A stretch of DNA of 64,000 nucleotides, taken from the NCBI RefSeq assembly GCF_000507245.1, contig NC_023035.1, forward strand, positions 2,271,501-2,335,500, in the 5' to 3' direction. Positions 1-64,000 of the stretch are shown here, piece after piece (position 1 is the stretch's first letter; the number at the start of each line of letters is the position of its first letter). A program made the position numbers and the translations under genes. The DNA comes from Salinispira pacifica (GTDB lineage: Bacteria > Spirochaetota > Spirochaetia > DSM-27196 > Salinispiraceae). The notes below the pieces were generated by a model. It worked only from the letters and a program-made list of their open reading frames with translations. It did no database searches and was not told the DNA's origin.

Positions 1-562
1 GAACTTCCGCAACAGCCGGGAGATTCACCGCATCGCTTCCCTGCTCCGGGAAGAGAACGCCCCGGATGAACAGGCAGTGGTACTCCGTCACGGACCGCCG
101 GTTGAACTGTTTACCAGCAGCGAATACCAGTCCCTGCTGAACCGCCTGGGCGAACGCTGCTCCTTCGCCCTGGAATACCTCAGTTACAGTCCGGAAAACC
201 TCTGTATTGCAGCCCCCACCTCCCGGGATTTACAGGCCGTGCAGCGGATGCTTCAGGAGCGGGGCATGGACTCAATCTCCATTAAGGACCGGAACTTCTC
301 GTTCTCCCAAAGCAGCGGCATCAGGCTCTCCACCCTTCACTCAATCAAGGGGCTGGATTTCGCCGGAGTGCTGGTGTTCATTCCCGGGGGGATCTGGACC
401 GGGAAGGAAGAGGATCCCAGGCTGAAGCAGAATCTTCTCTATGTGGCGTCCACCCGGGCCATGGAACTGCTCTGGTTTTTCACCTCCGATCATCCGGATA
501 CCCGAAAACTCAACAGCTTGTACGCAGGCCTGGCCGAAGACTACCCTTCAAGCCAGGACTGA
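1..562 (+). CDS. UvrD/Rep-family DNA helicase, C-terminal part (truncated by window edge)
   Basis: The reading frame is open from base 2 to the TGA at 560-562, so only the C-terminal ~186 residues are present. Two late superfamily-1 helicase motifs are visible: TLHSIKGLDF, matching motif V, and LLYVASTRAM, matching motif VI, where the arginine contacts ATP. Family members are ATP-driven 3'-5' helicases in repair or recombination, or stand-alone UvrD-like ATPases. The short tail after motif VI suggests no extra C-terminal nuclease domain. The last 22 bases overlap the 3' end of the convergent M48 protease gene. The exact subfamily cannot be decided from the tail. Confidence 0.8.
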   Translation, partial: NFRNSREIHRIASLLREENAPDEQAVVLRHGPPVELFTSSEYQSLLNRLGERCSFALEYLSYSPENLCIAAPTSRDLQAVQRMLQERGMDSISIKDRNFSFSQSSGIRLSTLHSIKGLDFAGVLVFIPGGIWTGKEEDPRLKQNLLYVASTRAMELLWFFTSDHPDTRKLNSLYAGLAEDYPSSQD

Positions 563-1422
563 ATTTTCTCCACCCGCTTGGAAGTTTCCGGGTGGGAGCG
601 CAGCAGACGCTCCAGCGCAGCTCCGCCGCCGGATTCTGGAGCTCTTCCGCCGAACATGCTCCAGCTCATCCGCTGCTGCATCCAGTCCAGACGGTTCAGC
701 GCAGAGGCCAGCGCCCGCGGATTGGTGCTGATTTTCACCGCACCGTAGTCGGCGCCGTACTCTCTCAGACGCATTACCGCCCGCTCGAGAATCACCGCTG
801 CGAACCCGCCGATTGAGAGAATCAGCAGCGCCGACAGCAGCGGGAGGAAAAACAGCAGCAGGGGGGCGAAAAGGATGAGAAGGCCCAGCATGCTGGGGAT
901 GCGGGTATATATCATTCTGAATCGGGCCAGAAGGTTAAGAAGCAGAAGATCCCGGTTCTTGATATGCATGAACTCATGGGCCAGAACCGCTTCAATTTCT
1001 TCCCGGGGAAGGGAACTGAACAGGCTTGAGCTGACAATGATTCCCGGCCCCCGGGTGGTTTCAACCGCGGCGGCATTGGCTATGGGAGAATTGCTCATAT
1101 ACAGATCCGGGGACCTTTCCAGCCCTGCCCTGCGGCTGAGACCGTCGATTATATGCTGAAGCTCAGGGTTGCTGCCGGCTGATACCGGAACCACTCCCTG
1201 GAGATTCCCAGGGTCAATCCGGAGACCGCCGAAAAGCATCCCGCTGACGGCCATGAGTACCAGCATGAAGAGGGTGAATTCCATTCCCAGCAACACCACC
1301 GGCACCAGAAAAAAGGCAAGTGTGAGCAGTGCGCTGAGAATATTCATGCCGTGTTTGCTGTACAGAATTCGTTTCACATCATCGGCTGCAGACCGCCGTT
1401 CCGTTGTTTCCTTAATAGACAT
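541..1422 (-). CDS. HtpX-like M48 family membrane zinc metalloprotease
   Basis: A 293-residue integral membrane protease. The zinc motif HEFMH is at residues 149-153, and the downstream EYGAD at 221-225 supplies the likely third ligand (Glu221). Hydrophobic segments lie near residues 28-66 (a hairpin) and 175-212, the HtpX layout, with the active site facing the cytoplasm. HtpX-type enzymes degrade misfolded membrane proteins during envelope stress. The length matches the family. The gene is convergent with the helicase upstream and points away from the M16 gene across a ~400-bp region. HtpX orthology is likely but other M48B members look alike, so no symbol is given. Confidence 0.9.
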   Translation of the reverse strand: MSIKETTERRSAADDVKRILYSKHGMNILSALLTLAFFLVPVVLLGMEFTLFMLVLMAVSGMLFGGLRIDPGNLQGVVPVSAGSNPELQHIIDGLSRRAGLERSPDLYMSNSPIANAAAVETTRGPGIIVSSSLFSSLPREEIEAVLAHEFMHIKNRDLLLLNLLARFRMIYTRIPSMLGLLILFAPLLLFFLPLLSALLILSIGGFAAVILERAVMRLREYGADYGAVKISTNPRALASALNRLDWMQQRMSWSMFGGRAPESGGGAALERLLRSHPETSKRVEKIQSWLEG

Positions 1423-1824
1423 CTACGCAGAAACCTCCGCATATATTGTGCAATTTTTGTACCAACAATCGAAACTAGGCAATATCCGGGCATATTTCTC
1501 CCTGTAGTGGATTGAAACACCTCCGCCCATGGCGTTTTTACGCCCTTCTTGCATTTTTTGCATTCCCTTATCGGTACATAGCGGCTGCTTGCGAACGGAT
1601 TACGGCGGAATCCAATGCGGATTCGGGGTGAAATACCCCAGATCACCGGGAACCGGTCTTTCGTCTGCGTCAGAAGGACACAGATCACTGTGAATCCGGC
1701 GGATGTCCGTGATTTCCAGGCCTATGGTTTGACATGGGCTGGATGTTTTGATGATACTGAGTATTCAACTCCGGCTCTTGGGAACAGCACCCAAAGCCCG
1801 TATTAATTCACCAGGAGGATGCCC
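1423..1824. other. Divergent intergenic region (M48 / M16)
   Basis: About 400 bases without a credible gene. It holds the promoter of the M16 protease gene near its right end and presumably the M48 promoter at its left. A single GTGGATTGAAAC at 1507-1518 matches the 3' end of many type I CRISPR repeats but has no second copy. Nothing else was recognised. Confidence 0.5.
1729..1757 (+). promoter_or_regulatory. Sigma-70-type promoter of the M16 protease operon
   Basis: A perfect -35 TTGACA (1729-1734), a 17-base spacer and a -10 TGATAC (1752-1757) lie about 65 bases upstream of the M16 start. The placement fits an operon of the protease, the 5'-nucleotidase and the methyltransferase. Confidence 0.6.
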
Positions 1825-4743
1825 ATGCATACCCGAAACTCAGCTGTGACAGCAGGCAGAACACATCAATTATGGAAACCGGCAGCAGCCGTTATTATGC
1901 TGATATTCGCCCTTGTCTCCTGCACCACAGCTTCGGATTCTTTGGATGCCGGCAGCGCTACGGACAACGGTTCCACGGCCTTTATTCCCCAGGATAGCCG
2001 ATTACTCAGCGGCGAGCTGGAAAACGGTATGGAGTACTACATCAGGGAAAATGACCGGCCGGAAAATAAGGCCGAATTGCGCCTGGTTGTAAATGCCGGC
2101 TCCATCCTTGAGGATGAGGATCAGCTGGGTCTTGCACACTACCTGGAACATATGGCATTCAACGGTACGGAAAAGTATCCGAAAAACGAGATTGTTTCAT
2201 TTCTTCAGGAGATAGGGATGGAGTTCGGTCCTGACATTAACGCATATACCAGTTTTGACGAGACAGTGTACATGCTTTCGGTTCCCCTGGGTGATGAACA
2301 GCTGCTGGATACGGGTTTTGAGGTTCTCCGTGAGTGGGCGTTTCATATGAGCATCCGGCAGGAAGATGTTGATGAAGAACGGGGAGTCATTCTGGAGGAG
2401 TGGAGACTGGGCAGAGGTGCGAACCAGAGAATTCTTGAACAGATTCTCCCGGTGCTCTTTCAGGATTCGCGCTATGCGCGGCGGCTGCCCATCGGAAGCG
2501 AAGAGATTATCAGAACCGCCGACGCAGCTGTGCTCCGGCGCTTTTACGAAGACTGGTACCGCCCGGACCTGATGGCCGTTATCGCCGTGGGTGATTTCCA
2601 GGCTGATGAGATAGAGGCAAAAATACGCACAACGTTTTCCGGATACGGCGGGGAAGATGACACAGCCGGGGATGATGAGCCAACCGGGGAAGATGAGCCA
2701 AGAGAGCGGCCCCGTTACGATGTTCCTCTGTCGGATGAGGATAAATATATGTTTGTAACCGATCCCGAGGCGACCGTTACCTCCATTGAGGTGATGAACC
2801 AGTATGAGCCCTCGATCCTCAGGCGTCCCGACCAGCTTGATGACGTACTGGCCGAACAGCTGTTTTATTCCATGATCAATTCCCGCTTCTCCGAAATCGT
2901 ACAGACCTCCGGTACGCCCTTCATTACCGCCCAGGCCTACTCCACCCAGTACACCCGATGGAGCGGTCACAGCGGCATTACCGTGCTGAGTTCACCCGAC
3001 GGAATCCCCCGGGCGGTGAAAAATCTGGGGCTTGAAAGCGAACGGCTGCGCCGCCACGGTTTTCTTCCAAGTGAACTTGAGCGGGCGAAACAGAACCTGC
3101 TGCGCTCCTATGAAAACTATTACCGGGAACGGGATAATCGGGAACACAGCAGTCTGATGGGGGAAATTCAGGAACACTTTTTAAAGGACAGTCCGGTATT
3201 GTCTCCCTCATGGCTGTGGAAACAGGTTCAGCAGCGGCTTCCGGAGATCGATACCGGCGATTTCTCCGAAATAATCAGCCGCCGTCTGGATCCGGGAAAC
3301 CGGCTCCTGCTCATCAGCGGTCCCGATTCCATTGAACAGTTCCGGCTGGAAAAGGAAGAGGCGTACACCCTCCTGGATTCATGGAATTCCGCAGAGGTAG
3401 AACCCTGGGATGACGGAGAAACCGGCACAGAGCTTGTGGAAGAGATCCCCGGTAAGGGGAATATCACCGCCAGAGAGACTGACAGCGAGACGGGAATCCA
3501 CCGTTGGGAACTGTCCAACGGGGCGGTTGTCTATGTGAAACCCACGGATTTTAAGTCCGATGAGATTCTCTTCTCCGCATTCAGTCCCGGAGGGCTGAAC
3601 ATGGCCGAGGACGATGAATACCTTTCAGCCAGCCTTGCATCCACCATCTCCCAGGTAAGCGGACTGGGCGGGTACTCTGCGGTGGAGCTGAACAAATTCC
3701 TATCGGGAATCAATGCCTCGGTGAGTCCCTATGTGGGAGATATTCAGGAAGGACTTCAGGGTTCAGCCAGTCCGGAAGATCTGGAAATTTTGCTCCAGAT
3801 GGCATACCTCAACTTTACCGATCCCCGGGCCGATCTTGATGCCTGGAATACCTATGCAGGCCGTCTCAGTTCATATCTGGAGGAACAGGAACGGGATCCC
3901 CGCTTCCGATATCAGAACAGAATCAGCCAGGTCGTCTATGACTCACACCCCAGAGCCGAGAACCTCAGCGCTGAAGATGTTTCCCGTGTGGATTTCACCA
4001 CCGCTGAACGATTCTTTGCAGAACGCTTTTCCAACCCCGGAGATTTCACCTTTGTCTTTGTGGGCAATGCGGATCTTGAAGAGCTTGAGAACGGCGTTGA
4101 GCAATGGATAGCCTCCATTCCGTCGGGGGAAGAACGGGATCCGGTCCTGGATCGGGGAATGGATTATTTTGATGAAGATATCCGCAGCGAACTGAAAGCG
4201 GGTATCGAACCTCTCTCCATTGTCACCCAGGTGTGGACCGGCAGCACAGCCTGGAATTACGAGAACTATTATCACATGGCCTCATTGAGTTCCGCTCTGG
4301 ACATTATCCTGGTTGAAAAGGTGCGGGAAGCCGCCGGAGGGACCTACAGCATCTCTTCAAGTTTCGCCATGTCCCGACAGCCCACCGAAGATTACCGCTT
4401 TGTCGTTCAGTTCAGCTGCGAACCATCCCGGACCGACGAGCTCATCGCCATAGTGAACGATGAGATTCAGGCCATCATCGACGGAACCCTGGAATCCGAA
4501 TACGCAGGCAAGGTACAGGAATCCCAGAGAGTGAACTATTCCGACAACCTTCAGCGCAACGGCTGGTGGCTCAACCAGATTCAGTTCCTGCTGGAACATG
4601 AGCTCGATTGGGAACTGGCATTGAACAAAGAGGAATGGTATGACCGCCTCACAGCGGACAACATAATCAGCGGTGCAGAGCGATGGCTCGGTGACCAGGC
4701 GAATTACGCCGAAATAATCCTGCTTCCCCAAGAGGAACAATAA
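1825..4743 (+). CDS. M16-family zinc metalloprotease, predicted lipoprotein
   Basis: A 972-residue peptidase of the insulinase/pitrilysin family (PqqL-like size). The signal peptide ends in the lipobox LVSC with Cys33, so the enzyme should be a lipid-anchored envelope protein. The inverted zinc motif HYLEH is at residues 105-109, followed about 75 residues later by the acidic EERGVILEE helix. The second half repeats the M16 fold without the zinc motif, as usual. An upstream ATG at 1819 directly abuts the AGGAGG at 1813-1818; the ATG at 1825 has 6-base spacing and is preferred. A low-complexity insert, GDDEPTGEDEP, is encoded by tandem 18-bp repeats near 2665-2705. The gene overlaps the next by one base (TAATG). 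Confidence 0.9.
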   Translation: MHTRNSAVTAGRTHQLWKPAAAVIMLIFALVSCTTASDSLDAGSATDNGSTAFIPQDSRLLSGELENGMEYYIRENDRPENKAELRLVVNAGSILEDEDQLGLAHYLEHMAFNGTEKYPKNEIVSFLQEIGMEFGPDINAYTSFDETVYMLSVPLGDEQLLDTGFEVLREWAFHMSIRQEDVDEERGVILEEWRLGRGANQRILEQILPVLFQDSRYARRLPIGSEEIIRTADAAVLRRFYEDWYRPDLMAVIAVGDFQADEIEAKIRTTFSGYGGEDDTAGDDEPTGEDEPRERPRYDVPLSDEDKYMFVTDPEATVTSIEVMNQYEPSILRRPDQLDDVLAEQLFYSMINSRFSEIVQTSGTPFITAQAYSTQYTRWSGHSGITVLSSPDGIPRAVKNLGLESERLRRHGFLPSELERAKQNLLRSYENYYRERDNREHSSLMGEIQEHFLKDSPVLSPSWLWKQVQQRLPEIDTGDFSEIISRRLDPGNRLLLISGPDSIEQFRLEKEEAYTLLDSWNSAEVEPWDDGETGTELVEEIPGKGNITARETDSETGIHRWELSNGAVVYVKPTDFKSDEILFSAFSPGGLNMAEDDEYLSASLASTISQVSGLGGYSAVELNKFLSGINASVSPYVGDIQEGLQGSASPEDLEILLQMAYLNFTDPRADLDAWNTYAGRLSSYLEEQERDPRFRYQNRISQVVYDSHPRAENLSAEDVSRVDFTTAERFFAERFSNPGDFTFVFVGNADLEELENGVEQWIASIPSGEERDPVLDRGMDYFDEDIRSELKAGIEPLSIVTQVWTGSTAWNYENYYHMASLSSALDIILVEKVREAAGGTYSISSSFAMSRQPTEDYRFVVQFSCEPSRTDELIAIVNDEIQAIIDGTLESEYAGKVQESQRVNYSDNLQRNGWWLNQIQFLLEHELDWELALNKEEWYDRLTADNIISGAERWLGDQANYAEIILLPQEEQ

Positions 4744-6107
4744 TGCCCGTATATGTGAACCGTACGCTGAACCTGAAAAAGATCAAACTCATCGGTTTCG
4801 ATATGGATTACACCCTGGTTCGGTATAATATCGAGATATTCGAGCGTCTCGCCCACCAACAGGCGGTGCGCATACTTGTTGAAGATTTCGGATACCCGGA
4901 AGGGATCCGCTCCCTTCCCTTCGATAAAGACCGGGCAATTGTGGGGCTGGTAATCGATACCCGCAACGGCAACATGCTGAAGCTCAGCAGGTTCGGCAAA
5001 GTGAAAAGTGCATGCCATGGTCTGGAGCACATTCACTACCGGAAAGTCCGGGATCTGTATCAGAGTGTAGCCATAGATCTGAGCCACCCCGATTACATTC
5101 CTCTGGATACCAGTTTCGCCATATCATACGGTGTGCTGTATTCCCAGCTGGTGGATGAGAAGTCCAGGGGGATGAAACTTCCGGACTTCCGCACGCTGGC
5201 ACAGGACATTCACTCGGCCATCAACACCGCCCATCAGGACGGATCCATCAAGGACATCGTGCTGGACGATCTGGACCGCTTCGTGATCAGCGATCCCAAG
5301 ATCCCCCAGCTTCTTGAACGATATGCCGACTACGGCAAAAAGCTCATGATCATTACCAACAGCGATTATGCCTACACCCGGCGAATTCTGGATTACAGCA
5401 TCACTCCCCATCTCAAATCCCACTCCCACTGGAGCGAGGTGTTTGACCTGGTGGTCACACTTGCCGATAAGCCGCTCTTTTTTCAGGAGCAGCGGCGTTT
5501 TCTCGCCATCGATCCTGAAACAGGCTGCATGAAAAATCATGAAGGCCCGGTTACCCACGGAATATATCAGGGAGGCTGGTTCAAGAAGCTTCAGAATGAT
5601 ATGGGCCTTGCGGGAAACGAGATCCTCTATATGGGCGATCATATCTACGGGGATGTTGTGGCCATCAAGAAGCTGTGTGACTGGCGTACAGGTCTCGTTC
5701 TGGGGGATCTGGAACGGGAACTTGAAGGTATCCGGAAGGCCAAACCCATCCAGAGTCAGATTGACGAGCTGAGCAAGAAAAAATCCCGGCTGGAACGGGA
5801 AATCAACAGACTGGACATCGCCCGCTATGAGGGCAGCGACCCCGAGCCGGGAGAACTGGACCGCCTGTTTGAAAACATCGAAGGTATCAACAACAGGATC
5901 TCAGTGCTTCTGGGGGAATACCGGAGCAATTTCAATCCAATATGGGGGGAGGTTCTCCGGTCCGGGAATGAAGAAAGCAGGTATGCGGACCAGATTATCA
6001 GCTACGCCTGCGTCTATATGACCCGGATCTCCGATCTCTTCGACTACAGCCCCAAAACCTATTTTCGTCCCCTGAGACGCACCATGGCCCACGAGCAGGA
6101 CGAATGA
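4743..6107 (+). CDS. HAD-superfamily 5'-nucleotidase (HAD-IG type)
   Basis: A 454-residue cytosolic protein. The N-terminal FDMDYTLVRY holds the HAD nucleophile motif DxDxT (Asp20, Asp22, Thr24), and GDHIYGDVV later supplies the Mg-binding aspartates of motif IV. The length and the inserted cap match the HAD-IG / cytosolic purine 5'-nucleotidase family, which dephosphorylates IMP or GMP. A charged coiled-coil-like stretch follows the catalytic core. The start overlaps the M16 stop by one base, and the stop overlaps the next start by four, so the three genes are probably translationally coupled. Substrate preference is inferred from the family only. Confidence 0.85.
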   Translation: MPVYVNRTLNLKKIKLIGFDMDYTLVRYNIEIFERLAHQQAVRILVEDFGYPEGIRSLPFDKDRAIVGLVIDTRNGNMLKLSRFGKVKSACHGLEHIHYRKVRDLYQSVAIDLSHPDYIPLDTSFAISYGVLYSQLVDEKSRGMKLPDFRTLAQDIHSAINTAHQDGSIKDIVLDDLDRFVISDPKIPQLLERYADYGKKLMIITNSDYAYTRRILDYSITPHLKSHSHWSEVFDLVVTLADKPLFFQEQRRFLAIDPETGCMKNHEGPVTHGIYQGGWFKKLQNDMGLAGNEILYMGDHIYGDVVAIKKLCDWRTGLVLGDLERELEGIRKAKPIQSQIDELSKKKSRLEREINRLDIARYEGSDPEPGELDRLFENIEGINNRISVLLGEYRSNFNPIWGEVLRSGNEESRYADQIISYACVYMTRISDLFDYSPKTYFRPLRRTMAHEQDE

Positions 6108-7643
6108 TCTGGACTGCATCCGGGGAGCAGCTGGAACTTGAACGATTCCCCTACCCCGGCACCCGGGAGCACCGTGCCTGGGATGCATCCGACGAACTAC
6201 TCTTCGAAAATCCGGCATTTCTTGCCTGGAGCACCAGGGGTGCGACCGGGATGGAAAACAGCGCCGGGGATGGGGCCGGGGTTGGACAAAACGCCGGGGA
6301 TGCTGCCGGGCTGAGAAACATACTCATGTTCGATGACGATCACGGGTCTCTTGCCCTGGCGGCGGCAGGGTTCCTCGCCGGAGTCAGAATATGGCTGGTG
6401 TCCGATTCCCTGCTCACCCACCGCGCAGTCATTCACAACGATCCCGGCGACGGCAGAGGTGAACAGATTGTCCCGGTTCCCCTCCCGGAAGCTTTTTCGC
6501 CTTCACATAATGCAGCCTCTGACCCGGCCTATTCAATTGAATCCGTGGAGTTTCATGCCGTAATCATGAAACTGCCCAAATCCGCAGCCATGTTTGAGAT
6601 ATATTGTGACCTCGTCCGGCTTCGTGCCCCGGGCAGGCCCCTCTGGATCGGAGGAATGTCCAAACGCTGGTCTCCGGCGGTGCGAAGCCTGGAAGAATCC
6701 TTTTTCATCATGGGAACTGCGGAAAAATTCCGACGCCGCGGCCGCTGGGTGTACCACCCCGAAGCCGGACACAACGCCGAACACAACGCCGGACACAACA
6801 GCGAAAAGACCGCCGAACAAAATAACAGACCTGCAACGCGGGAGTACAGGTTCAACTCCAGGCTGTATAGCCAGAGTGCCGGCATTTACAGCTCCTCTGC
6901 GGCGGATGCCGGCAGCGTCCTGCTGCTTTCCGCCATTCTTTCCCATTATCAGGCACCTCTCCGGGGGCAACCGGGCACGAGGAAGACGGCGGAGGCGGGT
7001 CGGGCGGCGGCCCTATAAGATCCGCTGCGCAAGTTCCTCCCGCGCCGGCCCATCCAAAGCCCGTTCATTCCGGGGCTGCTAAACCCCTGCAGGCTCAAGC
7101 CCGGGCGGCGGATCTCGGCTGCGGGAACGGCATTCTGGGTATTGAATTTCAGCTCGTTTACCGGGAATGGGAAATGATATTCTGCGATGAGAGCTACAGC
7201 GCAGTGGAATCGGCTCGGGACAACTGGCTTCGGCTTTCCGGCGCTGGTGCCGGGGCGGAACTGATGCCTGGGACGGGGCCTTGGACAGGGGCAGCGGCGG
7301 GGACGGAAGCGGGGACGAATCCCGGGCCGGGGCCGGAGATGGGGCTGCAGCAGCAGCCGGGCCACAGGCCCGGTTTCTGTGCATGCCTGCGCTGGAACAG
7401 ATATCCGACGGGACACTGGACCTGGTGATCTGCAACCCTCCGTTTCACTACAAGAGCATTCAAACTCAGGAAGTGGCCCGGCATATGTTTCAGGACGCTC
7501 ATCGCTGTCTTCGCCCCGGGGGCGAGCTTTGGGTGGTAGCCAACTCACATCTGGGGTATGCGGGTTTTCTGGGTTCGCTCTTTTCACAGACAGCTGTTGA
7601 ACAGGAATCCAATGGATTTAAAGTATACCGCTGTATAAAGTAA
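6104..7643 (+). pseudogene. RlmG-like rRNA guanine-N2 methyltransferase with two apparent frameshifts
   Basis: The product is split over three frames. The first segment (6104 to about 6960) has the catalytically dead N-terminal half typical of RlmG/RsmC (FDDDHGSLALAAAG, then MKLPKSAAMFEIYCDLVRLR). The second frame (about 6960-7300) carries the SAM motif DLGCGNG (from 7111). The third (about 7300-7643) carries the catalytic NPPF in VICNPPFHY and the normal C-terminus. Changes of frame are needed near the G5 run at 6963-6967 and in a GC-rich low-complexity stretch around 7240-7365. The domain spacing is swollen by more than 100 codons of Gly/Ala/Pro/His/Asn-rich sequence. It is either a decaying gene or one affected by sequence errors; every motif is still present. 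Confidence 0.75.
6770..6805 (+). repeat. Three tandem 12-bp repeats inside the rlmG-like gene
   Basis: Three near-identical units (CACAACGCCGAA, CACAACGCCGGA, CACAACAGCGAA) encode HNAE-HNAG-HNSE. They sit in a linker of the methyltransferase and exemplify the in-frame minisatellite inserts seen across the window. Confidence 0.85.
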
Positions 7644-7686
7644 TACGGCGGGTGACAGCGGCCCGGAAATTTCCTATGTTTAAGGC

Positions 7687-8493
7687 ATGGGAAAGTATCT
7701 GCTTACCTGCATGGGGTGTGCACTCATGTTTTGCATATTCCTTCTCCCGGTTCAGCCCCAGGAGCTGCACGCCGGCAACGACGAACTCGGTTACCCGGTG
7801 GACCGTGTGGAGCATGCACGCAGCGAGTCTCTCTGGTCCGCCCGGATGTATGAGCTGTACACTCACAGAGACTATGAACAATATCCGCCCTTCTCACAGG
7901 CACTGAATTTTACGGATATTGATTACCCTCTGCTTCATGCCGCACTCTTTTATGAATCCAACAGGGCCAGAGTGAGCGAAGGACTGGATGCCCTTCCCTG
8001 GAATATCAATCTTGAGATTACTGCATACAATCACTCCCTGTTCATGGTGGAAAGTTACGAGTTCGCCCATTATTCGGGAGACTCAAGGCGGCGTTCGCCC
8101 AATAATCGGGGCAGCCTTGCCGGCATCACCAATCCTCAGGTTACCGAAAACATCGCCATTAATTTCGCCCTGGATTATGAAGAAGGGAGGAAATTCTATG
8201 TTCACGACGTGGATCTATACAGCTACGACAATAATCCCGCCAATTCACTCAAGCCGCTCACCTATATCGGCTTTGCAAAAAATGCGGTAAATCTCTGGAT
8301 GGAATCTTTCGGACACCGCAAAAATCTGCTCAGCCCCAACGCAGTGGAGATGGGTGCCGGGGCATTCTTTTACCGGGAGGCGAATTCCGGTTACTTTCCC
8401 AAGTTCCGTACTACCCAGAACTTTCAATGGTGGACTCCGGTTATTCCCGGAGAAAGCAGGGATCCCCTTCCCCCGGGTTTCCGCCTTGAATAG
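7687..8493 (+). CDS. Secreted CAP/SCP-domain protein
   Basis: A 268-residue protein with an N-terminal signal peptide (hydrophobic core about residues 3-20, ending near PQELHA). The body matches the CAP (SCP/PR-1, allergen V5) fold: NRARVSEGLDALPWN at the start, EFAHYSGDS with the CAP-type histidine, TENIA, and WMESFGHRKNLLSPN near the end. Bacterial CAP proteins are extracytoplasmic and have been linked to lipid binding or envelope roles; the specific function here is unknown. No good ribosome site precedes the ATG at 7687. The insertion sequence begins 42 bases after the stop. Confidence 0.85.
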   Translation: MGKYLLTCMGCALMFCIFLLPVQPQELHAGNDELGYPVDRVEHARSESLWSARMYELYTHRDYEQYPPFSQALNFTDIDYPLLHAALFYESNRARVSEGLDALPWNINLEITAYNHSLFMVESYEFAHYSGDSRRRSPNNRGSLAGITNPQVTENIAINFALDYEEGRKFYVHDVDLYSYDNNPANSLKPLTYIGFAKNAVNLWMESFGHRKNLLSPNAVEMGAGAFFYREANSGYFPKFRTTQNFQWWTPVIPGESRDPLPPGFRLE

Positions 8494-8535
8494 GAGATGT
8501 TCGAATTCGGGTGTTTCGGCGGTTTAAAAAAATTT

Positions 8536-8558
8536 CAGTGCACCAAAGCTTGTAAAAA
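8536..8558 (+). repeat. Left terminal inverted repeat of the insertion sequence
   Basis: A 23-base arm identical to the reverse complement of 9911-9933. It marks the left boundary, 70 bases upstream of the transposase start. Confidence 0.9.
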
Positions 8559-8605
8559 AACACAGCAAATACAAGCAGCAGTAATTCTTTTCCGGTGTAT
8601 GGTTT

Positions 8606-9802
8606 ATGAACACATTACAACCATACATCACCAGACTGCTGACCCAAATCAGCACAAATTCCCTTGATTTTACTCACCACAGCCCGGTCCCCCACTGCTC
8701 AAACCCCCATTGCCCCCGGTTTGCAGACCAGAAACCCCATGATCAGTCATGGTTCAGGTTTCATGGATGCTACTTCACCAAAGCCTTCGGCAGGGTTCCG
8801 CGCTACCGCTGTCAGGATTGCGGCAAGACCTTTTCCCTCCAGACATTCCGCATGGATTACTACGTGAAAAAGCCGGTGGACTACATTCCCCTCATCCGCC
8901 AGCTTGTCTCTTCCAGCGGACAGGGCAACATGACCCGCTTCACCGGTATGCGCTATGAGCAGATCCAGAACAGATACGAACGCATCTGCCGTGTGCTTCT
9001 GGCCATCCATTCTGATATGCGCAAGCTGATCAAACCGGAAGATGAGTTCGCCCTGGACGGCTTTGAATCCTTCAGCGTGAGTCAGTTCTTCCCCAACAAC
9101 ATCAATATCCTGGTGGGAAGCGGCTCAGAGTTGATATACGCAATGGGATATTCCCAGCTGAGGCGTAAAGGACGGATGACTGAAAGACAGCGGCAGAAGC
9201 GAACTGACTTGGAGCAAACCCTGGGCAAGGCTCCGGGAAATGCCGTTGAGAAATCGGTCCAGTCCATTCTTACCCACTTGTGTAAATACATGAAAGATAA
9301 AGACATACCGGATGTTACGCTGAATACCGACTATCACAAGGCGTATGTTCGGGCCCTTTCGAAGGTGCCTGAGGGCAGGTCCCGGATACATCATCGTCAG
9401 CATTCATCCACCCTGCCGCGCACCCCGTCAAACCGGCTGTTCCCGGTGAATTATGTGGACCGGCAGTTTCGCAAAAATCAGGCGAACCACGTGCGGGAGT
9501 CGGTACAGTTCGCCCGATCTCCTGCAGCAATGATGGTGCGGCTGAGCATTTATCAGATGGTGCATAATTATCTCATGCCCCGGAGGGTGCGGGATCAGAG
9601 AAAAGGAAACTGGAAGACCAGAGGAGAACAGCTTGGAGTTCCGGGATGGAAGCTTCATGAGGTAATCAGGAAACACTGGAGCAGGAGAGTTTTCCTGAAC
9701 AAGTGCAGCTTGTGGGAACCAGAGAGGATGACCTGGCTGCTTGGATGGCGAAACCGGGGGATTGATTCAGGCCGAAGGCTGCCGTTTCATGTGTGGGTGT
9801 GA
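8606..9802 (+). CDS. IS transposase with N-terminal zinc ribbon
   Basis: A 398-residue protein encoded by the insertion sequence. The N-terminal part holds two cysteine pairs, CSNPHC (about residues 31-36) and CQDCGKTFS (about 71-79), forming an InsA-like zinc ribbon for DNA binding. The middle has plausible catalytic acidic positions (ALDGFESF; TLNTDYHKAY) of a DDE-type RNase H fold, followed by an Arg/His-rich region. The layout resembles the IS1-related COG3677 group, but the single long ORF differs from classical two-ORF IS1. The IS family cannot be fixed without a database comparison. No truncation or frameshift is visible. Confidence 0.8.
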   Translation: MNTLQPYITRLLTQISTNSLDFTHHSPVPHCSNPHCPRFADQKPHDQSWFRFHGCYFTKAFGRVPRYRCQDCGKTFSLQTFRMDYYVKKPVDYIPLIRQLVSSSGQGNMTRFTGMRYEQIQNRYERICRVLLAIHSDMRKLIKPEDEFALDGFESFSVSQFFPNNINILVGSGSELIYAMGYSQLRRKGRMTERQRQKRTDLEQTLGKAPGNAVEKSVQSILTHLCKYMKDKDIPDVTLNTDYHKAYVRALSKVPEGRSRIHHRQHSSTLPRTPSNRLFPVNYVDRQFRKNQANHVRESVQFARSPAAMMVRLSIYQMVHNYLMPRRVRDQRKGNWKTRGEQLGVPGWKLHEVIRKHWSRRVFLNKCSLWEPERMTWLLGWRNRGIDSGRRLPFHVWV

Positions 9803-9910
9803 CTGAAGTGAAGTGTGAGAGACGGGGTGGTCAGGGCTGGATTCGGACCTGAAATCGGCCTGGATTCCGGATCGATATTTCGGAGCGTATCGGCCAGACT
9901 GTGGTGAAAG

Positions 9911-9933
9911 TTTTTACAAGCTTTGGTGCACTG
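9911..9933 (-). repeat. Right terminal inverted repeat of the insertion sequence
   Basis: A 23-base arm, the exact reverse complement of 8536-8558. It lies 108 bases after the transposase stop. Confidence 0.9.
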
Positions 9934-9935
9934 TC

Positions 9936-9966
9936 AAAAAAAACCGACGGATTTCTCCGCCGGTTT
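9936..9966 (-). terminator. Rho-independent terminator of the rhodanese lipoprotein gene
   Basis: On the minus strand AAACCGGCGG pairs with CCGTCGGTTT (one mismatch) around a six-base loop and is followed by eight T's (A-run 9936-9943 on the plus strand). It lies about 50 bases beyond the stop at 10018. Confidence 0.85.
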
Positions 9967-10017
9967 ACTTGTCCCCGGCTTCATACCGCAGGGGACAACA
10001 TCAATTCAGTTGGCAAT

Positions 10018-10905
10018 TTAGAACAAGGTGAGTTCAAAGTTCTCATCGCCGAGAATCTTGTTATTTCCACTGTAGTTGGCAATTCCACCCACGTTGTACA
10101 CTTTGCTGTATCCGATCTCTTCAAGTGCAGACTTAACGTACCCTGCACGGGTGCCGGAACCGCACATCAGGAAAATTTCCCTGTCCTGGGCTCCGAAAAT
10201 ATTCTGCAGTTTTGCCCGGGATTCGATGTCTTCTGCGGAGAACTCCCAGCCGTTGTTACGAACCAGAGCGTTGTTATCGAGGTATTCAAAGAATGATACC
10301 AGTTCGAAACTGTCGATGTAGCCTGCGGTATACTTGTCGGCAACATTCCGCAGATCAACATATTTCGCACCGGGACGGTAGAGGTAGGAATCGATATTGT
10401 CCATTGTCACCTCTTCAGGGAGGGCTGCAACACCGGCATATTCACCGTCACCCAGAACCTTATTTTCACCGTCGTAATCCCGGATGCCTCCGGCATTATA
10501 GACCTTGCTGTATCCGAGATCTTCCAGGGCAGCTTTCACATACCCGGCACGGGTGCCTGAACCGCACATGAGAATGACCGCTTCATCTTTTTCACCGAAC
10601 ACGTTTTCCAGCATGGCGCTGCTCTCAATATCAGCTGAAGAAAATTCCCAGCCATTGTTGCGAACCAGAGCCCTGCCTTCCAGATATTCAAAAAACGGTA
10701 CCACTTCGAAGCCTTCGATGTAGCCGCCGCTGAACATATCGGAGAAGTTCCGAAGATCGATAAGTCGGGCGTCTGCATCAAGATAGGAATCGATATTTCC
10801 CATACTGATATCTTCATTACCGCTGAGTTCAGCAGCTGAACCTCCGCAGCTGATAAGGCTTACGGCAATCATTAAACCTGCAAGTACAATTGCGAGTTTT
10901 TTCAT
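10018..10905 (-). CDS. Tandem rhodanese-like domain lipoprotein
   Basis: A 295-residue predicted lipoprotein: signal peptide with lipobox LISC, Cys20. Two repeated rhodanese-like domains follow (about 33-155 and 165-295), each with an active-site loop LMCGSGTRAGYVK; the cysteines are Cys114 and Cys248. The repeats are highly alike, so this is an internal duplication. Single rhodanese domains carry persulfide sulfur; an exported two-active-site form may handle sulfur or disulfide chemistry in the envelope, but the substrate is unknown. The start is the ATG at 10903-10905, with GAGGAG about 8 bases upstream; longer in-frame starts lack such a site. The FMN-bind-like lipoprotein gene lies upstream on the same strand, 144 bases away. 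Confidence 0.85.
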   Translation of the reverse strand: MKKLAIVLAGLMIAVSLISCGGSAAELSGNEDISMGNIDSYLDADARLIDLRNFSDMFSGGYIEGFEVVPFFEYLEGRALVRNNGWEFSSADIESSAMLENVFGEKDEAVILMCGSGTRAGYVKAALEDLGYSKVYNAGGIRDYDGENKVLGDGEYAGVAALPEEVTMDNIDSYLYRPGAKYVDLRNVADKYTAGYIDSFELVSFFEYLDNNALVRNNGWEFSAEDIESRAKLQNIFGAQDREIFLMCGSGTRAGYVKSALEEIGYSKVYNVGGIANYSGNNKILGDENFELTLF

Positions 10906-11049
10906 GTAATATCTCCTCTTGTCCGGAATCATCACAGATTCCGGAAAATCATCATTGGTATGGTGCATCGTCTCGGGATTCCCCCCTGATTCTGCCGGGC
11001 GTCCTCAGCACGGACGATGCGTTAACGTCATTTTGCTGCGGGCATCTTC

Positions 11050-11640
11050 TTACATATACCGTTCGTTGTGGTATTCGAACAGTCCCTGAAGCATGCGCAC
11101 TGCATTATTGGGGGTAACGGTAGCGCCGGTGTAGGCATCCACTTCCCCATGCATGGGCTCGATGGCATTAATATCTTCCTGGGTTCCGCCCATAAGATTG
11201 TCTTCGGTGTACTGCATCAGCAGTTCGTGGGCAGGTATTCCGTCCCAGGTTACATAGCTGTCACCGTACATTCCTGCGGTGTAGTGACCGCTGGAGTCAT
11301 CATCCCAGGAGATAAATGTTACTGATCCGTCTTCCTTGCTGAGTTCAACGTAAGCCACCGACCAGTAGTTCACCTGGGGTCCACGGCAGGTACAGGCAAT
11401 ATACACAACCTGATACTTAACGGTTTCAAGCTGTTCGTACTCGAAGGGAACGAAAGCAACCATTTCCGTTTCTTCCTCATGTCCGTTTACGTGAGTATAG
11501 TAGAATGCGTTTTCAACAAGAATTCCCTCACCCGAAGCCGCTTCCTGGGTTTCCGCTGATTGATTGTCTGAATCCGATCCGCACGATACAAGAACTGCAG
11601 CTGCAACCAGCAGTACTGCAATAAGGAATGCTTTTTTCAC
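11050..11640 (-). CDS. FMN-bind-like lipoprotein with a candidate flavinylation site
   Basis: A 196-residue predicted lipoprotein: signal peptide with lipobox LVSC, Cys20. The C-terminal region contains DAYTGATVT (Asp168-Thr174), matching the D-x-x-S/T-G-A-T motif in FMN_bind proteins to which ApbE attaches FMN, probably at Thr174. A CTC pair (Cys83, Cys85) is also present. Proteins of this type work in extracytoplasmic electron transfer. The start is GTG at 11640 with AGGAGA correctly spaced upstream. The promoter overlaps a 44-bp perfect palindrome. No apbE is in the window, so flavinylation is inferred from the motif. Confidence 0.65.
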   Translation of the reverse strand: MKKAFLIAVLLVAAAVLVSCGSDSDNQSAETQEAASGEGILVENAFYYTHVNGHEEETEMVAFVPFEYEQLETVKYQVVYIACTCRGPQVNYWSVAYVELSKEDGSVTFISWDDDSSGHYTAGMYGDSYVTWDGIPAHELLMQYTEDNLMGGTQEDINAIEPMHGEVDAYTGATVTPNNAVRMLQGLFEYHNERYM

Positions 11641-11660
11641 AAGCTTCTCCTATTTCTGAG

Positions 11661-11704
11661 TAATATACTTATATAGATAAATAATTATCTATATAAGTAT
11701 ATTA
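11661..11704. promoter_or_regulatory. 44-bp perfect palindrome starting at the -10 of the FMN-bind lipoprotein promoter
   Basis: The arms 11661-11680 (TAATATACTTATATAGATAA) and 11685-11704 are exact reverse complements separated by ATAA. On the minus strand the right arm begins with a -10 TAATAT (11699-11704), with a -35 TTGCTA at 11722-11727 and a 17-base spacer. The palindrome therefore covers the -10 and transcription start, ending 20 bases before the GTG. It could be an operator or form a 5' RNA hairpin. Confidence 0.75.
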
Positions 11705-11804
11705 GGACATAGCTGCGTTTTTAGCAAGCTATATTTCACAATTTGGTGCAAAAATTTATTTAAATTCCTACTAATATATTTTTATAACAATCATACCGTT
11801 TTAT

Positions 11805-11820
11805 TGTGAACCTTTTCACA
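11805..11820. promoter_or_regulatory. CRP/FNR-family-like site TGTGA-N6-TCACA
   Basis: TGTGAACCTTTTCACA is a perfect match to the E. coli CRP half-site arrangement, in the divergent region between the FMN-bind lipoprotein and thioredoxin genes. It lies about 78 bases upstream of the lipoprotein -35 and about 110 bases upstream of the other promoter. The regulator in this organism is unknown. Confidence 0.55.
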
Positions 11821-11928
11821 TAAATAATCATGATAGTCCTTCGTTATTTCCGGTGATGAAATTTCTCCACCCTGGAAGAACTTGCCTTTTGCCCATGGGC
11901 TGCATATGTTATGGCTCCGGAAAAGGTA

Positions 11929-11937
11929 TGATATAAT
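11929..11937 (+). promoter_or_regulatory. Extended -10 promoter of the thioredoxin-like gene
   Basis: TGATATAAT is a consensus extended -10 element, 43 bases upstream of the ATG at 11981. The corresponding -35 (near 11909-11914) is weak, as is common with extended -10 promoters. Confidence 0.55.
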
Positions 11938-11980
11938 CTGATTCATACCCGATTGCACATTCCGATTACGAGGTGAATAT

Positions 11981-12589
11981 ATGGATTATCTGACAACTCT
12001 CAGCGATGAATATTTCAACAAAGGCATGACAATGGATGAGTATGTCTCCGGTGCCAGAAACTACCGGAGCTTTGTGCGGCAGCTCATGGAAAAGGCAGAA
12101 GTGAAGGACAATCAGGTTCAGCGCCTGCAGGAGCTGAAGAAGAATCTTGGAGAACTTCGGGTCACGGTGAATACCGAAGACTGGTGCGGTGACTGGGCCT
12201 GCAACGCACCCATTCTTGGGAAGCTTTTCTCGGAAGCGGGAGTGGAAATGAGAATATTTCGCGGTTCGGAATTTCCCTTGCTGAAAGAACGGTACGAACG
12301 GGACGGAGATGATCACATACCTGCCGTTTCAATCTGGAATCGGAACGGGGACGAAATGATCCGCTGGATTGAGGCTCCTGCAGCGGTTGCAGAAAAAAAG
12401 GATCGTTGGAAGAAGGAACATCCGGAATTCACCCGGACCTATGCCCTTCAGAAGGAGGATCCGAAGGCAAAAAAAGAATTTGCCGTGATGTATCGGAATT
12501 TTCTTGATATGATGGGCGAGTGGTACAGCTCGGGCATGTGGGATGAGACTGTGCGGGAAATACTTGAAAAACTGGAGAAACAGCAATGA
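11981..12589 (+). CDS. Thioredoxin-fold protein (Thioredoxin_9-like)
   Basis: A 202-residue cytoplasmic protein with no signal peptide. The core TVNTEDWCGDWACNAP places Cys69 and Cys74 in a widened WCxxxxC motif at the end of the first strand, followed by a thioredoxin-like IPAVSIWN cis-proline segment about 45 residues later. The N-terminal helix and charged C-terminus resemble the small thioredoxin-like family Thioredoxin_9. A disulfide or low-molecular-weight thiol redox role is likely, without a known partner. Its last four bases overlap the start of the SDR gene (ATGA), so the two form an operon. Confidence 0.75.
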   Translation: MDYLTTLSDEYFNKGMTMDEYVSGARNYRSFVRQLMEKAEVKDNQVQRLQELKKNLGELRVTVNTEDWCGDWACNAPILGKLFSEAGVEMRIFRGSEFPLLKERYERDGDDHIPAVSIWNRNGDEMIRWIEAPAAVAEKKDRWKKEHPEFTRTYALQKEDPKAKKEFAVMYRNFLDMMGEWYSSGMWDETVREILEKLEKQQ

Positions 12590-13458
12590 ACCCAGAACAG
12601 GATTCGATGAACGATGAGACGGTGCTGATCACCGGAGCAAACAGCGGCGTGGGCTTTGAAACCGCCAAGGCCCTGGCGCTGAAAGGTGCCAGGGTGATCG
12701 CAGGCTGCAGAAATATGGAGAAAGGCAGGCGGGCGGTTGAAGAAATTATCAGCTTCAGCGGAAATGATAAGGTCACTCTTTTGGAGATCGACCTGAGCAG
12801 TCTCGAATCGGTCCGGAATGCCGCTGCACGGGTTCTGGATGACGTACAGGTGCTGGATGTGCTGATAAACAATGCGGGAATTATTACCCAGGAGCGGGAA
12901 ATCAGTGCCGACGGATATGAGCTCCAGTTTGCCACAAATCACCTGGGTCATTTTCTCCTCACGAATATGCTGTTGCCCATTATTATCCCCTCCTCCCGGG
13001 CGCGGATTATCAATCTATCCTCCGGGGCGCATTTCATGGGTAAAATTCATTTCGATGATCTCATGCTGGAGAACGGATTCAAGCCCTTCAAGGCATACGG
13101 TCAGTCAAAACTTGCAAATATTCTGTTTACCCGGTCATTGATGCACCATTTCGGACACCGGGGTATTCGTGCAAACAGCGTTCATCCCGGATTTGTGAAC
13201 ACCAATTTCGGAAAGAGCCGGTCATCCGAAAAGATTCACGGATTCCTGGACTGGTTTACCAATTTCGGCAAGTCCCCGGAAAAGGGCGCAGAAACCAGCG
13301 TCTGGCTCGCCTCTTCCCCTGAGGCAGGTGAATATTCCGGAGAGTATTTTGTCCGCTGTAAACCTGCCCGCACCAGCAAGGGTGCCAAGGATATGGCCGC
13401 GGCGGAAAAGCTCTGGCATGTAAGTGAGGAACTCACCGGACTGCCGGGTCTCCAGTGA
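12586..13458 (+). CDS. Short-chain dehydrogenase/reductase, retinol dehydrogenase-like
   Basis: A 290-residue classical SDR. The cofactor loop TGANSGVG (about residues 17-24) with a following Arg-rich CRN suggests NADP(H). NNAG and the active-site YGQSK (Tyr/Lys) are present, with the catalytic serine in INLSSGAH. The sequence is closest in style to the retinol dehydrogenase/WW-oxidoreductase-like group, whose bacterial substrates are mostly unknown. It overlaps the upstream thioredoxin-like gene by four bases. The stop is followed 33 bases later by the convergent C45-type gene. Confidence 0.85.
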   Translation: MNPEQDSMNDETVLITGANSGVGFETAKALALKGARVIAGCRNMEKGRRAVEEIISFSGNDKVTLLEIDLSSLESVRNAAARVLDDVQVLDVLINNAGIITQEREISADGYELQFATNHLGHFLLTNMLLPIIIPSSRARIINLSSGAHFMGKIHFDDLMLENGFKPFKAYGQSKLANILFTRSLMHHFGHRGIRANSVHPGFVNTNFGKSRSSEKIHGFLDWFTNFGKSPEKGAETSVWLASSPEAGEYSGEYFVRCKPARTSKGAKDMAAAEKLWHVSEELTGLPGLQ

Positions 13459-13491
13459 TGTTTTCCGGGTGATTTTCCCGGATACTGAATT

Positions 13492-15600
13492 TCAGCCCAG
13501 ATGTTTCAGGGCTGAGAGGATTGCCGAAAAATCAACCTGTACCCAGCTGTCGTTATAAAACCCCCATATACTGGAAAATTTCAGGTCGGTCAGATCCAGA
13601 ATACTGATGCTGCCGTTGATTTCCAGCTGTGAGGGTTCGGTAAGCGGTGTACCGTGTTTTGCGGTATATTTGGATCCGTAAAAATCATAGCTTTCAGACC
13701 GGGCGTAGCTGCCGTCGGAATTCCGCAGATACTCATCATCCTGCGGATGGGACGCGTAGCTCTTTTCAAAGGGATTGAGATAATCGATCATCTGCCTGGC
13801 GCTTGTGAAATCAAGTTTGGATGATTCGGCACGCTGTTTCCAGAATTTCTGATTCAGCAGATCGTAGCGGTACTGACTCTCAGCATCATTTTTTTGGATA
13901 TGCTGAAGTTCTCCGATCCAGGCATTCATGGACAGCAGCCTCATCTGGGGACTGATATAATGGTTACTCACCATAATGCAGTCCGGGAGAATCCGTTCAC
14001 CGGGAAAAAAGAATACCGAGGGAACGATGTAATCCTTTTCATGCCCCGGCGACAGATGAATTCGGCGGATATCCCGGGAGCTGACAAACATTCCTCCGGG
14101 CTGATTCATTTCAGGTTGATATTCGAGCCCGAACAGTCTGAAAAGATTGCGGTTCTGGGATTCCAGGTTCAGCTCAACAGGTTCATCGTTCATCCAGCGC
14201 ACCACCATCCCCCGGCGAAACGGCCTTTGAAGATCATAGGAATCCAGATCTGCCGGGTCGGGCAGACAGCCCTCTTCATTCAGCAATCGCGGGGGAAGGT
14301 ATTCGAAAAAATCCCGTTTCTGAAAACAATCCCCGGTCTCCATGACACAGGCGGAGGGGTAGTTGTACCGAGGACTCAATTTCCCCGCCGGGGCCGCCCC
14401 GTGGTTCCCCTCCACGGTCTGAGGCACTTCGGCAAAGTCAGGGTGCACGTCGCCCTGAGCTGCAGGATACAGATAGCTCACCCCTCTGTTATCCCGGCTG
14501 ATACACTCCACCAGATCCGGGAGACTTCGGTTGTTTTGAAGGGCATGGCGGACCAGAAGGAGGGAATTCAGCCCCGGTACCCCCCGGCGCACATTTCCAC
14601 CGGCGGCCAGATGCACCCCCATGGAGAGCCCGTAGGGATTCAGCCCCACCACAGATCCTGCGAAGCCCGGTGCACCGAACCCCAGATAGGGTGCAGATCC
14701 CTCCTGGTTATACAGAAGATATGCTCCGGTGCGGTTAAACACATCACAGGTGCTGAACATAAAATCCCTGCCGAAGAGCATGTGACCGTTTTGGGTCATT
14801 GTTCCCTGTGCAGCAAAGGAATTGCAGGATAAGGGGTCCTGATACTCTTCCAGACGGTACTGCAGGCCCAGAAAACCGGCCACATCGTATACGTAAGAAA
14901 GAATGGTATCCACACCATAATTCAGGGCAACCAGATCCCGGAACAAGACAGGACGGGACTTCCGTGCTCCCCGGTACATGCCGTACATCTCTTCACTCAG
15001 TTCCCAGGGAATATTGTGCATGCTCACAGCAGATCGGAGAAACACCAGTTCAGTGAGCAGATTTCCAACCACTTTCCGGAAACTGGGCCATTTTTTCAAT
15101 CCGAAGGTGGAGAAGATCACATTGTTGCTGTATTCCCTGCTCATGGCAAGAATGTTGTCGGGGGCAAGAATTCCCATGAGGAAACCGGCCTGGGCGGGAC
15201 GGCCCTCCAGGTAGTAGAGATACTTTTCGCTGCTGCCCTGTGGAATCGAGAAGGCCCTTCGCCCGTCGGCCTCAACGGCAACCAGGCGGCTGGAGTTGAA
15301 CCCGTCCTTCTCCAGCTGCCGGATAAGAGGATCATACCGGGGCGGCAGGGTACAGCGGTACTTTTGCAGCACGGAACGGCGGCCGATGGTAAAGCGGTTC
15401 ATGTTCCTGATATCTTTTCGTGCGGAGGGGTGGAACAGGGAAAACATGAACGATACCAGCAGCCTGTAGCCGTGGGTAAACTGGTCAATGAATGTAAGGA
15501 CAGCCGCAAGAATCAAAAAGGCAAGCACCGATAATGCAGATACCAGACCGTAGAGCAGCCGGGGAAGAGTCCAATACATTTCAAAGGGCCGCTGTTTCAT
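13492..15600 (-). CDS. Membrane-anchored C45-type Ntn-hydrolase-like protein
   Basis: A 702-residue protein. A strong hydrophobic segment near residues 15-40 suggests a membrane anchor. The middle contains SCNSFAAQGTMTQNG followed by LFGRDFMF, the pattern around the nucleophilic cysteine (about Cys259) and arginine of peptidase family C45 (acyl-CoA:6-aminopenicillanate acyltransferase-like), then VGLNPYGLSMGVH. Normally this cysteine becomes N-terminal by self-cleavage, here after an unusually long ~258-residue propart. Acyl-amide or peptide amide hydrolysis is expected; the substrate is unknown. The ATG at 15598-15600 is preferred, with GGAGG five bases upstream. The gene stands alone, convergent with the SDR gene. 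Confidence 0.7.
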   Translation of the reverse strand: MKQRPFEMYWTLPRLLYGLVSALSVLAFLILAAVLTFIDQFTHGYRLLVSFMFSLFHPSARKDIRNMNRFTIGRRSVLQKYRCTLPPRYDPLIRQLEKDGFNSSRLVAVEADGRRAFSIPQGSSEKYLYYLEGRPAQAGFLMGILAPDNILAMSREYSNNVIFSTFGLKKWPSFRKVVGNLLTELVFLRSAVSMHNIPWELSEEMYGMYRGARKSRPVLFRDLVALNYGVDTILSYVYDVAGFLGLQYRLEEYQDPLSCNSFAAQGTMTQNGHMLFGRDFMFSTCDVFNRTGAYLLYNQEGSAPYLGFGAPGFAGSVVGLNPYGLSMGVHLAAGGNVRRGVPGLNSLLLVRHALQNNRSLPDLVECISRDNRGVSYLYPAAQGDVHPDFAEVPQTVEGNHGAAPAGKLSPRYNYPSACVMETGDCFQKRDFFEYLPPRLLNEEGCLPDPADLDSYDLQRPFRRGMVVRWMNDEPVELNLESQNRNLFRLFGLEYQPEMNQPGGMFVSSRDIRRIHLSPGHEKDYIVPSVFFFPGERILPDCIMVSNHYISPQMRLLSMNAWIGELQHIQKNDAESQYRYDLLNQKFWKQRAESSKLDFTSARQMIDYLNPFEKSYASHPQDDEYLRNSDGSYARSESYDFYGSKYTAKHGTPLTEPSQLEINGSISILDLTDLKFSSIWGFYNDSWVQVDFSAILSALKHLG

Positions 15601-15756
15601 ATCAGCCTCCAAACGAAGAGATACAGCACCGCCGTCCCGGGATGTGAGAAAACCGTAATAATTCGGATTCGCGGTGCTGATATATCAACTATACTGGAGA
15701 CTATTTAAAAAATCCATGTTCATGGCGGAGAACCGGTCTCTTCATTGGCTTTAAGG

Positions 15757-15784
15757 GCCGGACGTTTCCCGGCTGATGTCCGGC
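15757..15784 (-). terminator. Weak hairpin downstream of the ectoine operon
   Basis: GCCGGAC and GTCCGGC pair with a 14-base loop, about 70 bases beyond the aspartokinase stop. No T-tract follows on the minus strand, so it may be a 3' RNA-stabilising hairpin or a Rho-dependent end. Confidence 0.3.
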
Positions 15785-15851
15785 AGTTTGAAGAGAGTTT
15801 GCAGGGCTCTCCGTATGAAGGCTCCCTCCGCTGCGTTATCGGAATATCAAT

Positions 15852-17363
15852 CTATTGGGCCAGGGTAATTGCCCTGCCGTGATCATGAACTTCCACCAAT
15901 CGGGAGTGGAGCGACTTAACGGCCTGATCAAAATCATCTTCTGCAATCACAAAGCGCATTTCAACCTGCCGCATGCTCTGATGTACCGACAACACATTAA
16001 TATTGCTTTCCGCCAGGCTGCGCACAGACTGGGAGAGCATGCCGGCTTCGCTCATATCGGTTCCGATCACCGAAACGATGCTCACCTTCTTCTGATCAAC
16101 CTCGGCTTCCGGGAACATCTCTTCGATCACCGACCGGATACGCTTTACCACCTTCAGGCTGGCGGCGAGATAATGGGTAACCGTGTTGGCGTTGATATCC
16201 TTTGCCACGGTATAGATCCGCATTTTCTTAATGAGATTGAGAATCTCCTGTTCATAGCGGCCCACATTACCCGCCATCTCCTGATCAAAAACTTCAAGGG
16301 CGTACACTCCCCGGCGTCCAGCTATAATTTCAACCATGGGAGAATCGCTGCTGTAGTCGGTGGTGATCAATGTCCCGGTATGTTCGGGCTCAAAGGTGTT
16401 CTTCACACGCAGAGGGATATTCTTCTTCCGCAACCCCTTTGCCGCCTTGGGATGAATGGCTTCCATTCCCAGATTGGCAAGATGATCCGCCACGTCGTAG
16501 TTTGTACGTCCAATGGGCACCGCATTCTCCTCGCCCACAAGTTTGGGGTCGGCGCTGCTGAGATGAAACTCTTTATGAATAACGGCCTCACGGGCGCCGG
16601 TGAGCACTGCAATCCGGCTGAAGGTCATCTCGCTGTAACCTCTGTCGAAGGTTGCCATCAGGCCGTTCTCGCTATGGGCATAGCCGGTGGCGATGGGCAG
16701 TTCCGTCTCAAGATCAACCGGGCTGAATGCCTGAATAATCCGCTCGTCCAGGGGAATGTGGCTGCTGGTCTGCCATCCTGTCAGATCCACGAAACGGGCA
16801 TTTACCCCGTCTCTGCGCAGTAGAGCGGCCATATTCCAGGCGCTGTGGGCTTCACCGATGCTGGCAAGCATTTCACGAACTGTGGAAAGGTGTTCGTCCA
16901 GGGAAAAATGTCCGTGGCGGCACAGACGGTCCAGGTCGGTAAGGCAGCCTGAAGCGGATGCAAGGCGGGCATCGATGAAGCGGTTCGCTTCCTCAAGAAG
17001 CTCCCCTTCCCCGAAAAAATTCTTGTTGATGCGGTAGAGAAGGATTTTCAGTTCGCGGAAGGCCTGGTGCCAGCTGTCCTCTCCGGTGCTGTTGGCAAAA
17101 AGGCTGAAAATTCCCGGCTTGCCGTTTTTTTTGTGTTCGAGAAGCTTATCGGTAATTCCGCCGTATGCGGAAACCACCAGAATCCTCTGGTACAGGGAAT
17201 CTCCTGAGGCCGGTTTTTTTACAATATTATCCCGGACCGCGGCGTAATTGCTCATGGAAGTTCCGCCGATTTTCTCGACGGTATGAACACCCCGATTCCC
17301 CGATGCCTGATCGCTTTCCGATGAGGGGGTATCCTGTAATGACTGAATCTGTATCTCTTTCAT
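15852..17363 (-). CDS. ask: Ectoine-pathway aspartate kinase (Ask_Ect)
   Basis: A 503-residue aspartokinase making aspartyl phosphate, the first step toward L-2,4-diaminobutyrate and ectoine. VEKIGGTSMSN near the N-terminus is the ATP-site KxGGTS motif; two ACT-type segments fill the C-terminus (KVSIVSVIGTDMSEAGMLSQSV; NINVLSVHQSMRQVEMRFVIAEDD). Its position as last gene of ectABCD and its size match the specialised Ask_Ect enzymes, which escape feedback by lysine and threonine. It starts 17 bases after the ectD stop, with GAGAG upstream of the ATG. The role as the operon's dedicated enzyme is inferred from context. Confidence 0.93.
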   Translation of the reverse strand: MKEIQIQSLQDTPSSESDQASGNRGVHTVEKIGGTSMSNYAAVRDNIVKKPASGDSLYQRILVVSAYGGITDKLLEHKKNGKPGIFSLFANSTGEDSWHQAFRELKILLYRINKNFFGEGELLEEANRFIDARLASASGCLTDLDRLCRHGHFSLDEHLSTVREMLASIGEAHSAWNMAALLRRDGVNARFVDLTGWQTSSHIPLDERIIQAFSPVDLETELPIATGYAHSENGLMATFDRGYSEMTFSRIAVLTGAREAVIHKEFHLSSADPKLVGEENAVPIGRTNYDVADHLANLGMEAIHPKAAKGLRKKNIPLRVKNTFEPEHTGTLITTDYSSDSPMVEIIAGRRGVYALEVFDQEMAGNVGRYEQEILNLIKKMRIYTVAKDINANTVTHYLAASLKVVKRIRSVIEEMFPEAEVDQKKVSIVSVIGTDMSEAGMLSQSVRSLAESNINVLSVHQSMRQVEMRFVIAEDDFDQAVKSLHSRLVEVHDHGRAITLAQ

Positions 17364-17380
17364 AATATCTCTCTTCGTTT

Positions 17381-18301
17381 TCAGGACAACTGAGCTGCGG
17401 TCTGTTTCAGCGTCCGGATTGTCTTTCTCGTTGCTATATATTCAGGACGTGGGTCCTGGCCGTTAAACGGCTCAACCGGCGAGTTGCTCATGGCGTTATA
17501 GACGAAAAACACATTGGATCTGGGTTCGGGGGTGATATTTCCGTTGGAACCATGCATCACGTTGCAGTCAAAAATGATAACCGAGCCCGGTTTTCCGGTT
17601 GCCGTAACAATTCCCCCTTCCCCGGCCAGTTTACGCACCTGGTCATCCGAGGGTACGCCCACCACCTGTTTCTTCAGCGAAGACTTAAAATTCTCTTCAG
17701 GAGTTTCGCCCTCTGTGGCAATGAACGTCTTATGTGAACCGGGAATAAGCATCAGCGGTCCGTTGTACTCAAAGTTTTCTGTGAGCGCGATTGACATGCT
17801 TAACGCCCGCATTCGGGGCATGCCGTCTTCGCTGTGCCATGTTTCAAAATCCGAATGCCAGTAAAACTCCCGCCCTCTGAAGCCCGGCTTATAGTTCACC
17901 CGGCTCTGATGAATATACAATTCATCGTTGAGAATCTGAGCGGCTATTCCTGCAAGCCGGGGGTCGGCAGCAAGATCGCTGAACAGTGGACTGTTCTCAT
18001 GTATGCGGAACACGGATCGTACCTCACCGCTGTCCGGTTCGGTAATAATCTCCCCGGATTCCCGAATCTCCTGATCCCCGGAAAGCCTGAGCAGCTCTTC
18101 ACGGAATGACTCAACTTCCGAAGTGCTGAACAGGTCTTCCAGAATTAAAAACCCGTCGGTTTCAAATTGCTTAACAAGACTGGCTTCAAGGGGACCGTGG
18201 GCCCGGTCGCTTCCACCAGGCCAATGAATAACAGGATCTTGGCGGGGAATACTTCTTCCCTTTTCTCGCAGCCTGCTGGGATACGGATCCTGTGATGACA
18301 T
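17381..18301 (-). CDS. ectD: Ectoine 5-hydroxylase EctD
   Basis: A 306-residue non-heme Fe(II)/2-oxoglutarate dioxygenase converting ectoine to 5-hydroxyectoine. The signature YWHSDFETWHSEDGMPR includes the iron ligands His149 and Asp151; the third ligand is His250 in CNVMHGSNG, and Arg261 can bind 2-oxoglutarate. This matches the known EctD ligand spacing and length. The start is supported by AGGAGGAG five bases before the ATG. It lies between ectC and ask with short gaps. Because the enzyme uses O2, its presence implies at least occasional exposure to oxygen. Confidence 0.96.
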   Translation of the reverse strand: MSSQDPYPSRLREKGRSIPRQDPVIHWPGGSDRAHGPLEASLVKQFETDGFLILEDLFSTSEVESFREELLRLSGDQEIRESGEIITEPDSGEVRSVFRIHENSPLFSDLAADPRLAGIAAQILNDELYIHQSRVNYKPGFRGREFYWHSDFETWHSEDGMPRMRALSMSIALTENFEYNGPLMLIPGSHKTFIATEGETPEENFKSSLKKQVVGVPSDDQVRKLAGEGGIVTATGKPGSVIIFDCNVMHGSNGNITPEPRSNVFFVYNAMSNSPVEPFNGQDPRPEYIATRKTIRTLKQTAAQLS

Positions 18302-18312
18302 AAAAACTCCTC

Positions 18313-18717
18313 CTAAGATGAAATGGTTTCCGCCTCAAGCTCGTAGGCGCCTTCTTTATTGTGCACCTCTTTCCCTGTCAGTGGAGGGTTGAACACACAT
18401 GCCATTTTCATTTCTTCAAACGCTCTGAGAATGTGCCTGTCGTGTTTATCAAGGATATACAGGGTTCCGGCTTCTATGGGATATCGTTTCCCGTCATCCA
18501 GGGTTTCCACTTCCCCCCGGCCGGACATGCAGTACACGGACTCCAGATGATTCTGATAATGCATATAAAAGTCCGCATCCTTGTATATGGTGGTGATGTG
18601 GAAAGAAAAGCCCATATTGTCATCTTTCAGGAGCATCCGGGTGCTTTCCCAGTTGCCGTCAGGAGACACAATTCTTCTGTTCCCGGATTCTGCTTCTTTC
18701 AGGTTCCGTACAATCAT
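18313..18717 (-). CDS. ectC: Ectoine synthase EctC
   Basis: A 134-residue cupin-like enzyme that cyclises N-gamma-acetyl-L-2,4-diaminobutyrate to ectoine. The sequence is full length and typical: [10 protein letters not shown] start, [35 protein letters not shown] and the [12 protein letters not shown] metal-site region. Its ATG overlaps the ectB stop by four bases, indicating translational coupling. The reaction takes place in the cytoplasm. Confidence 0.97.
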
Positions 18718-20021
18718 GAAATAGCCCTCTCATCGTCAAAGTAATCTGTTTCTTCGGGAATGCTGTCTTCAGCCGCACATACCTGTTTTACCGCTTCCTC
18801 AACAATATCCAGGCCGGCCTTCAGATTTTCGTCGGAGATAACCAGAGGACAGAGGAACTTCACAACCTGATCGTCTGCACCGCTGGTTTCAATGATCAGC
18901 CCCTTTTTGAAGGCTTTGTGGGTGATTTTTCCGGCGATTTCACCGTTTATGCAATTAATCCCGCGGAACATACCCCGTCCCTTGGATGTGAAATTGCCCT
19001 CACCGTATTTTTCAACAATGGCATCCAGTCGCTTGGCAACATAATCACCCTTGCGTTTAATATCCTTGCTGAAACTGTCATCTCTCCAGTAATGTTCTAT
19101 GGCTGCCTTGGCGGTTACAAAAGCATGGTTGTTTCCGCGGAAGGTACCGTTATGTTCGCCGGGCTTCCACTGGTCCAGATCGGGACGGATCATCACCATG
19201 GCGAACGGGAGTCCGAATCCTCCCAGGGATTTGGAAAGAGTAACAATGTCAGGCTTGATGCCCGAATCTTCAAAACTGAAGTAATCCCCGGTTCGTCCAC
19301 AGCCTGACTGTATATCATCAACAATCAGGAGAACATCATGCTTTCGGCATACAAGCTCGAGATTTCTAAGCCATTCTGCGCTGGCAGCGTTGATTCCCCC
19401 TTCACCCTGAACGGTTTCAACTATCACCGCTGCAGGCAGGTCGATACCGCTGCTGGAATCTGAAAGAACCTTGTCAAGATAATGCGTTGTGTCGATATCA
19501 TCTCCCAGATATCTGTCATAAGGCAGACGAGAACTGCCGTTGAGACTCACCCCGGCAGCACCACGGTGGTGGGAGTTACCGGTTGTTGCTAGGGATCCCA
19601 GACTCACCCCGTGGAACCCGTTGGTGAAAGAGATAATGTTTTCCCGGCCAGTCACATTTCTTGCCAGTTTCAGCGCAGCCTCTACGGCATTGGTTCCGGT
19701 GGGCCCGGGAAACTGGAGAATGTATTCCAGACCTCTGGGTTTCAGAATGATTTCATTAAATGCTTCCATGAACTCACCTTTGGCCTTGGTATGGAGGTCC
19801 AGACCATGGGTGATACCGTCCTGCTGGATGTAATCCATCAGCTCTTTTTTAAAGAGAGGATTATTATGCCCATAGTTCAGGGTTCCCGCACCCGCAAGAA
19901 AATCGAGGTAGCGCTTCCCCTCATTGTCGTACACATATTCACCCTGTGCTTTGGTGAATACTCTGGGAAAGGACCTGGCATATGACTGAACTTCCGATTC
20001 AATCTCGTCAAAAATCTTCAT
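18714..20021 (-). CDS. ectB: Diaminobutyrate--2-oxoglutarate transaminase EctB
   Basis: A 435-residue class III PLP aminotransferase that makes L-2,4-diaminobutyrate from aspartate semialdehyde with glutamate as donor. The [18 protein letters not shown] segment, the [11 protein letters not shown] cofactor aspartate region and the [10 protein letters not shown] lysine loop are all present. Length and motifs match EctB rather than the siderophore-type homologues. AGGAG upstream of the ATG at 20021 supports the start. It is the second gene of the operon, 27 bases after ectA. Confidence 0.96.
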
Positions 20022-20048
20022 ATAAACTCCTGTAATGTAGCGCCGAAT

Positions 20049-20540
20049 TCAGGCGAAAGGACCGATGCGGAACAGAAACTCCGAATCGTGTCTTCCGTCG
20101 AAATGGCGTTCTTTGGTGAAAAATTCCGTTTCAGCAATTTCGCATTTTCGCCGTCGGGCGATGGATGCGAACAGTTTTCTCGATGCGCCGTTATCCCTGG
20201 TGATTGTAGTTTCGATAAACCGTACACCCGAGCATAGCGGCCGGGAAAGAATATGGTCGATCATTCGTGAAGCCATCCCCATGCCTCGGGCATCTTCATG
20301 CACAGCAACCTGCCAGACAAACAGCGTATCTTCCCTGCCGGGAATCAGGTATGCGCTGAGACTGCCGAGCAGTCTGTTGTCCGATTCGGCCACCGCGGAT
20401 GTTCCGGCAAAATGACTGCACTGAAGGAGATTGGCATACATGGAGTTCTGATCCAGGGGCGGAGACGCCGCCACAAGGTCATACACTCTGCTTCCATCTG
20501 TTGCCTCAGGCATACGAACGACTACTGATGATTCTTCCAT
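20049..20540 (-). CDS. ectA: L-2,4-diaminobutyrate acetyltransferase EctA
   Basis: A 163-residue GNAT acetyltransferase transferring acetyl from acetyl-CoA to diaminobutyrate. VWQVAVHEDARGMGMASRM is the GNAT motif A acetyl-CoA loop; SPPLDQNSMYANLLQCSHFA is typical of EctA. It is the first gene of ectABCD-ask. A GGGGGG run precedes the ATG and can pair with an upstream CCCC (hairpin about 20546-20560), a possible translational control. A good sigma-70-type promoter lies 24-52 bases upstream. Confidence 0.95.
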   Translation of the reverse strand: MEESSVVVRMPEATDGSRVYDLVAASPPLDQNSMYANLLQCSHFAGTSAVAESDNRLLGSLSAYLIPGREDTLFVWQVAVHEDARGMGMASRMIDHILSRPLCSGVRFIETTITRDNGASRKLFASIARRRKCEIAETEFFTKERHFDGRHDSEFLFRIGPFA

Positions 20541-20563
20541 TTACCCCCCATATATCGGGGCCT

Positions 20564-20592
20564 AATATATAGTATCCTAAATAATAATTCAA
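20564..20592 (-). promoter_or_regulatory. Promoter of the ectABCD-ask operon
   Basis: On the minus strand a -35 TTGAAT (20587-20592) and -10 TATATT (20564-20569) are separated by 17 bases, starting 24 bases upstream of the ectA ATG. The leader is short. Confidence 0.65.
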
Positions 20593-20602
20593 GTGGGAAA
20601 AC

Positions 20603-20629
20603 CTACATAGATGTAGATAAACCGGTTTA
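20603..20629. promoter_or_regulatory. Two adjacent palindromes upstream of the ect promoter
   Basis: CTACAT-AG-ATGTAG (20603-20616) and the perfect TAAACCGGTTTA (20618-20629) lie 11-37 bases upstream of the -35 of the ect operon, an activator-like position. No regulator gene of the EctR type is adjacent. Confidence 0.45.
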
Positions 20630-20904
20630 TTTTTCATGACACAGAATTCAACAGGGTGTTTTATTGACTTTTTTTAGGTATTTTCAGCATATATTGAAGG
20701 TTGTGTTGAAAGTTTTATTTCAATACTCTTTCAATAGACATTTGTACACGAATATTTTTTATATACCCGTTCAGGTATTTCGTTTGTTCTCTATGGATAT
20801 TATCAGCACATGGCACCGGGAAGCGGAAGTAAATACTTTTTGGGCAATAGCTTACAGGATCAGTGAGGTTTCCGTGGAGCGATAGGGTCTGCGGGGCGGC
20901 ATCT

Positions 20905-22056
20905 CTACTCCACCTGCAGATCAATTACGGTAACATCGTCCCAGAACCGCCGCTGTTCCCGGGTATTTTTTACCCCGTCGATAAACAGGTTCACCCAGTC
21001 CTCCCCTTTGTGGTCGGGTATGAGCTTGATCAGACTTTGAGAGTTATGGGCAACCCCGGAATTGCTGTCTTTGAGAAGACCGTCCGTGTGCATGATAATT
21101 CTGTCACCTGGCTTCAGGCCGATGAGACGCTCCCGGTAGGTAATTCCGGGCTTGTAACCCAGGCCCGGTGATGTGAGATGCTCGGAGTGAATTTCTCCTT
21201 CACTGATATGAAAAAACGGAAGATGCCCCGCATTGGCATAATGGAGCGTGGAAGCATTGATGTCAAACACCAGAACCTGTAGGGCTACCAGCAGATCCGG
21301 GAGCTCAAGATTCTTCTCATACAACTGATTATTTATTTCGCTTAGGTAATGGTCGGGACTTGATAACAGTGCGGGTTTATTCTTGTGAATTCTATCAGCT
21401 ATCTGTTTCAGCCTGGCAGCAAAATATGTGCCCTTCACCCCCTGAGCAGATACATCCGCCAGCGCAACCAGAAATTTGTCATTCTTCAGACGGCGAATCC
21501 AGTACATGTCCCCACCGCAGCGGGTGGAATCCATAGGCAGGTAAGTCAACGATGCAAGAACGGGAATATCTTCATCAACGCTGTTCTCCAGAAGGATATT
21601 TTGAATCCGCTTGGTCCATAGTATTTCTTCTTCCAGATAGCTGCGGTACTCCCGGTTTTGCTTCTTGATATTATACAGGGTAATGGCCCGGGCGATTTCG
21701 GCTTTCAGTGAAGAATTGTCCCAGGGTTTTTGGATGAAGGCGGATATCCCCGCCCGAATGCTGTGACTGATTTCCTGAACATCAGAATACCCGGACAGAA
21801 GCATGGTAACCACTTCGGGATAGCGGTCAGCAACCATTTGCACCAGGGTTGAGCCGGACATTCCGGGCATTTTCAGATCGCTGAGGAGAATCGCCGTGTT
21901 GGAATTCGAGGCAAGCAGTTCCAGGGCCTCTTCACCACCGGAACAGGCATGAAAGTTCCAGCCCTGACGGTTCAGCCAGGACTCCAGTTCCCGCCTCAGG
22001 GCTTTTCTGATCTGCTCTTCATCATCGACGCATACAAGGCTTGGCTGTTGGTTCAT
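20905..22056 (-). CDS. Response regulator with PP2C (SpoIIE/RsbU-type) phosphatase output
   Basis: A 383-residue cytoplasmic signalling protein. The N-terminal receiver domain (about 5-125) has the acidic pocket VCVDDEE, phospho-acceptor Asp60 in LLSDLKMPGMSG and Lys110 in FIQKPWDN. A short coiled linker leads to a PP2C-type serine phosphatase domain (about 165-383) with metal-binding aspartates in CGGDMYW (Asp183) and LADVSAQGVKG (Asp201), plus MHTDGLLKDS. Such proteins dephosphorylate anti-sigma-factor antagonists in partner-switching pathways. No partner genes are adjacent. The position between the ectoine operon and the osmU transporter suggests, but does not prove, a role in osmotic signalling. 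Confidence 0.88.
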   Translation of the reverse strand: MNQQPSLVCVDDEEQIRKALRRELESWLNRQGWNFHACSGGEEALELLASNSNTAILLSDLKMPGMSGSTLVQMVADRYPEVVTMLLSGYSDVQEISHSIRAGISAFIQKPWDNSSLKAEIARAITLYNIKKQNREYRSYLEEEILWTKRIQNILLENSVDEDIPVLASLTYLPMDSTRCGGDMYWIRRLKNDKFLVALADVSAQGVKGTYFAARLKQIADRIHKNKPALLSSPDHYLSEINNQLYEKNLELPDLLVALQVLVFDINASTLHYANAGHLPFFHISEGEIHSEHLTSPGLGYKPGITYRERLIGLKPGDRIIMHTDGLLKDSNSGVAHNSQSLIKLIPDHKGEDWVNLFIDGVKNTREQRRFWDDVTVIDLQVE

Positions 22057-22141
22057 ACTGATATTCTCATGCCTGAATCTGTGAAAAGCAACATTCCTGA
22101 TAAGAAAATATCGAAAAAGGCTTCTTTTTACACGTTCTGAA

Positions 22142-22170
22142 TTGACATCCGGGGAAACATGGAGTACTGT
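22142..22170 (+). promoter_or_regulatory. Candidate promoter of the cold-shock gene with a long leader
   Basis: TTGACA (22142-22147), a 17-base spacer and TACTGT (22165-22170) lie about 155 bases upstream of the csp start. The implied ~147-base leader contains TGATAC/GTATCA inverted halves (22176-22196) and a perfect AGTATTAATACT palindrome (22295-22306), recalling the long structured leaders of cspA-type mRNAs. Confidence 0.5.
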
Positions 22171-22323
22171 TTATTTGATACGCATCGTAGGTATCAGGAT
22201 ATTGATTGTACTTATGTCATTATGACCCCCTGTTGTTCCTTATGTGATAACACGGCCATACATGAACAAGCAGCATATCATGTGGTCCTATCGCAGTATT
22301 AATACTTTTTAAGGAGCAATTTT

Positions 22324-22524
22324 ATGGAACAAGGTACCGTAAAATGGTTTAACGAAACCAAGGGTTTCGGATTTATCAGCAGAGAAGGCGGAAATGACAT
22401 TTTCGTACATCACACTGGAATTGTAGCAGACGGCTTTCGGACTCTTCGTGAGGGCGCAACCGTTGAGTTTCAGGTAGAAGAAAGCGAAAAGGGCCCCCGG
22501 GCCGTTTCCGTACGGGAACTCTAA
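22324..22524 (+). CDS. CspA-family cold-shock protein
   Basis: A 66-residue single cold-shock domain. Both nucleic-acid-binding motifs are intact: KGFGFIS (RNP1) and DIFVHHTGI (RNP2 region). Such proteins act as cytoplasmic RNA chaperones in cold shock, growth or stress. AAGGAG at 22311-22316 gives ideal spacing to the ATG. The gene has its own promoter candidate and a strong terminator, so it is probably monocistronic. It lies between the phosphatase gene and the osmU operon, both on the other strand. Confidence 0.95.
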
Positions 22525-22558
22525 AACCGCAATTTCGGTCTAAACCATCGAATATGCA

Positions 22559-22593
22559 GCCGTTCGAATCTTATGATTCGAACGGCTTTTTTT
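22559..22593 (+). terminator. Rho-independent terminator of the csp gene
   Basis: A perfect 12-bp stem (GCCGTTCGAATC / GATTCGAACGGC) with loop TTAT, followed by seven T's at 22587-22593. Confidence 0.95.
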
Positions 22594-22610
22594 ATGCAGA
22601 GCATGAATTA

Positions 22611-22650
22611 CAGAAAGACAGACAGAAAGACAGACAGATAGGTAGACAGA
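22611..22650. repeat. Tetranucleotide microsatellite (about ten CAGA-like units)
   Basis: Ten consecutive four-base units, mostly CAGA or AAGA, lie between the csp terminator and the 3' end of the osmU permease gene. It is non-coding; length variation would not change any protein. Confidence 0.8.
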
Positions 22651-22664
22651 GCCGCCTCAGATTC

Positions 22665-23456
22665 TTATCTTCCGGAGCTTCCTGCTGCGCCTTTGGAAAG
22701 AAGAGATTCAACCCTGTTAATGAGCATTTCACCGCCGAATGCAAGTGCAATGGTGACAATGGTTCCCGAAAGCACCAGGGCAGAGTTCTGAAGAGTCAAT
22801 CCGCTGATGATGATGGTGCCCAGACCGCCGGCGCCGATCACCGCACCTATTGCCGCAGTCCCCAGATTCAATATAAAAGCATGGCGGATGCCTGTGAAAA
22901 TTAACGGCAGAGCCTGGGGCATTTCCACAATAAAAAGACGCTGGGATTCATTCATCCCCATGCCCCTGGCCGCATCGAGAATTCCCGGGCGAATACTCTG
23001 AAACCCCACTATTGTGTTGCCGACCACCGGGAAAAGGGAATACAGAAACAGAGCAAGCATTGTGGGCTCCCATCCGAAACCCAGGAAGGGAAAGGCAAGA
23101 ATAATTACTGCCGACGGAGGAAAGGTCTGGATAAACCCGTTAATCCGCTTCAGCATGGTCTGAAAATCTTTCCCGCCTCGCCGTGTAACCGTCACCCCCA
23201 GGATCACCCCTGCGCCCACCGACAGCAGAGTCGCTCCCGCCGTTAATCCCATATGGATGAGGGTCATTCGCGCCAGACTCACTCTGCTGTGGAGAAACTG
23301 GTTTTCCCCGGGATACAGCAGTGAGAGCACAGCTTCCTGAAAGCCGGGTAAGAGAATGTACACCGCCGTCAGGATTATAAAACCCGCCCGGAGTAAATTT
23401 CCCCGCAACGCCCAGGATCCAAGTCCTGCTTGTTTTCCCGCTGATCCTTTTATCAT
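22665..23456 (-). CDS. OsmU/OpuC-type ABC transporter permease (small subunit)
   Basis: A 263-residue inner-membrane permease with about six hydrophobic segments and the binding-protein-dependent transport loop DAARGMGMNESQRLFIVEMPQALP, typical of the glycine betaine/choline (ProW/OpuCB/YehW) family. It is the last gene of a four-gene operon (binding protein, large permease, ATPase, small permease) in the same order as E. coli yehZYXW, and overlaps the ATPase gene by four bases. Import of a betaine-class compatible solute is expected from the family and the ectoine context; the actual substrate is not known. Confidence 0.88.
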   Translation of the reverse strand: MIKGSAGKQAGLGSWALRGNLLRAGFIILTAVYILLPGFQEAVLSLLYPGENQFLHSRVSLARMTLIHMGLTAGATLLSVGAGVILGVTVTRRGGKDFQTMLKRINGFIQTFPPSAVIILAFPFLGFGWEPTMLALFLYSLFPVVGNTIVGFQSIRPGILDAARGMGMNESQRLFIVEMPQALPLIFTGIRHAFILNLGTAAIGAVIGAGGLGTIIISGLTLQNSALVLSGTIVTIALAFGGEMLINRVESLLSKGAAGSSGR

Positions 23457-24550
23457 TGCAGACTCACTTCCTGTATATGCTCATAACGCAGTTCAGCTCT
23501 GAGGGTGAGATCATCATCCACCACCGGAACCGCAGGGAGGCCCAGACTCAGAATGCGGGACATGCACTCTTTCAGGGAGGAATACTCCCGTACCGTCTGA
23601 TTCCCCGGTTCAATGCTGCGCCTGATCTCTTTGCCCCGAACCATTGCCCGTACTCCCACCGGAATGCCGGCGCCATCGGTTTCCCATACGCAGCGGCCTT
23701 CGGGAAGGGGGGCGGCCCCCTCCGGAGAGTACAGCGGCTGCGAAAGCTGGTCGGCGGTGAACAGAGTAAGACGTTTGAGAGCTCTGTCAGGCCCCAAAAA
23801 CTGTTCCACAAATTCATCTGCCGGCTCAGCCAGAATTGCCTCGGGATGATCCGCCTGAACAATTTCGCCATCTTTCATGATCACCAGATAGTCGGCCAGC
23901 CGCACCGCTTCTTCAAGATCATGGGTGACAAAAATCACGGTTTTTTTCAGCTTCCTCTGAATGCGGATGAATTCATCCTGGAGGGTTTCCCGGTTCAGGG
24001 GGTCAACCGCACCGAAGGGTTCATCCATGAGAAGCACATGGGGATCGGCGCCCAGAGCACGGGCGACCCCCACCCTCTGCCCTTCACCCCCGGACAGCTG
24101 ACTGGGAAACTTTTCCATATACTCGCCGGGATCAAGTTTGACCAGCTGCAGCAGTTCACTGCTTCGCTCCCGGCGACGGGCCTTGTCCCAGCCCAGAAGA
24201 TGGGGGACCAGACTCACGTTTTCCCAAACCGTGAGATGGGGGATCAGTCCCACCGACTGGATGGCGTACCCCATGTTTCTTCGCAGTTCAACAATATCAT
24301 CCAGAGACGTATCAAGTCCCGGATACGTGATGCTGCCCCGTGACACGGGAACCAGCCCGTTAATGCTGCGGAGGGTTGTTGATTTTCCGCAGCCGCTGGG
24401 CCCGATGAGAACCGTTACCCGGTTTCTGGGTATCTTCAGATTTACCTGTTTCAGCGCTTCCTTGCTGCCGTAATGAACTCCCACATCGGTCATTTCAATA
24501 GCAGACTTGGTATTGAGTATGGATTGTCTGAACTGTTCAATGTTAATCAT
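23453..24550 (-). CDS. OsmU/OpuC-type ABC transporter ATP-binding protein
   Basis: A 365-residue ATPase energising solute import. Walker A is GPSGCGKST, the signature LSGGEGQRVGVARAL, Walker B VLLMDEPFGAVDP with catalytic Glu, and the switch histidine is in VTHDLEEA. After the nucleotide-binding domain (about 15-250) an extended C-terminus includes a segment resembling a single CBS-like unit (SRILSLGLPAVPVVDDD), shorter than the paired CBS domains of OpuA/OpuCA. In OpuA paired CBS domains sense ionic strength; whether this shortened region does is open. It overlaps both flanking permease genes by four bases. Confidence 0.9.
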   Translation of the reverse strand: MINIEQFRQSILNTKSAIEMTDVGVHYGSKEALKQVNLKIPRNRVTVLIGPSGCGKSTTLRSINGLVPVSRGSITYPGLDTSLDDIVELRRNMGYAIQSVGLIPHLTVWENVSLVPHLLGWDKARRRERSSELLQLVKLDPGEYMEKFPSQLSGGEGQRVGVARALGADPHVLLMDEPFGAVDPLNRETLQDEFIRIQRKLKKTVIFVTHDLEEAVRLADYLVIMKDGEIVQADHPEAILAEPADEFVEQFLGPDRALKRLTLFTADQLSQPLYSPEGAAPLPEGRCVWETDGAGIPVGVRAMVRGKEIRRSIEPGNQTVREYSSLKECMSRILSLGLPAVPVVDDDLTLRAELRYEHIQEVSLQ

Positions 24551-25767
24551 TGGGATTCTCCCGTTTGTGCGGAGTACTGGTTTTGTAAAGCCTTGGGTGT
24601 GAGCAGCCGTATGAGAACCGTGAGCAGCTGGTCAGCCACCAGGGTAATAGCGATAATCAGGAACATCCCCAGGAGCACCATATCCGATGAGGCCTGCCCC
24701 AGCCCCTCGAATACAAATACACCCAGACCGCCGCCGCCGACAAGCTTCGCCAGAGTTGCATTGCCCAGAGTCTGGATCAGGGCTACTCTGATTCCGTGAA
24801 GAATTACCGGAATTCCCAAAGGAAGGCGCACCATACCCCAGAGCTGGATGGTATTCATCCCCATCCCTCTGGCCGCATCAATCACCTTGCCGTCCACCTC
24901 GGAAAGGGCCGTATAACTGTAGCGGAGAACCGGATACAGCGCGTACATGCTCAGTGCGATGATCGCCGGCGTATTTCCGATCCCCCGCAGCCCCATCTGC
25001 CTGAGCAGCGGCATAGCCCTGGATAATGCCGCCAGAGGGGCGATCATCAACCCGAAGAGAGCAATACTGGGGATGGTCTGGAGTACATTCAGCACAGGAA
25101 AAACCGCATTTCGGATCCGCCGGTACTGATAGGAGATAAAGGCTCCGGGCACACCGATAACTACGGCTATTCCCACACTGGAGAGGGTGATACTGATATG
25201 ATTCCCGATTTCTTTCAGCAGCCGCCGCTGCTGGTTGGACGCTTCCCTGATAATGCCCAGGGAGTCCAGCGCCGAGCTGGTGTACAGCAGCACTGAGGTG
25301 ATGAGAAACACCCCCAGGGCGATCCAGGCCCCGCCTTTGGGCGGACGGTCTGAGAGCAGGGGAACAATTCCCGCAAGAATAAACAGGTAAAATCCGAACC
25401 CCATTCCCACCCGGCCGAACTCCCCGAGAAACTCTTCATATGCTCCGGGAATTCCCGAGAGAACCCAAAACGCCGTCAGAATGCTCAATCCGGGCAACAG
25501 CGCCGGGATAATTCTCAGCCACAGCGCTTCCCGGGAGAATCTTCCGGATCTTCGCAAAAGGATGGCCAGTATGAGCAGCACCGGCGGCAGCATGAGCAGC
25601 AGAACACCGCCCGGTCCGGTACGGGAAAGCAGATCTCCGGCCCAGAGGGGAACGCTCCCGGCCACACGGTTCTCACGGATATCCGCAAAGGGGAAAATAA
25701 AACTGACGGTGAAAATTATCACCGCCAGTATTGAATACTTGTGTTGCTGTCTATCCCGGACATTCAT
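24547..25767 (-). CDS. OsmU/OpuC-type ABC transporter permease (large subunit, YehY-like)
   Basis: A 406-residue permease. The C-terminal half (about 180-400) is the conserved transport domain with DAARGMGMNTIQLWGMVRLPLG. The N-terminal half adds about five hydrophobic segments, as in YehY/OsmY-type permeases (about 385 residues) and unlike the short OpuCB/OpuCD proteins. This long/short permease pairing supports the OsmU assignment over OpuC. It begins 12 bases after the binding-protein stop and overlaps the ATPase gene by four bases. Confidence 0.87.
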   Translation of the reverse strand: MNVRDRQQHKYSILAVIIFTVSFIFPFADIRENRVAGSVPLWAGDLLSRTGPGGVLLLMLPPVLLILAILLRRSGRFSREALWLRIIPALLPGLSILTAFWVLSGIPGAYEEFLGEFGRVGMGFGFYLFILAGIVPLLSDRPPKGGAWIALGVFLITSVLLYTSSALDSLGIIREASNQQRRLLKEIGNHISITLSSVGIAVVIGVPGAFISYQYRRIRNAVFPVLNVLQTIPSIALFGLMIAPLAALSRAMPLLRQMGLRGIGNTPAIIALSMYALYPVLRYSYTALSEVDGKVIDAARGMGMNTIQLWGMVRLPLGIPVILHGIRVALIQTLGNATLAKLVGGGGLGVFVFEGLGQASSDMVLLGMFLIIAITLVADQLLTVLIRLLTPKALQNQYSAQTGESQ

Positions 25768-25779
25768 TATGGGTCCGGA

Positions 25780-26736
25780 TCAGAGAAAGCCGTTGCTGTT
25801 CAGATAATCTTCCGCTACCGTACGGGGATCCTCTCCGTTCACGGCAATCCGCGCATTCAAACTCTGAAGGGTTTTCAGATCAAGACTGGCAAACACCGGC
25901 TCGAGAATATCCGCAATTTCCGGATACATCTCCAGCACTTCCTCTCTCACAATGGGTGCAGGTTCATACACCGGCTGCACGCCACGGGTATCTTCCATTA
26001 CCACCAGTCCAAGTGCAGCAAGCTGGCCGTCGGTACCGTAGGCCATGGCCGCATTCACACCTTCGGTGCCTTCTGCGGCAGCCTGTTCGGTGAGTGCGGT
26101 ATTGCCGCTGGAAAACACCAGAAGCTGCTCTTCTCCCAGGGAGAAGCCGTAGCCTTCTTCAAAACTCGGCAGTGCGGCTTCGCTGGATATGAATTCCTCG
26201 CTTCCGGCAATTTTGAATTCCCCGCCGTTGTTGATATATGCGGCAAGATCCTCAAGAGTCTGGAGATTTTCCGCCTCCGCAAGATCCTCACGGAGAGCGA
26301 TGGCCCAGGTGTTATTGGCCGGAGCCGGCTGGAGCCATACAATGGAGTTGGCATCGTAGTCCAGTTTCTTCACCGTTTCGTACGCACTGTCCGGATTTTT
26401 CCATACATCCGCTTCCGTCTCACCGCTGAAAAGGTAAAACCCATTGCCGGTGTATTCCGGATATATATCCAACTCGCCTGTTGTGATTCCTTCCCGAACC
26501 ACAGGAGTGGAACCGGTCTGGGTCCTGTCGTTCACCTGAAAGCCGTTGTCCTCCAAAAGGGCAACGATCATATTTCCCAGAAGAGCACCCTCGGTGTCGA
26601 TTTTCGATCCAACTGTAACCGGTCCCTTCAACTCCTCATCTTCAGCATTGCCGCCGGCAAACAGCACGGCTGCAGCATTGAACATGAGCAGCAAAACAAG
26701 AGCAGAAACAGAAATGAGCCTGAAAGAACGTCGCAT
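25780..26736 (-). CDS. Betaine-type solute-binding protein (OsmF/YehZ/ProX-like)
   Basis: A 318-residue periplasmic substrate-binding protein. The signal peptide ends in LFAGGNAED with no lipobox cysteine, so it is probably cleaved by signal peptidase I. The domain opens with VTVGSKIDTEGALLGNMIV and includes TGSTPVVREGITTGELDIYPEYTGN, characteristic of the quaternary-ammonium-binding OpuC/OsmF family. Start choice: the ATG at 26734-26736 has AAGGAGG four bases upstream; a longer in-frame start at 26769 lacks one. It is the first gene of the four-gene operon and is preceded by two leader hairpins. Confidence 0.88.
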   Translation of the reverse strand: MRRSFRLISVSALVLLLMFNAAAVLFAGGNAEDEELKGPVTVGSKIDTEGALLGNMIVALLEDNGFQVNDRTQTGSTPVVREGITTGELDIYPEYTGNGFYLFSGETEADVWKNPDSAYETVKKLDYDANSIVWLQPAPANNTWAIALREDLAEAENLQTLEDLAAYINNGGEFKIAGSEEFISSEAALPSFEEGYGFSLGEEQLLVFSSGNTALTEQAAAEGTEGVNAAMAYGTDGQLAALGLVVMEDTRGVQPVYEPAPIVREEVLEMYPEIADILEPVFASLDLKTLQSLNARIAVNGEDPRTVAEDYLNSNGFL

Positions 26737-26777
26737 AATACCTCCTTGCTGAACGCACATATGGTGCATATGAGCGA

Positions 26778-26817
26778 TGCGGTCTGATATATACCGCAGC
26801 GAACCCCGCTTCGGGGT
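26778..26817 (-). promoter_or_regulatory. Two leader hairpins upstream of the osmU operon
   Basis: TGCGGT/ACCGCA (26778-26798) and ACCCCG-CTT-CGGGGT (26803-26817) are adjacent inverted repeats 42-81 bases upstream of the binding-protein ATG. No T-tract follows on the minus strand, so they look like leader structure or operators rather than an attenuator. Confidence 0.4.
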
Positions 26818-26921
26818 ACATATTTAGAGTACTATGCTCAGGATAAAAGTAAAGAGAAAAACCGGAAATTAGTTCTCATTCATATATTGCACTCCCCGTC
26901 TGGTGAGGTACAATATAATAT

Positions 26922-28112
26922 ATGACCAGAAACTCATTCGTACCGAAACTCAGCATTGTATTGTTGGCAGTACTTCTGGGCGGGATTCTCCCCCTTCATG
27001 CACAGATGGATCTTCTTCCCTTTATTTTCCGGGATATACCCCCGGAACTTGAGCAGGGCATCCCCGTAACCATGACCTACGATGAATTCCGCTCTCTGAA
27101 CCGGAATATCGATTTCTTCACCGTGGGAATGAGTCTGATTGCCCCGGGCTACGGCTTTTTCAGTGTGGACCGGCCATATGCAGGAGCCGCAGTAGCCGGA
27201 GGCAGGGCCGCCGGGTACGGGCTTATGGCGGCAGGAGTAATCCGGCAGTGGCAGGATTTCCGGGATGTGTGGAACGGACAGGATTTAAGTGCAGAGGAAT
27301 GGGACAGCCTGAAGGTGAACGCATTTCTTTTCGGCAGCGGGGCATTCCTCAATATGGTCCTATGGGGTGTTGATGTGCTGGGTGCATATCATGTGGCCCT
27401 TGAAGAAAAAAACTGGGTGATTTATCACCATGGACTCAAGGTGGAGCATGAGAGCAGAGGCGAAGATGAAATTGAACAGCTGAGAAGCTACTTTGTTCAG
27501 GATGATCCTGCGGTGCGGGAATATCTCCGGGGACGACTTCACAGAATTGCCATGAGTTCCAGTTGGGGAGATTTTCCCCGGGAAGATCTTCAGGAAGCCC
27601 TCTATTATCACGGGGTGATGGAGTACGGAAGGGGCAGAAGCGAACGGGCGGTGCTTCAGCTTCTCAGCGCATATACCGTAGAGGGAACTCAGTGGCAGCA
27701 GAAAGTCGGATCTCTTGTGGTGGATATATTATCATCCCGCCAGGCCCTTGCCTGGGAGGATGACCGTGAACTTCTCTGGGAAGAGCTGGGACGTGCCGGG
27801 GAAAGCGGGTACGGGTATCCGGACCTGGTCACCCTGCTGCCGGAACTGCAGCACGAAGGACTGAGGTCCGAGCTGTTTCTTATGGCAAACCGGTACCTGG
27901 GAAGCGGGGAAAAGCCGCTGCAGGGGGATCTGGTGCTGTTTTCCATGGCCCGGGCATGGGCGGGACAGGGTGATATACAAAATGCCGCCACCGCCTACGC
28001 CAAACTGATCAGGTTTTATCCCGAAAGCCCCATGGCAGAGGAAGCCGGAAAACGGGCCAGAGCATTATACACGGCGCTGGGAGACAGTCAGGCAGCCGAG
28101 GCATTGGAGTAA
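26922..28112 (+). CDS. Exported TPR-like protein of unknown function
   Basis: A 396-residue protein with a signal peptide (hydrophobic core about 10-24, ending LPLHAQ). Two Gly/Ala-rich hydrophobic segments follow near residues 65-110 and 125-155, which may be membrane hairpins. The C-terminal half is helical; its end (AWAGQGDIQNAATAYAKLIRFYPESPMAEEAGKRARALYTALGD) resembles TPR repeats used in envelope protein complexes. I do not recognise the family. The ATG lies only two bases after a TATAAT (26914-26919), so the transcript may be almost leaderless. The gene is convergent with the MFS gene. Confidence 0.65.
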   Translation: MTRNSFVPKLSIVLLAVLLGGILPLHAQMDLLPFIFRDIPPELEQGIPVTMTYDEFRSLNRNIDFFTVGMSLIAPGYGFFSVDRPYAGAAVAGGRAAGYGLMAAGVIRQWQDFRDVWNGQDLSAEEWDSLKVNAFLFGSGAFLNMVLWGVDVLGAYHVALEEKNWVIYHHGLKVEHESRGEDEIEQLRSYFVQDDPAVREYLRGRLHRIAMSSSWGDFPREDLQEALYYHGVMEYGRGRSERAVLQLLSAYTVEGTQWQQKVGSLVVDILSSRQALAWEDDRELLWEELGRAGESGYGYPDLVTLLPELQHEGLRSELFLMANRYLGSGEKPLQGDLVLFSMARAWAGQGDIQNAATAYAKLIRFYPESPMAEEAGKRARALYTALGDSQAAEALE

Positions 28113-28244
28113 GGAGGCAGTTCCGGTCGGTCCGGCAGGGCCGGCTGCTCTGTACTCATGTGTATACAGTCCCGCGGGCAATTAGACACGTAGGTCCTTG
28201 TGCACTGCAGCCCGCACCCTTGCTCACGGGTCTTTCAGGAAGCA

Positions 28245-29762
28245 TCAGATTTCCCTGTGCATATGGAAGCGGGTTATAATAAACACCGTGAACAGCACAG
28301 CCAGGGAGACGAACAGATACAGCGGTATGCTCTCCAGCCCCAAATTTCCGGCCACCAGGCCGGCGATCCATGGCATAATCGCTCCGCCGAAGCCCGCAGC
28401 CGCTATCTGCATCCCGATGGTGTTCGCCTCAAACCGCCGCCCCACCCGCTTTCTGGTATCCGAAACCAGACCGGGAAAAATGGGTGCTATGGCAAACCCG
28501 GTAATGCCGATCCCCGCTACACTCAGAGCCGGGGAAATGTTCAGCCACAGCAGGAGAACCCCCATCCCCGCCAGAAGAATGGAGAAAACCAGCAGCAGGG
28601 CCGTACTGAGCTTCCGGGCATACACTCCGCCCAGGATCCGCCCCAGGGTGAACATGGCCCAGTAGCTTCCGGTAATAAACCCGGCAACTGCCGGGTCAAC
28701 TGCCCTGGACTCGGTAAGAAGAGAGTAGCTCCACAAACCAAGCCCCAGCTCCACTCCCGTGTAAATAAAAAACATGAGCATGCTCAACAGGGACGGGAGG
28801 TTTCTCAGAGTTTCAAGACTCCCTGCTTCGCCGTCAGTATGCCCGTGGGAGGTGCTGCCGCCCGGATGGCTGATTTCCGTTCCCATGGGTTCATCCCCCC
28901 GGCCCGAGCCGGACTCAACGTCCCGGGCTGCCAGCTCCCCAAGACCTCCGTGTTCGTCCGCCGCAAGAAGCCGACTCTCCCCTGTGGCGGACGGGTTCTC
29001 CCGGGTTTCGCCGTTTTGAACCCCGCGGGATATTTCAGAGCCGGGAACAGCAGGGGTACGGGACCATGCCCGTCTGCTGAGAAAAAATCCCAGGGCAAGA
29101 ATCAGCTGGGCGATGCCCACAATGGCATAGCCGCCTCTCCAGCTGCCTTCGGTTCCTCCGGCTGCTTCAATGGTCATGGTCATGATCACCGGCCCGAGGG
29201 TCACTCCGATTCCGAAGCTGGCATGAAGCCACTGCATCAGATGTTCGCCGTAGTTTTTTGCAATGTAGGTGTTGAGACCCGCATCTATTGCACCGGCTCC
29301 CAGTCCACCCAGCACGGCGGCGGCGGCAAACAGAATCCAGACCGGAAGCAGCGAGTACAGAATCAGAGAGACTGCAGTGGCCCCGCAGCTGAGACTCAAC
29401 AGCATACCCACCCCGAGGCGGCGCATCAGCGGACCGCTGAAAAAGCTTGAAAGCATGTAACCGGCGGTTCCCGAAACCAGGATCAAACCAATGGCATCCA
29501 GCGGGAGCCCGAAGCTTTCACGGATACCCGGCCAGGCTACGCCGTGAAGGCCGTCGGGCATTCCAAGAGATATAAACGCAATATACGATAAAAGGATGAT
29601 CATGGGCACAGCATAGCCCAGAGCAGGTGATCTGTACAGTTGATGGAACGGCCCGGAAGCAGTCCTGGAATTGACGGAAGCAGCCCTGGAATTGACGGAA
29701 AAAGACGATTGAATCGACGGGAACAGGCTATTGAATCGCCTGGAACAGGCCGGAGTTGCCAT
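28245..29762 (-). CDS. Major facilitator superfamily transporter
   Basis: A 505-residue carrier. About twelve hydrophobic segments are recognisable, beginning with MIILLSYIAFISLGMPDG and including GGLGAGAIDAGLNTYIAKN, typical of FucP-like sugar or drug MFS proteins. The central cytoplasmic loop holds about 75 residues of low-complexity Glu/Gly/Ser/Arg sequence, far longer than usual. The first 50 residues are also atypical and repetitive (SSFSVNSRAASVNSRTASG), encoded by 21-bp tandem repeats. The true start may be further in (ATG at 29603 or GTG at 29609), although none has a clear ribosome site. The substrate is unknown. Confidence 0.82.
   Translation of the reverse strand: MATPACSRRFNSLFPSIQSSFSVNSRAASVNSRTASGPFHQLYRSPALGYAVPMIILLSYIAFISLGMPDGLHGVAWPGIRESFGLPLDAIGLILVSGTAGYMLSSFFSGPLMRRLGVGMLLSLSCGATAVSLILYSLLPVWILFAAAAVLGGLGAGAIDAGLNTYIAKNYGEHLMQWLHASFGIGVTLGPVIMTMTIEAAGGTEGSWRGGYAIVGIAQLILALGFFLSRRAWSRTPAVPGSEISRGVQNGETRENPSATGESRLLAADEHGGLGELAARDVESGSGRGDEPMGTEISHPGGSTSHGHTDGEAGSLETLRNLPSLLSMLMFFIYTGVELGLGLWSYSLLTESRAVDPAVAGFITGSYWAMFTLGRILGGVYARKLSTALLLVFSILLAGMGVLLLWLNISPALSVAGIGITGFAIAPIFPGLVSDTRKRVGRRFEANTIGMQIAAAGFGGAIMPWIAGLVAGNLGLESIPLYLFVSLAVLFTVFIITRFHMHREI
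29649..29755. repeat. Imperfect tandem repeats at the MFS 5' end
   Basis: The unit CTGGAATTGACGGAAGCAG and degenerate versions of it recur through this stretch, encoding repeated VNSR-like motifs of the MFS N-terminus or serving as upstream DNA of the divergent DUF3095 gene. Confidence 0.6.
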
Positions 29763-29790
29763 TGATCAAATTCAATCGTATTCTATACGT

Positions 29791-30972
29791 ATGAAACAAA
29801 GCCACGGCATTCGGGAAGATGATTATTATCTGCATCTTCCCCTGATCAATGATTTCAGCGCCGGTCTGGAAGAGGGCATCAGGCCCGTTCCCCAGGACTG
29901 GTACATCGCCATCACAGACATTGTGGATTCAACCAAAGCAATTGAAGCGGGGAAGTACAAGCAGGTAAATGTATCGGGAGCTCTTCCCATCATCGCACTG
30001 GCACGAATGTATGACAGTCTGAAACGTCCCTTCGTCTTTGGAGGAGACGGCATGACCTTCCTCATTGACGGAAACCACTACGAAGAAGCACGGTCCATAC
30101 TTTCCAGAACCATCCGGGATGTCCAGGTTTTTTTCGGCCTTCATCTGCGGGCGGCACTTATCCCCATGTCAGAAATTTACCGCAGGGGCGGAAGTCTGGC
30201 GCTGAGCAAGCACCAGGTAAGCGAACACTATACCCAGGCATTTTTCCACGGCAGCGGAATACGGATGGCCGAAGATATGCTTAAATCTCCCGGTGAGGAT
30301 GATGCGGCCTTTATTATAGAAGCAGCTGATGACACCCGCAGTGTGAATTATAAGGGTTTTACCTGCCGTTGGGCGGATATTCCCGGAAGCAGCGATGTGA
30401 CCGCCGCACTGATTGTTGAGGGCAGAAACGGCATGCCCGCGGCAGAAGTAATACGACTCATTGAATCCGTTCTGGGCGACAGCAGCAGTTACCACCCCCT
30501 GAAGATGGAAAACATGAACATGGGGGGATCACGCAGCGACTGGAGTCTCACCCCGCTGGTTATGAGCCGGGGGCGGAAATCACCCGCCTACTTTTTCAGG
30601 GCGGCTGTTGCATGGGTTGAAATTCAGCTGGCGAAAATCGCTATGGCACTGAAGCTCCCTTTAAAGCAGGATATTTACCAGATGAACAGGCTACGGGAGC
30701 AGAATATTGCCAACAGTGATTTCCGCAAGTATGAGGGAGCATTGAAGATGATCTTCTCCGCCGACGAATCCGCAGTAGATGCCCTTGAACAGGCTCTGGA
30801 CAAGGAGGTCCAGGCGGGTCGTATCTTTTACGGGGTTCATCGCAGCAAAGAGGCCCATATGACCTGTATTGCAACCCTGGAAAGCGGGGATGACGTACAT
30901 TTCATCGATGCAACCGGCGGCGGGTACGCTCTTGCGGCGGCTGCCCTGAAGGAACAAAAAGCCCGGACATGA
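29791..30972 (+). CDS. DUF3095-family protein (nucleotide-cyclase-like)
   Basis: A 393-residue cytoplasmic protein. DWYIAITDIVDSTKAIEAG and PFVFGGDGMTFLID match DUF3095, a family whose core resembles class III nucleotidyl cyclases, with metal-binding aspartates in ITDIVDS and GGDG. Catalytic activity has not been shown for this protein, and a second-messenger role is only a hypothesis. The reading frame extends upstream to a TTG at 29731, but the ATG at 29791 directly before the conserved region is preferred. It is divergent from the MFS gene with start codons about 28 bases apart, so at least one start is probably misplaced. A terminator follows. Confidence 0.72.
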   Translation: MKQSHGIREDDYYLHLPLINDFSAGLEEGIRPVPQDWYIAITDIVDSTKAIEAGKYKQVNVSGALPIIALARMYDSLKRPFVFGGDGMTFLIDGNHYEEARSILSRTIRDVQVFFGLHLRAALIPMSEIYRRGGSLALSKHQVSEHYTQAFFHGSGIRMAEDMLKSPGEDDAAFIIEAADDTRSVNYKGFTCRWADIPGSSDVTAALIVEGRNGMPAAEVIRLIESVLGDSSSYHPLKMENMNMGGSRSDWSLTPLVMSRGRKSPAYFFRAAVAWVEIQLAKIAMALKLPLKQDIYQMNRLREQNIANSDFRKYEGALKMIFSADESAVDALEQALDKEVQAGRIFYGVHRSKEAHMTCIATLESGDDVHFIDATGGGYALAAAALKEQKART

Positions 30973-30977
30973 ATCGG

Positions 30978-31012
30978 GCCTGCAGGGAGATTATTCCCTG
31001 TCAGGCTGTTTT
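30978..31012 (+). terminator. Terminator after the DUF3095 gene
   Basis: GCCTG-CAGGGA pairs with TCCCTG-CAGGC (one bulge) around a six-base loop and is followed by TGTTTTC. It separates the DUF3095 gene from sbcD. Confidence 0.6.
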
Positions 31013-31043
31013 CAACTCTGCAGTTTTTACCTATGCTTGAGCA

Positions 31044-32213
31044 ATGAAAATTCTTCACACTGCCGATTGGCATCTCGGCAAAATTCTCCATGACCATTCC
31101 CTTCTGGAACATCAGGAAGCCATTCTCAAGAAGATTCTGGACCTCGGGAGCGACGGCAGCTACGATGCGATGATTATCGCAGGGGATATTTATGACCGCA
31201 GCATCCCCCCCGGGGAAGCAATGGCTCTGATGAGCCGTTTCCTCCGGGATTTCCGACGGCGCTGCGCCACACCCGTATTGATTATCGCCGGAAATCATGA
31301 CAGCCGCTCCAGACTCGCCTATCTTGCAGAACTTCTGGAAGACAAGGATATTCATATCAGAAGCAGCGATGCAGATATTCATGTGCCGGTGATAATCGGA
31401 AACGCACATTTCTGGCTCATTCCGTTCCTGGATCCGGATATTTCTCCTGCGGACGAAGACGGGCTCAACGCCCATGAAAGACCTTTGCAACGGGCCGTAG
31501 AAAGAATCCAAGCTGTGATGGATCGGTCAAAACTCAATATTGCTGTCGCCCACTGTTTCACAACAGGGGGTGAGAGCTCCGATTCTGAGAGGGTTTTTGT
31601 GGGCGGAAGCGGGGAGGTTTCTGCGGAGCTGTTTCACATGTTCGATTATACAGCCCTGGGTCATCTGCATCGCAGTCAGTTCCCCGGCCCCGGGATAGCC
31701 TATTCCGGATCTCCCCTGAAGTATTCCTTCTCCGAATCCGACGATGCCAAGTGTGTTCTCAGCGCCGATGTGGAGAAAGCGGGAGTGAACATCAGTCCCA
31801 TCGCCCTTACTCCCCCCAGGGATTTACGCCGGCTCACCGGCAGCCTGAAGGATCTTCTGGAAAATCCCGAGTTCAAGGATGCGGAAAACGATTACGTGGA
31901 AATAGAACTGGACTACATTCCCCCGGGGCTGAATCCCCTGGAACATTTGAGACAGCGCTTTCCCCATCTTTTCAGTATCAGAAAAGCACTGCCTTCGTCC
32001 ATGCATTCCCCGGGGCCCGGCGGGGAAGTCCCGGGTGATACGGCGGACGGCCTGACCGGCGGGGAATCTGAACTGCGGGGGAGGGATATCCAGTCGGACT
32101 TTGCATCCTTTTACTCCAGGCTTCATCCCGACTCTCCGGAAATCCCGGCGGGAAAGCTGGAAATTTTTCACAGCGAGCTTCAAGCCCTTCGAAATGAAAA
32201 GGGGGATGAATGA
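31044..32213 (+). CDS. sbcD: Exonuclease subunit SbcD (Mre11-like)
   Basis: A 389-residue calcineurin-like phosphoesterase. The Mre11/SbcD motifs are present in order: HTADWHLGK (Asp8, His10), AGDIYDR, AGNHDS and GHLHRSQFPG. Together with SbcC it forms the SMC-like complex that cuts hairpins and protein-blocked DNA ends. Between the core and the C-terminus lies a Gly/Pro-rich insert (SPGPGGEVPGDTADGLTGGE), another example of the window-wide low-complexity insertions. Its stop overlaps the sbcC start by four bases. Confidence 0.93.
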   Translation: MKILHTADWHLGKILHDHSLLEHQEAILKKILDLGSDGSYDAMIIAGDIYDRSIPPGEAMALMSRFLRDFRRRCATPVLIIAGNHDSRSRLAYLAELLEDKDIHIRSSDADIHVPVIIGNAHFWLIPFLDPDISPADEDGLNAHERPLQRAVERIQAVMDRSKLNIAVAHCFTTGGESSDSERVFVGGSGEVSAELFHMFDYTALGHLHRSQFPGPGIAYSGSPLKYSFSESDDAKCVLSADVEKAGVNISPIALTPPRDLRRLTGSLKDLLENPEFKDAENDYVEIELDYIPPGLNPLEHLRQRFPHLFSIRKALPSSMHSPGPGGEVPGDTADGLTGGESELRGRDIQSDFASFYSRLHPDSPEIPAGKLEIFHSELQALRNEKGDE

Positions 32214-35195
32214 AACCTCTGAAACTTCAGATTGAGAACTTCGGCCCTATGCAGGAAAACACCAGGTGGACTTCAGCCGGCTGGAAGAGATATTCCTCAT
32301 TTCCGGAAAAACCGGCAGCGGGAAGACCACCATTTTCGATGCAATGGTGTACGCACTCTATGACCAGCCCCTGGGCACACGACAGCAGGGGGATTTGATG
32401 TCCCATTACCTGGGCAGTACCGGAACCATGCGGGTGGTGCTGGAATTTCAGGTTGCCTCCCAACGGTTTCGGGTGGAGCGGAGTATCACCCGACGGGAGA
32501 AACGGGGGGGTGGACTTACCACAGACCAGAAGCACGGCCTGTGGCTGCTGTCCGACGGAGAAGATCCTGCCCCGGTGGACGGAACCAGAAACCGGAGCGA
32601 TCTGAACAGCTTCATAGCCAATCTGCTTCATCTGAGCAGAGATGAGTTTTCAAGAATCATCATTCTTCCCCAGGGAGAGTTCATGCGCTTTCTGGAACAG
32701 AACGCATCGGAACGACAGCAGACCCTGAGAGCACTGTTTCCCGTGGAGGAACATGAGCAGCTAACCGCCCGACTGCAGCAGAAAAAGCGGGATCTGAAAA
32801 ATGAAATCCGCAGGATCCAGGAAAGAACTGCGGAAATTTCTCCCGGGGAAAACAGAGATTCCCTGGGGAAAGAGGAGACCGCCCTTGGGCAACAGGTATC
32901 CGCTCTGAGCGAAGGTATCGATAATCTTCAGACCAAGCGGGACGGGCTGATAGCCAGGGTAAGCCGGGAAGAATCGGATCTTGCCTCTTTTCAACAGCTG
33001 GAAGAACTTCAAGCTCAACACCGGGAGCTTACCGATACACTTCCGGCTATCCGGGAACAGGAGGGAACGCTTGAGCGCAGCCAGGCTGCTGCCAAGGCCG
33101 CCCCATATGTTGCCCAGCTTCAGCGCAGCAGAACTTCACTGGCTGATGCAGAACGTCAGCTGGAGGAACACCGGGAGCACGGCAAAGAACTGAAAGAGCT
33201 TCTGATCAATTCTGAAAAGGCCGTATCCCGGCTGGATCAGCTCAACGCCCGACGGGATAGCCTCACAGCAGAGATCGGCACCTTGGAGCCCCTGAAGGAG
33301 AAGCTGAAGAAACTTGAGGAACTCAAGGCCGAAGCAGAGCAGCTGGCCGGGCAGATCGAAAATGCAGAGGAGCAGGAAAAAAACCTCAACCTTCGAAGCA
33401 GTAAGCTTGCAGAAGAAAAAGCCGGGCTGGAAAGGAAGCTTGAAGAACTTCAACCTGACCATGAACATGAGAATGCCCTGGCAGAAGAAATTCGGGAACT
33501 TGAAACGGCTGAAACAGGACAACGGCAGCTTGAGCAGCTTCAGCAGGAGATCGGGCAGCACACAGAGAGGTTAAGGCATAGCGGAAATGCGGAGACTCTT
33601 CTTCTGGATCAAAAACAGCGCCTGGAAAACCTGAGACGAAACCTCTACTCCTCTCTGCTGGCTTCAGAGCTTACAGACAATACCGCCTGTCCGGTATGCG
33701 GTTCCACCCATCATCCCCACCCTGCAGATCAAAACACGGAACAACGGCAGGGAATTGAGACGGAAATCCGGGATATTGAAGAGCAGATTGCCGCAGCCAG
33801 GGATGAGCGCACCCAGCTTGAAGCCCGTCTGGAAGGACTCGGCCGTCAGCATCAGCAAACTCTTTCGGGAATCCCTGAACGCCTGCGCTCACTGCCTCCG
33901 GAGGAAGTTCAACAGAAATTGGGTGCTGCAAAGCAGAAGGGTGAAGATCTGAAGGAGCGCAGCAGAACCCGACGGGAGATCAGCGAAAAGATCTCCGCAG
34001 TATCATCCGAATCTGAACACATCCATACAGAGCTGGCTGAAATATGGAAGAGCAAAAGCGGGCTGCTTGCACAACGGGGGGGCTCAAAGGCAGCATCTCC
34101 GCTCTTGAAGGCGAAAGCAGGGATTTCAGCCTGGCCGGATTGGAAAAACATCTGGATAAACTTCACGGAGAACGGAACGATTTGGAGAAGGAGATTACCG
34201 ATATCCGCAGGGAACGGGAAGATCTTCTCCGGCGGGAATCCGAAAATACCCGGGGATTGGAACACTGGCAAAAAGAAACAGAGGAACGCAGGAAAAACTT
34301 TCTGTCAGATGAACGGGAACTTGAAAACATGCGGGTTTCACTGGGCTTCGCATCCCTGGAAGATCTTTCCCGGGCTCTGCGGGATGAAGATGAAATGGAA
34401 CATATGAAAACCCGCATTGAAAACTTCCGCAGTACCCTCAGCTCCCTGGATGCAAAAATCTCCCAGCTGCAGGAAAAGCTGGGGGATCAGGAGGTGCCGG
34501 ACATCGATGCCACCCGGAAACGACTGGATGAGATCACCGGTGAGCTGAATGAACTGAAGGAAAAGCGGGAACAGGCCATGGAGAAGCGGCAGAAAATCCG
34601 GCAGAATCTTGATGAGCTTTCGGAACTGGAATCCCGGCTGGAACGTCTCGGCTCGGAAAATCGTGATCTGGTGGAACTTGCAGACGAACTCAATGGTGAC
34701 AATGAATATAGGATCCCGTTTCAGAATTTCATTCTGGAGCATTATCTTAATCAGGTGGTGTTTTACGCAAACCTGCGGTTAAGCCACCTCTCAGAAGGCA
34801 GATATCTGCTCATGCTGGACAGAGACGTACAGGACCGCAGAAGTCAGGCGGGTCTCAATATCCGGGTAGAAGATTATTTTACCGGTGAATCCCGGGGGGT
34901 AAAAACCTTATCCGGAGGGGAGAAATTTCTGGCCTCCCTGGCACTGGCCATGGGGCTTGCAGACAGCATCCAAGAACGATCAGGTCAGCTGCGGATGGAC
35001 GCCCTGTTCCTGGACGAAGGCTTCGGAACCCTGGATGATGAGACCCTGAATCGATCCATCGATATACTGGATGAAATCCGGAGTCACCGCATGGTGGGAA
35101 TCATTTCCCATGTGGAAGAATTGAAACGGAGAATTCCCTGTCAGATCCGGGTGGAAAAAGGGATTGCAGGCTCCAGAATCAATGTTGTAGGATAG
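32210..35195 (+). pseudogene. sbcC: Nuclease subunit SbcC (Rad50-like) with two apparent frameshifts
   Basis: The complete SbcC architecture is present but split over three frames. 32210 to about 32257 encodes MKPLKLQIENFGPMQEN; the next frame (to about 34075) begins VDFSRLEEIFLISGKTGSGKTT with Walker A, followed by coiled coil and the zinc hook CPVCGSTHHPH; the last frame (about 34080-35195) holds the second coiled coil, signature LSGGEKFLASLALAMG and Walker B ALFLDEGFGTLD. The first shift is at AACACCAGGTGG and fits loss of one base; the second is at a run of seven G's (34076-34082). If real, the SbcCD nuclease is inactive; if a sequence error, the gene is intact. All functional motifs remain conserved, which favours error or very recent mutation. 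Confidence 0.85.
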
Positions 35196-35333
35196 GCCGC
35201 TCCGGGTTGAGAATAAGCCGCTCCGGCGTGCACCCACCCGGGCTCTGCATTGGAGCGGCAGCTGAGATAAAACTGCAGTGTGCAGTGAAATCATGATCCA
35301 ACAATGGCCCCGGCACTTTTGGAAGGAGAACCA
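35196..35333. other. sbcC-zwf intergenic region with inverted repeats
   Basis: GCCGCTCC at 35198-35205 recurs as a direct copy about 25 bases on and as its complement GGAGCGGC near 35254-35261. CTGCA-GTG-TGCAG (about 35273-35285) is a second small hairpin. No T-tract is present. It may end the sbcDC transcript or structure the zwf leader. Confidence 0.35.
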
Positions 35334-36793
35334 ATGGAATCAGACAATTGCCTCATCGTCATCTTCGGAGCTTCGGGGGATCTCACCAGACGAAAGCTCC
35401 TGCCTGCGTTCCTACATTTATTCAAAAACTCCCTGCTGCCTGAGGATTTCGCCATTCTGGGCGTGGGCAGAACTAAACTGACGGATGAGGACTTCCGATC
35501 CTTCATTGATGCTGAGCCATCCTTCCTGTCCCATCTGTACTACAGCAGCATCGATACAGGAAACCAGGTTGACTACGGCATTCTGGGTGAACGAATTCAC
35601 GCCCTTGCCGGGGCCCACCATGCCGGGGAAAATGTGCTGTACTACCTCTCCACCCCCCCGTCCCTCTACGACAAAATTCCCGGCTTCCTCCATGCCCATG
35701 GACTCACCGCCACGGAAAAAGGATGGAAGCGTCTGGTTGTGGAAAAACCCTTCGGATACGACGGGGCATCAGCTGCCCGCCTGGATGAAACCCTTCACCA
35801 ATACTTCGATGAACCCAATATCTTCCGCATCGATCATTATCTGGGAAAAGAGACTGTGCAGAATCTTCTGGTATTCAGATTCGCCAACGGAGTTTTTGAG
35901 CCCATGTGGAACCGGAACTTCGTGGACCATATCGAAATTACCGCCGCCGAGCATCTGGGGGTTGAAAAAAGGGGCGGATACTATGACGGTGCCGGAGCTG
36001 TCCGGGATATGTTTCAGAACCATCTTCTGCAGGTGCTGGCTCTCACTGCAATGGAGCCGCCGGCAAAAATCGATGCGGGCTCCATCCGGGACGAGGCATC
36101 AAAGGTGCTGAAGAGTCTCAAACCCCTTTCCCAGGAAGATTTGCGGACTAACCTGGTGTTGGGGCAGTACACCGGCTCCGAAGTCCGGGGGAGCATCTGC
36201 CGGCATACCGGGACGAAACGGGAGTTGATCCGGAATCCCGAACCGAGACCTATGTGGGGCTGAAGCTCTTCATCAACAACTGGCGCTGGGAGGGCGTTCC
36301 CATTTATGTACGAACGGGAAAACGGCTTCCCACCCGGGTCACCGAGGTGGTTGTTCACTTTAAGTCCACCCCCCATCCGGAATTCGCCGGCAGTTCGCCC
36401 AAGAACACCCTGATTATCAGAATCCAGCCCGATGAGGGAATCAGAATGAACTTCAGCCTGAAGGAACCGGGTGCGGGCTTTAAAACCAGTCCGGTCAGCA
36501 TGAACTTCTACTACAACGACCTTCAGCAGCAGGACCTGCTCAGCGCATATGAGCGGCTGCTTCTGGATGCCATCCGGGGAGACGCCACCCTGTTCGCCCG
36601 CTCGGACGCGGTGCATGCCTGCTGGAACTTTGTGCAGCCCATTCTGGAGTTCAAGGAAGATCCCAGGTCCCTGTTCGGGTATGCAGCAGGCACCTGGGGA
36701 CCCAGGGAAGCGGATGAACTGCTCTCCCGGGACGGGCGTAGCTGGCGCTTCCCCTGCAAAAACTTGACGGACACCCAGTATTGCGAGCTTTAA
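35334..36793 (+). pseudogene. zwf: Glucose-6-phosphate dehydrogenase with one apparent frameshift
   Basis: The enzyme oxidises glucose 6-phosphate to 6-phosphogluconolactone with NADP+. The first frame (to about 36187) has the cofactor loop FGASGDLTRRKLLP and the catalytic RIDHYLGKETVQN; the second (to 36793) continues with [20 protein letters not shown] and [20 protein letters not shown]. Together they cover the whole family length of about 485 residues. The shift lies at the G5 run 36187-36191. The ATG at 35334 is chosen because AAGGAG precedes it by five bases. The gene is followed after 10 bases by pgl. Conservation on both sides suggests a recent mutation or a sequence error. Confidence 0.88.
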
Positions 36794-36803
36794 GGAGGCA
36801 ATC

Positions 36804-37550
36804 ATGAGCGGTTTTTCTGAGGCTGAACTTCGTATTTTTCCCGATGCCGAACAGATGGCAGCTGAAACGGCCCAACTGTTCCGGACAATCAGCACCAGCG
36901 CCGGTGAACCTCAGCACATTTGCCTCTCCGGGGGCTCCACCCCGCTGAAGCTGTTCAAACTGTTGTCAGCCCCGCCGATTCGGGATCACATTGACTGGGA
37001 GCAGCTCCACTTCTGGTGGGGGGATGAACGATGTGTTCCCCCAGAAGATGACCAGAGCAACTACGGACAGGCTCACCGGATCCTTTTTTCCACCATTCCC
37101 ATACCTGAAACAAACATTCATCCAATGCGGGGGGACAGGGACGCCGAACAGGAATCCGTCCGCTACGCCCGTGAGCTTGAAAGGGAGCTTCCCCTGCGGA
37201 ACGGTCTGCCCTCCTTCCGGCTGATTCTCCTGGGTCTGGGCAGTGACGGTCATACCGCATCACTCTTTCCCGGAGCCTTCCCCCCGGAGCGCCGGGAACC
37301 CGCCTTCCCTGCCCGGCACCCTGAAAGCGGCCAAATGCGCATTACACTCAGCCCGGCGGTTCTCAATAACGGAGAGGAACTGATCTACCTGGTAACCGGC
37401 AAGGGGAAAGCAGGGGTGCTGAAAGAGATATCTACATACGGCGACTCCCGACCGGATCCGTATCCGGGAGCGGCAGTTTATGCCCGGCACGGGCGCACCC
37501 GGTGGTTTCTGGATGAAGAGCTTGCAGCTGCCGCGGGCGTGCGGGGCTGA
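36804..37550 (+). CDS. pgl: 6-phosphogluconolactonase
   Basis: A 248-residue cytosolic enzyme of the NagB-like superfamily that hydrolyses the zwf product to 6-phosphogluconate. CLSGGSTPLKLFKLL, the FWWGDERCVPPEDDQSNYG core and LGLGSDGHTASLFPG are the diagnostic segments. AAGGAGG precedes the ATG. The gene follows zwf by 10 bases and is surely cotranscribed with it. The next gene, on the opposite strand, ends 20 bases downstream. No gnd is in the window. Confidence 0.93.
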   Translation: MSGFSEAELRIFPDAEQMAAETAQLFRTISTSAGEPQHICLSGGSTPLKLFKLLSAPPIRDHIDWEQLHFWWGDERCVPPEDDQSNYGQAHRILFSTIPIPETNIHPMRGDRDAEQESVRYARELERELPLRNGLPSFRLILLGLGSDGHTASLFPGAFPPERREPAFPARHPESGQMRITLSPAVLNNGEELIYLVTGKGKAGVLKEISTYGDSRPDPYPGAAVYARHGRTRWFLDEELAAAAGVRG

Positions 37551-37570
37551 GGGGAACCGCGAAGCAGGAT

Positions 37571-39619
37571 CTACAGGTCCTCAAGGGGCTGGGCAGATTG
37601 ACCGTCATCTTCTTCCTGCTCCACCGGGATAACGATCCTGAAACAGCTGCCTCCCAGGCGGCTGGGAGCCAATTCAAGCCTGCCGTTATGCTGGTTCACA
37701 ATAATATCCCGTGAAATACTCAGGCCCAGACCGGTACCCTCCCCCACATCCTTGGTGGTGTAAAACGGATCGAATATTTTCATTTTGATATTGTCGCTGA
37801 TGCCCGGACCGTCATCATCAAACTCGATCCGTACATTTTTGCCTTCAGGCTGAATATGAATGCTGATCTTTCCCATTTCCTCACGGTCCATGGAATGAAT
37901 GGCCTGGGCGGAGTTGATGATTAAATTCATGAACACCTGGCTCAGTTTTTCGCCGTAGCAATGAATCCTGTCGCGGAAATCGTCCTGTATTTCAACTTCG
38001 GCAATGTACTTGTAGAAATTCCTGGCCACGGTAAGCGTGTCCTCAATACTTTGTCGAAGATCCATGTACACCGGATGCTCGTCGGCATCCACATGGGAAA
38101 AATCTTTCAATGAACGCACAATGCTTCCGATCCGCTCTATGCCTTCCCGGGAATCCTGGAGAATTTCATCCAGCTCATTACGGTGACCGGTTTCCAAAGC
38201 ATCGCCATGCTCTCTGAGTAAATGGGACATGCTGGAAAGATTGCTTTGGACATAGCCCAGGGGATTATTTATCTCATGGGCCACGCCGGCGGCCAGCTGC
38301 CCCAGAGAGGCCAGTTTCTCCTGCTGGATAATGGTGGACTGCTGCTCCTTCAGCCTGCGGTTGAGAAGTTCCAGCTCGGCATTGGCTTTCATCATTTGGG
38401 AATCCCGTTTCATCCGCTGGGTAATATCCTTGATAATCAGGTAAAATTCCCGAATGCTGCCGTCTGCGTTGCGGTTCAGGCCGATACTCACCAGTCCGTA
38501 TACAAGATCGCGCCGGCTGTTATGAATCATCATTTCAAACTCAAGATGCTCATCGTTACGGTGGATAAAACGCATCAGTTCTTCCTGACTCATTCCGTTG
38601 AGAAACACCTGTTCCAGGGGTTTCCCCCGGATTGATGCAATGTTTCCCACCCCCGTCATATCCATGGCTGCAGTGTTCATATCCAGAACCATCCCCCGGG
38701 CATCGCAGAGAATCATTCCATCCCGTGAGTATTCAAATACATTGGAAAACCTGTTCTCGTATTCCCTGCGCTCCCGCACGGACTTGGCCAAGGCCAATTT
38801 TTCTTCAATTCTGCCCTGCAGCTCCCGAAAGTACGGCTGGAGAAACCCCATGGTTTCTTTTACCAGGCTCAGGCTTGGTTCAGGGAGCGGACCTGCGGGG
38901 TTAATAAGCATGAGAACCCCCAGTCTTCCCCTCAGACCACCGATAAGACTGATAAATCCCCAGGGATATGAAGGGGATGAATGAAGGGAAAAGGGGAGCC
39001 TTTTCACCCGCATGTATACGGCTCCCCTGCTGCCTTCCATGACCGGAAGATCTTCCGAACCGGATACTCTGTTTCCACCGTACTGTTCGAACTGACTGAT
39101 CAGAAAATCAGGTGTAACGTATTGGCTTGCAGAAAAGGGAAGTCTGTCCTCAACATGGGAAGACCAGAAGCGCAGCTCGGCTATCTTTGTTCCAGTATAC
39201 ACTCCCAGAACTCCGCATCTGGCACCCGAAGCCTGGACAAGATTGTGAAGAAGATCCGTAAGAATATCGCCGGTATCGCCGGAAAACACATCCATCACAT
39301 TTCTTCTGATCTTCTCCCCCCAGCCGAACTGGCGAAGTTTACGGTACAGGGGATGCACGATCAGAAGAACCAGGCCCATGATTCCCGGGATCAGAATCAG
39401 CAGAATAATCCGCAGTCTGTTAGTGGAAATACTGTCCCCGGATGCAGCTTCCAGAATGAGCAGAGAAATCCCGATGAGAAAAAGCGCTGCGGTTAATATC
39501 CGCATTCGCAGGGCCATATACAGTCCGGAAATTGCGCCGGTGACTGGAGACGATTTCATATCCGCAGTATTTCCATCCGCTTGTTTCATATCATCGGTCC
39601 GTTTATGAGAATACGGCAA
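37571..39619 (-). CDS. PAS-containing membrane sensor histidine kinase
   Basis: A 682-residue kinase. Two transmembrane helices lie near residues 40-60 and 70-90 with almost no periplasmic loop, so it probably senses cytoplasmic or membrane signals. A GAF-like region (about 120-265) is followed by a PAS domain (about 290-400), a short coiled coil, the phospho-acceptor helix GQLAAGVAHEINNPLGY (His448) and an HATPase domain with GPGISDN and GTGLGLSISRD. The frame begins at a TTG (39619) with AAGGA upstream, overlapping the preceding regulator gene by 17 bases; the ATG at 39589 is an alternative. It forms a probable two-component pair with that regulator. Confidence 0.88.
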   Translation of the reverse strand: MPYSHKRTDDMKQADGNTADMKSSPVTGAISGLYMALRMRILTAALFLIGISLLILEAASGDSISTNRLRIILLILIPGIMGLVLLIVHPLYRKLRQFGWGEKIRRNVMDVFSGDTGDILTDLLHNLVQASGARCGVLGVYTGTKIAELRFWSSHVEDRLPFSASQYVTPDFLISQFEQYGGNRVSGSEDLPVMEGSRGAVYMRVKRLPFSLHSSPSYPWGFISLIGGLRGRLGVLMLINPAGPLPEPSLSLVKETMGFLQPYFRELQGRIEEKLALAKSVRERREYENRFSNVFEYSRDGMILCDARGMVLDMNTAAMDMTGVGNIASIRGKPLEQVFLNGMSQEELMRFIHRNDEHLEFEMMIHNSRRDLVYGLVSIGLNRNADGSIREFYLIIKDITQRMKRDSQMMKANAELELLNRRLKEQQSTIIQQEKLASLGQLAAGVAHEINNPLGYVQSNLSSMSHLLREHGDALETGHRNELDEILQDSREGIERIGSIVRSLKDFSHVDADEHPVYMDLRQSIEDTLTVARNFYKYIAEVEIQDDFRDRIHCYGEKLSQVFMNLIINSAQAIHSMDREEMGKISIHIQPEGKNVRIEFDDDGPGISDNIKMKIFDPFYTTKDVGEGTGLGLSISRDIIVNQHNGRLELAPSRLGGSCFRIVIPVEQEEDDGQSAQPLEDL

Positions 39620-40946
39620 TATCTTCCTTCAGCAGCCGGAAAATCCGCTTGAGATTATCTATTTGCTCCTGGGTCAAATCGGTACCTTCCGGAAGAACCA
39701 TTGATCCTGTCTTCAGATGTATGCCCCGGGCAAGACGGTGGCCGGGGATCAGCTGATCAGGGGAAAGGGTTTTCACCTTTCGTTCCTTCCAGTTGAACTT
39801 ACTCCGGAGTTTATTGAGAAACCATTGTTCAGCGTCACTGAGCATGTTCTCCCCGTCCTCCCCCCCTGGGGAGTCCGGGGGAGGAAGGGGTTTTCCGGTT
39901 ACCAGGACGAACGCCCTTTCCATGATGCTTTGGCCGTCAATTCCCCCTTCCGGGTCATGCTCCAGGGAACGAACCTGTTCATCAAAATCCAGTATCAGCC
40001 TGAGAATGCCGGATGGTTCGTCATTCACTGAACTGCCCGGGGCAGCCCCCGCTAGAGCGCCCGGAGGCTGGGAGGTTTCCGGCCCGGATTGAGGCAGCGG
40101 TATTTCGGCCGCCCTGGACAGCAGTTCTCCGTGATGATTAAGCCGGTAAAATGCATGAAGCATTGAGGCGCTGGAAGCGGCCAGATCCCGCCACGGGGTT
40201 GCTGCATCGCTTTCTTCTTTCAAGCCTGCGGCAGTGTGAAGCATGGCGGAGTTTTTCAGTTTACTGAATTCCCCCTCTTCCAGACCCGGAAAGTCCTGAA
40301 AAAGCTGCACCAGGCCCGAAGCTCTGGAAGCACGGGATGCAAGATGAGGCCGGCTGAAGTGGAGAATGCTGTGAATCAGTTCCAGTACGGATGCATTTTG
40401 GCGGTTGAGGGCGGTATAGGCCTGTTTCAGTTTGACATAGCTGGATCGCAGCTCCCGGGTGCGCTTTTCAACCCGAGCTTCCAGTTCAATGTTCAGCTTT
40501 TCAAGTTCACTATTGCGGATGCTCAGTTCCCTCTGCAGCCGGACGTTTTCCCTGCTGATTCTCAGGTGTTCAGCTGCAGATTGGATTACTTCAAGGAATT
40601 CCTCGTTATCCCAGGGTTTTTTCAGGAATCGGTAAATATTTCCATCATTAACCGCGTGGAGAATCGCCTGGGTGTCGGCGTATCCGGTAATAATGATTCT
40701 CACCGTGTCGGGGAAGTGTTCCCTGATCCGGGTCAGAAGCTCGCTTCCCCGCATGTCAGGCATCCGCTCGTCGGACACAATGATATCTGCAGCCCGGGAT
40801 TCCATCAATTCAAGTGCTTCCCTGCCGGATCCCGCAGTCTCAACCCGGTGAGAGGTTCGGCTTTTGAGAAGACGGGAAAGGGACTTGAGTATATTCTGCT
40901 CATCATCCACCAAAAGAATGCCCAAGGCTCTCTTAGAATCTTCCAT
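39603..40946 (-). CDS. Response regulator with long C-terminal domain, partner of the adjacent kinase
   Basis: About 447 residues. The N-terminal receiver has the acidic pocket LLVDDEQN, phospho-acceptor near Asp59-61 in IIVSDERMPDMRG and the conserved lysine in RFLKKPWDN. A coiled coil (about 130-175) leads to a C-terminal region of unknown type with Pro/Gly/Ser-rich inserts (SGPETSQPPGALAGAAPGSS; PPPDSPGGEDGEN), ending in a segment reminiscent of regulators that speak of SPDQLIPGHRLARGI. It has no DNA-binding domain I recognise. The ATG at 40946 is taken; a TTG lies two codons earlier. It overlaps the kinase gene downstream. Confidence 0.82.
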   Translation of the reverse strand: MEDSKRALGILLVDDEQNILKSLSRLLKSRTSHRVETAGSGREALELMESRAADIIVSDERMPDMRGSELLTRIREHFPDTVRIIITGYADTQAILHAVNDGNIYRFLKKPWDNEEFLEVIQSAAEHLRISRENVRLQRELSIRNSELEKLNIELEARVEKRTRELRSSYVKLKQAYTALNRQNASVLELIHSILHFSRPHLASRASRASGLVQLFQDFPGLEEGEFSKLKNSAMLHTAAGLKEESDAATPWRDLAASSASMLHAFYRLNHHGELLSRAAEIPLPQSGPETSQPPGALAGAAPGSSVNDEPSGILRLILDFDEQVRSLEHDPEGGIDGQSIMERAFVLVTGKPLPPPDSPGGEDGENMLSDAEQWFLNKLRSKFNWKERKVKTLSPDQLIPGHRLARGIHLKTGSMVLPEGTDLTQEQIDNLKRIFRLLKEDIAVFS

Positions 40947-41035
40947 ACTCAAAGCTTAATGCACGCTGTTTTTTTTTCAAGCCGATCCTCAAAACCTATT
41001 GTGCAACCGGGCCTGAATATGCAGTATTTTCTGTC

Positions 41036-41776
41036 ATGAATATGTTGCGAACCGTGTTTTTCTTCACCTGGATGTGGCTGCTTCTCTTTTTTACCATTCT
41101 TTTATTCATTCCGTTGATACTTCTGAGCCTCCCGGGACTCACCGGATTAAAAAAAACCTTTGTGCATATGGTTACCCGCAGCTGGGCCCGTCACCTTATT
41201 GCAACCAGCGGATCAAACGTGGAAGTACGGGGACTGGAGAATGTACCCCGGGACCGGGCGGTCTGTGTGGTGTCAAATCATCAGAGCAATTTCGATATTC
41301 CCCTGCTGATGGCATACCTGCCATTTCCGCCGGGATTTATTGCAAAAAAGGAATTGGCCCGGGTCCCCTTTTTCAGCAGCTGGATACGCACTTTGAACTC
41401 GGTATTTATTGACAGGAAAAATATCCGGGCTTCGGTTACGGCCCTCTCCCGGGCAGCGGGGAACGTGAAAGAAGGGCACGGCATGGTCCTCTTTCCCGAA
41501 GGAACCAGAAGCAGGACCGGAGTACCCGGCCGCTTTCATGCAGCGGGCCCCAGGACCATGGCACAGCAAGGGATTACGTTTCTCCCGGTGACCATATATA
41601 ACAGCCGGGAAATGTTCGAAAAACAGATGCGAATTATCCCCACGAAAATTCGCATGGAGATACATCCCCCCGTTGAAGGAAGCCGCGAGAACGACCACAC
41701 AATCACTTCACTTCTCAAAGATATTATTCTCACCCCCCTGGGTACTGTGGAATCAGAACAGGAGAGAACAGAATAG
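41036..41776 (+). CDS. plsC: 1-acyl-sn-glycerol-3-phosphate acyltransferase
   Basis: A 246-residue membrane-associated acyltransferase that converts lysophosphatidate to phosphatidate in phospholipid synthesis. Two hydrophobic segments occupy residues 7-35. The catalytic HX4D motif is NHQSNFD (His82, Asp87) and the substrate motif FPEGTRSRTG follows about 70 residues later. The length is typical for PlsC. It stands alone between the two-component pair and the convergent arfB gene. Confidence 0.92.
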   Translation: MNMLRTVFFFTWMWLLLFFTILLFIPLILLSLPGLTGLKKTFVHMVTRSWARHLIATSGSNVEVRGLENVPRDRAVCVVSNHQSNFDIPLLMAYLPFPPGFIAKKELARVPFFSSWIRTLNSVFIDRKNIRASVTALSRAAGNVKEGHGMVLFPEGTRSRTGVPGRFHAAGPRTMAQQGITFLPVTIYNSREMFEKQMRIIPTKIRMEIHPPVEGSRENDHTITSLLKDIILTPLGTVESEQERTE

Positions 41777-41792
41777 CCCGGCGGGCGGTTTC

Positions 41793-42218
41793 TCAACCGG
41801 GAGTCGGGGGAGGCTTTCGCCCTTCCTTGAGCCGGCCCCGGTGCTTTTTGGAATCCAGCCTGCGATGTTTGGCAGCTTTGCCGGGACGGGTTGGACGCCG
41901 GGTTTTTACCGGTTTCAACGCCTGACGGAAGTACTCCCGAAGCCGTTCAAGGGCGTCCTGGCGGTTGCGCCTCTGGCTGCGCTCGTTTTCGCTTCGGATA
42001 ATCAGTACTCCCTCTGTTGTAAGACGTGAATCGGACATAGCCAGGAGTCGGGATTTCACCTGTTCCGGAAGGGATGATCCGGGAATATTAAAACGCAGCT
42101 GCACCGCCGAAGAGGTGGTGTTCACATGCTGCCCGCCCTTCCCCGACGCCCTGCTGGCGCTGAACTGAATTTCAGAGTCGGGGATGCTCAGGTTCCGGTA
42201 CAAATGAATCAGAGACAT
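41793..42218 (-). CDS. arfB: Alternative ribosome-rescue factor / peptidyl-tRNA hydrolase
   Basis: A 141-residue ArfB (YaeJ)-type protein. The catalytic loop SGKGGQHVNTTSSAV carries GGQ at residues 28-30, which hydrolyses peptidyl-tRNA on stalled ribosomes. The C-terminal basic tail (RRPTRPGKAAKHRRLDSKKHRG) is the part that enters the empty mRNA channel. Together these distinguish it from full-length release factors. It lies seven bases after the CruF-like gene on the same strand, probably cotranscribed. Confidence 0.93.
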   Translation of the reverse strand: MSLIHLYRNLSIPDSEIQFSASRASGKGGQHVNTTSSAVQLRFNIPGSSLPEQVKSRLLAMSDSRLTTEGVLIIRSENERSQRRNRQDALERLREYFRQALKPVKTRRPTRPGKAAKHRRLDSKKHRGRLKEGRKPPPTPG

Positions 42219-42225
42219 GCCGCAC

Positions 42226-43107
42226 TCACAGAGTTCCCAGCAGGGGCAGCAGAAGGTTCAGTGCGAGAATGAACAGAAACTGAATGATCACATACAGCCC
42301 GGGAAAATAGCGGCGGGCGCGCCGGCTGATTCTCTCCAGGGCAGAAGCGGCGGCACCGTCTCCTGCTCCGGCTTTCTGCCCTGCCCCGCCGTTGTGCACT
42401 TCGCCTTCCCCCGCCCGGGCAGTTACCCCAGCTCCGGCCAGCAGACCGGGATCGGTGTTCGCCGAGTGATACTCGCTGGTGGGGGCCCCGGCGGCGTAGC
42501 GCACGGCCGGTCCCCTGGAAGGCCCGGAGGGTACCATCCAGAAATAGAGAACGGCGAACACAAAACTGATCAACGCCCAGGCGATGTAATTATGCAGGGG
42601 CACTTCAGGTCCGGCCCAGCTCCAGTAATCCAGCCGGGACATGGCCACCGGTTCCAGGAAAAAGTCGAAAAACACCGCACCGGCAGGCACCAGCACTAAA
42701 CCCAGCAGCAGACTCGAACGGGCGGTTCGCAGAGATTCGGCAAGACCGTATACGATAATGACCCAGTTCAGCCCGATAATTACCGGCACATCAAAAATCT
42801 GAGGCCCCAGGGTTCCGCCGTAGGAATACTCACCGAAAACAAGACCCGTCTTCACCCCCAGCACCTCAAGACCGTAGGTCATAATCCAGGTAATCAGTAC
42901 CCAGATGAGAATTCTCCGCTTCTGCAGAGCCGATCGGCCGCTGCTGAGCACCGTCTGCCCCAGGGTCACCAGGGCGAAGCTCAAAAGGATCCAGGGAGTG
43001 AGGGTGAGCATCAGCGGGTAGAATGCCGAGCTTAGGTGGCCTGCCACCCCGACCATGTACATAATTAAAAGGATGCCCAGAGCTAACAGCGATGCGTGTC
43101 TTTTCAT
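42226..43107 (-). CDS. CruF-like carotenoid biosynthesis membrane protein (COG2324)
   Basis: A 293-residue integral membrane protein with about eight hydrophobic segments. GPQIFDVPVIIGLNWVIIVYG and DYWSWAGPEVPLHNYIAWALISF match the carotenoid-synthesis family DUF422/COG2324, which includes the carotenoid 1',2'-hydratase CruF and the bacterioruberin-pathway hydratase. A hydratase adding a tertiary hydroxyl to the psi end is thus likely. Residues about 205-265 hold a long Gly/Ala-rich low-complexity loop (LLAGAGVTARAGEGE, GGAGQKAGAGDGAAAS). It lies 96 bases after crtI on the same strand. Confidence 0.75.
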   Translation of the reverse strand: MKRHASLLALGILLIMYMVGVAGHLSSAFYPLMLTLTPWILLSFALVTLGQTVLSSGRSALQKRRILIWVLITWIMTYGLEVLGVKTGLVFGEYSYGGTLGPQIFDVPVIIGLNWVIIVYGLAESLRTARSSLLLGLVLVPAGAVFFDFFLEPVAMSRLDYWSWAGPEVPLHNYIAWALISFVFAVLYFWMVPSGPSRGPAVRYAAGAPTSEYHSANTDPGLLAGAGVTARAGEGEVHNGGAGQKAGAGDGAAASALERISRRARRYFPGLYVIIQFLFILALNLLLPLLGTL

Positions 43108-43203
43108 TTCATTCCGTCCTCGATTGTGTTGGGAAAGCGATTAAGCTTTCGGCTGAATTATGACATTCCCGGCAGCGGCCTTCAAGCGGCACCGGGGAAA
43201 TCT

Positions 43204-44712
43204 TTATGCTTCCGCCAGATCGGCTAGTAAAAGGGATGCGGCGATCCGGCCGGAACTCACCGCCAGGGGCATGCCTCCGCCGGGGTGAACGCTGCCTCCG
43301 CAGTGATACATCCCCGGAAAATACGGAGAAACATTGGGGTGCCGGCGAAATGCGGCGGTCATGGTGTTTGAACTGATCCCGTAGAGACTGCCCCGGTAGC
43401 TTCCGGTTTCCTCCTGAATACGATCAGGGGTGAGAATCCGCTCCTCCCGAATGAGGGGGGAAATATCTTTTCCAAGATCCCGGGAAAGGCGGGAGATCAC
43501 CCGGCCTTTAAGCTCCGCCGCATCCCGTTCCCAATCGCGGCCGGAAGTGTGATAAGGTGCGTTCACCATGACGAACCAGTTTTCTCCCCCCGCAGGGGCA
43601 TCTTCGGGAGTGAATTTGGACCCGATATTCACATACACGGTGGGGTCCTCCGGAAGCCGGCCCTGGGCATGGATCTCATCAAACTCCCGCTCATAATCGG
43701 ATGAGAAGAAAATATTATGCAGCCCCAGCTCTTCAAAATTGTGCTTCACTCCCCAGAAGAACACCACCGCAGATGAGCTGGAAGGCTCACGGCGGTAGCG
43801 TTTGGCTGCCTTGAGCCCGGGCATGGCCAGAATATCTTCATACCAGTGGAGAATATCCACATCGGAGACAATGCGATCGGCTGTTACCCTGCTTCCGTCT
43901 GCGAAGCTGAGAACGTATGGTCCGCCACGGCGCAGATCTCCCTGTGAGTTATCAACCCCGGTGAGTTCGGCGGAATAGCTGAATTCCGCACCCATTTCAC
44001 CAAGCCGCCGTTCCATGGCTTTTGGAATGGATGCGATGCCGTCACGGAGGGCGTAACAATCCATGCCGTGCTCAACCCAGGCAATACAGTTCAGGGCCGC
44101 CGGTGCCTTGTAGGGGTTGGAACCGTTGTAAGTGGCAAACCGGTCCAGCAGCTGCACAAGCCGCGGATCCTTCACAAACGACGAGTTGGCCCGGTGCATG
44201 GTGCGAAATACATCTATGCCGGTCAGGCGGGTGAGATTCTTCACAGCCTGAAGGGGTCCGCCCTTCCTCCAGTGGTTCAACGGATTCCGCAGAAACAGGT
44301 TTTCAGAGATATGGTAGATGCGCTTCACATGGGACATGTACTCCCTCATTCCCTGCAGATCCGAAGGGGCAATCCGTTCCGTCTCCTCAAGAAATCCCGG
44401 CATGGGGCGGCTGTTCATCCTGCTCCCGTCGGGGAAAAAATACCGGGTTATGGGATCCAGGGGGATGATGTTCACATAGTCCCGGAAATCCGCCCCGCTG
44501 CGCCGAAAGAGATCATCGAAATAGGAGGCCAGGGTGAACAGACTCGGCCCGGCATCGAAACGGTATGCCCCGAGCTGAAATGAGTAGGCCTTGCCGCCGG
44601 GTTCGCTGCGCTTATCAAAAATCATCACGTCCCGGCCCCCGGCCTTTATATCCATGGCCGCAGCCAGACCGGCAAATCCTGCACCGATTACCGCCGTATC
44701 AATGTGTTGCAT
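43204..44712 (-). CDS. crtI: CrtI-family phytoene desaturase
   Basis: A 502-residue FAD-dependent carotenoid desaturase. The N-terminal dinucleotide fold VIGAGFAGLAAAM and FDKRSEPGGKAYSF are typical, and the C-terminal MYHCGGSVHPGGGMPLAVSSG motif is the CrtI-family signature. It converts phytoene toward lycopene or more desaturated products; CrtD-type 3,4-desaturation cannot be ruled out. The start overlaps the crtB stop by 14 bases. It belongs to a crtB-crtI-cruF-like-arfB transcription unit. Confidence 0.9.
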   Translation of the reverse strand: MQHIDTAVIGAGFAGLAAAMDIKAGGRDVMIFDKRSEPGGKAYSFQLGAYRFDAGPSLFTLASYFDDLFRRSGADFRDYVNIIPLDPITRYFFPDGSRMNSRPMPGFLEETERIAPSDLQGMREYMSHVKRIYHISENLFLRNPLNHWRKGGPLQAVKNLTRLTGIDVFRTMHRANSSFVKDPRLVQLLDRFATYNGSNPYKAPAALNCIAWVEHGMDCYALRDGIASIPKAMERRLGEMGAEFSYSAELTGVDNSQGDLRRGGPYVLSFADGSRVTADRIVSDVDILHWYEDILAMPGLKAAKRYRREPSSSSAVVFFWGVKHNFEELGLHNIFFSSDYEREFDEIHAQGRLPEDPTVYVNIGSKFTPEDAPAGGENWFVMVNAPYHTSGRDWERDAAELKGRVISRLSRDLGKDISPLIREERILTPDRIQEETGSYRGSLYGISSNTMTAAFRRHPNVSPYFPGMYHCGGSVHPGGGMPLAVSSGRIAASLLLADLAEA

Positions 44713-45664
44713 AGGCTATCTTCCTTGGCATTCCGCCGCGTATTACATTTGCCGCTCCCCGCAGCATAATTCTCGTTTTTGAAGGTTTCACCTGCCTGCG
44801 GTAGATAACCCAGGGATCTTCATAAATCTGCTCGGCGGTCCACAAGTACATGTCGCTTGCGGTGCGTACCGGGATGCGGAAACTCCGGGGAATATATGCG
44901 AAAGAAGTGTCTGCCTCCTCCTGCCAGCCAGTGAACCTGCTCAACTCCCGGCGCATGAAGGTCTCAAACTCCCGGGGATATTTCCGTGTCTCGGCTTCCC
45001 TGAGGGATGAGAACGGAACATCTTCAAGGGGGATGTAGCGCCTTCCCAGACCGATATCCTCATGAATATCCCGCAGAAAATTAATATACTGCATGGCCCG
45101 GCCCAGCATTCTGGCACCGTGAAAGGCTTCACGGGGAAGTTCCATGATCCCGGCCATGAACAGCCCGATCACCTCCGCAGAACCGTAAATATATTCAAGG
45201 GTCTCATCCAGGCAATTGTACTCGCTCTTATGAAGATCCAGCTCCATGCTGTAGAGGAAGGCATCCGCCCAGGCAGGGTCAAAACCGCACAGCTCTTCAA
45301 GCTCCACAAACCCGGCGATCACCGGATCGGCATCTGGCTGAAGGACGGCATGGGAATCTGATGCAAACTCTTCCCGGAGACTCCGAAAATCGCTGCAAAA
45401 CCGTCGGAACCCCGGCTCATCCTGGGGCTGATCATCCACCAGACTGTCCGCCTTTCGCACAAAGGCATACAACAGGGTGACCTTCTTTTTCAGATCATCC
45501 GGAAAAAAGCGGGTGGCGTTATAATATGTTTTGCTTCCCGCCGCAAAAAGATCCAGATGAACTTGCTGAAGCTCTGTTTTCATCGGGTGTGTCTTTTGGG
45601 GATTCTCTTTTGGGGACGTCTCAGTTTTCATATTTTCTGTCGTACTGCCTTCCGGCTGTGTCAT
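44699..45664 (-). CDS. crtB: Phytoene synthase
   Basis: About 321 residues. The enzyme joins two geranylgeranyl diphosphates to phytoene. SKTYYNATRFFPDDLKKK leads to the first Asp-rich segment RKADSLVDD, and the second is YINFLRDIHEDIGLGRRYIP. The frame extends to a TTG at 45748, but the ATG at 45662-45664 is preferred because GGAAGGT lies about five bases upstream. The first 45 residues are low-complexity (KTETSPKENPQKTHPMKTE) and not conserved in the family. No crtE is present, so geranylgeranyl diphosphate must come from a gene elsewhere. Confidence 0.9.
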   Translation of the reverse strand: MTQPEGSTTENMKTETSPKENPQKTHPMKTELQQVHLDLFAAGSKTYYNATRFFPDDLKKKVTLLYAFVRKADSLVDDQPQDEPGFRRFCSDFRSLREEFASDSHAVLQPDADPVIAGFVELEELCGFDPAWADAFLYSMELDLHKSEYNCLDETLEYIYGSAEVIGLFMAGIMELPREAFHGARMLGRAMQYINFLRDIHEDIGLGRRYIPLEDVPFSSLREAETRKYPREFETFMRRELSRFTGWQEEADTSFAYIPRSFRIPVRTASDMYLWTAEQIYEDPWVIYRRQVKPSKTRIMLRGAANVIRGGMPRKIAYATH

Positions 45665-45772
45665 CTGTACCTTCCCGTTTTCATTCATACACTGCATGAT
45701 TATTTCATATCGTGATATTAATGTAATATCAGTTTCTTTTCTGGACAAGAAAAAGCGGACAGAGCATGGGTA

Positions 45773-46612
45773 TCAGGAACCGGAACCCGGAAGGAACAGT
45801 TTGACCTGCCGGCCTTCAAACCCGTGATGGGTGCATGCCGCCCGGATGATCACATAGCTGAGTTTGCTGTCTATTTCTATGCCAGACTGTGATCTGGTAA
45901 AGGGCATTTCGTTGATATGATGATGCCACAGCACCCGTTCGGAAATGACCGAGCCGTCCCGGGGGTCTACCACCTGCCAGCGGTCGGCGTAATGTTCGCT
46001 GCCGTCGGCGAGGATCTCATCGTTGTGGTCAAGCCGCACCGAAACCGTCCAGCTGCCGTCGGACGCCCGGCGGGCTTCCGCCTTCAGCACCTGTGCGAAT
46101 TTTCTGTCCGGGTTAAAGTCGTCACTCACCGCCACATAGCTTGTCACCTCGCTTCGGGAAATGTGCACCCGATCTTCCCCGGTGCTCTCTGCGGCGCTCT
46201 CAACGGCATCCTCGCCGGCGCTCTCACCGGCGTTCCCACCGCTTCCATCAGCCCATACGGGGACCGCAGCTGATATCCACAACAGGGCCGCCAGTATGAT
46301 CAGGTATAAAATCATGGATGGGATTCGGGAAAGAAGCGATAAATTGTTTCGGGAAGAACTGAGGTGCACGGCCGTAGCGTAGGGTTGTTCTGTCTGAGCC
46401 GGATAGTTACCGGTGGTCAGCGGAAGATGCCAGGTGCGCCCCGGCGGTTCAGCATGGAGTTGCGTACAGGCTGTCTGTGTATATTCCCCGGTGAGGGCCG
46501 GCCGATATGTGCCCGGCCAATGAGCGACCGGACAATGCGCAACCGGCAGTCTCATGCCGGTAGGCACCGGGATTGGGCCGGTTCGCGTTTCCACAGTTTT
46601 ACGTTTCATCAT
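45773..46612 (-). CDS. Exported protein of unknown function with anomalous N-terminus
   Basis: The frame encodes 279 residues. A strong ribosome site (GGAGGT) precedes the ATG at 46612, yet the first ~100 residues are Pro/Thr/His-rich and unlike a normal leader (LPVAHCPVAHWPGTYRP). A signal-peptide-like segment begins at an internal ATG at 46315: MILYLIILAALLWISAAVPVWADG. The mature part starts with an acidic repeat (AGESAGEDAVESAAESTGED) and then a compact domain ending RVLWHHHINEMPFTRS...RAACTHHGFEG with five clustered histidines, possibly metal-binding. I do not recognise the family. The N-terminal region may be an expanded low-complexity insert, or translation may begin internally. Confidence 0.55.
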   Translation of the reverse strand: MMKRKTVETRTGPIPVPTGMRLPVAHCPVAHWPGTYRPALTGEYTQTACTQLHAEPPGRTWHLPLTTGNYPAQTEQPYATAVHLSSSRNNLSLLSRIPSMILYLIILAALLWISAAVPVWADGSGGNAGESAGEDAVESAAESTGEDRVHISRSEVTSYVAVSDDFNPDRKFAQVLKAEARRASDGSWTVSVRLDHNDEILADGSEHYADRWQVVDPRDGSVISERVLWHHHINEMPFTRSQSGIEIDSKLSYVIIRAACTHHGFEGRQVKLFLPGSGS

Positions 46613-46667
46613 ACCTCCCCGGAGCCCCGCCGCTTTGGACCGGCCTCCAGGGAATATGATACGAAAA

Positions 46668-48557
46668 TCAGGGGCCTACGTAAATGAGGGCGGTGTTGGC
46701 GGGGATATTCACACTTCCGGTGCCATCGACAGCAACGGTAATGGTGCTCCCCAATCCCGTGAGAGAACTGTCTGCTTGAGGAACAGAGCTGTCCGCGACC
46801 AGCGTCCAGGTTCCCGCCGGAAGCTGGGCTAATCCGAATCCGGGTTCTTCGGCATCTTTATAGTTCATGAGAATCAGAAAAGGTCTGTCCCCGGGAGCTT
46901 TGAGAGCATACCCCAAAACTCCGTCGTGATCCCAGTCAGAACCTGTGGTGTTCACCTGCCAGGCAAAGCCATCGCTGAAGCTGCTTCCATTTGTGTCCGG
47001 ATTTGATACACCCCGGCGGAGGCTGGGATGTGCTTCCCGCATGGCAAGAAGCTCCTGTACGTAGGCCAACTCATCCGCATTGCTGGTGAGGAGGCTTGAC
47101 CAGTTCATCTGGTTGTTTTCCACATCCACACCGCTTCCGCTGCCGGAAACAGGATCATCGCTATTTCCACGGTGGTCCCGCATAATTTCATCACCCATCC
47201 AGAACATGGGTACGCTCAGGCTGGTAAGCTTGTGAGTTAAGGATGTGAGAGCGAGTTGGGGTCCTCCGGCATGATAATACAGGGTACCCTCATCGTGACT
47301 GCTTGCATAGGCTATGGCTGAATCTGAATAGGAGTATCCATAATCCTGGGAGTGGTAGGTCACCGCCGGCAGATTGCTGTACCCAGCATCGGATAGTGCA
47401 GGATACATTGCATCCTTGAATCCTGCTCCCCAGCTGGAGATCCGGGCTTCCCCTTTTCCGCTGTTATAATTTTGAATAGCCGAGTTATGACCCCCGTCGA
47501 ATTCCTCGAAAATATAATAGCGGTCATCGTACCCAGCTGCATACAGATCATCAATCAGGTCAATCATCGCCTGGGAATCGCTGTTTTGTGTGGAATCGAA
47601 ACGGAATCCATCCACGCGGAATTCATCCATCAGATACGTAAGGCTGTGTTTTACATGTTCATACACAAAATCGTTTGTCAGATCCAGTCTGGGTCCCCAG
47701 TCGGTATCTCCATCGTAAAACTGTCCGCTGTTGATTTTATACAGGGGAGCATCGCCGGTGGTATGGTTGTATACCACATCCACAATCACTGCAATTCCCG
47801 CCTGATGCAGGGTATCCACCATGTGCTTAAAATCCACCAGTGCCTGCTCGCCTGAACCGCTTCCCATGCTGCTTTCTATGGCAGTGTATATATAGGGATT
47901 GTAGCCCCAGCTGTAAAATCCACCCGGCCATTCCTGTACAGGCATCAGTTCCACTGCATTCACACCCAGAGCTTCCAGATATTCCACCCGGTCTGCTACA
48001 CCGGCATAGGTACCCTCATGCCCGGTCTGAACCTGGTCGCCGGGAATGTTCGCTGAGTTGTCTACAGGTCCGCTGCGCACCTGCCAGGTGAAGTCCTGTA
48101 TATGCATTTCATAAATCACCAGTTGATCCCGCTCCGGCCGGCTCCAACTTCCGTCCCCCCAGGAGTATGAGGCGGATGCACCAGACGGATCGAGAACTAC
48201 TGAGTTTGCACCTTCATCATTGGTAATCAGCCTGCTGTACGGGTCGGCGATCCATTCACCCTCAAAGCTCTCGGAGCGAAACTTATATGTATCGCCGGGA
48301 CCGGCATCGGAAATTTCAACCCAGAAGGTCTCACCATCCCGATACATGGGTGTACTTGACCAGTCGTTGAAGTTGCCGCTGACGGCCACCTTTTCAGCAC
48401 CCGGAGCATATACGGCGAAACGGGTTCCGGTATCAGAATTTATATACTGAGATCCCAGAGCATAATCGGCCGGAAGAGGTTCTTCCATTTTTTTGCCGCA
48501 GCTTATGAAAACCATTGTCAGACCGGCGAATAATAGCAGTAGTTTACTTTTTATCAT
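46668..48557 (-). CDS. GH13 pullulanase/isoamylase-like lipoprotein
   Basis: A 629-residue lipoprotein with signal peptide and lipobox FISC (Cys20). Residues about 40-125 form a CBM48/E-set module (VAVSGNFNDWS, TYKFRSESFEGEWIADP). The GH13 barrel follows with region I DVVYNHT, region II DGFRFDSTQN containing the nucleophile Asp, region III YIFEEFDG with the acid Glu and region IV ASSHDEGT. GFYSWGYNPYIYTA recalls the conserved WGYNP of pullulanases and isoamylases. It should hydrolyse alpha-1,6 or alpha-1,4 bonds of starch-like glucans at the envelope. CAGGAGGG precedes the ATG. A terminator-like hairpin separates it from the upstream lipoprotein gene. Confidence 0.88.
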   Translation of the reverse strand: MIKSKLLLLFAGLTMVFISCGKKMEEPLPADYALGSQYINSDTGTRFAVYAPGAEKVAVSGNFNDWSSTPMYRDGETFWVEISDAGPGDTYKFRSESFEGEWIADPYSRLITNDEGANSVVLDPSGASASYSWGDGSWSRPERDQLVIYEMHIQDFTWQVRSGPVDNSANIPGDQVQTGHEGTYAGVADRVEYLEALGVNAVELMPVQEWPGGFYSWGYNPYIYTAIESSMGSGSGEQALVDFKHMVDTLHQAGIAVIVDVVYNHTTGDAPLYKINSGQFYDGDTDWGPRLDLTNDFVYEHVKHSLTYLMDEFRVDGFRFDSTQNSDSQAMIDLIDDLYAAGYDDRYYIFEEFDGGHNSAIQNYNSGKGEARISSWGAGFKDAMYPALSDAGYSNLPAVTYHSQDYGYSYSDSAIAYASSHDEGTLYYHAGGPQLALTSLTHKLTSLSVPMFWMGDEIMRDHRGNSDDPVSGSGSGVDVENNQMNWSSLLTSNADELAYVQELLAMREAHPSLRRGVSNPDTNGSSFSDGFAWQVNTTGSDWDHDGVLGYALKAPGDRPFLILMNYKDAEEPGFGLAQLPAGTWTLVADSSVPQADSSLTGLGSTITVAVDGTGSVNIPANTALIYVGP

Positions 48558-48590
48558 AATTCCCTCCTGGAAATTATTGCTTTTCAGGAT

Positions 48591-48622
48591 AGAAAAACAG
48601 CCCTGATGATATCAGGGCTGTT
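48591..48622 (-). terminator. Terminator/attenuator between the lipoprotein and GH13 genes
   Basis: A perfect 12-bp stem (AACAGCCCTGAT / ATCAGGGCTGTT) with a three-base loop is followed on the minus strand by TTTTTC. It lies between the stop at 48642 and the GH13 start at 48557, so it probably lowers expression of the enzyme relative to the upstream binding proteins. Confidence 0.85.
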
Positions 48623-48641
48623 AATTAAGACAATAGACTCA

Positions 48642-49589
48642 TTACGGTGCAGGACTCCAGCTGGCATAATTTGTCATATCAATGGTAACAGTGACTTCAT
48701 CACCAGGGGTAAGACCACTGAAAGTAACGTTACCGCCACCACTACCTGCCACCAGGTACTCAGTCAGAGAGCCCCATCCACCTGCATCATCAATTCCTTT
48801 GAATTCAATTGTCGAATTCGCAGAATACACAGTAATTGTTACCGTGCCTCCGGAAATAGTTTCCTGAGTAGTAAGGTCAGATGGATCCCAATCGGGAATT
48901 GCGGTATCGGGAGCGCTGAACAATGAAGGTCCAACGAACCCAAGGCTATCGCCATTGAAGTCATCTGCATTGATCAATGTGATGTTGATTTTCGCATAAT
49001 CTTCATCCTCAGACCCCCCTACTGTATAGTTAAAACTATACTCATCAGTAGGTACTACAACACCGTTACCTGCACCGGCTGTGCTCCTATCCCAGGCAAG
49101 TCCACTTGTAAATGCAGGACCTTCTAGAAACTGAATCTCCTGCTCGAAAGTCGGTATGATAACTTCATTCTCAGCATTTTCAAAACCTGAAACTGTGAGT
49201 ACGGCATTTATCAAACCGCCTTCAGCAGAGCTGTAAAGAGCTTCAATCTCATCAACAGGAATAGAAAGGGTTGTTCCGTCCGAGCTCAGCGTTGCATCAT
49301 CAATAGATATATCCTGCTCTGCTGTTGCAGTAGTTCCAGCTGCTGTAAAACTCAGTGCAAAGGATACAGATCCTGCTTCTTCACTTACGGCTTCACTGAA
49401 GTCCACATCAATAATGCTATCGGTTTCTGCCAAAGAGACGAAGAGGGTTGAATCATCGTAACTGGCAGTACCGGCTGAAGCTGTTCTTGCAGCCTCCAGC
49501 TCGGAGCTCAGTCCAGCCTGCAGCAGATCACATCCGGCAAGTGACATGATAAGAGCCACAGAAACTAAGGCAAATAGTACTTTTTTCAT
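48642..49589 (-). CDS. Lipoprotein of unknown family in the alpha-glucan locus
   Basis: A 315-residue lipoprotein: signal peptide with lipobox LAGC, Cys20. The rest is acidic, Ser/Thr/Gly-rich and beta-strand-rich with at least two probable Ig/E-set-like modules (about 40-160 and 190-315). The C-terminal module has LFSAPDTAIPDWDPSDLT, whose WDP region recalls starch-binding lipoproteins only loosely. No enzyme motif is visible. It starts with AGGAGA upstream, 10 bases after the small lipoprotein gene. Context suggests surface glucan binding; this is inference. Confidence 0.6.
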   Translation of the reverse strand: MKKVLFALVSVALIMSLAGCDLLQAGLSSELEAARTASAGTASYDDSTLFVSLAETDSIIDVDFSEAVSEEAGSVSFALSFTAAGTTATAEQDISIDDATLSSDGTTLSIPVDEIEALYSSAEGGLINAVLTVSGFENAENEVIIPTFEQEIQFLEGPAFTSGLAWDRSTAGAGNGVVVPTDEYSFNYTVGGSEDEDYAKINITLINADDFNGDSLGFVGPSLFSAPDTAIPDWDPSDLTTQETISGGTVTITVYSANSTIEFKGIDDAGGWGSLTEYLVAGSGGGNVTFSGLTPGDEVTVTIDMTNYASWSPAP

Positions 49590-49598
49590 TCTGTTCTC

Positions 49599-50042
49599 CT
49601 AATTGCTTACCGTGATGGTAGCAGGCACTGTGCTGCCATCAATTGTTATAGTACCCCGGGTGCCGAGTACAAGGTCTTCAATCTGGAAGTTCCAACTGTC
49701 ACCGCTAAATCCGTCTACGCTGTTTCCTTCGGTTGCAGGATACCAGGGACGATTATAGGTTCCAAGTTCTGTGATAGAGAAGATAAAGGTGCTTACAGTG
49801 ATATTTACTTCTTCACTGGTTCCTGCACCGTCGGTCAGAGTGATAGGCACTCCGCCTTCTCCGTCACCATTATTCCAGCCGTTAAAGTCTCCGGGAATGG
49901 CATAATCACCATCATCCGCGGGGAAATTAACAAGTTCAAATGTATACACCGCAGCATCAATATTATGCAGCAGGGCATTCTCTGCACATCCTGCAAACAT
50001 CACAACTGCTGCTAGTGAGAGTAGAATTAATAACTTCTTCAT
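49599..50042 (-). CDS. Small lipoprotein with CBM48/E-set-like motif
   Basis: A 147-residue lipoprotein with lipobox FAGC (Cys19). The mature part contains YAIPGDFNGWNNGDGEGG, which shares the G-D-F-x-G-W core with the glycogen-binding E-set of the neighbouring porin-like protein. The remainder is beta-rich (WNFQIEDLVLGTRGTITIDG). ATG at 50042 is chosen because AGGGGGAA precedes it; a longer frame starts at 50057, where it overlaps the upstream stop by one base. A glucan-binding accessory role is inferred from motif and operon. Confidence 0.65.
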   Translation of the reverse strand: MKKLLILLSLAAVVMFAGCAENALLHNIDAAVYTFELVNFPADDGDYAIPGDFNGWNNGDGEGGVPITLTDGAGTSEEVNITVSTFIFSITELGTYNRPWYPATEGNSVDGFSGDSWNFQIEDLVLGTRGTITIDGSTVPATITVSN

Positions 50043-50056
50043 GATATTCCCCCTCA

Positions 50057-52048
50057 TTAGAAGCTCCAGATAACACCGAAACGGAGCATGGACTCTCCGG
50101 CGCCACCTGTAAGATTGTCAAGTCTGAATACATGATCATCGCTGAATTTCAGTGAAGATGATCCGCCGTCAAAGGGATCCGCATTCCATGTGTAGTTGAG
50201 ATCAAGTGTAGGAGTATTGAGCTTTTCCCATTCAGTTGCCAGGCTGGTACCGATACCGAAACCGAAGGGTACGTCGCTGTCAACTGCATCTTCAGAATCT
50301 CCACGTGACCGGATTACCGCAGCTACGTTGGCAGAGAGGCCTTTATCAAGACCAACCCGTGCTGCAACTGTGTTGTATACCCAATCCAGAGGATATTCAT
50401 CTTCTGCAGCATCAAAGTCACCATGTCCAAAGCTCAGACCGTAGTCCAGAGTGATGGATTTCAGGAACTCAGAGATGCCTTTCCATGCAACTTCCAGTCC
50501 TGCTTCAGTGAACTTGCTCGCAGTAGGCTGATCAGCATCGGTAGCTTCTGCAACCTTGTCAACATTGAGCTTTCCATACATTTTTGCGGTAAGGTCCAGG
50601 GGAAGCACGTTCGCCAGGAACAGGTCAGCATAGGGCTTGAAGTACATATTCAGAGCTTCAGTATCGATGCTGTCAAAGTTGTCCATACCAACGTTGAAGT
50701 CAACACCTGCTTTGAACATATCAATTGGCTGAGTGCTCTGGTTCAGTTCAACATAGAAGTTACCCTGCTTGAGGTGTCCGTCATCACCGAAAATGGTGTA
50801 GGCGTTATCGCCGCCGTATTTCAGAGTAAGTCCGGCAGTGTACGCTCCATCCAGATCCAGGTTTGCCTGCAGTGCACCGGCCATCGCATCACCGTCAAGG
50901 GTGTCGTTGGGACCGAAGCTCAGCAGATACTGACCTTTGAGAGTCAGGATATCCAGGGGAGTTGCAGAAATACCGATTGCAGCCGCATTTCCGAAATCTT
51001 CGTTGAAACGAAACAGTTCGGTAGAAGGGCTGTGAACATTGTAGTTCACGGTAATGTCCATCAGGTCCATGAGACCGACAGTTACCCAGTTAAAGAGACC
51101 GTAACCTCCCCGCTGAGCGGTAAGACCGATCATGGCATCCAATGAAACAGGACCGAGCTGGCTGAGCATCTCACCATTGGTGATTTCGAGCAGTCCGTCG
51201 TTTGCATCATTTGCTTTCACAACATCGTAGATCACTGAATTGGAAGTGTTTTTCGCCGTTGCTGCAACAGTTTTCAGTCCCAGATAGTCACCTGAGTATG
51301 TAAGAGTGAATTTATTCACTGAAGGAATGGCACCATTCAGGCTGGTTACCGGGCTGAACGGAATACTTGCCAGTCTCTGAAGTCCGTCTGTGAAAGTTGT
51401 GTACGGAATTCTTGTACCCAGTGCGTTTGCTTCATACAAAGTAGTACTTCCGGACAGCGCTTTCAGCTCAAGATTCAGTTCAGTGTTATTTGCAACAGAA
51501 CCTGCAATGTTCCAGTAGCTGTCGGTTACCAGGTTTGAGCTGTTGAATTCATACCCGGAAACATCGCCTACTGCAAGGTCCCTGGTGAGGAACTTGTTGT
51601 CGCTGCGTACTTTGAAGGTGGTTGAAAAGTTCAAGCCTCCAGAGGCAGCAGCCGCTGCAGCAGCTTCTTCATCACCTGCCTGCATTGCAATAACCGCATC
51701 CACGACCAGACGTCCGTTTTTACCGCCGAACCCGTCATCTACAGTATCGGGTGCGCCGGGATCGGTAATCCATTCACCATCGACTACGAACTTGTAGAGA
51801 ATTGTTTCTCCACGCTGCGCTTCCATGGTGTAGGTCCAAATGCCCTCTTCGTTTTTTTCCATGGGATCGGACTCTGCGTTCCATCCCTGGAAATCACCGG
51901 CGATATTCACTGAAGATGCGCTATCATCTTCATAAGTGAATATGATTGTGACCGCATCCGCAGACTCTATTTGTACGTCTGCGAACAACGAGCCGCTCAC
52001 AATCAGGAGAAGAATAAGCATTGCGCTTATAAGAACTCCTTTTTTCAT
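50057..52048 (-). CDS. Outer-membrane porin-like protein with N-terminal CBM48/E-set domain
   Basis: A 663-residue protein. The signal peptide ends VSGSLFA. Residues about 30-120 form an AMPK/CBM48-like glycogen-binding domain (SVNIAGDFQGWNAESDP, LYKFVVDGEWITDP). A linker with a run of alanines (EEAAAAAAASGG) leads to about 520 residues of alternating amphipathic strands, Gly/Asn/Asp/aromatic-rich, ending in FGVIWSF; a terminal Phe is the outer-membrane barrel assembly signal. It is thus a probable porin with a glucan-binding domain at one mouth. The ATG at 52048 has GAGGAG five bases upstream; a longer frame to 52171 lacks support. First gene of the locus. Confidence 0.8.
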   Translation of the reverse strand: MKKGVLISAMLILLLIVSGSLFADVQIESADAVTIIFTYEDDSASSVNIAGDFQGWNAESDPMEKNEEGIWTYTMEAQRGETILYKFVVDGEWITDPGAPDTVDDGFGGKNGRLVVDAVIAMQAGDEEAAAAAAASGGLNFSTTFKVRSDNKFLTRDLAVGDVSGYEFNSSNLVTDSYWNIAGSVANNTELNLELKALSGSTTLYEANALGTRIPYTTFTDGLQRLASIPFSPVTSLNGAIPSVNKFTLTYSGDYLGLKTVAATAKNTSNSVIYDVVKANDANDGLLEITNGEMLSQLGPVSLDAMIGLTAQRGGYGLFNWVTVGLMDLMDITVNYNVHSPSTELFRFNEDFGNAAAIGISATPLDILTLKGQYLLSFGPNDTLDGDAMAGALQANLDLDGAYTAGLTLKYGGDNAYTIFGDDGHLKQGNFYVELNQSTQPIDMFKAGVDFNVGMDNFDSIDTEALNMYFKPYADLFLANVLPLDLTAKMYGKLNVDKVAEATDADQPTASKFTEAGLEVAWKGISEFLKSITLDYGLSFGHGDFDAAEDEYPLDWVYNTVAARVGLDKGLSANVAAVIRSRGDSEDAVDSDVPFGFGIGTSLATEWEKLNTPTLDLNYTWNADPFDGGSSSLKFSDDHVFRLDNLTGGAGESMLRFGVIWSF

Positions 52049-52076
52049 ATGGCTCTCCTCTTTTGAGAAACTTGTT

Positions 52077-52105
52077 TTATAATGTGAATAACATTCACAA
52101 AACAA
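52077..52105 (-). promoter_or_regulatory. Promoter of the alpha-glucan locus with an operator in the spacer
   Basis: On the minus strand -35 TTGTTT (52100-52105) and -10 TTATAA (52077-52082) are 17 bases apart, and the spacer (52083-52099) is exactly the palindrome TGTGAAT-GTT-ATTCACA. A protein bound there would block RNA polymerase. The start codon is about 30 bases downstream of the -10. Confidence 0.65.
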
Positions 52106-52186
52106 TTGCTCACACCTTATAGCTCCCGCATAGCGGGATATGTCATTCAGAGAAAAAGAGCCCTGACCCATGGACGGTTTGCACAG

Positions 52187-52215
52187 GAAAAATGCCGGAG
52201 CTGTTATGCTCCGGC
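52187..52215 (-). terminator. Terminator-like hairpin upstream of the alpha-glucan promoter
   Basis: GCCGGAGC-ATAACA-GCTCCGGC forms an 8-bp stem followed on the minus strand by ATTTTTCC. It may stop transcripts arriving from the HPr side, or act as an attenuator if a second promoter lies upstream. Confidence 0.55.
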
Positions 52216-52232
52216 GCCAACAATTAAGGAGG

Positions 52233-52267
52233 TGGAAACATTTCCATATTTGGTGGAAATGTTTCCA
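52233..52267. promoter_or_regulatory. Paired 14-bp palindromic operator-like sites
   Basis: TGGAAACATTTCCA (52233-52246) and TGGAAATGTTTCCA (52254-52267) are exact reverse complements with a seven-base spacer, and each is itself a near-perfect palindrome; centres are 21 bases apart, two helical turns. They resemble LacI-family operators except for the CA/TG centre, and lie about 130-160 bases upstream of the porin promoter. Confidence 0.65.
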
Positions 52268-52697
52268 TACGCCGCCGACCGGATCCCCACATCCAGTCCC
52301 GGCACCGCCTCATGGGTCAACGACTCATGCTATGTAATGGTAATTGCAAGGAAAGATTTGAAACCCCAAGAATTACCCCCTGATACATATATGAAAACAC
52401 TGTTCAGCCAGTTTGACAAGAGAAAATTTTCAATTTTTTTCACATTATCAATATTTATGCAGAATATTTGTAACTTAATACAAGATAAACCGATTTTAGT
52501 TGACTGTTTTGGAAATAATATCGATTTGCAAGGGGAAAACCGAAACCTGTGGGCACATAAATATACCGTTTAAGTAAACTCCGGTTAACAGCCCGCAACG
52601 GGGGTGGGTATCTCTGTATCTATGGAGGATTTATACAGGGCAATTCGGGCTGCCCGGGGTGCCCGGGGTGCGGATGCGGAAAATATCCGGGGCAATA

Positions 52698-52964
52698 TCA
52701 ATCGTCGTCGAATCGGCGGGCGAAAACTTCCAAAAGATGTTCGATGGCCGCATCTTCATCCGGGCCGTCGGCTCTGATGGTGATTTCATCGCCGTGCATG
52801 GCTCCCAGGGAGAGAATCGCCATAATATCGCCGGCATCCGCCACCTCTCCTTCTTTTATGAGCTGTATGGAGGACTGATAGTTTTCTGCCGTTTTCAGAA
52901 TCATTGCCGAGGGGCGTGCATGGATGCCTTTCGGGTTGGTGAGTGTGATGGTTTTTTCCCTCAT
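52698..52964 (-). CDS. HPr-like phosphocarrier with Asp at the Ser46 position
   Basis: An 88-residue PTS phosphocarrier. The active-site His15 lies in KGIHARPSA. The regulatory region reads DAGDIMAILSLG, placing Asp46 where Gram-positive HPr has the serine phosphorylated by HPr kinase. The rest matches HPr in length and strand pattern, with an acidic C-terminus. Phosphotransfer through His15 remains possible; Ser46-type control does not. No PtsI or EII gene is adjacent, so it may serve a regulatory PTS as in other spirochaetes. It follows the hybrid kinase gene by 69 bases. Confidence 0.88.
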   Translation of the reverse strand: MREKTITLTNPKGIHARPSAMILKTAENYQSSIQLIKEGEVADAGDIMAILSLGAMHGDEITIRADGPDEDAAIEHLLEVFARRFDDD

Positions 52965-53033
52965 GGCCCCAAGTATACGGAGAGCAGAGGGAATTGTCTA
53001 TTCAGGAAGGTTCAGACCGGGCCTGCACAAATT

Positions 53034-55538
53034 TCATGACTTCAAAAGCGATTCCATTTTTGCATAGAGATGCTGGGTCACAAAGGGCTTGGGAAGAACA
53101 TCATTCATGCCCGCTTCCAGAAAGGAGTCGATATCTTCCGGCAGGGCGTGGCCGGTCACTCCAAGAACAGGAAGATCCGGACGGCTGCCGATCTCACCGG
53201 AGCGAATCTTTCTGGTAAGCTCGATGCCGGTGATTCCCGGCATGCTCACATCCAGGACGGCGATATCCGGGGCATGACGACGGATTAAATACTCGGCTTC
53301 AGTGCCGTTCGCCGCCGGATGCACCTCACAGCCCTGCATTTTCAGGAATCGGACAATGGTTTTCCGGTTGATGGGATCATCTTCGGCAACCACCGCCCCC
53401 AGTCCCTGAAACCGAAGGGGCACCCGCTTCTCATTCCGCCCCTGATCCGTCCTCTCATCCGGACCCGTACCGGTCGCCGGCCCCTCAGCCGGCCCCTCAC
53501 CCGGCTTGGAACCGCTCAGCTCCTTCAATACATTGGGCCGGGCGGGAAGCTGGAGGGTGAATCTGCTGCCCTTCCCCGGTGCGCTTTCCACCAGGATCCG
53601 GCCTTCCATGAGAAGCGCCAGCCTGCGGGCCACCGGCAGGCCAAGACCAAGACCTGTACGGAAACTGTTGGTCTGACTGTCCAGCTGGAGAAAAGTTTTG
53701 AATATCGTTTCCTGCTGAATGGTATCCAGCCCCGGACCGCTGTCATCCACCTGGAAATACAGGGCATCCCGGTCGCGAAAGCATGTGAGCCGCACAAATC
53801 CTTCCCGGGTAAATTTGACCGCATTGGAGAGCAGATTGCGGATTATCTGGCGGATATGCGTCTCATCTCCGTAGTACTGAAGATTCTGAATCTTGTTATG
53901 CATCTGAAGCTTCAATCCCTTTGCCCGGGCTGCACTTTTGAGCTGCTCAAGCTCTTCGGCAGCGGCTTTTCCGGGAAGGTGGAAGTCATTGGATATTCGT
54001 ACCGCCCCTGTTTCCAGACGGCTCAGATCCAGCAGATCCTGTACCAGACGGTTCATGGCTCCCACGGCCATCCGCAGGGTTTTGACAATATTTTCCTGCT
54101 CTGAATCCAATGAGCTGTCTTCAAGCAGCTGAGACATTCCGTTTATCCCGTTCAACGGGGTGCGCATTTCATGGGATATGCTGGAAATAAAGGTCTTCTT
54201 CAGATGCTCGGCGGATTCAGCCTCGGAGGCAGCCTTCAGATATTGTTCCTCCAGATTCCTTATCCCGCTGACATCCATAATGAATACCATTCGTTCACCC
54301 ACACTGTCTTCAAAACTGCATACACTGCACAGTTCCACCTGATGGGAAATGATCTGAGCGCTGATTCCTTCAGGTCCCGGCACATCGTAGCTCACAGGAA
54401 GATCCACTTCTTCAACCCTGGGCAGCTGCATGTTCCAGGACGCTTTGAGTGCCTCAAAATCCCGCCCCTCAAGCGCTTCTTTCTCCATGGAGAGAATCCG
54501 GCGTACCCGCCGGTTTGATTCAAGAATTTTTCCTTCATGATCAAGCACCAGTATCCCCATGCTGGACTCCGAGCGTAGAATCCCGGCGGTATCGATCAGG
54601 GTGTCAAGGTGGCTGAGGGTTTCCATCCTCTCCAGAATTCTGCCCATGGTGAAGCTGACAAGACGGATATCGTCAGACCACTCATCTGGTATGTGTGTTG
54701 GTATTTCCTCAGGTATTTGTTTTGGCGGCTCTTTGGTGCCGCTCTTCCCCGGCATAATCTGTTCGTTCAGAAAAAACACCATACAGCCCAGGGTGACACC
54801 GTTGCCGGGAATATACACGGTAAGAACGTTTTGCCCACGCTGCCGGTCATATATCAGATTCAGGTCCCGGGATTTAGGAGCTGGGCTGAGATCGGCAGTA
54901 TCCAGAATATTGAGCAGGTCTGAGCGCAGGTTATCCATGGAATCCGGGGGCCAGATGAGCGTCTTCCCCGGAAGGGAGCCGGAGGTTTCGGTGAACACCC
55001 CTGCGGCTGATTCGGCTTGAAGCAATTCTGCGCAGTACTCCAGACCGTTGAACAGCAGCTGACCGGGATCTCCCAGTCCGGGGGAATAGGAGTGTATATG
55101 TTGTGTCAGCCTGCCGGTAATATCTGCGGCATTGTGCCGGGGAATGAGGGTACAGAAAACGCCATGTTCGCCGGAAAACTCCACGGGGGCTGCGAACAGC
55201 TCAATTTCGGTCCTCTTCAGACTGTGGTTCTTTTCCAGACTGTGGTTCTTTCCCGGGTATTCCGGGGAGTCGGTATCGGATTTCTCGGGCACGGAAAGCT
55301 GGAACCGGAAGCGTCTTCCGTCATTACCCTGTTCAAGGGCAGCCAACCCCGGGAATCCCAGCTCTTCCAGAAGGCCGATGTGATCGGCTTCCGCAAACCG
55401 GCTTCCTGCATATTTGGAGAGAAGATCCCTGCAGGCCTCATTCATATCCGCGATTTTCCCGCCGGGGAATGAAATATAGAGCATGGCCTCGGAGCATTGA
55501 TGGAACATCTGCCGGTACAATCCGTCGGGTTGATTCAT
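53034..55538 (-). CDS. Hybrid sensor histidine kinase with C-terminal receiver
   Basis: About 834 residues, no transmembrane segment, so cytoplasmic. N-terminal PAS-like region (about 10-115), a central linker, a second PAS (about 325-440), phospho-acceptor helix FISSISHEMRTPLNGI, HATPase domain with VDDSGPGLD and TGLGLGLPVARR, then a receiver with VVAEDDPINRK and phospho-acceptor in DIAVLDVSMPGITG. A Gly/Pro-rich repetitive linker (KPGEGPAEGPATGTGPDE) joins the last two, and KNHSLEKNHSLKR comes from an 18-bp tandem duplication near 55215-55255. The ATG at 55538 is taken over an upstream TTG. The CheY-like gene is divergent from it. Confidence 0.88.
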   Translation of the reverse strand: MNQPDGLYRQMFHQCSEAMLYISFPGGKIADMNEACRDLLSKYAGSRFAEADHIGLLEELGFPGLAALEQGNDGRRFRFQLSVPEKSDTDSPEYPGKNHSLEKNHSLKRTEIELFAAPVEFSGEHGVFCTLIPRHNAADITGRLTQHIHSYSPGLGDPGQLLFNGLEYCAELLQAESAAGVFTETSGSLPGKTLIWPPDSMDNLRSDLLNILDTADLSPAPKSRDLNLIYDRQRGQNVLTVYIPGNGVTLGCMVFFLNEQIMPGKSGTKEPPKQIPEEIPTHIPDEWSDDIRLVSFTMGRILERMETLSHLDTLIDTAGILRSESSMGILVLDHEGKILESNRRVRRILSMEKEALEGRDFEALKASWNMQLPRVEEVDLPVSYDVPGPEGISAQIISHQVELCSVCSFEDSVGERMVFIMDVSGIRNLEEQYLKAASEAESAEHLKKTFISSISHEMRTPLNGINGMSQLLEDSSLDSEQENIVKTLRMAVGAMNRLVQDLLDLSRLETGAVRISNDFHLPGKAAAEELEQLKSAARAKGLKLQMHNKIQNLQYYGDETHIRQIIRNLLSNAVKFTREGFVRLTCFRDRDALYFQVDDSGPGLDTIQQETIFKTFLQLDSQTNSFRTGLGLGLPVARRLALLMEGRILVESAPGKGSRFTLQLPARPNVLKELSGSKPGEGPAEGPATGTGPDERTDQGRNEKRVPLRFQGLGAVVAEDDPINRKTIVRFLKMQGCEVHPAANGTEAEYLIRRHAPDIAVLDVSMPGITGIELTRKIRSGEIGSRPDLPVLGVTGHALPEDIDSFLEAGMNDVLPKPFVTQHLYAKMESLLKS

Positions 55539-55774
55539 GTGTTTCTTCAAGAAGAACCTCGCAAGGAGTATTTCCCCCAGTCAACATCAGCAGCCGTCAG
55601 TCTTCTCTGACGTATTTTTTGGATACTGAAGGACTGTCCGCATCAAATCATTATGAATTTTCATGGGGCATCATTATACTTAGTATATGCATGGAGGGAT
55701 TTTCACCCAGAGAATTTTCGAAATTCCTTCAGAACTGAGAAATATCAGCGTAATATACATTACAGGAGAGGGCG

Positions 55775-56179
55775 ATGAGAGCCTTGATAGTTGAAGACGA
55801 TATTCCCAGCAGGATGTTCATTCAAAAGATTATTGAGCCGTATTTTTCCGTACATACTGCGGAAGACGGTGTGCAGGCAATGGATGCGTTTAAAAATGCA
55901 TTCCAGGAGGACGATCCTTACAGTATTATTTTTCTGGATATTATGATGCCCAACATGGACGGTCAGGAAGTGTTGAAAAAGATCCGCATATACGAATCGG
56001 AACACGGCATTGGAGGTCTCCAGGGGGTGAAAATCATTATGACCACCGCATTGAAAGACAGCGGAAATATCATGAAAGCATTCAACGCCCAGTGCGAAGC
56101 ATATCTTCCCAAGCCCATCGAAAAAGAGGATGTACTGAAGACCGTCCGGGATTTCGGCCTCATCCCCAGCCTTTCCTGA
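55775..56179 (+). CDS. CheY-like single-domain response regulator
   Basis: A 134-residue stand-alone receiver. IVEDDIPSRMF supplies the acidic pair, FLDIMMPNMDGQEVL the phospho-acceptor aspartate (about Asp54), and LPKPIEKEDV the conserved lysine. There is no output domain, so it acts by protein contact or in a phosphorelay. AGGAGAGGGCG precedes the ATG. It is divergent from the hybrid kinase gene, which is a plausible partner, and is followed by a strong terminator. Confidence 0.9.
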   Translation: MRALIVEDDIPSRMFIQKIIEPYFSVHTAEDGVQAMDAFKNAFQEDDPYSIIFLDIMMPNMDGQEVLKKIRIYESEHGIGGLQGVKIIMTTALKDSGNIMKAFNAQCEAYLPKPIEKEDVLKTVRDFGLIPSLS

Positions 56180-56227
56180 TACATCGGGCGATCGACTTTC
56201 ACTCCGACCGCCCGGCAGACATAACAT

Positions 56228-56273
56228 AAAAAAACGGACCGGCAGGTATAAAAACCCGCCGGCCCGTTGTTTT
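56228..56273. terminator. Bidirectional terminator between the receiver gene and lpd
   Basis: ACGGACCGGC pairs with GCCGGCCCGT (one mismatch) in a hairpin at 56234-56267, flanked by an A-run on the left and TTGTTTT on the right, so it can end both the plus-strand receiver gene and the minus-strand lpd transcript. Confidence 0.75.
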
Positions 56274-56412
56274 GTCTCTTCGGCATTTCATCTGCCCTGT
56301 GGGCTCGGTATTTCGTCGTCCATGCAGCATATTTCTTCATGGAGTCCTTGTATTGAGAGCGTCAATTCATTGAGATCCTCAAAGCATTGAAAGCCTCAAT
56401 TGAGCAGAAAAC

Positions 56413-57819
56413 CTAAATGTGGATCGCCCAGCCTTCGACGCCCCGGGCGGCTTCCATAATTCCTTCGCTGATTGTGGGATGGGCGTGAATCATGGTGGCC
56501 ACATCTTCGGGCAGCAGCTCGCTTTTCTTGGCCAGAAGAATTTCGTGCACCAGCTCGGTGGCGCTGTATCCCACCACATGACCGCCCAGAATCTCGTGGC
56601 TGTCTTTATCGTAGATAATTTTCACCACGCCGCTTCCCTTCTCTATGGCGTTGGCTTTGCCGATGCCGCTGTAGGGGAAGCTGTATGAGGCGTAATTGAG
56701 CCCCCGCTCCTTGGCCTGCTCTTCGGTGGGACCGAAGGATCCCACGCCGGGTTCTGTGTACACCGCACCGGGAATTTCATCGGGGTCGATTCGCGCCTCA
56801 GATCCTGCATGGCCGGCCATGTGCTCTACGGCGATTTCCCCTTCTTTGCTTGCCACATGGGCCAGCAGAGGTGAGGAGATCACATCGCCGATGGCGTATA
56901 CTCCGGAAATATCAGTCTGATAATAATCATTGACCTTAATAAAGCCCTTTTCTGTGCGGATCCCCAGATTATCCAGTCCAAGATTTTCCGAGTTGGGAGC
57001 CCGGCCTACGGCCACAAGGATTTTCTCGGCTTTCAGACTCTCTTTTTTACCGTCCCTGGTTTCCATGGAAATGCTGATACCGCTCTTGGTTTTCTTCAGA
57101 TCGCCTGCTTTGACGCCGGTGTGGAACTTGATGCCCAGCTTCTTGAACTCTCCTTCCATCACCTTGCTCACCTCCGCATCTTCCAGAGGGAGCAGCCGGT
57201 CCATCATCTCGACGATGGTCACATCCACCCCGAAGCAGCCCATCACATAGGCGAACTCCATGCCGATGGCGCCGGCACCCAGAATCACCAGGCTCTTGGG
57301 AAGTTCCTTCAGGCTGAGAATGCCGGTGGAGCTGAGCACCTGTTCTTCATCAAATTCAAAACCGGGAATTTCCCGGGAGCGGGATCCGGTGGCGATCAGC
57401 ACATGCTTGGCTTCAACGGTAATATCACCGTCTTTACCGCCGCTTACCTTCACCTCTTTCCCGGAAGTCAGCTCGGCGGTTCCGGAGATCAGGTCGATTT
57501 TGTTCTTCTTCAGAAGATATTCCACGCCCTTGCCGCTCTTGGTTGCGGCCTTCCGGCTCACCGCATGAACCTTGGAGTAATCAAAACCCGATGCATCAAC
57601 CTTGAGTCCCATCTTTTCCAGATGTGATACTTCGTTGAACATTCCCGCCTGATTAATGAGAGCCTTGGAGGGAATACAGCCCCAGTTTCCGCAGACTCCT
57701 CCTGCCTTGTCTTTTTCAATAACCGCAGCTTTCAGCCCCAGCTGGCTTGCCCGGATGGCTGCAACATAGCCTCCGGGGCCGGCGCCGATAACCGCAAGAT
57801 CGTAGCTTTTATCTACCAT
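56413..57819 (-). CDS. lpdA: Dihydrolipoamide dehydrogenase (E3)
   Basis: A 468-residue flavoprotein that reoxidises the lipoyl arms of 2-oxo acid dehydrogenases with NAD+. The FAD fold VIGAGPGGYVAA, the redox-active pair in GGVCGNWGCIPSKAL, the NAD fold ILGAGAIGMEFAYV and the C-terminal HAHPTISEG with the catalytic His are all present. It is the last gene of the pyruvate dehydrogenase cluster, 135 bases after pdhC; that gap contains three operator-like repeats, so lpd may also have its own control. Confidence 0.95.
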   Translation of the reverse strand: MVDKSYDLAVIGAGPGGYVAAIRASQLGLKAAVIEKDKAGGVCGNWGCIPSKALINQAGMFNEVSHLEKMGLKVDASGFDYSKVHAVSRKAATKSGKGVEYLLKKNKIDLISGTAELTSGKEVKVSGGKDGDITVEAKHVLIATGSRSREIPGFEFDEEQVLSSTGILSLKELPKSLVILGAGAIGMEFAYVMGCFGVDVTIVEMMDRLLPLEDAEVSKVMEGEFKKLGIKFHTGVKAGDLKKTKSGISISMETRDGKKESLKAEKILVAVGRAPNSENLGLDNLGIRTEKGFIKVNDYYQTDISGVYAIGDVISSPLLAHVASKEGEIAVEHMAGHAGSEARIDPDEIPGAVYTEPGVGSFGPTEEQAKERGLNYASYSFPYSGIGKANAIEKGSGVVKIIYDKDSHEILGGHVVGYSATELVHEILLAKKSELLPEDVATMIHAHPTISEGIMEAARGVEGWAIHI

Positions 57820-57911
57820 AGTTTTATCCTTTTCTGTGCGTGCACCGGGCGCGCAGCGGGGCGAACCAAGAAACTTCTGGTCGTCCCCGCCGGTTTTCCG
57901 ATGCGTTGCCC

Positions 57912-57956
57912 TGACAATGTTTTTATAAAAACAATGTTTTTAGAAAACAGTGTTTT
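57912..57956. repeat. Three iteron-like AAAACA-N-TGTTTT repeats between pdhC and lpd
   Basis: Two full palindromic copies (57928-57940 and 57944-57956) and one partial copy centred at 57917 are spaced about 16-17 bases apart. The last overlaps the pdhC stop codon. They could be operators for lpd or RNA processing sites. Confidence 0.6.
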
Positions 57957-59328
57957 AGAAGAGCACCCGCACGGGGTTTTCCATCATTCTCTGCATTTCC
58001 GTGAGGAAGCGTCCCCCCATGGAACCGTCTATTACCCGGTGATCGCAGCTGAGCGTCATTTTCATCTGGGACTCGGGCTTCACGTTGCCCTGTTCGTCGA
58101 ATACGGGCACCTTGTTCACCTTGCCCAGGGCGAGAATTGCCGCACCGGGATCGTTGAGAATGGCGGTGAACTCATCCACTCCGAATGAGCCCAGGTTGGA
58201 GATGCTGAATGTGGCACCGGTATATTCTTCGGGCTTGAGCGTACCGTCCTTCACCTTCTGAATAAGCTCTTTCAGTTCCGCATCGATCTGTACCACGCCC
58301 TTGTTGCCCACGTTCCGCACCACGGGCATCATCAAACCGTTGCCCAGATCAACCGCCAAGGCAATATCGATGCTGCCGTACTGGAGAATCTTGTCGCCCT
58401 GCCAGCTTGCGTTCACCCCGGGGTGACGTTTCAGCGCTTCTGCGGCGAACTTCATAATAAAGGCGTTGAAGCTCACCTTCTGGGGAGCCTCTTTGTTCAG
58501 CATGCCTCTGGCGGCAATGAGATTGTCCATGGCCACAGAGTTCTTGATGTAAAAATGGGGAGCGCTGAACTTGGTGTTCGCCACCTTTTTGGCAATTGCC
58601 GCCCGCTTGCCTGCAACCGGAATTTCCCGGTCTTCCCCGGCATTCTGCACCGGCGCAAAACTGGATGCTGCGGGGGCTGCTGCTGCGCCTGCAGCGGCTG
58701 AGGGTGCAGGACCTTTGTAATTCTCAATATCCCGTTTAATAATCCGTCCGCCGGGACCGCTGCCTGCAACGGTGTTAATGTCGATGCCTTTCTGGGCTGC
58801 AAGTTTCAGGGCAAGGGGACTTGCCTTGATTTTTCCGCTTGCGGTGTGGCTGGGCTGACCGCCGGCTGCCTGGCCCGCGGGGGCGGAAGGCGCTGCGCCG
58901 CCGGAAGTTGCCGCAGAAGAACCAGAGGGGGCCGGACTCTGTCCCGACTGATCGCCGCTTTGGCCGCCGCTCTGTGTGCTGCTTTGGCTGCCGGACTGAT
59001 CGGAGGCTTCCTCTTTGGATTCACCGCTGTCTGAAGAAGCAGCCTTGCCTTCCTGCTCAACCTCTTTGAGAATATCTTCAATATCCTCCCCTTCTTCACC
59101 GAGAATTCCGATGGTTTCACCCACCCGGGCCCCTTCACCCTCATTCTTGATGATCTTAAGGAGCTTTCCTTCCTGTGTGGACTCGTAGTCCATACTTGCC
59201 TTGTCGGTTTCCACTTCGCAGACCACATCACCGGTGTCGATGGTGTCGCCCACGCTTTTGTTCCATTTGAGAATTGTCCCTTCTTCCATGGTGGGAGAAA
59301 GGGCGATCATAAATAGTTTCTCAGCCAT
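57955..59328 (-). CDS. pdhC: Pyruvate dehydrogenase E2, dihydrolipoyl acetyltransferase
   Basis: A 457-residue core subunit. A single lipoyl domain (1-80) has ETDKASMD with Lys43 as lipoylation site. A Ser/Gln/Gly-rich flexible linker follows, then the peripheral-subunit-binding domain (ASPLALKLAAQKGID...GSGPGGRIIKRDIE), an Ala/Pro linker and the catalytic acetyltransferase domain ending with the DHRVIDG active-site motif. The ATG at 59326-59328 is preferred, with GAGAGGA upstream; a longer frame to 59367 lacks one. It lies between pdhB and lpd. Confidence 0.94.
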   Translation of the reverse strand: MAEKLFMIALSPTMEEGTILKWNKSVGDTIDTGDVVCEVETDKASMDYESTQEGKLLKIIKNEGEGARVGETIGILGEEGEDIEDILKEVEQEGKAASSDSGESKEEASDQSGSQSSTQSGGQSGDQSGQSPAPSGSSAATSGGAAPSAPAGQAAGGQPSHTASGKIKASPLALKLAAQKGIDINTVAGSGPGGRIIKRDIENYKGPAPSAAAGAAAAPAASSFAPVQNAGEDREIPVAGKRAAIAKKVANTKFSAPHFYIKNSVAMDNLIAARGMLNKEAPQKVSFNAFIMKFAAEALKRHPGVNASWQGDKILQYGSIDIALAVDLGNGLMMPVVRNVGNKGVVQIDAELKELIQKVKDGTLKPEEYTGATFSISNLGSFGVDEFTAILNDPGAAILALGKVNKVPVFDEQGNVKPESQMKMTLSCDHRVIDGSMGGRFLTEMQRMMENPVRVLF

Positions 59329-59409
59329 AATATCCTCTCTAAAAATTCGGGAAGGATGTGACCGCACATATCATTTCAGACTGCCGGTCACATTTCCGTT
59401 CCCTCCAAC

Positions 59410-60390
59410 CTACTCGATATAGCTTACTTTCTTCGCAGCATTTACAATCTTCGCCACCGTGGGCTGCACTTCCAGTTCCATGCTGTGGTTATAGGGCATG
59501 GGCACATCTTCTGAAGATACGAACTCAACCTGGCTGTCCAGATCATCAAAACAGTTGGTGTGGATAAGATGACTCACATGAGAACCGATGGAAGCCAACG
59601 GCCACGCTTCGTCGATCACCACCGCCCGGTTGGTCTTCCGTACAGACTTGTAAATGGTGTCTTCGTCGATGGGGCGCAGACTGATCAGGTCGATCACCTC
59701 AGCCTGAACACCGATTTTTTCCAGTTCTTTGGCGGCATCCATCACCATGTGGCGCACCTTCCCGAAGGTGATCAGGGTCACGTCGCTGCCTTCCCTGGCG
59801 ATTTCCGCCTTGTCCAGGGGCTGGGTGTACTCCTCATCGGGAACTTCGCCCTTGAGCCCGTACATCATTTCCGCTTCCAGAAACACAACAGGGTTGTTAT
59901 CCCGGATTGCGGACTTCAACAGTCCCTTGGCATTCCGGGGCGTGGAGATCGCCACCACCTTGAGACCCGGCACATGGGCGTAATAGGATGCAAAACTCTG
60001 GCTGTGCTGGGAGCTTAAGTATTCCGCAGGGCCGTTGGGCGCACGGAACACGATGGGAACCTGGAGCTGACCTCCGGACATGTGCCGGAGCTTGGCGGCA
60101 TTGTTCACCACCTGATCCAGCGCCAGAAGGGAGAAGTTCAGGGTCATCCACTCAACCACCGGTCTCAGACCGGTCTGGGCGGCACCCACTCCAACACCGG
60201 TAAAACCAAGCTCGGCGATGGGGGTATCCAGCACCCTGTGGGGACCGTATTTGTCCAATAGCCCCTTGGTTACTTTGTAGGCTCCGTTGTACTCGGCTAC
60301 TTCCTCACCCATGACGAGGACCGCCTCGTCCCTGGTCATCTCTTCATCCAGGGCCTGATTTAATGCTTCTCGTACTGCTAAAATTGCCAT
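59410..60390 (-). CDS. pdhB: Pyruvate dehydrogenase E1 component, beta subunit
   Basis: A 326-residue subunit completing the thiamine-diphosphate site with E1 alpha. It has the expected VLVMGEEVAEYNGAYKVTKGL, ELGFTGVGVGAAQTGLRPVVE and PMPYNHSMELEVQPT segments. It catalyses pyruvate decarboxylation and reductive acetylation of the E2 lipoyl group. It starts 25 bases after the pdhA stop and is followed by pdhC after 81 bases, in the same operon. Confidence 0.95.
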   Translation of the reverse strand: MAILAVREALNQALDEEMTRDEAVLVMGEEVAEYNGAYKVTKGLLDKYGPHRVLDTPIAELGFTGVGVGAAQTGLRPVVEWMTLNFSLLALDQVVNNAAKLRHMSGGQLQVPIVFRAPNGPAEYLSSQHSQSFASYYAHVPGLKVVAISTPRNAKGLLKSAIRDNNPVVFLEAEMMYGLKGEVPDEEYTQPLDKAEIAREGSDVTLITFGKVRHMVMDAAKELEKIGVQAEVIDLISLRPIDEDTIYKSVRKTNRAVVIDEAWPLASIGSHVSHLIHTNCFDDLDSQVEFVSSEDVPMPYNHSMELEVQPTVAKIVNAAKKVSYIE

Positions 60391-60415
60391 TTATTCAACC
60401 TCGCTATAATCAGAA

Positions 60416-61411
60416 TCAGTCTGCGTAGATGTCCTCATACATGGTATGAAGCGGGGGTTCTTCGCTCTTGTCTGCGAAATCCACCGCATCCTTAATCAGC
60501 TGCTTCACCTCATCGTCCATCTTCTTGTATTCATCTTCGGTGAGCATTTTCGCCTCAATCATTTCGGCCATGAGGGTGTGGATGGGATCCTGATTCTTGA
60601 AGGACTCCAGTTCTTCTTTGGTGCGGTACTTGGCGGGGTCGGACATGGAATGGCCCTTGTAGCGGTAGGTTTTCACATCCACCAGGAAGGCCTTGCCGTT
60701 TTCCCGGCTTTCTTTGATAATTTCGGTAATACCTTCATACATGTCCAGAAAGTCCATGCCGTTGAGGATGCGGCCCTCAATATCGTAACCGGATGCTTTC
60801 AGATTGAAGTCTTCCACAGCAGATACCCGTTTTACCGCCGTACCCATTCCGAAGCGGTTGTTTTCCACCAGATAGATCACCGGCAGATCCCAGATCCGCG
60901 CAAGGTTGAGACTCTCGTGGAAGGCACCCTGATGGATGGCTCCGTCTCCGAAATAACAGAGGGTTACTCCCAGATCCTTGGTTTTTCCCAGTTTATGCCA
61001 ATAGGCCTGGGCGAAGGCGGTACCGGTTGCAAGGGGAATCTGGGCTCCCACAATACCGTTCCCTCCAAGCATGTGCTTCTCGGGGTCGAACATGTGCATG
61101 CTGCCGCCCTTACCCCGGCTCACGCCGGTAATTTTTCCGTACAATTCGGCCATGATCTTCTTGGGCTCAATACCGCAGCCGATGGCGTGGGCGTGATCCC
61201 GGTAGCTGGTGAGCACGTAATCCTTGCTCAGATCCAGTGCCCGGATCGATCCGGAAGCCACCGCTTCCTGGCCGTTATACAGATGACAAAACCCGCCGAT
61301 CTTCTTCAGCCCGTACATCTGTCCGGCTTTTTCTTCAAACCGGCGCATGGTGAGCATCTCCCTCAAAGAATCAAGGAGAAACTGCTTGTCGTACTTCTTC
61401 ACTCTGCTCAT
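60416..61411 (-). CDS. pdhA: Pyruvate dehydrogenase E1 component, alpha subunit
   Basis: A 331-residue subunit. The thiamine-diphosphate motif runs from GDGAIHQGAFHES to YLVENNRFGMGT, and RYKGHSMSDPAKYRTKEE is the phosphorylation-loop region typical of E1 alpha. Substrate specificity for pyruvate rather than acetoin or branched-chain acids is inferred from overall similarity and from the complete gene set. Its start overlaps the PNPOx-like stop by four bases, making the latter part of the operon. Confidence 0.93.
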   Translation of the reverse strand: MSRVKKYDKQFLLDSLREMLTMRRFEEKAGQMYGLKKIGGFCHLYNGQEAVASGSIRALDLSKDYVLTSYRDHAHAIGCGIEPKKIMAELYGKITGVSRGKGGSMHMFDPEKHMLGGNGIVGAQIPLATGTAFAQAYWHKLGKTKDLGVTLCYFGDGAIHQGAFHESLNLARIWDLPVIYLVENNRFGMGTAVKRVSAVEDFNLKASGYDIEGRILNGMDFLDMYEGITEIIKESRENGKAFLVDVKTYRYKGHSMSDPAKYRTKEELESFKNQDPIHTLMAEMIEAKMLTEDEYKKMDDEVKQLIKDAVDFADKSEEPPLHTMYEDIYAD

Positions 61412-61863
61412 TTGGATTCCTCCCGTGCGATGGCCACCTGCTCCCGGGTTCCCGTGGCGGGAACATAATATTCAATCTCTTTGATGACGGTTTCAAGTAT
61501 TACCACATCGGTTTCATCATCGTTGAGCTTCCAGAAGGTGGCCAGTTTGGGTCCGATGGCTTCCATCACCATGGAACGGAGGCTGGGGTTATCCAGCAAT
61601 TCCACCCGTCCACGGATCGTAAGAATCTCGCTGAGGTCCTTCTTCTGGATCATCCAGGACACATATCGGTTCTTTTTCAGCTGTGCAACTTTGGAAAATT
61701 TCGGGGATGTAACTGCGTATATGCGCCCTTCCTGTCCCCGAACCAGTCCGGGGGTCATCCAGCGCAGCGCGGGCTTCCCGTCTTCGTCTACATTGGCAAG
61801 CATTGCCACCTTTTCCTCCTCGAGCAGGCGGTCCAAGATGTTCATCATCTGCTTGTCATCCAT
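61408..61863 (-). CDS. PNPOx-like flavin-binding protein, first gene of the pdh operon
   Basis: A 151-residue protein of the pyridoxamine 5'-phosphate oxidase-like split-barrel family (general-stress-protein-26 style): MLANVDEDGKPALRWM, IYAVTSPKFSKVAQLKKNRYVSW and ILTIRGRVELLDN. Members bind FMN or F420 or related cofactors; many are unassigned. TAGGAGGAC precedes the ATG. It overlaps pdhA by four bases, an unusual coupling. A promoter candidate (TTGAGC, 16 bases, TATAGA) lies about 70-100 bases upstream. Confidence 0.8.
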   Translation of the reverse strand: MDDKQMMNILDRLLEEEKVAMLANVDEDGKPALRWMTPGLVRGQEGRIYAVTSPKFSKVAQLKKNRYVSWMIQKKDLSEILTIRGRVELLDNPSLRSMVMEAIGPKLATFWKLNDDETDVVILETVIKEIEYYVPATGTREQVAIAREESK

Positions 61864-61972
61864 ACTGTCCTCCTAATCAGGTCTGTAACTCATCGTTCTA
61901 TATGTGAAGCAGGGATCTGCAGAAACATCTCCCCTCTATATATTTAGTATAGTTCAGCTCAACTTTTTTTTC

Positions 61973-61986
61973 GGGGGATATCCCCC
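61973..61986. promoter_or_regulatory. Perfect palindrome GGGGGATATCCCCC
   Basis: A 14-bp perfect palindrome between lplA and the PNPOx-pdh operon, next to a T8 run (61964-61971) on its plus-strand 5' side. The T's are on the wrong side for a terminator of either strand. It lies just upstream of the pdh promoter candidate. Confidence 0.35.
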
Positions 61987-62000
61987 CGCCCGCCGCCGGA

Positions 62001-63155
62001 TCAATCTGTTCCGGCCTCCAGGGATAGTGCGGCCAATCGTGCTTCAAACTCCGTGAGCCCGAAAACATTGCCGGCGTCTTGCACCCTGGAATGGGGCACT
62101 TTCCCCGGCGATTCATCCGTTATTGTATTCGCGGATGTATCCGGTTTTATATCCGGCCCTTCACCCGGCGCATCATTCAGTAATTCGGGGGGTGAACACA
62201 AATCGTAACGTTCGCTGCCGTCGGGGTCGTACACACGCCCTTTTTGTACCAGCCAGGCCGGCTGCTCCTTCGCTCTTTCCTGGTTCGCTCCTTCCCGATT
62301 CATCCCTTCCCGGTCGTGCGGCCGGTCGGGCAGCCAGTCGTACACCGGAAAGATTCTGAAATCCGGGGTGCGCCTGAGCGTCCAGTCCGCAGACCGGTGT
62401 TCCGTAATCCGCCTGATCACCGACTCACTCAGCCCAGGGGCCTGCGCCTCCCCAGCCAGGGCGCCGGTCTCACGGAGATAATCTACCGCTGCAGCGTAAA
62501 ACTCCGGGAAGCCCAGGCGTTCCCGGCTGTGTGCAGACAGGTTGGTCACCGCCGAGGGGTTGGAATTCACCGCCGGGCCGTCCAGCCGTACGGCGAAGCG
62601 TTTTTCCCAGCCTCTCAGGGAAGATCCCAGGGAATCCAGATCGGAATTGATCAGCAGCGTACCGTGATGCAGCGCCGTGTTCCCTTTGAATGTGAGGGCG
62701 TTCCCGCTGATTTTCAGTTCCCGGTAAAAAATGTCGCCCCGTTCGCCAATAGTGAAATCGGCTTCACTCAAGTCCGAGAAGCGTGCCGCAATGTGTCTGA
62801 TAATCTCGAGATTCTCCTCCTGGGAAAAGCCTTCCTTGGGACCGATAAAGCTCCAGTTGATATTCCCTTGGTCGTGGTATACCGTCCCGCCGCCGCTGAT
62901 TCGCCTCAGCAGGGGAATGCCGCGTTCCCCGAGAAGCTGCACGTTGCACTCTTTCCAGGGATTCTGATGCTTGCCGAATACCACCGCAGGCTCATTGACA
63001 TAAAGCAAAAAGAACTCCTCCCCCTCCTGCCAGTTGCAGGAAGCGAACAGTTCCTCTTCGAGACTGAGATTGGTGTACGGATCAACCGTATCAACACATA
63101 CCGTGTGGACGTTCCGCATCCTGAGCTGTTGCATGCTCCATGATCTGCCGAACAT
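62001..63155 (-). CDS. lplA: Lipoate--protein ligase A
   Basis: A 384-residue enzyme that activates lipoate with ATP and attaches it to lysines such as Lys43 of the nearby E2. NLSLEEELFAS, LRRISGGGTVYHDQGNINWSF (the RRxxGGGxVxHD motif) and KISGNALTFKGNTALHHGTLL are diagnostic. The C-terminal accessory domain contains two low-complexity inserts; REGMN-REGAN-QERAK is encoded by three tandem 15-bp repeats near 62265-62305. Several in-frame ATGs near the 5' end lack clear ribosome sites, so the start is uncertain by up to 12 codons. Confidence 0.88.
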   Translation of the reverse strand: MFGRSWSMQQLRMRNVHTVCVDTVDPYTNLSLEEELFASCNWQEGEEFFLLYVNEPAVVFGKHQNPWKECNVQLLGERGIPLLRRISGGGTVYHDQGNINWSFIGPKEGFSQEENLEIIRHIAARFSDLSEADFTIGERGDIFYRELKISGNALTFKGNTALHHGTLLINSDLDSLGSSLRGWEKRFAVRLDGPAVNSNPSAVTNLSAHSRERLGFPEFYAAAVDYLRETGALAGEAQAPGLSESVIRRITEHRSADWTLRRTPDFRIFPVYDWLPDRPHDREGMNREGANQERAKEQPAWLVQKGRVYDPDGSERYDLCSPPELLNDAPGEGPDIKPDTSANTITDESPGKVPHSRVQDAGNVFGLTEFEARLAALSLEAGTD

Positions 63156-63284
63156 TAATCCGCTTTATACCTGAGCATATTACTAAATATTATTTTATTA
63201 GGAAATAGCATTCAGGAAAAAAATACCCACAGCCGCCTTCATCGTCCATGAAAACCTTCGGGTTTCCCAAAATTTCGCATACAA

Positions 63285-63301
63285 TGTACGAATATCGTAC
63301 A
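63285..63301. promoter_or_regulatory. Operator-like palindrome upstream of the LacI-family gene
   Basis: TGTACGA-ATA-TCGTACA is a perfect 7-bp inverted repeat 17 bases upstream of the regulator's ATG, and overlaps the last base of a -10-like TACAAT (63280-63285). Autoregulation is likely. Confidence 0.55.
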
Positions 63302-63317
63302 GCGGGAGAACTTGTTC

Positions 63318-64000
63318 ATGAAAATAACCATCCAGGATATTGCCCGGGAAGCAGGGGTGAGCAAGGGAACGGTGTCCAAGGTGCTCAATAACCGGGCAGG
63401 CATCGGAAAGGAAACCAGAGAACGCATTCTGTCCATTATCAAACAGCGGGGGTATACCCCGGATTATTCCGCTCAGGCCCTTGCCTACTCCAGAACCCGG
63501 AGCATCGGAGTTCTCATTCCCCACAGAGCGGACAATTCAGTGAATGGTGCATACTGGGCCCACATGCTGGCGGTTATCAGCCGGGAGGCCGCAGCCCGGG
63601 ATTACTGGATCCAGCTGCTGACTGAAGCACATGAGGGGATGCTGGGTGAGCTGGTTGACAGGGTTATCAGCAACAGGAAGGTTGACGGTCTGATTATTTC
63701 AGCAGAGTTGCTGGATGAGCAGGCAATGGAACGGCTTGAAGGCGCTGAAATCCCCTATGTGATGCTGGGACGGAGAGAAGGCTATGAAAGATGGTTTGTT
63801 GATATCCGGAACTATGAAGCCGCAGCCCGGATGACGGAGCACATTCTCTCCGCCGGCTGCAGATCTCCGGCGATAATCTGCGGTCCGGATTCGTATCCCC
63901 ATTACCGCTCCCGGAAAGCAGGTTTTCTTGACCGGCTTGAGAAATCCGGAATAAACGGCCATGCCGTTTCCGTTTCCGAACTGGATGAGCTCAGCGCCGC
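63318..64000 (+). CDS. LacI-family transcriptional regulator, N-terminal part (cut by window edge)
   Basis: Open frame from ATG 63318 to the window end (227 codons seen). The helix-turn-helix and hinge helix are typical: ITIQDIAREAGVSKGTVSKVLNN, then RERILSIIKQRGYTPDYSAQALA. The effector domain begins SIGVLIPHR and continues through VDGLIISAE, IPYVMLG and the C-GPDSYPHYRSRKAGF region, so it probably binds a sugar. GGGAG lies 10-14 bases upstream of the start. Its target genes may be to the right of the window; the paired operators at 52233-52267 are another candidate. Confidence 0.92.
   Translation, partial: MKITIQDIAREAGVSKGTVSKVLNNRAGIGKETRERILSIIKQRGYTPDYSAQALAYSRTRSIGVLIPHRADNSVNGAYWAHMLAVISREAAARDYWIQLLTEAHEGMLGELVDRVISNRKVDGLIISAELLDEQAMERLEGAEIPYVMLGRREGYERWFVDIRNYEAAARMTEHILSAGCRSPAIICGPDSYPHYRSRKAGFLDRLEKSGINGHAVSVSELDELSA

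Follow-up and report, generated by a model that had tools for sequence, protein, structure and literature searches.

The window, a 64,000-nucleotide stretch of the Salinispira pacifica genome, contains two adjacent minus-strand genes that encode an FMN_bind-type protein and a tandem-rhodanese protein (Table 1), both lying where the original prediction had placed them. The FMN gene comes first and is followed, after a 144 bp gap, by the rhodanese gene and then by a terminator-like hairpin on the same strand, although only this one hairpin was found against a mean of 1.6 in shuffles. Upstream of the FMN gene lies a perfect inverted repeat, the core of which has no other occurrence in the genome at up to three mismatches; because of this uniqueness, the repeat is a candidate operator that may be dedicated to the pair. 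The palindrome was also sought 5' of the other 18 pairs described below, where nothing comparable was reported save a different repeat in locus L092.

The pair is adjoined by a divergent Thioredoxin_9 gene (11981-12589, plus strand; 71.7 bits), which was not noticed near the pair in the relatives inspected. A 398-residue ORF that converges on the pair (8606-9802, plus strand) has weak matches to zinc-ribbon, IS1/IS1595 and ISL3 transposase families and perhaps represents a mobile element, and a 706-residue ORF (13492-15612, minus strand) matches the C45 autoproteolytic acyltransferases below threshold (70.6 bits, cut-off 85).

Table 1. Features of the FMN_bind-rhodanese locus, in window coordinates.
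Feature	Position	Strand	Details and basis
FMN_bind-type lipoprotein gene, predicted ApbE substrate	11050..11640	-	196 aa, GTG start; PF04205, motif, AlphaFold model, ribosome-binding site
CxCR motif C83-T84-C85-R86 in the FMN protein	11383..11394	-	alignment of 19 homologues
Flavinylation motif D168-A-Y-T-G-A-T174	11119..11139	-	fits D-x-x-[ST]-G-A-[ST]
Tandem-rhodanese lipoprotein gene	10018..10905	-	295 aa with corrected start; PF00581, lipobox LISC, ribosome-binding site
Rhodanese domain 1, catalytic-loop Cys114 (CGSGTR)	10564..10566	-	
Rhodanese domain 2, catalytic-loop Cys248 (CGSGTR)	10162..10164	-	
Intrinsic-terminator-like hairpin closing the pair	9941..9966	-	position only
Perfect 20-nt inverted repeat, 4-nt spacer, candidate operator	11661..11704	.	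upstream of the FMN gene

Both products are predicted to be lipoproteins, as originally proposed, a lipobox being found in each N-terminus. The rhodanese ORF had been started at 10968 (316 residues), which is 21 codons too early; a start at 10905 is preferred because AGAGGAG stands shortly 5' of its ATG and the signal peptide MKKLAIVLAGLMIAVSLISC follows directly. The Pfam Rhodanese model (PF00581) matches the protein in two stretches with 52.5 bits (cut-off 22.2), and the C-x4-R loop is intact in both domains, each loop reading CGSGTRA, so that the two catalytic cysteines noted earlier are indeed in place. The NCBIfam equivalog model for PspE, a periplasmic thiosulfate sulfurtransferase, matches both domains, but with 49.4 bits it falls far under its cut-off of 102, and PDB entry 2jtq, used for the PspE comparison, matches with an E value of 5e-6; PspE itself is a single-domain protein with no known flavin partner. 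Sud was not named among the PDB matches at E 0.001. The structure model of the tandem rhodanese was poor (mean pLDDT 49) and was set aside.

The FMN gene is preceded by an AGGAG ribosome-binding site 5' of its GTG start, and its product begins with MKKAFLIAVLLVAAAVLVSC, in which the lipobox was judged by eye. A match to the FMN_bind profile (PF04205) had been set beforehand as a test of the assignment, and it was obtained, marginally, at 22.9 bits where the cut-off is 22. According to a 2025 review (PMC12052999), the target motif of the flavin transferase ApbE is D-x-x-[ST]-G-A-[ST]; the predicted DAYTGAT motif with Thr174 fits this pattern and is intact, and FMN is predicted to be attached covalently to this threonine. 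Among the homologues described below, D168 and G172 are kept in 19 of 19 and the strict motif in 13, with TGAT replaced by TGSS in the aligned domain of four treponeme-like proteins and by AGAT in two others. At E 0.01, PF04205 matches 14 of 17 aligned family members, four of which are the treponeme-like proteins with an additional N-terminal FMN_bind domain, whereas a Pfam scan gave no FMN_bind match for the homologues of L090 and L093.

The AlphaFold model of the FMN protein (mean pLDDT 74.8, pTM 0.71) points to an RnfG/NqrC fold. Foldseek alone returned nothing at E <= 0.001 with this model; when Foldseek's own list was re-examined with VIA-align, ranks 1-11 were all RnfG/NqrC structures (Z 8.9-5.5, rmsd 2.9-4.5, 111-122 residues). 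Profile comparisons were weaker: when the family was aligned by hhalign with individual NqrC and RnfG sequences, the probabilities were 8 and 1 percent, respectively, and a PDB search with the family profile produced nothing convincing (best E 0.54, and an FMN4 domain at 0.57). The window protein shares its predicted fold and flavinylation motif with RnfG and NqrC, but differs from them in having a predicted lipid anchor instead of a membrane helix, an invariant CxCR motif and a rhodanese partner, and in lying outside Rnf and Nqr operons. The genome has three FMN_bind genes, which encode NqrC and RnfG, both named by their neighbours and sequence, and the window protein. The flavinylation site of the RnfG (L002:1201-1818) reads DSITAAT, not S/T-G-A-T. 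In a Sphaerochaetaceae MAG, two HSGAS repeats lie within an insertion that precedes the flavinylation motif of the FMN protein (L057:9998-10723).

The most telling feature of the FMN protein, overlooked in the original prediction, is the CxCR motif. C83, C85 and R86 are invariant in all 19 aligned homologues, together with Y76, Q77, N91, E99, G126, S128, D168, G172, V175, N179, Y190 and H191. In 15 of the 19, C83 and C85 are the sole cysteines within the last 165 residues; NqrC of the same genome has no cysteine and RnfG has one. H50 is invariant across a 17-member alignment and present in 14 members of the 19-member alignment, because the N-terminal part is cut off in the rest.

Among 61 relatives (own genome included), six have an FMN homologue. 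A search of the genome collection gave seven loci, four of which repeat records from the relatives. Within the same phylum, 392 genomes were searched and 11 had a homologue; in the phylum of a Bacillota MAG (G061), the count was three among 398 genomes. One match in the own phylum was dropped as a fragment, leaving 10 (G410: 68 residues with three stops, and no ORF matched in the region), and one in the Bacillota phylum as spurious (G611: limited to the N-terminal 52 positions of a 520-residue lipoprotein). A class-level search around G484 covered only three genomes and brought no additions, and a plasmid search gave no match. After weak matches had been dropped, 19 distinct genomes with the FMN protein remained.

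A rhodanese-family gene is the direct same-strand neighbour of the FMN gene in 19 of these 19 genomes, across two phyla and in either order, which bears out the co-occurrence that had been proposed as a check, rules out chance neighbours and leaves the pairing of the two genes well supported. The FMN gene is first in 11 genomes (the clade of the window and four genomes that we read as treponeme-like) and the rhodanese gene in eight; L088 is counted among the latter because its rhodanese (9236-9778) precedes the FMN domain, the FMN ORF having been called too far upstream. Of the 19 partners, 15 have an intact C-x-x-G-x-R rhodanese loop, and those of L090-L093 have Tyr in place of Arg. Three of these four divergent partners were scanned with Pfam, where L091 and L092 had no rhodanese match and the third fell below cut-off; all four match the rhodanese family model built in this analysis. 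The distance matrices of the FMN and rhodanese protein trees correlate with r 0.75, a value reached in none of 2000 permutations, which ignore shared ancestry. The originally proposed coupling to a tandem rhodanese thus holds for the pairing itself, whereas the tandem form is not essential, since partners outside the clade of the window are mostly single-domain proteins.

The single exported ApbE of the own genome (269 bits) has a lipoprotein-like N-terminus, and ApbE is encoded in 17 of the 18 other pair genomes; in one MAG (G063) the pair is present and ApbE was not found. The FMN subunits of Nqr and Rnf need ApbE, and both complexes are also encoded in the own genome, so the presence of apbE there, although as predicted, lends the pair weak support. 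Stronger support comes from two treponeme-like loci in which apbE lies inside the operon, in the order FMN protein, rhodanese, ApbE (105 bits in L083, 99 bits in L084) and second rhodanese, with an extra ORF between the last two in L084. In both loci the FMN protein is extended at its N-terminus by a further FMN_bind domain, which scores 81 bits in L083, and the second rhodanese is confirmed by Pfam in L083 and matches the family model in L084.

The tandem rhodanese also occurs with another partner, which the original prediction likewise overlooked. Tandem rhodaneses of 51-55% identity are found in ten of 60 relatives without the FMN homologue (single-sequence search; fetched neighbourhood), and in all ten a PhsA-like large molybdoenzyme, with an N-terminus that looks TAT-like by eye, adjoins the rhodanese. 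An iron-sulfur subunit is visible at eight of the ten loci, ORF picking having failed to resolve it in L047 and L051. The molybdoenzyme of L046 is closest to the PhsA model but is not an equivalog (404.9 bits, cut-off 694), and in the PDB, where it was the one tested, it is closest to 2vpw, the catalytic subunit of a Thermus enzyme deposited as a thiosulfate reductase (E 5e-85; next best 2e-51). A NarJ/TorD-type chaperone gene (PF02613) follows the L046 rhodanese, and no membrane subunit was noticed adjoining the L046 molybdoenzyme. These enzymes are kin to the PhsA/PsrA thiosulfate and polysulfide reductases, which are absent from the own genome: no PF00384 enzyme was found there, nor any match to the L046 PhsA-like protein. 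PF00384 is absent from nine of the 19 pair genomes (own included) and present in all ten rhodanese-only genomes.

In a tree of rhodanese domains, the first and second domains cluster separately, each across the FMN-paired and the molybdoenzyme-paired groups, and therefore one old duplication predates the split and the partner has differed since. The ten molybdoenzyme loci represent three genera in two families, so that the exchange of partners may be a single event, and the adjacency of rhodanese and molybdoenzyme may have another cause. In G041, the gene for a molybdopterin oxidoreductase (L042:1208-3388), in which no TAT signal is obvious, lies about 4.5 kb from the pair on the opposite strand, beyond an apparent ABC transporter operon.

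These observations suggest a sulfur relay at the cell envelope coupled to flavin redox chemistry, in which the FMN lipoprotein reduces sulfane sulfur delivered by the rhodanese and sulfide is released, without molybdenum; we put this reading at slightly below even odds (roughly 0.45). The rhodanese lipoprotein would pick up sulfane sulfur, with polysulfide, thiosulfate or a low-molecular persulfide as the source, hold it as a cysteine persulfide and pass it, presumably in direct contact, to the neighbouring FMN lipoprotein. The latter, to which ApbE would have attached FMN covalently at Thr174, would receive electrons from the membrane side, and the sulfur transferred to the CxC would be reduced at Cys83-x-Cys85-Arg86. 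The pair would then be the molybdenum-free counterpart of what the PhsA/PsrA-type molybdoenzyme may do in the rhodanese-only relatives, and it is this PhsA/PsrA-like partner that makes the reductive direction the probable one. The earlier idea of an extracytoplasmic redox module acting on sulfur compounds is partly borne out, in its motifs and pairing, and judged from sequence its action on sulfur is plausible. More tentatively, the pair may constitute an envelope polysulfide or thiosulfate reductase proper, in which covalent FMN and the CxCR dithiol are served by a dedicated rhodanese and which is swapped for a PhsA/PsrA-type enzyme in relatives; such a reductase would make sulfur an electron sink without molybdopterin in spirochaetes and some Bacillota.

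A somewhat unlikely alternative is that the FMN lipoprotein is only a carrier, a single-flavin protein of extracellular electron transfer in which CxCR has a structural role or coordinates a metal with His191, and for which the rhodanese repairs or supplies sulfur. FMN_bind proteins are known as carriers (PMC8238504), and PplA, the flavoprotein of extracellular electron transfer in Listeria, is likewise an FMN_bind lipoprotein of the ApbE/FmnB substrate type. In L044 the pair is adjoined by a PplA-like lipoprotein with two FMN_bind domains, which scores 60 bits with the PplA model (cut-off 325), and L060 has one that is 69% identical to it. The window protein, however, reaches only 12.5 bits with the same model and differs from PplA in its one FMN domain, its CxCR motif and its rhodanese partner, and a plain carrier would need no adjoining rhodanese in 19 of 19 genomes.

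The combination of a flavin, two cysteines and a rhodanese would fit the opposite direction equally well, in that the FMN protein could oxidise sulfide at the CxC to a persulfide, with the flavin and the membrane receiving the electrons, while the rhodanese removes the sulfane sulfur; sulfide:quinone oxidoreductase (SQR) and its rhodanese partners are the model for this scheme. As the partner in the ten relatives resembles a reductase, and Pfam does not match the pyridine-nucleotide-disulfide fold, oxidation is considered unlikely. It is quite unlikely that the pair serves detoxification or stress defence by ridding the envelope of cyanide, oxidised thiols or surplus polysulfide and using the flavin as a disulfide reductant: rhodaneses do detoxify cyanide, and the pair is spread patchily through the phylum (10 genomes among 392 sampled), but the molybdoenzyme partner in ten relatives would be left unexplained. 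That the two genes are merely inherited together and do not act together is very improbable given their adjacency in 19 of 19 genomes, two phyla and two gene orders, even though related genomes are not independent.

For the reductive relay, precedents are known in RnfG/NqrC for the fold and in Sud for the sulfur carrier. Sud is linked to Psr. In Wolinella succinogenes, it is a periplasmic sulfurtransferase able to carry a sulfur chain (PMC3397948), and the window rhodanese is predicted to be of the same extracytoplasmic sulfurtransferase type; unlike Sud, it is a tandem lipoprotein in a genome without a molybdoenzyme. No description of the FMN_bind-rhodanese pairing was found in the open-access literature, a scope within which absence is not proof. 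The main texts of three flavinylation papers (PMC8238504, PMC12052999 and PMC11334425) do not mention rhodanese, and two papers that discuss rhodaneses in sulfur metabolism (PMC5317093 and PMC12998232) mention no FMN partner in the portions available. The folds are already known, and their combination with an invariant dithiol is apparently undescribed in the open-access literature.

Proteins flavinylated by ApbE are widespread and active in many uncharacterised processes (PMC8238504). If the proposed relay is correct, the constant rhodanese partner and the invariant dithiol would name sulfane sulfur as the acceptor for one group of them. This would bring sulfur metabolism within the reach of flavinylation, and the pair would provide a genetic marker of sulfur reduction for organisms without a molybdoenzyme. 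The presence of the pair in some anaerobic bacteria suggests an undescribed route by which electrons may be passed onto sulfur at the cell envelope.

Follow-up and report, generated by a model that had tools for sequence, protein, structure and literature searches.

How fragments of polysaccharides pass through the outer membrane of spirochaetes is little described. In the salt-lake spirochaete Salinispira pacifica, four genes on the minus strand raise this question for alpha-glucans: do they form an outer-membrane uptake module, and what part would a glucan-binding domain play at the head of what appears to be a porin? We examined these genes within a 64 kb stretch of the genome (the window) and compared them with related loci in other bacteria. 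The strain, Salinispira pacifica L21-RPul-D2, goes back to enrichments with a derivative of pullulan, and it can grow on pullulan, starch and maltose (PMC4511686).

The four-gene locus and its control region

The four genes encode a 663-aa barrel protein, two lipoproteins of 147 and 315 aa, and a 629-aa GH13 lipoprotein (Table 1). A preliminary description of the DNA had proposed this arrangement, and the signal peptide, the end in Phe (IWSF), the lipoproteins and the GH13 enzyme were all seen at the places claimed. The motif G[DN]FxxW has exactly three matches in the six reading frames of the window, one each in the genes of the barrel protein, the small lipoprotein and the GH13 enzyme. Between the GH13 gene and the rest of the locus lies a terminator-like hairpin, an observation that counts against a single uptake module; the number of terminator-like sites across the region is not above that in shuffled sequences.

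Table 1. Features of the S. pacifica locus, in window coordinates.
Feature	Position	Strand	Description
CBM48-porin (candidate)	50057..52048	-	663 aa, signal peptide, N-terminal CBM48, ~525-aa outer-membrane-barrel-type region, ends IWSF
CBM48 / AMPK glycogen-binding domain	51719..51946	-	residues 35-110 by Pfam; N111 just past the Pfam match
Predicted beta-barrel region	50060..51637	-	residues 138-663; strand periodicity, conserved C-terminal aromatic
Partner lipoprotein 1	49599..50042	-	147 aa, Cys19, LHN motif; possible divergent E-set
Lipoprotein 2	48642..49589	-	315 aa
GH13 lipoprotein with N-terminal CBM48	46668..48557	-	629 aa; catalytic motifs intact
Operator-like palindrome TGGAAACATTTCCA	52233..52246	.	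14 bp
Operator-like palindrome TGGAAATGTTTCCA	52254..52267	.	14 bp, 21 bp from the first; its end is the end of the noted region (52267)
Perfect palindrome TGTGAATAACATTCACA	52083..52099	.	in leader
Terminator-like hairpin	52194..52215	-	separates the operators from the barrel start; may be a leader element
Terminator-like hairpin, 12-bp stem	48596..48622	-	between lipoprotein 2 and GH13 genes

The two palindromes at 52233-52267 presumably belong to the control region of the operon. The pattern TGGAAANNTTTCCA is found in six copies at five loci of the S. pacifica genome, and a reversed control pattern has none. At each of the four loci other than the present one, GH13 is encoded no more than 1 kb away (binomial p 9e-8, given the genome coverage). 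At one of these four, a LacI-family gene also starts about 10 bp after a copy. Furthermore, TGCAANCGNTTGCA sites or LacI genes adjoin the barrel gene in some relatives. These associations place the operon in a putative LacI-type alpha-glucan regulon in which a LacI protein would bind the operators. In the broad sense of the term, the locus qualifies as a polysaccharide utilisation locus by its co-localised outer-membrane protein, lipoproteins and glycoside hydrolase and by shared regulation, for which the operator-like sites are the one indication.

The CBM48 head, the barrel-type region and the partner proteins

Residues 35-110 of the barrel protein match the Pfam families CBM48/AMPK1_CBM (E 7e-9 and 7e-8, both over the cut-off; 7.3e-9 for AMPK1_CBM), with a score of 36.2 bits against a cut-off of 26.8. 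AlphaFold modelled this domain with a pLDDT of ~90 across most of residues 31-120, and the best Foldseek matches to the model come from SEX4 and AMPK beta, in both cases from the glucan-binding domain (TM-score of 0.87, normalised to the target, and 1.7 Å for the AMPK beta1 domain 1z0m_B). In AMPK beta1, residues W100, K126, W133 and N150 are critical for the binding of carbohydrate (glycogen) (PMC4032982). Their equivalents in the S. pacifica protein are W56, K86, W94 and N111. Across 35 spirochaete CBM48-barrel proteins, the first site is W in 34, with a single gap in a protein that is truncated there, the second is K in all 35, the third is W in 21 and Y in 14, and the fourth is N in all 35. 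The proposed fusion of a CBM48/E-set domain to the barrel protein is thus borne out by the Pfam scores, the confident fold and the four retained contact residues.

The remainder of the protein is a beta-rich region of ~525 aa. Residues 138-663 have no Pfam match, the same is true for all 24 members of the family alignment (0/24), and searches of the PDB sequences and of PHROGs returned no match. The barrel alignment has too little conservation in any one stretch to serve as a query against viral contigs. The alternation of hydrophobicity expected of membrane-spanning strands is pronounced, with z scores of 7.8 for the barrel-family profile relative to shuffled columns and 4.1 for the S. pacifica protein alone, compared to about 0 for a GH13 control and 0.4 for a GH53 control. 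Most family members end in W-x-F/L, which is typical of outer-membrane proteins. The assignment as an outer-membrane beta-barrel is therefore well supported but not proven: it relies on strand statistics because AlphaFold, given an alignment with two usable sequences, produced no confident barrel (pLDDT of about 35), a result that also counts against the uptake module. The low-confidence model and the lack of a Pfam barrel family would both suit a secreted, beta-rich, non-barrel glucan-binding protein. We give this reading very little credence, considering the alternation that is near zero in the soluble controls, the conserved C-terminal W-x-F/L type end, and the length and signal peptide of the protein.

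The preliminary description had also ascribed a CBM48 fold to the GH13 enzyme and to the small lipoprotein. For the former this holds, as the 629-aa protein matches Pfam CBM48 (E 1e-12) and GH13 (E 3e-16) and has intact catalytic motifs (DVVYNH, GFRFD, EEFDG, SSHDE). It is thus a GH13 member; at the level of subfamilies, it scores under the cut-off of each NCBIfam model listed. For the 147-aa lipoprotein the claim is not supported. The protein has no Pfam match even at an E value of 1, and it carries none of the remaining CBM48 contact motifs; its family profile aligns with CBM48 in register, weakly, with an hhalign probability of 35%. Its orthologues lie directly downstream of barrels at alpha-glucan and galactan loci alike, so that the GxFxxW motif is not by itself a sign of alpha-glucan binding. 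Lipoprotein 2 (315 aa) contains no domain known to Pfam and displays weak similarity to the third-position lipoproteins of Treponema-type loci.

Conservation of the locus and its link to substrate

A barrel-only profile matched 32 of 393 sampled Spirochaetota genomes, 31 of them within the class of Salinispira. The single match outside this class is weak and partial, and one genome among the 31 (G328) is likewise matched in part only. Sampling across the class gave matches in 31 of 395 genomes. The barrel gene is followed directly, on the same strand and within 142 bp, by a lipoprotein gene for 40 of the 41 intact barrels (36 lipoproteins called by lipobox pattern and four by eye); in six genomes, the small lipoprotein is flanked by two barrels. 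A representative order is found on plasmid pTS2 of Treponema saccharophilum, where a 'glycogen-binding domain-containing protein', which is a CBM48 barrel whose NCBI name is based on the domain only, is followed by a hypothetical protein, an alpha-amylase, a maltose ABC binding protein, two permeases and another alpha-amylase.

The hydrolases encoded nearby (representative neighbors were confirmed by Pfam) differ between barrels with and without the CBM48. GH13 or GH57 enzymes are encoded within 8 kb at 21 of the 29 loci with a CBM48-bearing barrel, and GH53 at none (0/29). At the intact loci whose barrels lack the domain, GH53 galactanases are present in 8/8, accompanied by GH35 in four, and GH13 in 0/8 (Fisher p 2.6e-8 for the GH53 contrast). 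The linkage that had been anticipated among spirochaetes is therefore conserved, both in the lipoprotein that follows nearly all barrels and in the alpha-glucan hydrolases beside most CBM48-bearing ones. Of the eight CBM48-bearing loci without GH13 or GH57 in this range, four are on short contigs (about 6 kb at most).

In a phylogenetic tree, the barrels without CBM48 form one clade, which groups with the S. pacifica protein (support 99/98). We rejected a treatment of the eight galactanase loci as independent tests because they represent this single clade and, consequently, one evolutionary switch, not eight. The CBM48 domain tracks the substrate via this one switch. Genome G316 contains loci of both kinds, for alpha-glucan and for galactan. 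The eight CBM48-bearing loci without a GH13 or GH57 neighbor, and the derivation of the galactanase contrast from one switch, are observations that count against the uptake module.

Could the GH13 linkage be incidental? The S. pacifica genome has about 23 GH13 genes, which raises the odds of a chance association and makes one GH13 neighbor weaker evidence here than elsewhere, and the CBM48 of many GH13 enzymes is structural. The barrel could then be a general or structural outer-membrane protein whose CBM48 binds a glycan of the cell itself or aids assembly. Such a role is very unlikely, since all four contact sites are kept, the linkage recurs in many genera, the CBM48 is missing exactly where galactanases adjoin, and operator-like sites are shared with GH13 genes.

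A candidate uptake mechanism and its relation to known systems

We consider it likely that the locus encodes an outer-membrane alpha-glucan uptake module, at the center of which a TonB-independent porin captures maltodextrins through its CBM48. The GH13 lipoproteins would cut starch, pullulan or glycogen to malto-oligosaccharides, and these would diffuse through the sugar-specific beta-barrel without TonB. The N-terminal CBM48, which is most likely periplasmic, would bind incoming linear alpha-1,4-glucan chains and hold or steer them, thereby favoring entry. The partner lipoprotein, whose gene comes straight after that of almost every family member, would join the barrel in one complex. Additional cleavage and a maltodextrin carrier in the inner membrane would complete uptake, and a LacI-type repressor would switch the operon jointly with other GH13 genes.

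The placement of the CBM48 is a matter of barrel topology. In ordinary barrels the strand number is even and both termini face the periplasm, which makes the periplasmic mouth the more likely location of an N-terminal domain. An external CBM48, the reading closest to the preliminary description, would instead capture polymer directly at the outer mouth, with the lipoproteins and the GH13 enzyme forming a surrounding surface complex. Spirochaete lipoproteins can be surface-exposed, one of them pairs with nearly every barrel, and the GH13 protein of S. pacifica is itself a lipoprotein; we nonetheless regard this arrangement as rather unlikely, considering that the domain follows the signal peptide and precedes the first strand, which is the periplasmic end in even-stranded barrels, and that no segment that could thread it outward is evident. 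A CBM48 residing inside the barrel as a gate or plug, such that glucan binding opens a ligand-gated porin devoid of a TonB plug, is improbable. Its size and N-terminal position do resemble those of a plug, the barrel being about 525 aa long, and its aromatic and Lys/Asn contacts are conserved, but the existence of an entire barrel clade without the domain shows that it is dispensable for a working barrel.

Should the capture of maltodextrins by such a porin hold true, it would add a route of polysaccharide uptake that employs neither SusC nor SusD. The barrels, which occur in Treponema-type and free-living lineages alike, are a candidate porin family equipped with a glucan-binding domain of its own, and their alpha-glucan and galactan forms present a natural substrate-variant pair for testing specificity. 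We found no description of a CBM48-porin fusion, of this barrel family or of such spirochaete loci in the open-access literature.

CBM48-headed, barrel-like proteins that end in F and adjoin CBM48 lipoproteins are also encoded in Elusimicrobia, Endomicrobiia, WOR-3, Krumholzibacteriia, Latescibacterota and one unclassified bacterium. In these pairs the lipoprotein carries a CBM48, unlike the small lipoprotein of S. pacifica, and three of the loci (L046, L047 and L048) have GH13, GH31 or an ABC transporter nearby. AlphaFold modelled the CBM48 of these proteins poorly and did not model the barrel. No homology of the spirochaete barrel to those of the other phyla was detectable by profile comparison, which suggests that the fusion of CBM48 to a barrel arose more than once. 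A broader proposition can be put forward tentatively, and with some doubt: that one family of glycan porins, outside all catalogued barrel families, makes up Sus-like loci throughout the spirochaetes without a TonB plug or SusD, that a substrate-binding domain at the N-terminus, exchangeable between members (CBM48 where alpha-glucan is the substrate, none where it is galactan), would gate or feed the pore, and that unrelated barrels in other phyla acquired a CBM48 head independently.

The CBM48 of S. pacifica shares its fold and all four glycogen-contact residues with the glycogen-binding domain of AMPK beta, from which it differs in riding on an exported bacterial protein of the outer-membrane type. 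The function proposed for the barrel is that of the maltoporin LamB and the sucrose porin ScrY, which are sugar-specific passive porins to which it has no sequence relation by Pfam or PDB sequence search. ScrY also has an N-terminal extension, and deletion of 70 residues near its N-terminus is reported to make it LamB-like (Schulein 1995, cited in PMC4753733); in S. pacifica, the extension is a folded CBM48. The closest parallel to the locus as a whole is the Sus system of Bacteroidetes (SusC/SusD/SusE/SusF/SusG), which likewise combines a barrel with a paired lipoprotein, more lipoproteins and a GH13 lipoprotein in substrate-matched loci. SusC is much longer than the S. pacifica barrel, and the latter is of no Pfam family, carries a fused glucan-binding domain and is accompanied by neither a TonB plug nor SusD. 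The absence of SusC and SusD homologues, initially proposed for this locus, extends to the entire S. pacifica genome, in which neither the SusC-type TonB plug (PF07715) nor SusD_RagB (PF07980) was matched while the controls for both were positive. The S. pacifica locus thus does not descend from a Sus system, although it would function in a similar way.

Putative galactan-type loci and barrel-like proteins of other phyla

At eight loci of Treponema-type genomes (L159, L160, L161, L162, L164, L168, L178 and L179), the barrels lack the CBM48 domain and form a single clade within the same family as the barrel of the window. These barrels are accompanied by the partner lipoprotein and GH53 galactanases and, frequently, by GH35. 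The eight loci are the putative galactan counterpart of the barrel locus. Barrel-like proteins with a CBM48 head, paired with CBM48 lipoproteins, are present in other phyla (L046, L047, L048, L055, L074, L085 and L094); they display no detectable relatedness to the spirochaete barrel. In a related genome, the gene directly upstream of the barrel gene (L030:14207-15706) encodes an Fn3-containing lipoprotein whose C-terminal domain is similar to the small lipoprotein.

Barrel-gene leader and putative LacI-type sites

Genome-wide in S. pacifica, the operator-like TGGAAANNTTTCCA sites are adjoined by GH13 genes, one LacI gene and one MFS_2 sugar transporter gene, and mark a putative LacI-type regulon.

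Positions of putative regulatory features in S. pacifica
Feature	Position	Location
Terminator-like hairpin	window 52194-52215	barrel-gene leader, 3′ of the operators
Perfect palindrome TGTGAATAACATTCACA	window 52083-52099	barrel-gene leader, ahead of the start codon
Operator-like site TGGAAANNTTTCCA	C1:121634, 128892, 676791, 1801782	loci L202, L203, L204

CBM48 on other kinds of protein

In Omnitrophota and Nitrospirae (L053, L062, L063, L065, L067, L068, L086 and L119), an AMPK-type CBM48 occupies the C-terminus of a ParA-type ATPase, a fusion that appears to be a cytoplasmic partition-type ATPase with a predicted glycogen-binding tail. Elsewhere, an ECF sigma factor gene adjoins the gene for a membrane protein whose C-terminal CBM48 is probably extracytoplasmic (L035:7107-7790 and 7820-8419), and similar proteins are found at L036, L040 and L041. 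The membrane protein looks like a glucan-sensing anti-sigma factor, drawing a parallel to RsgI of Clostridium.
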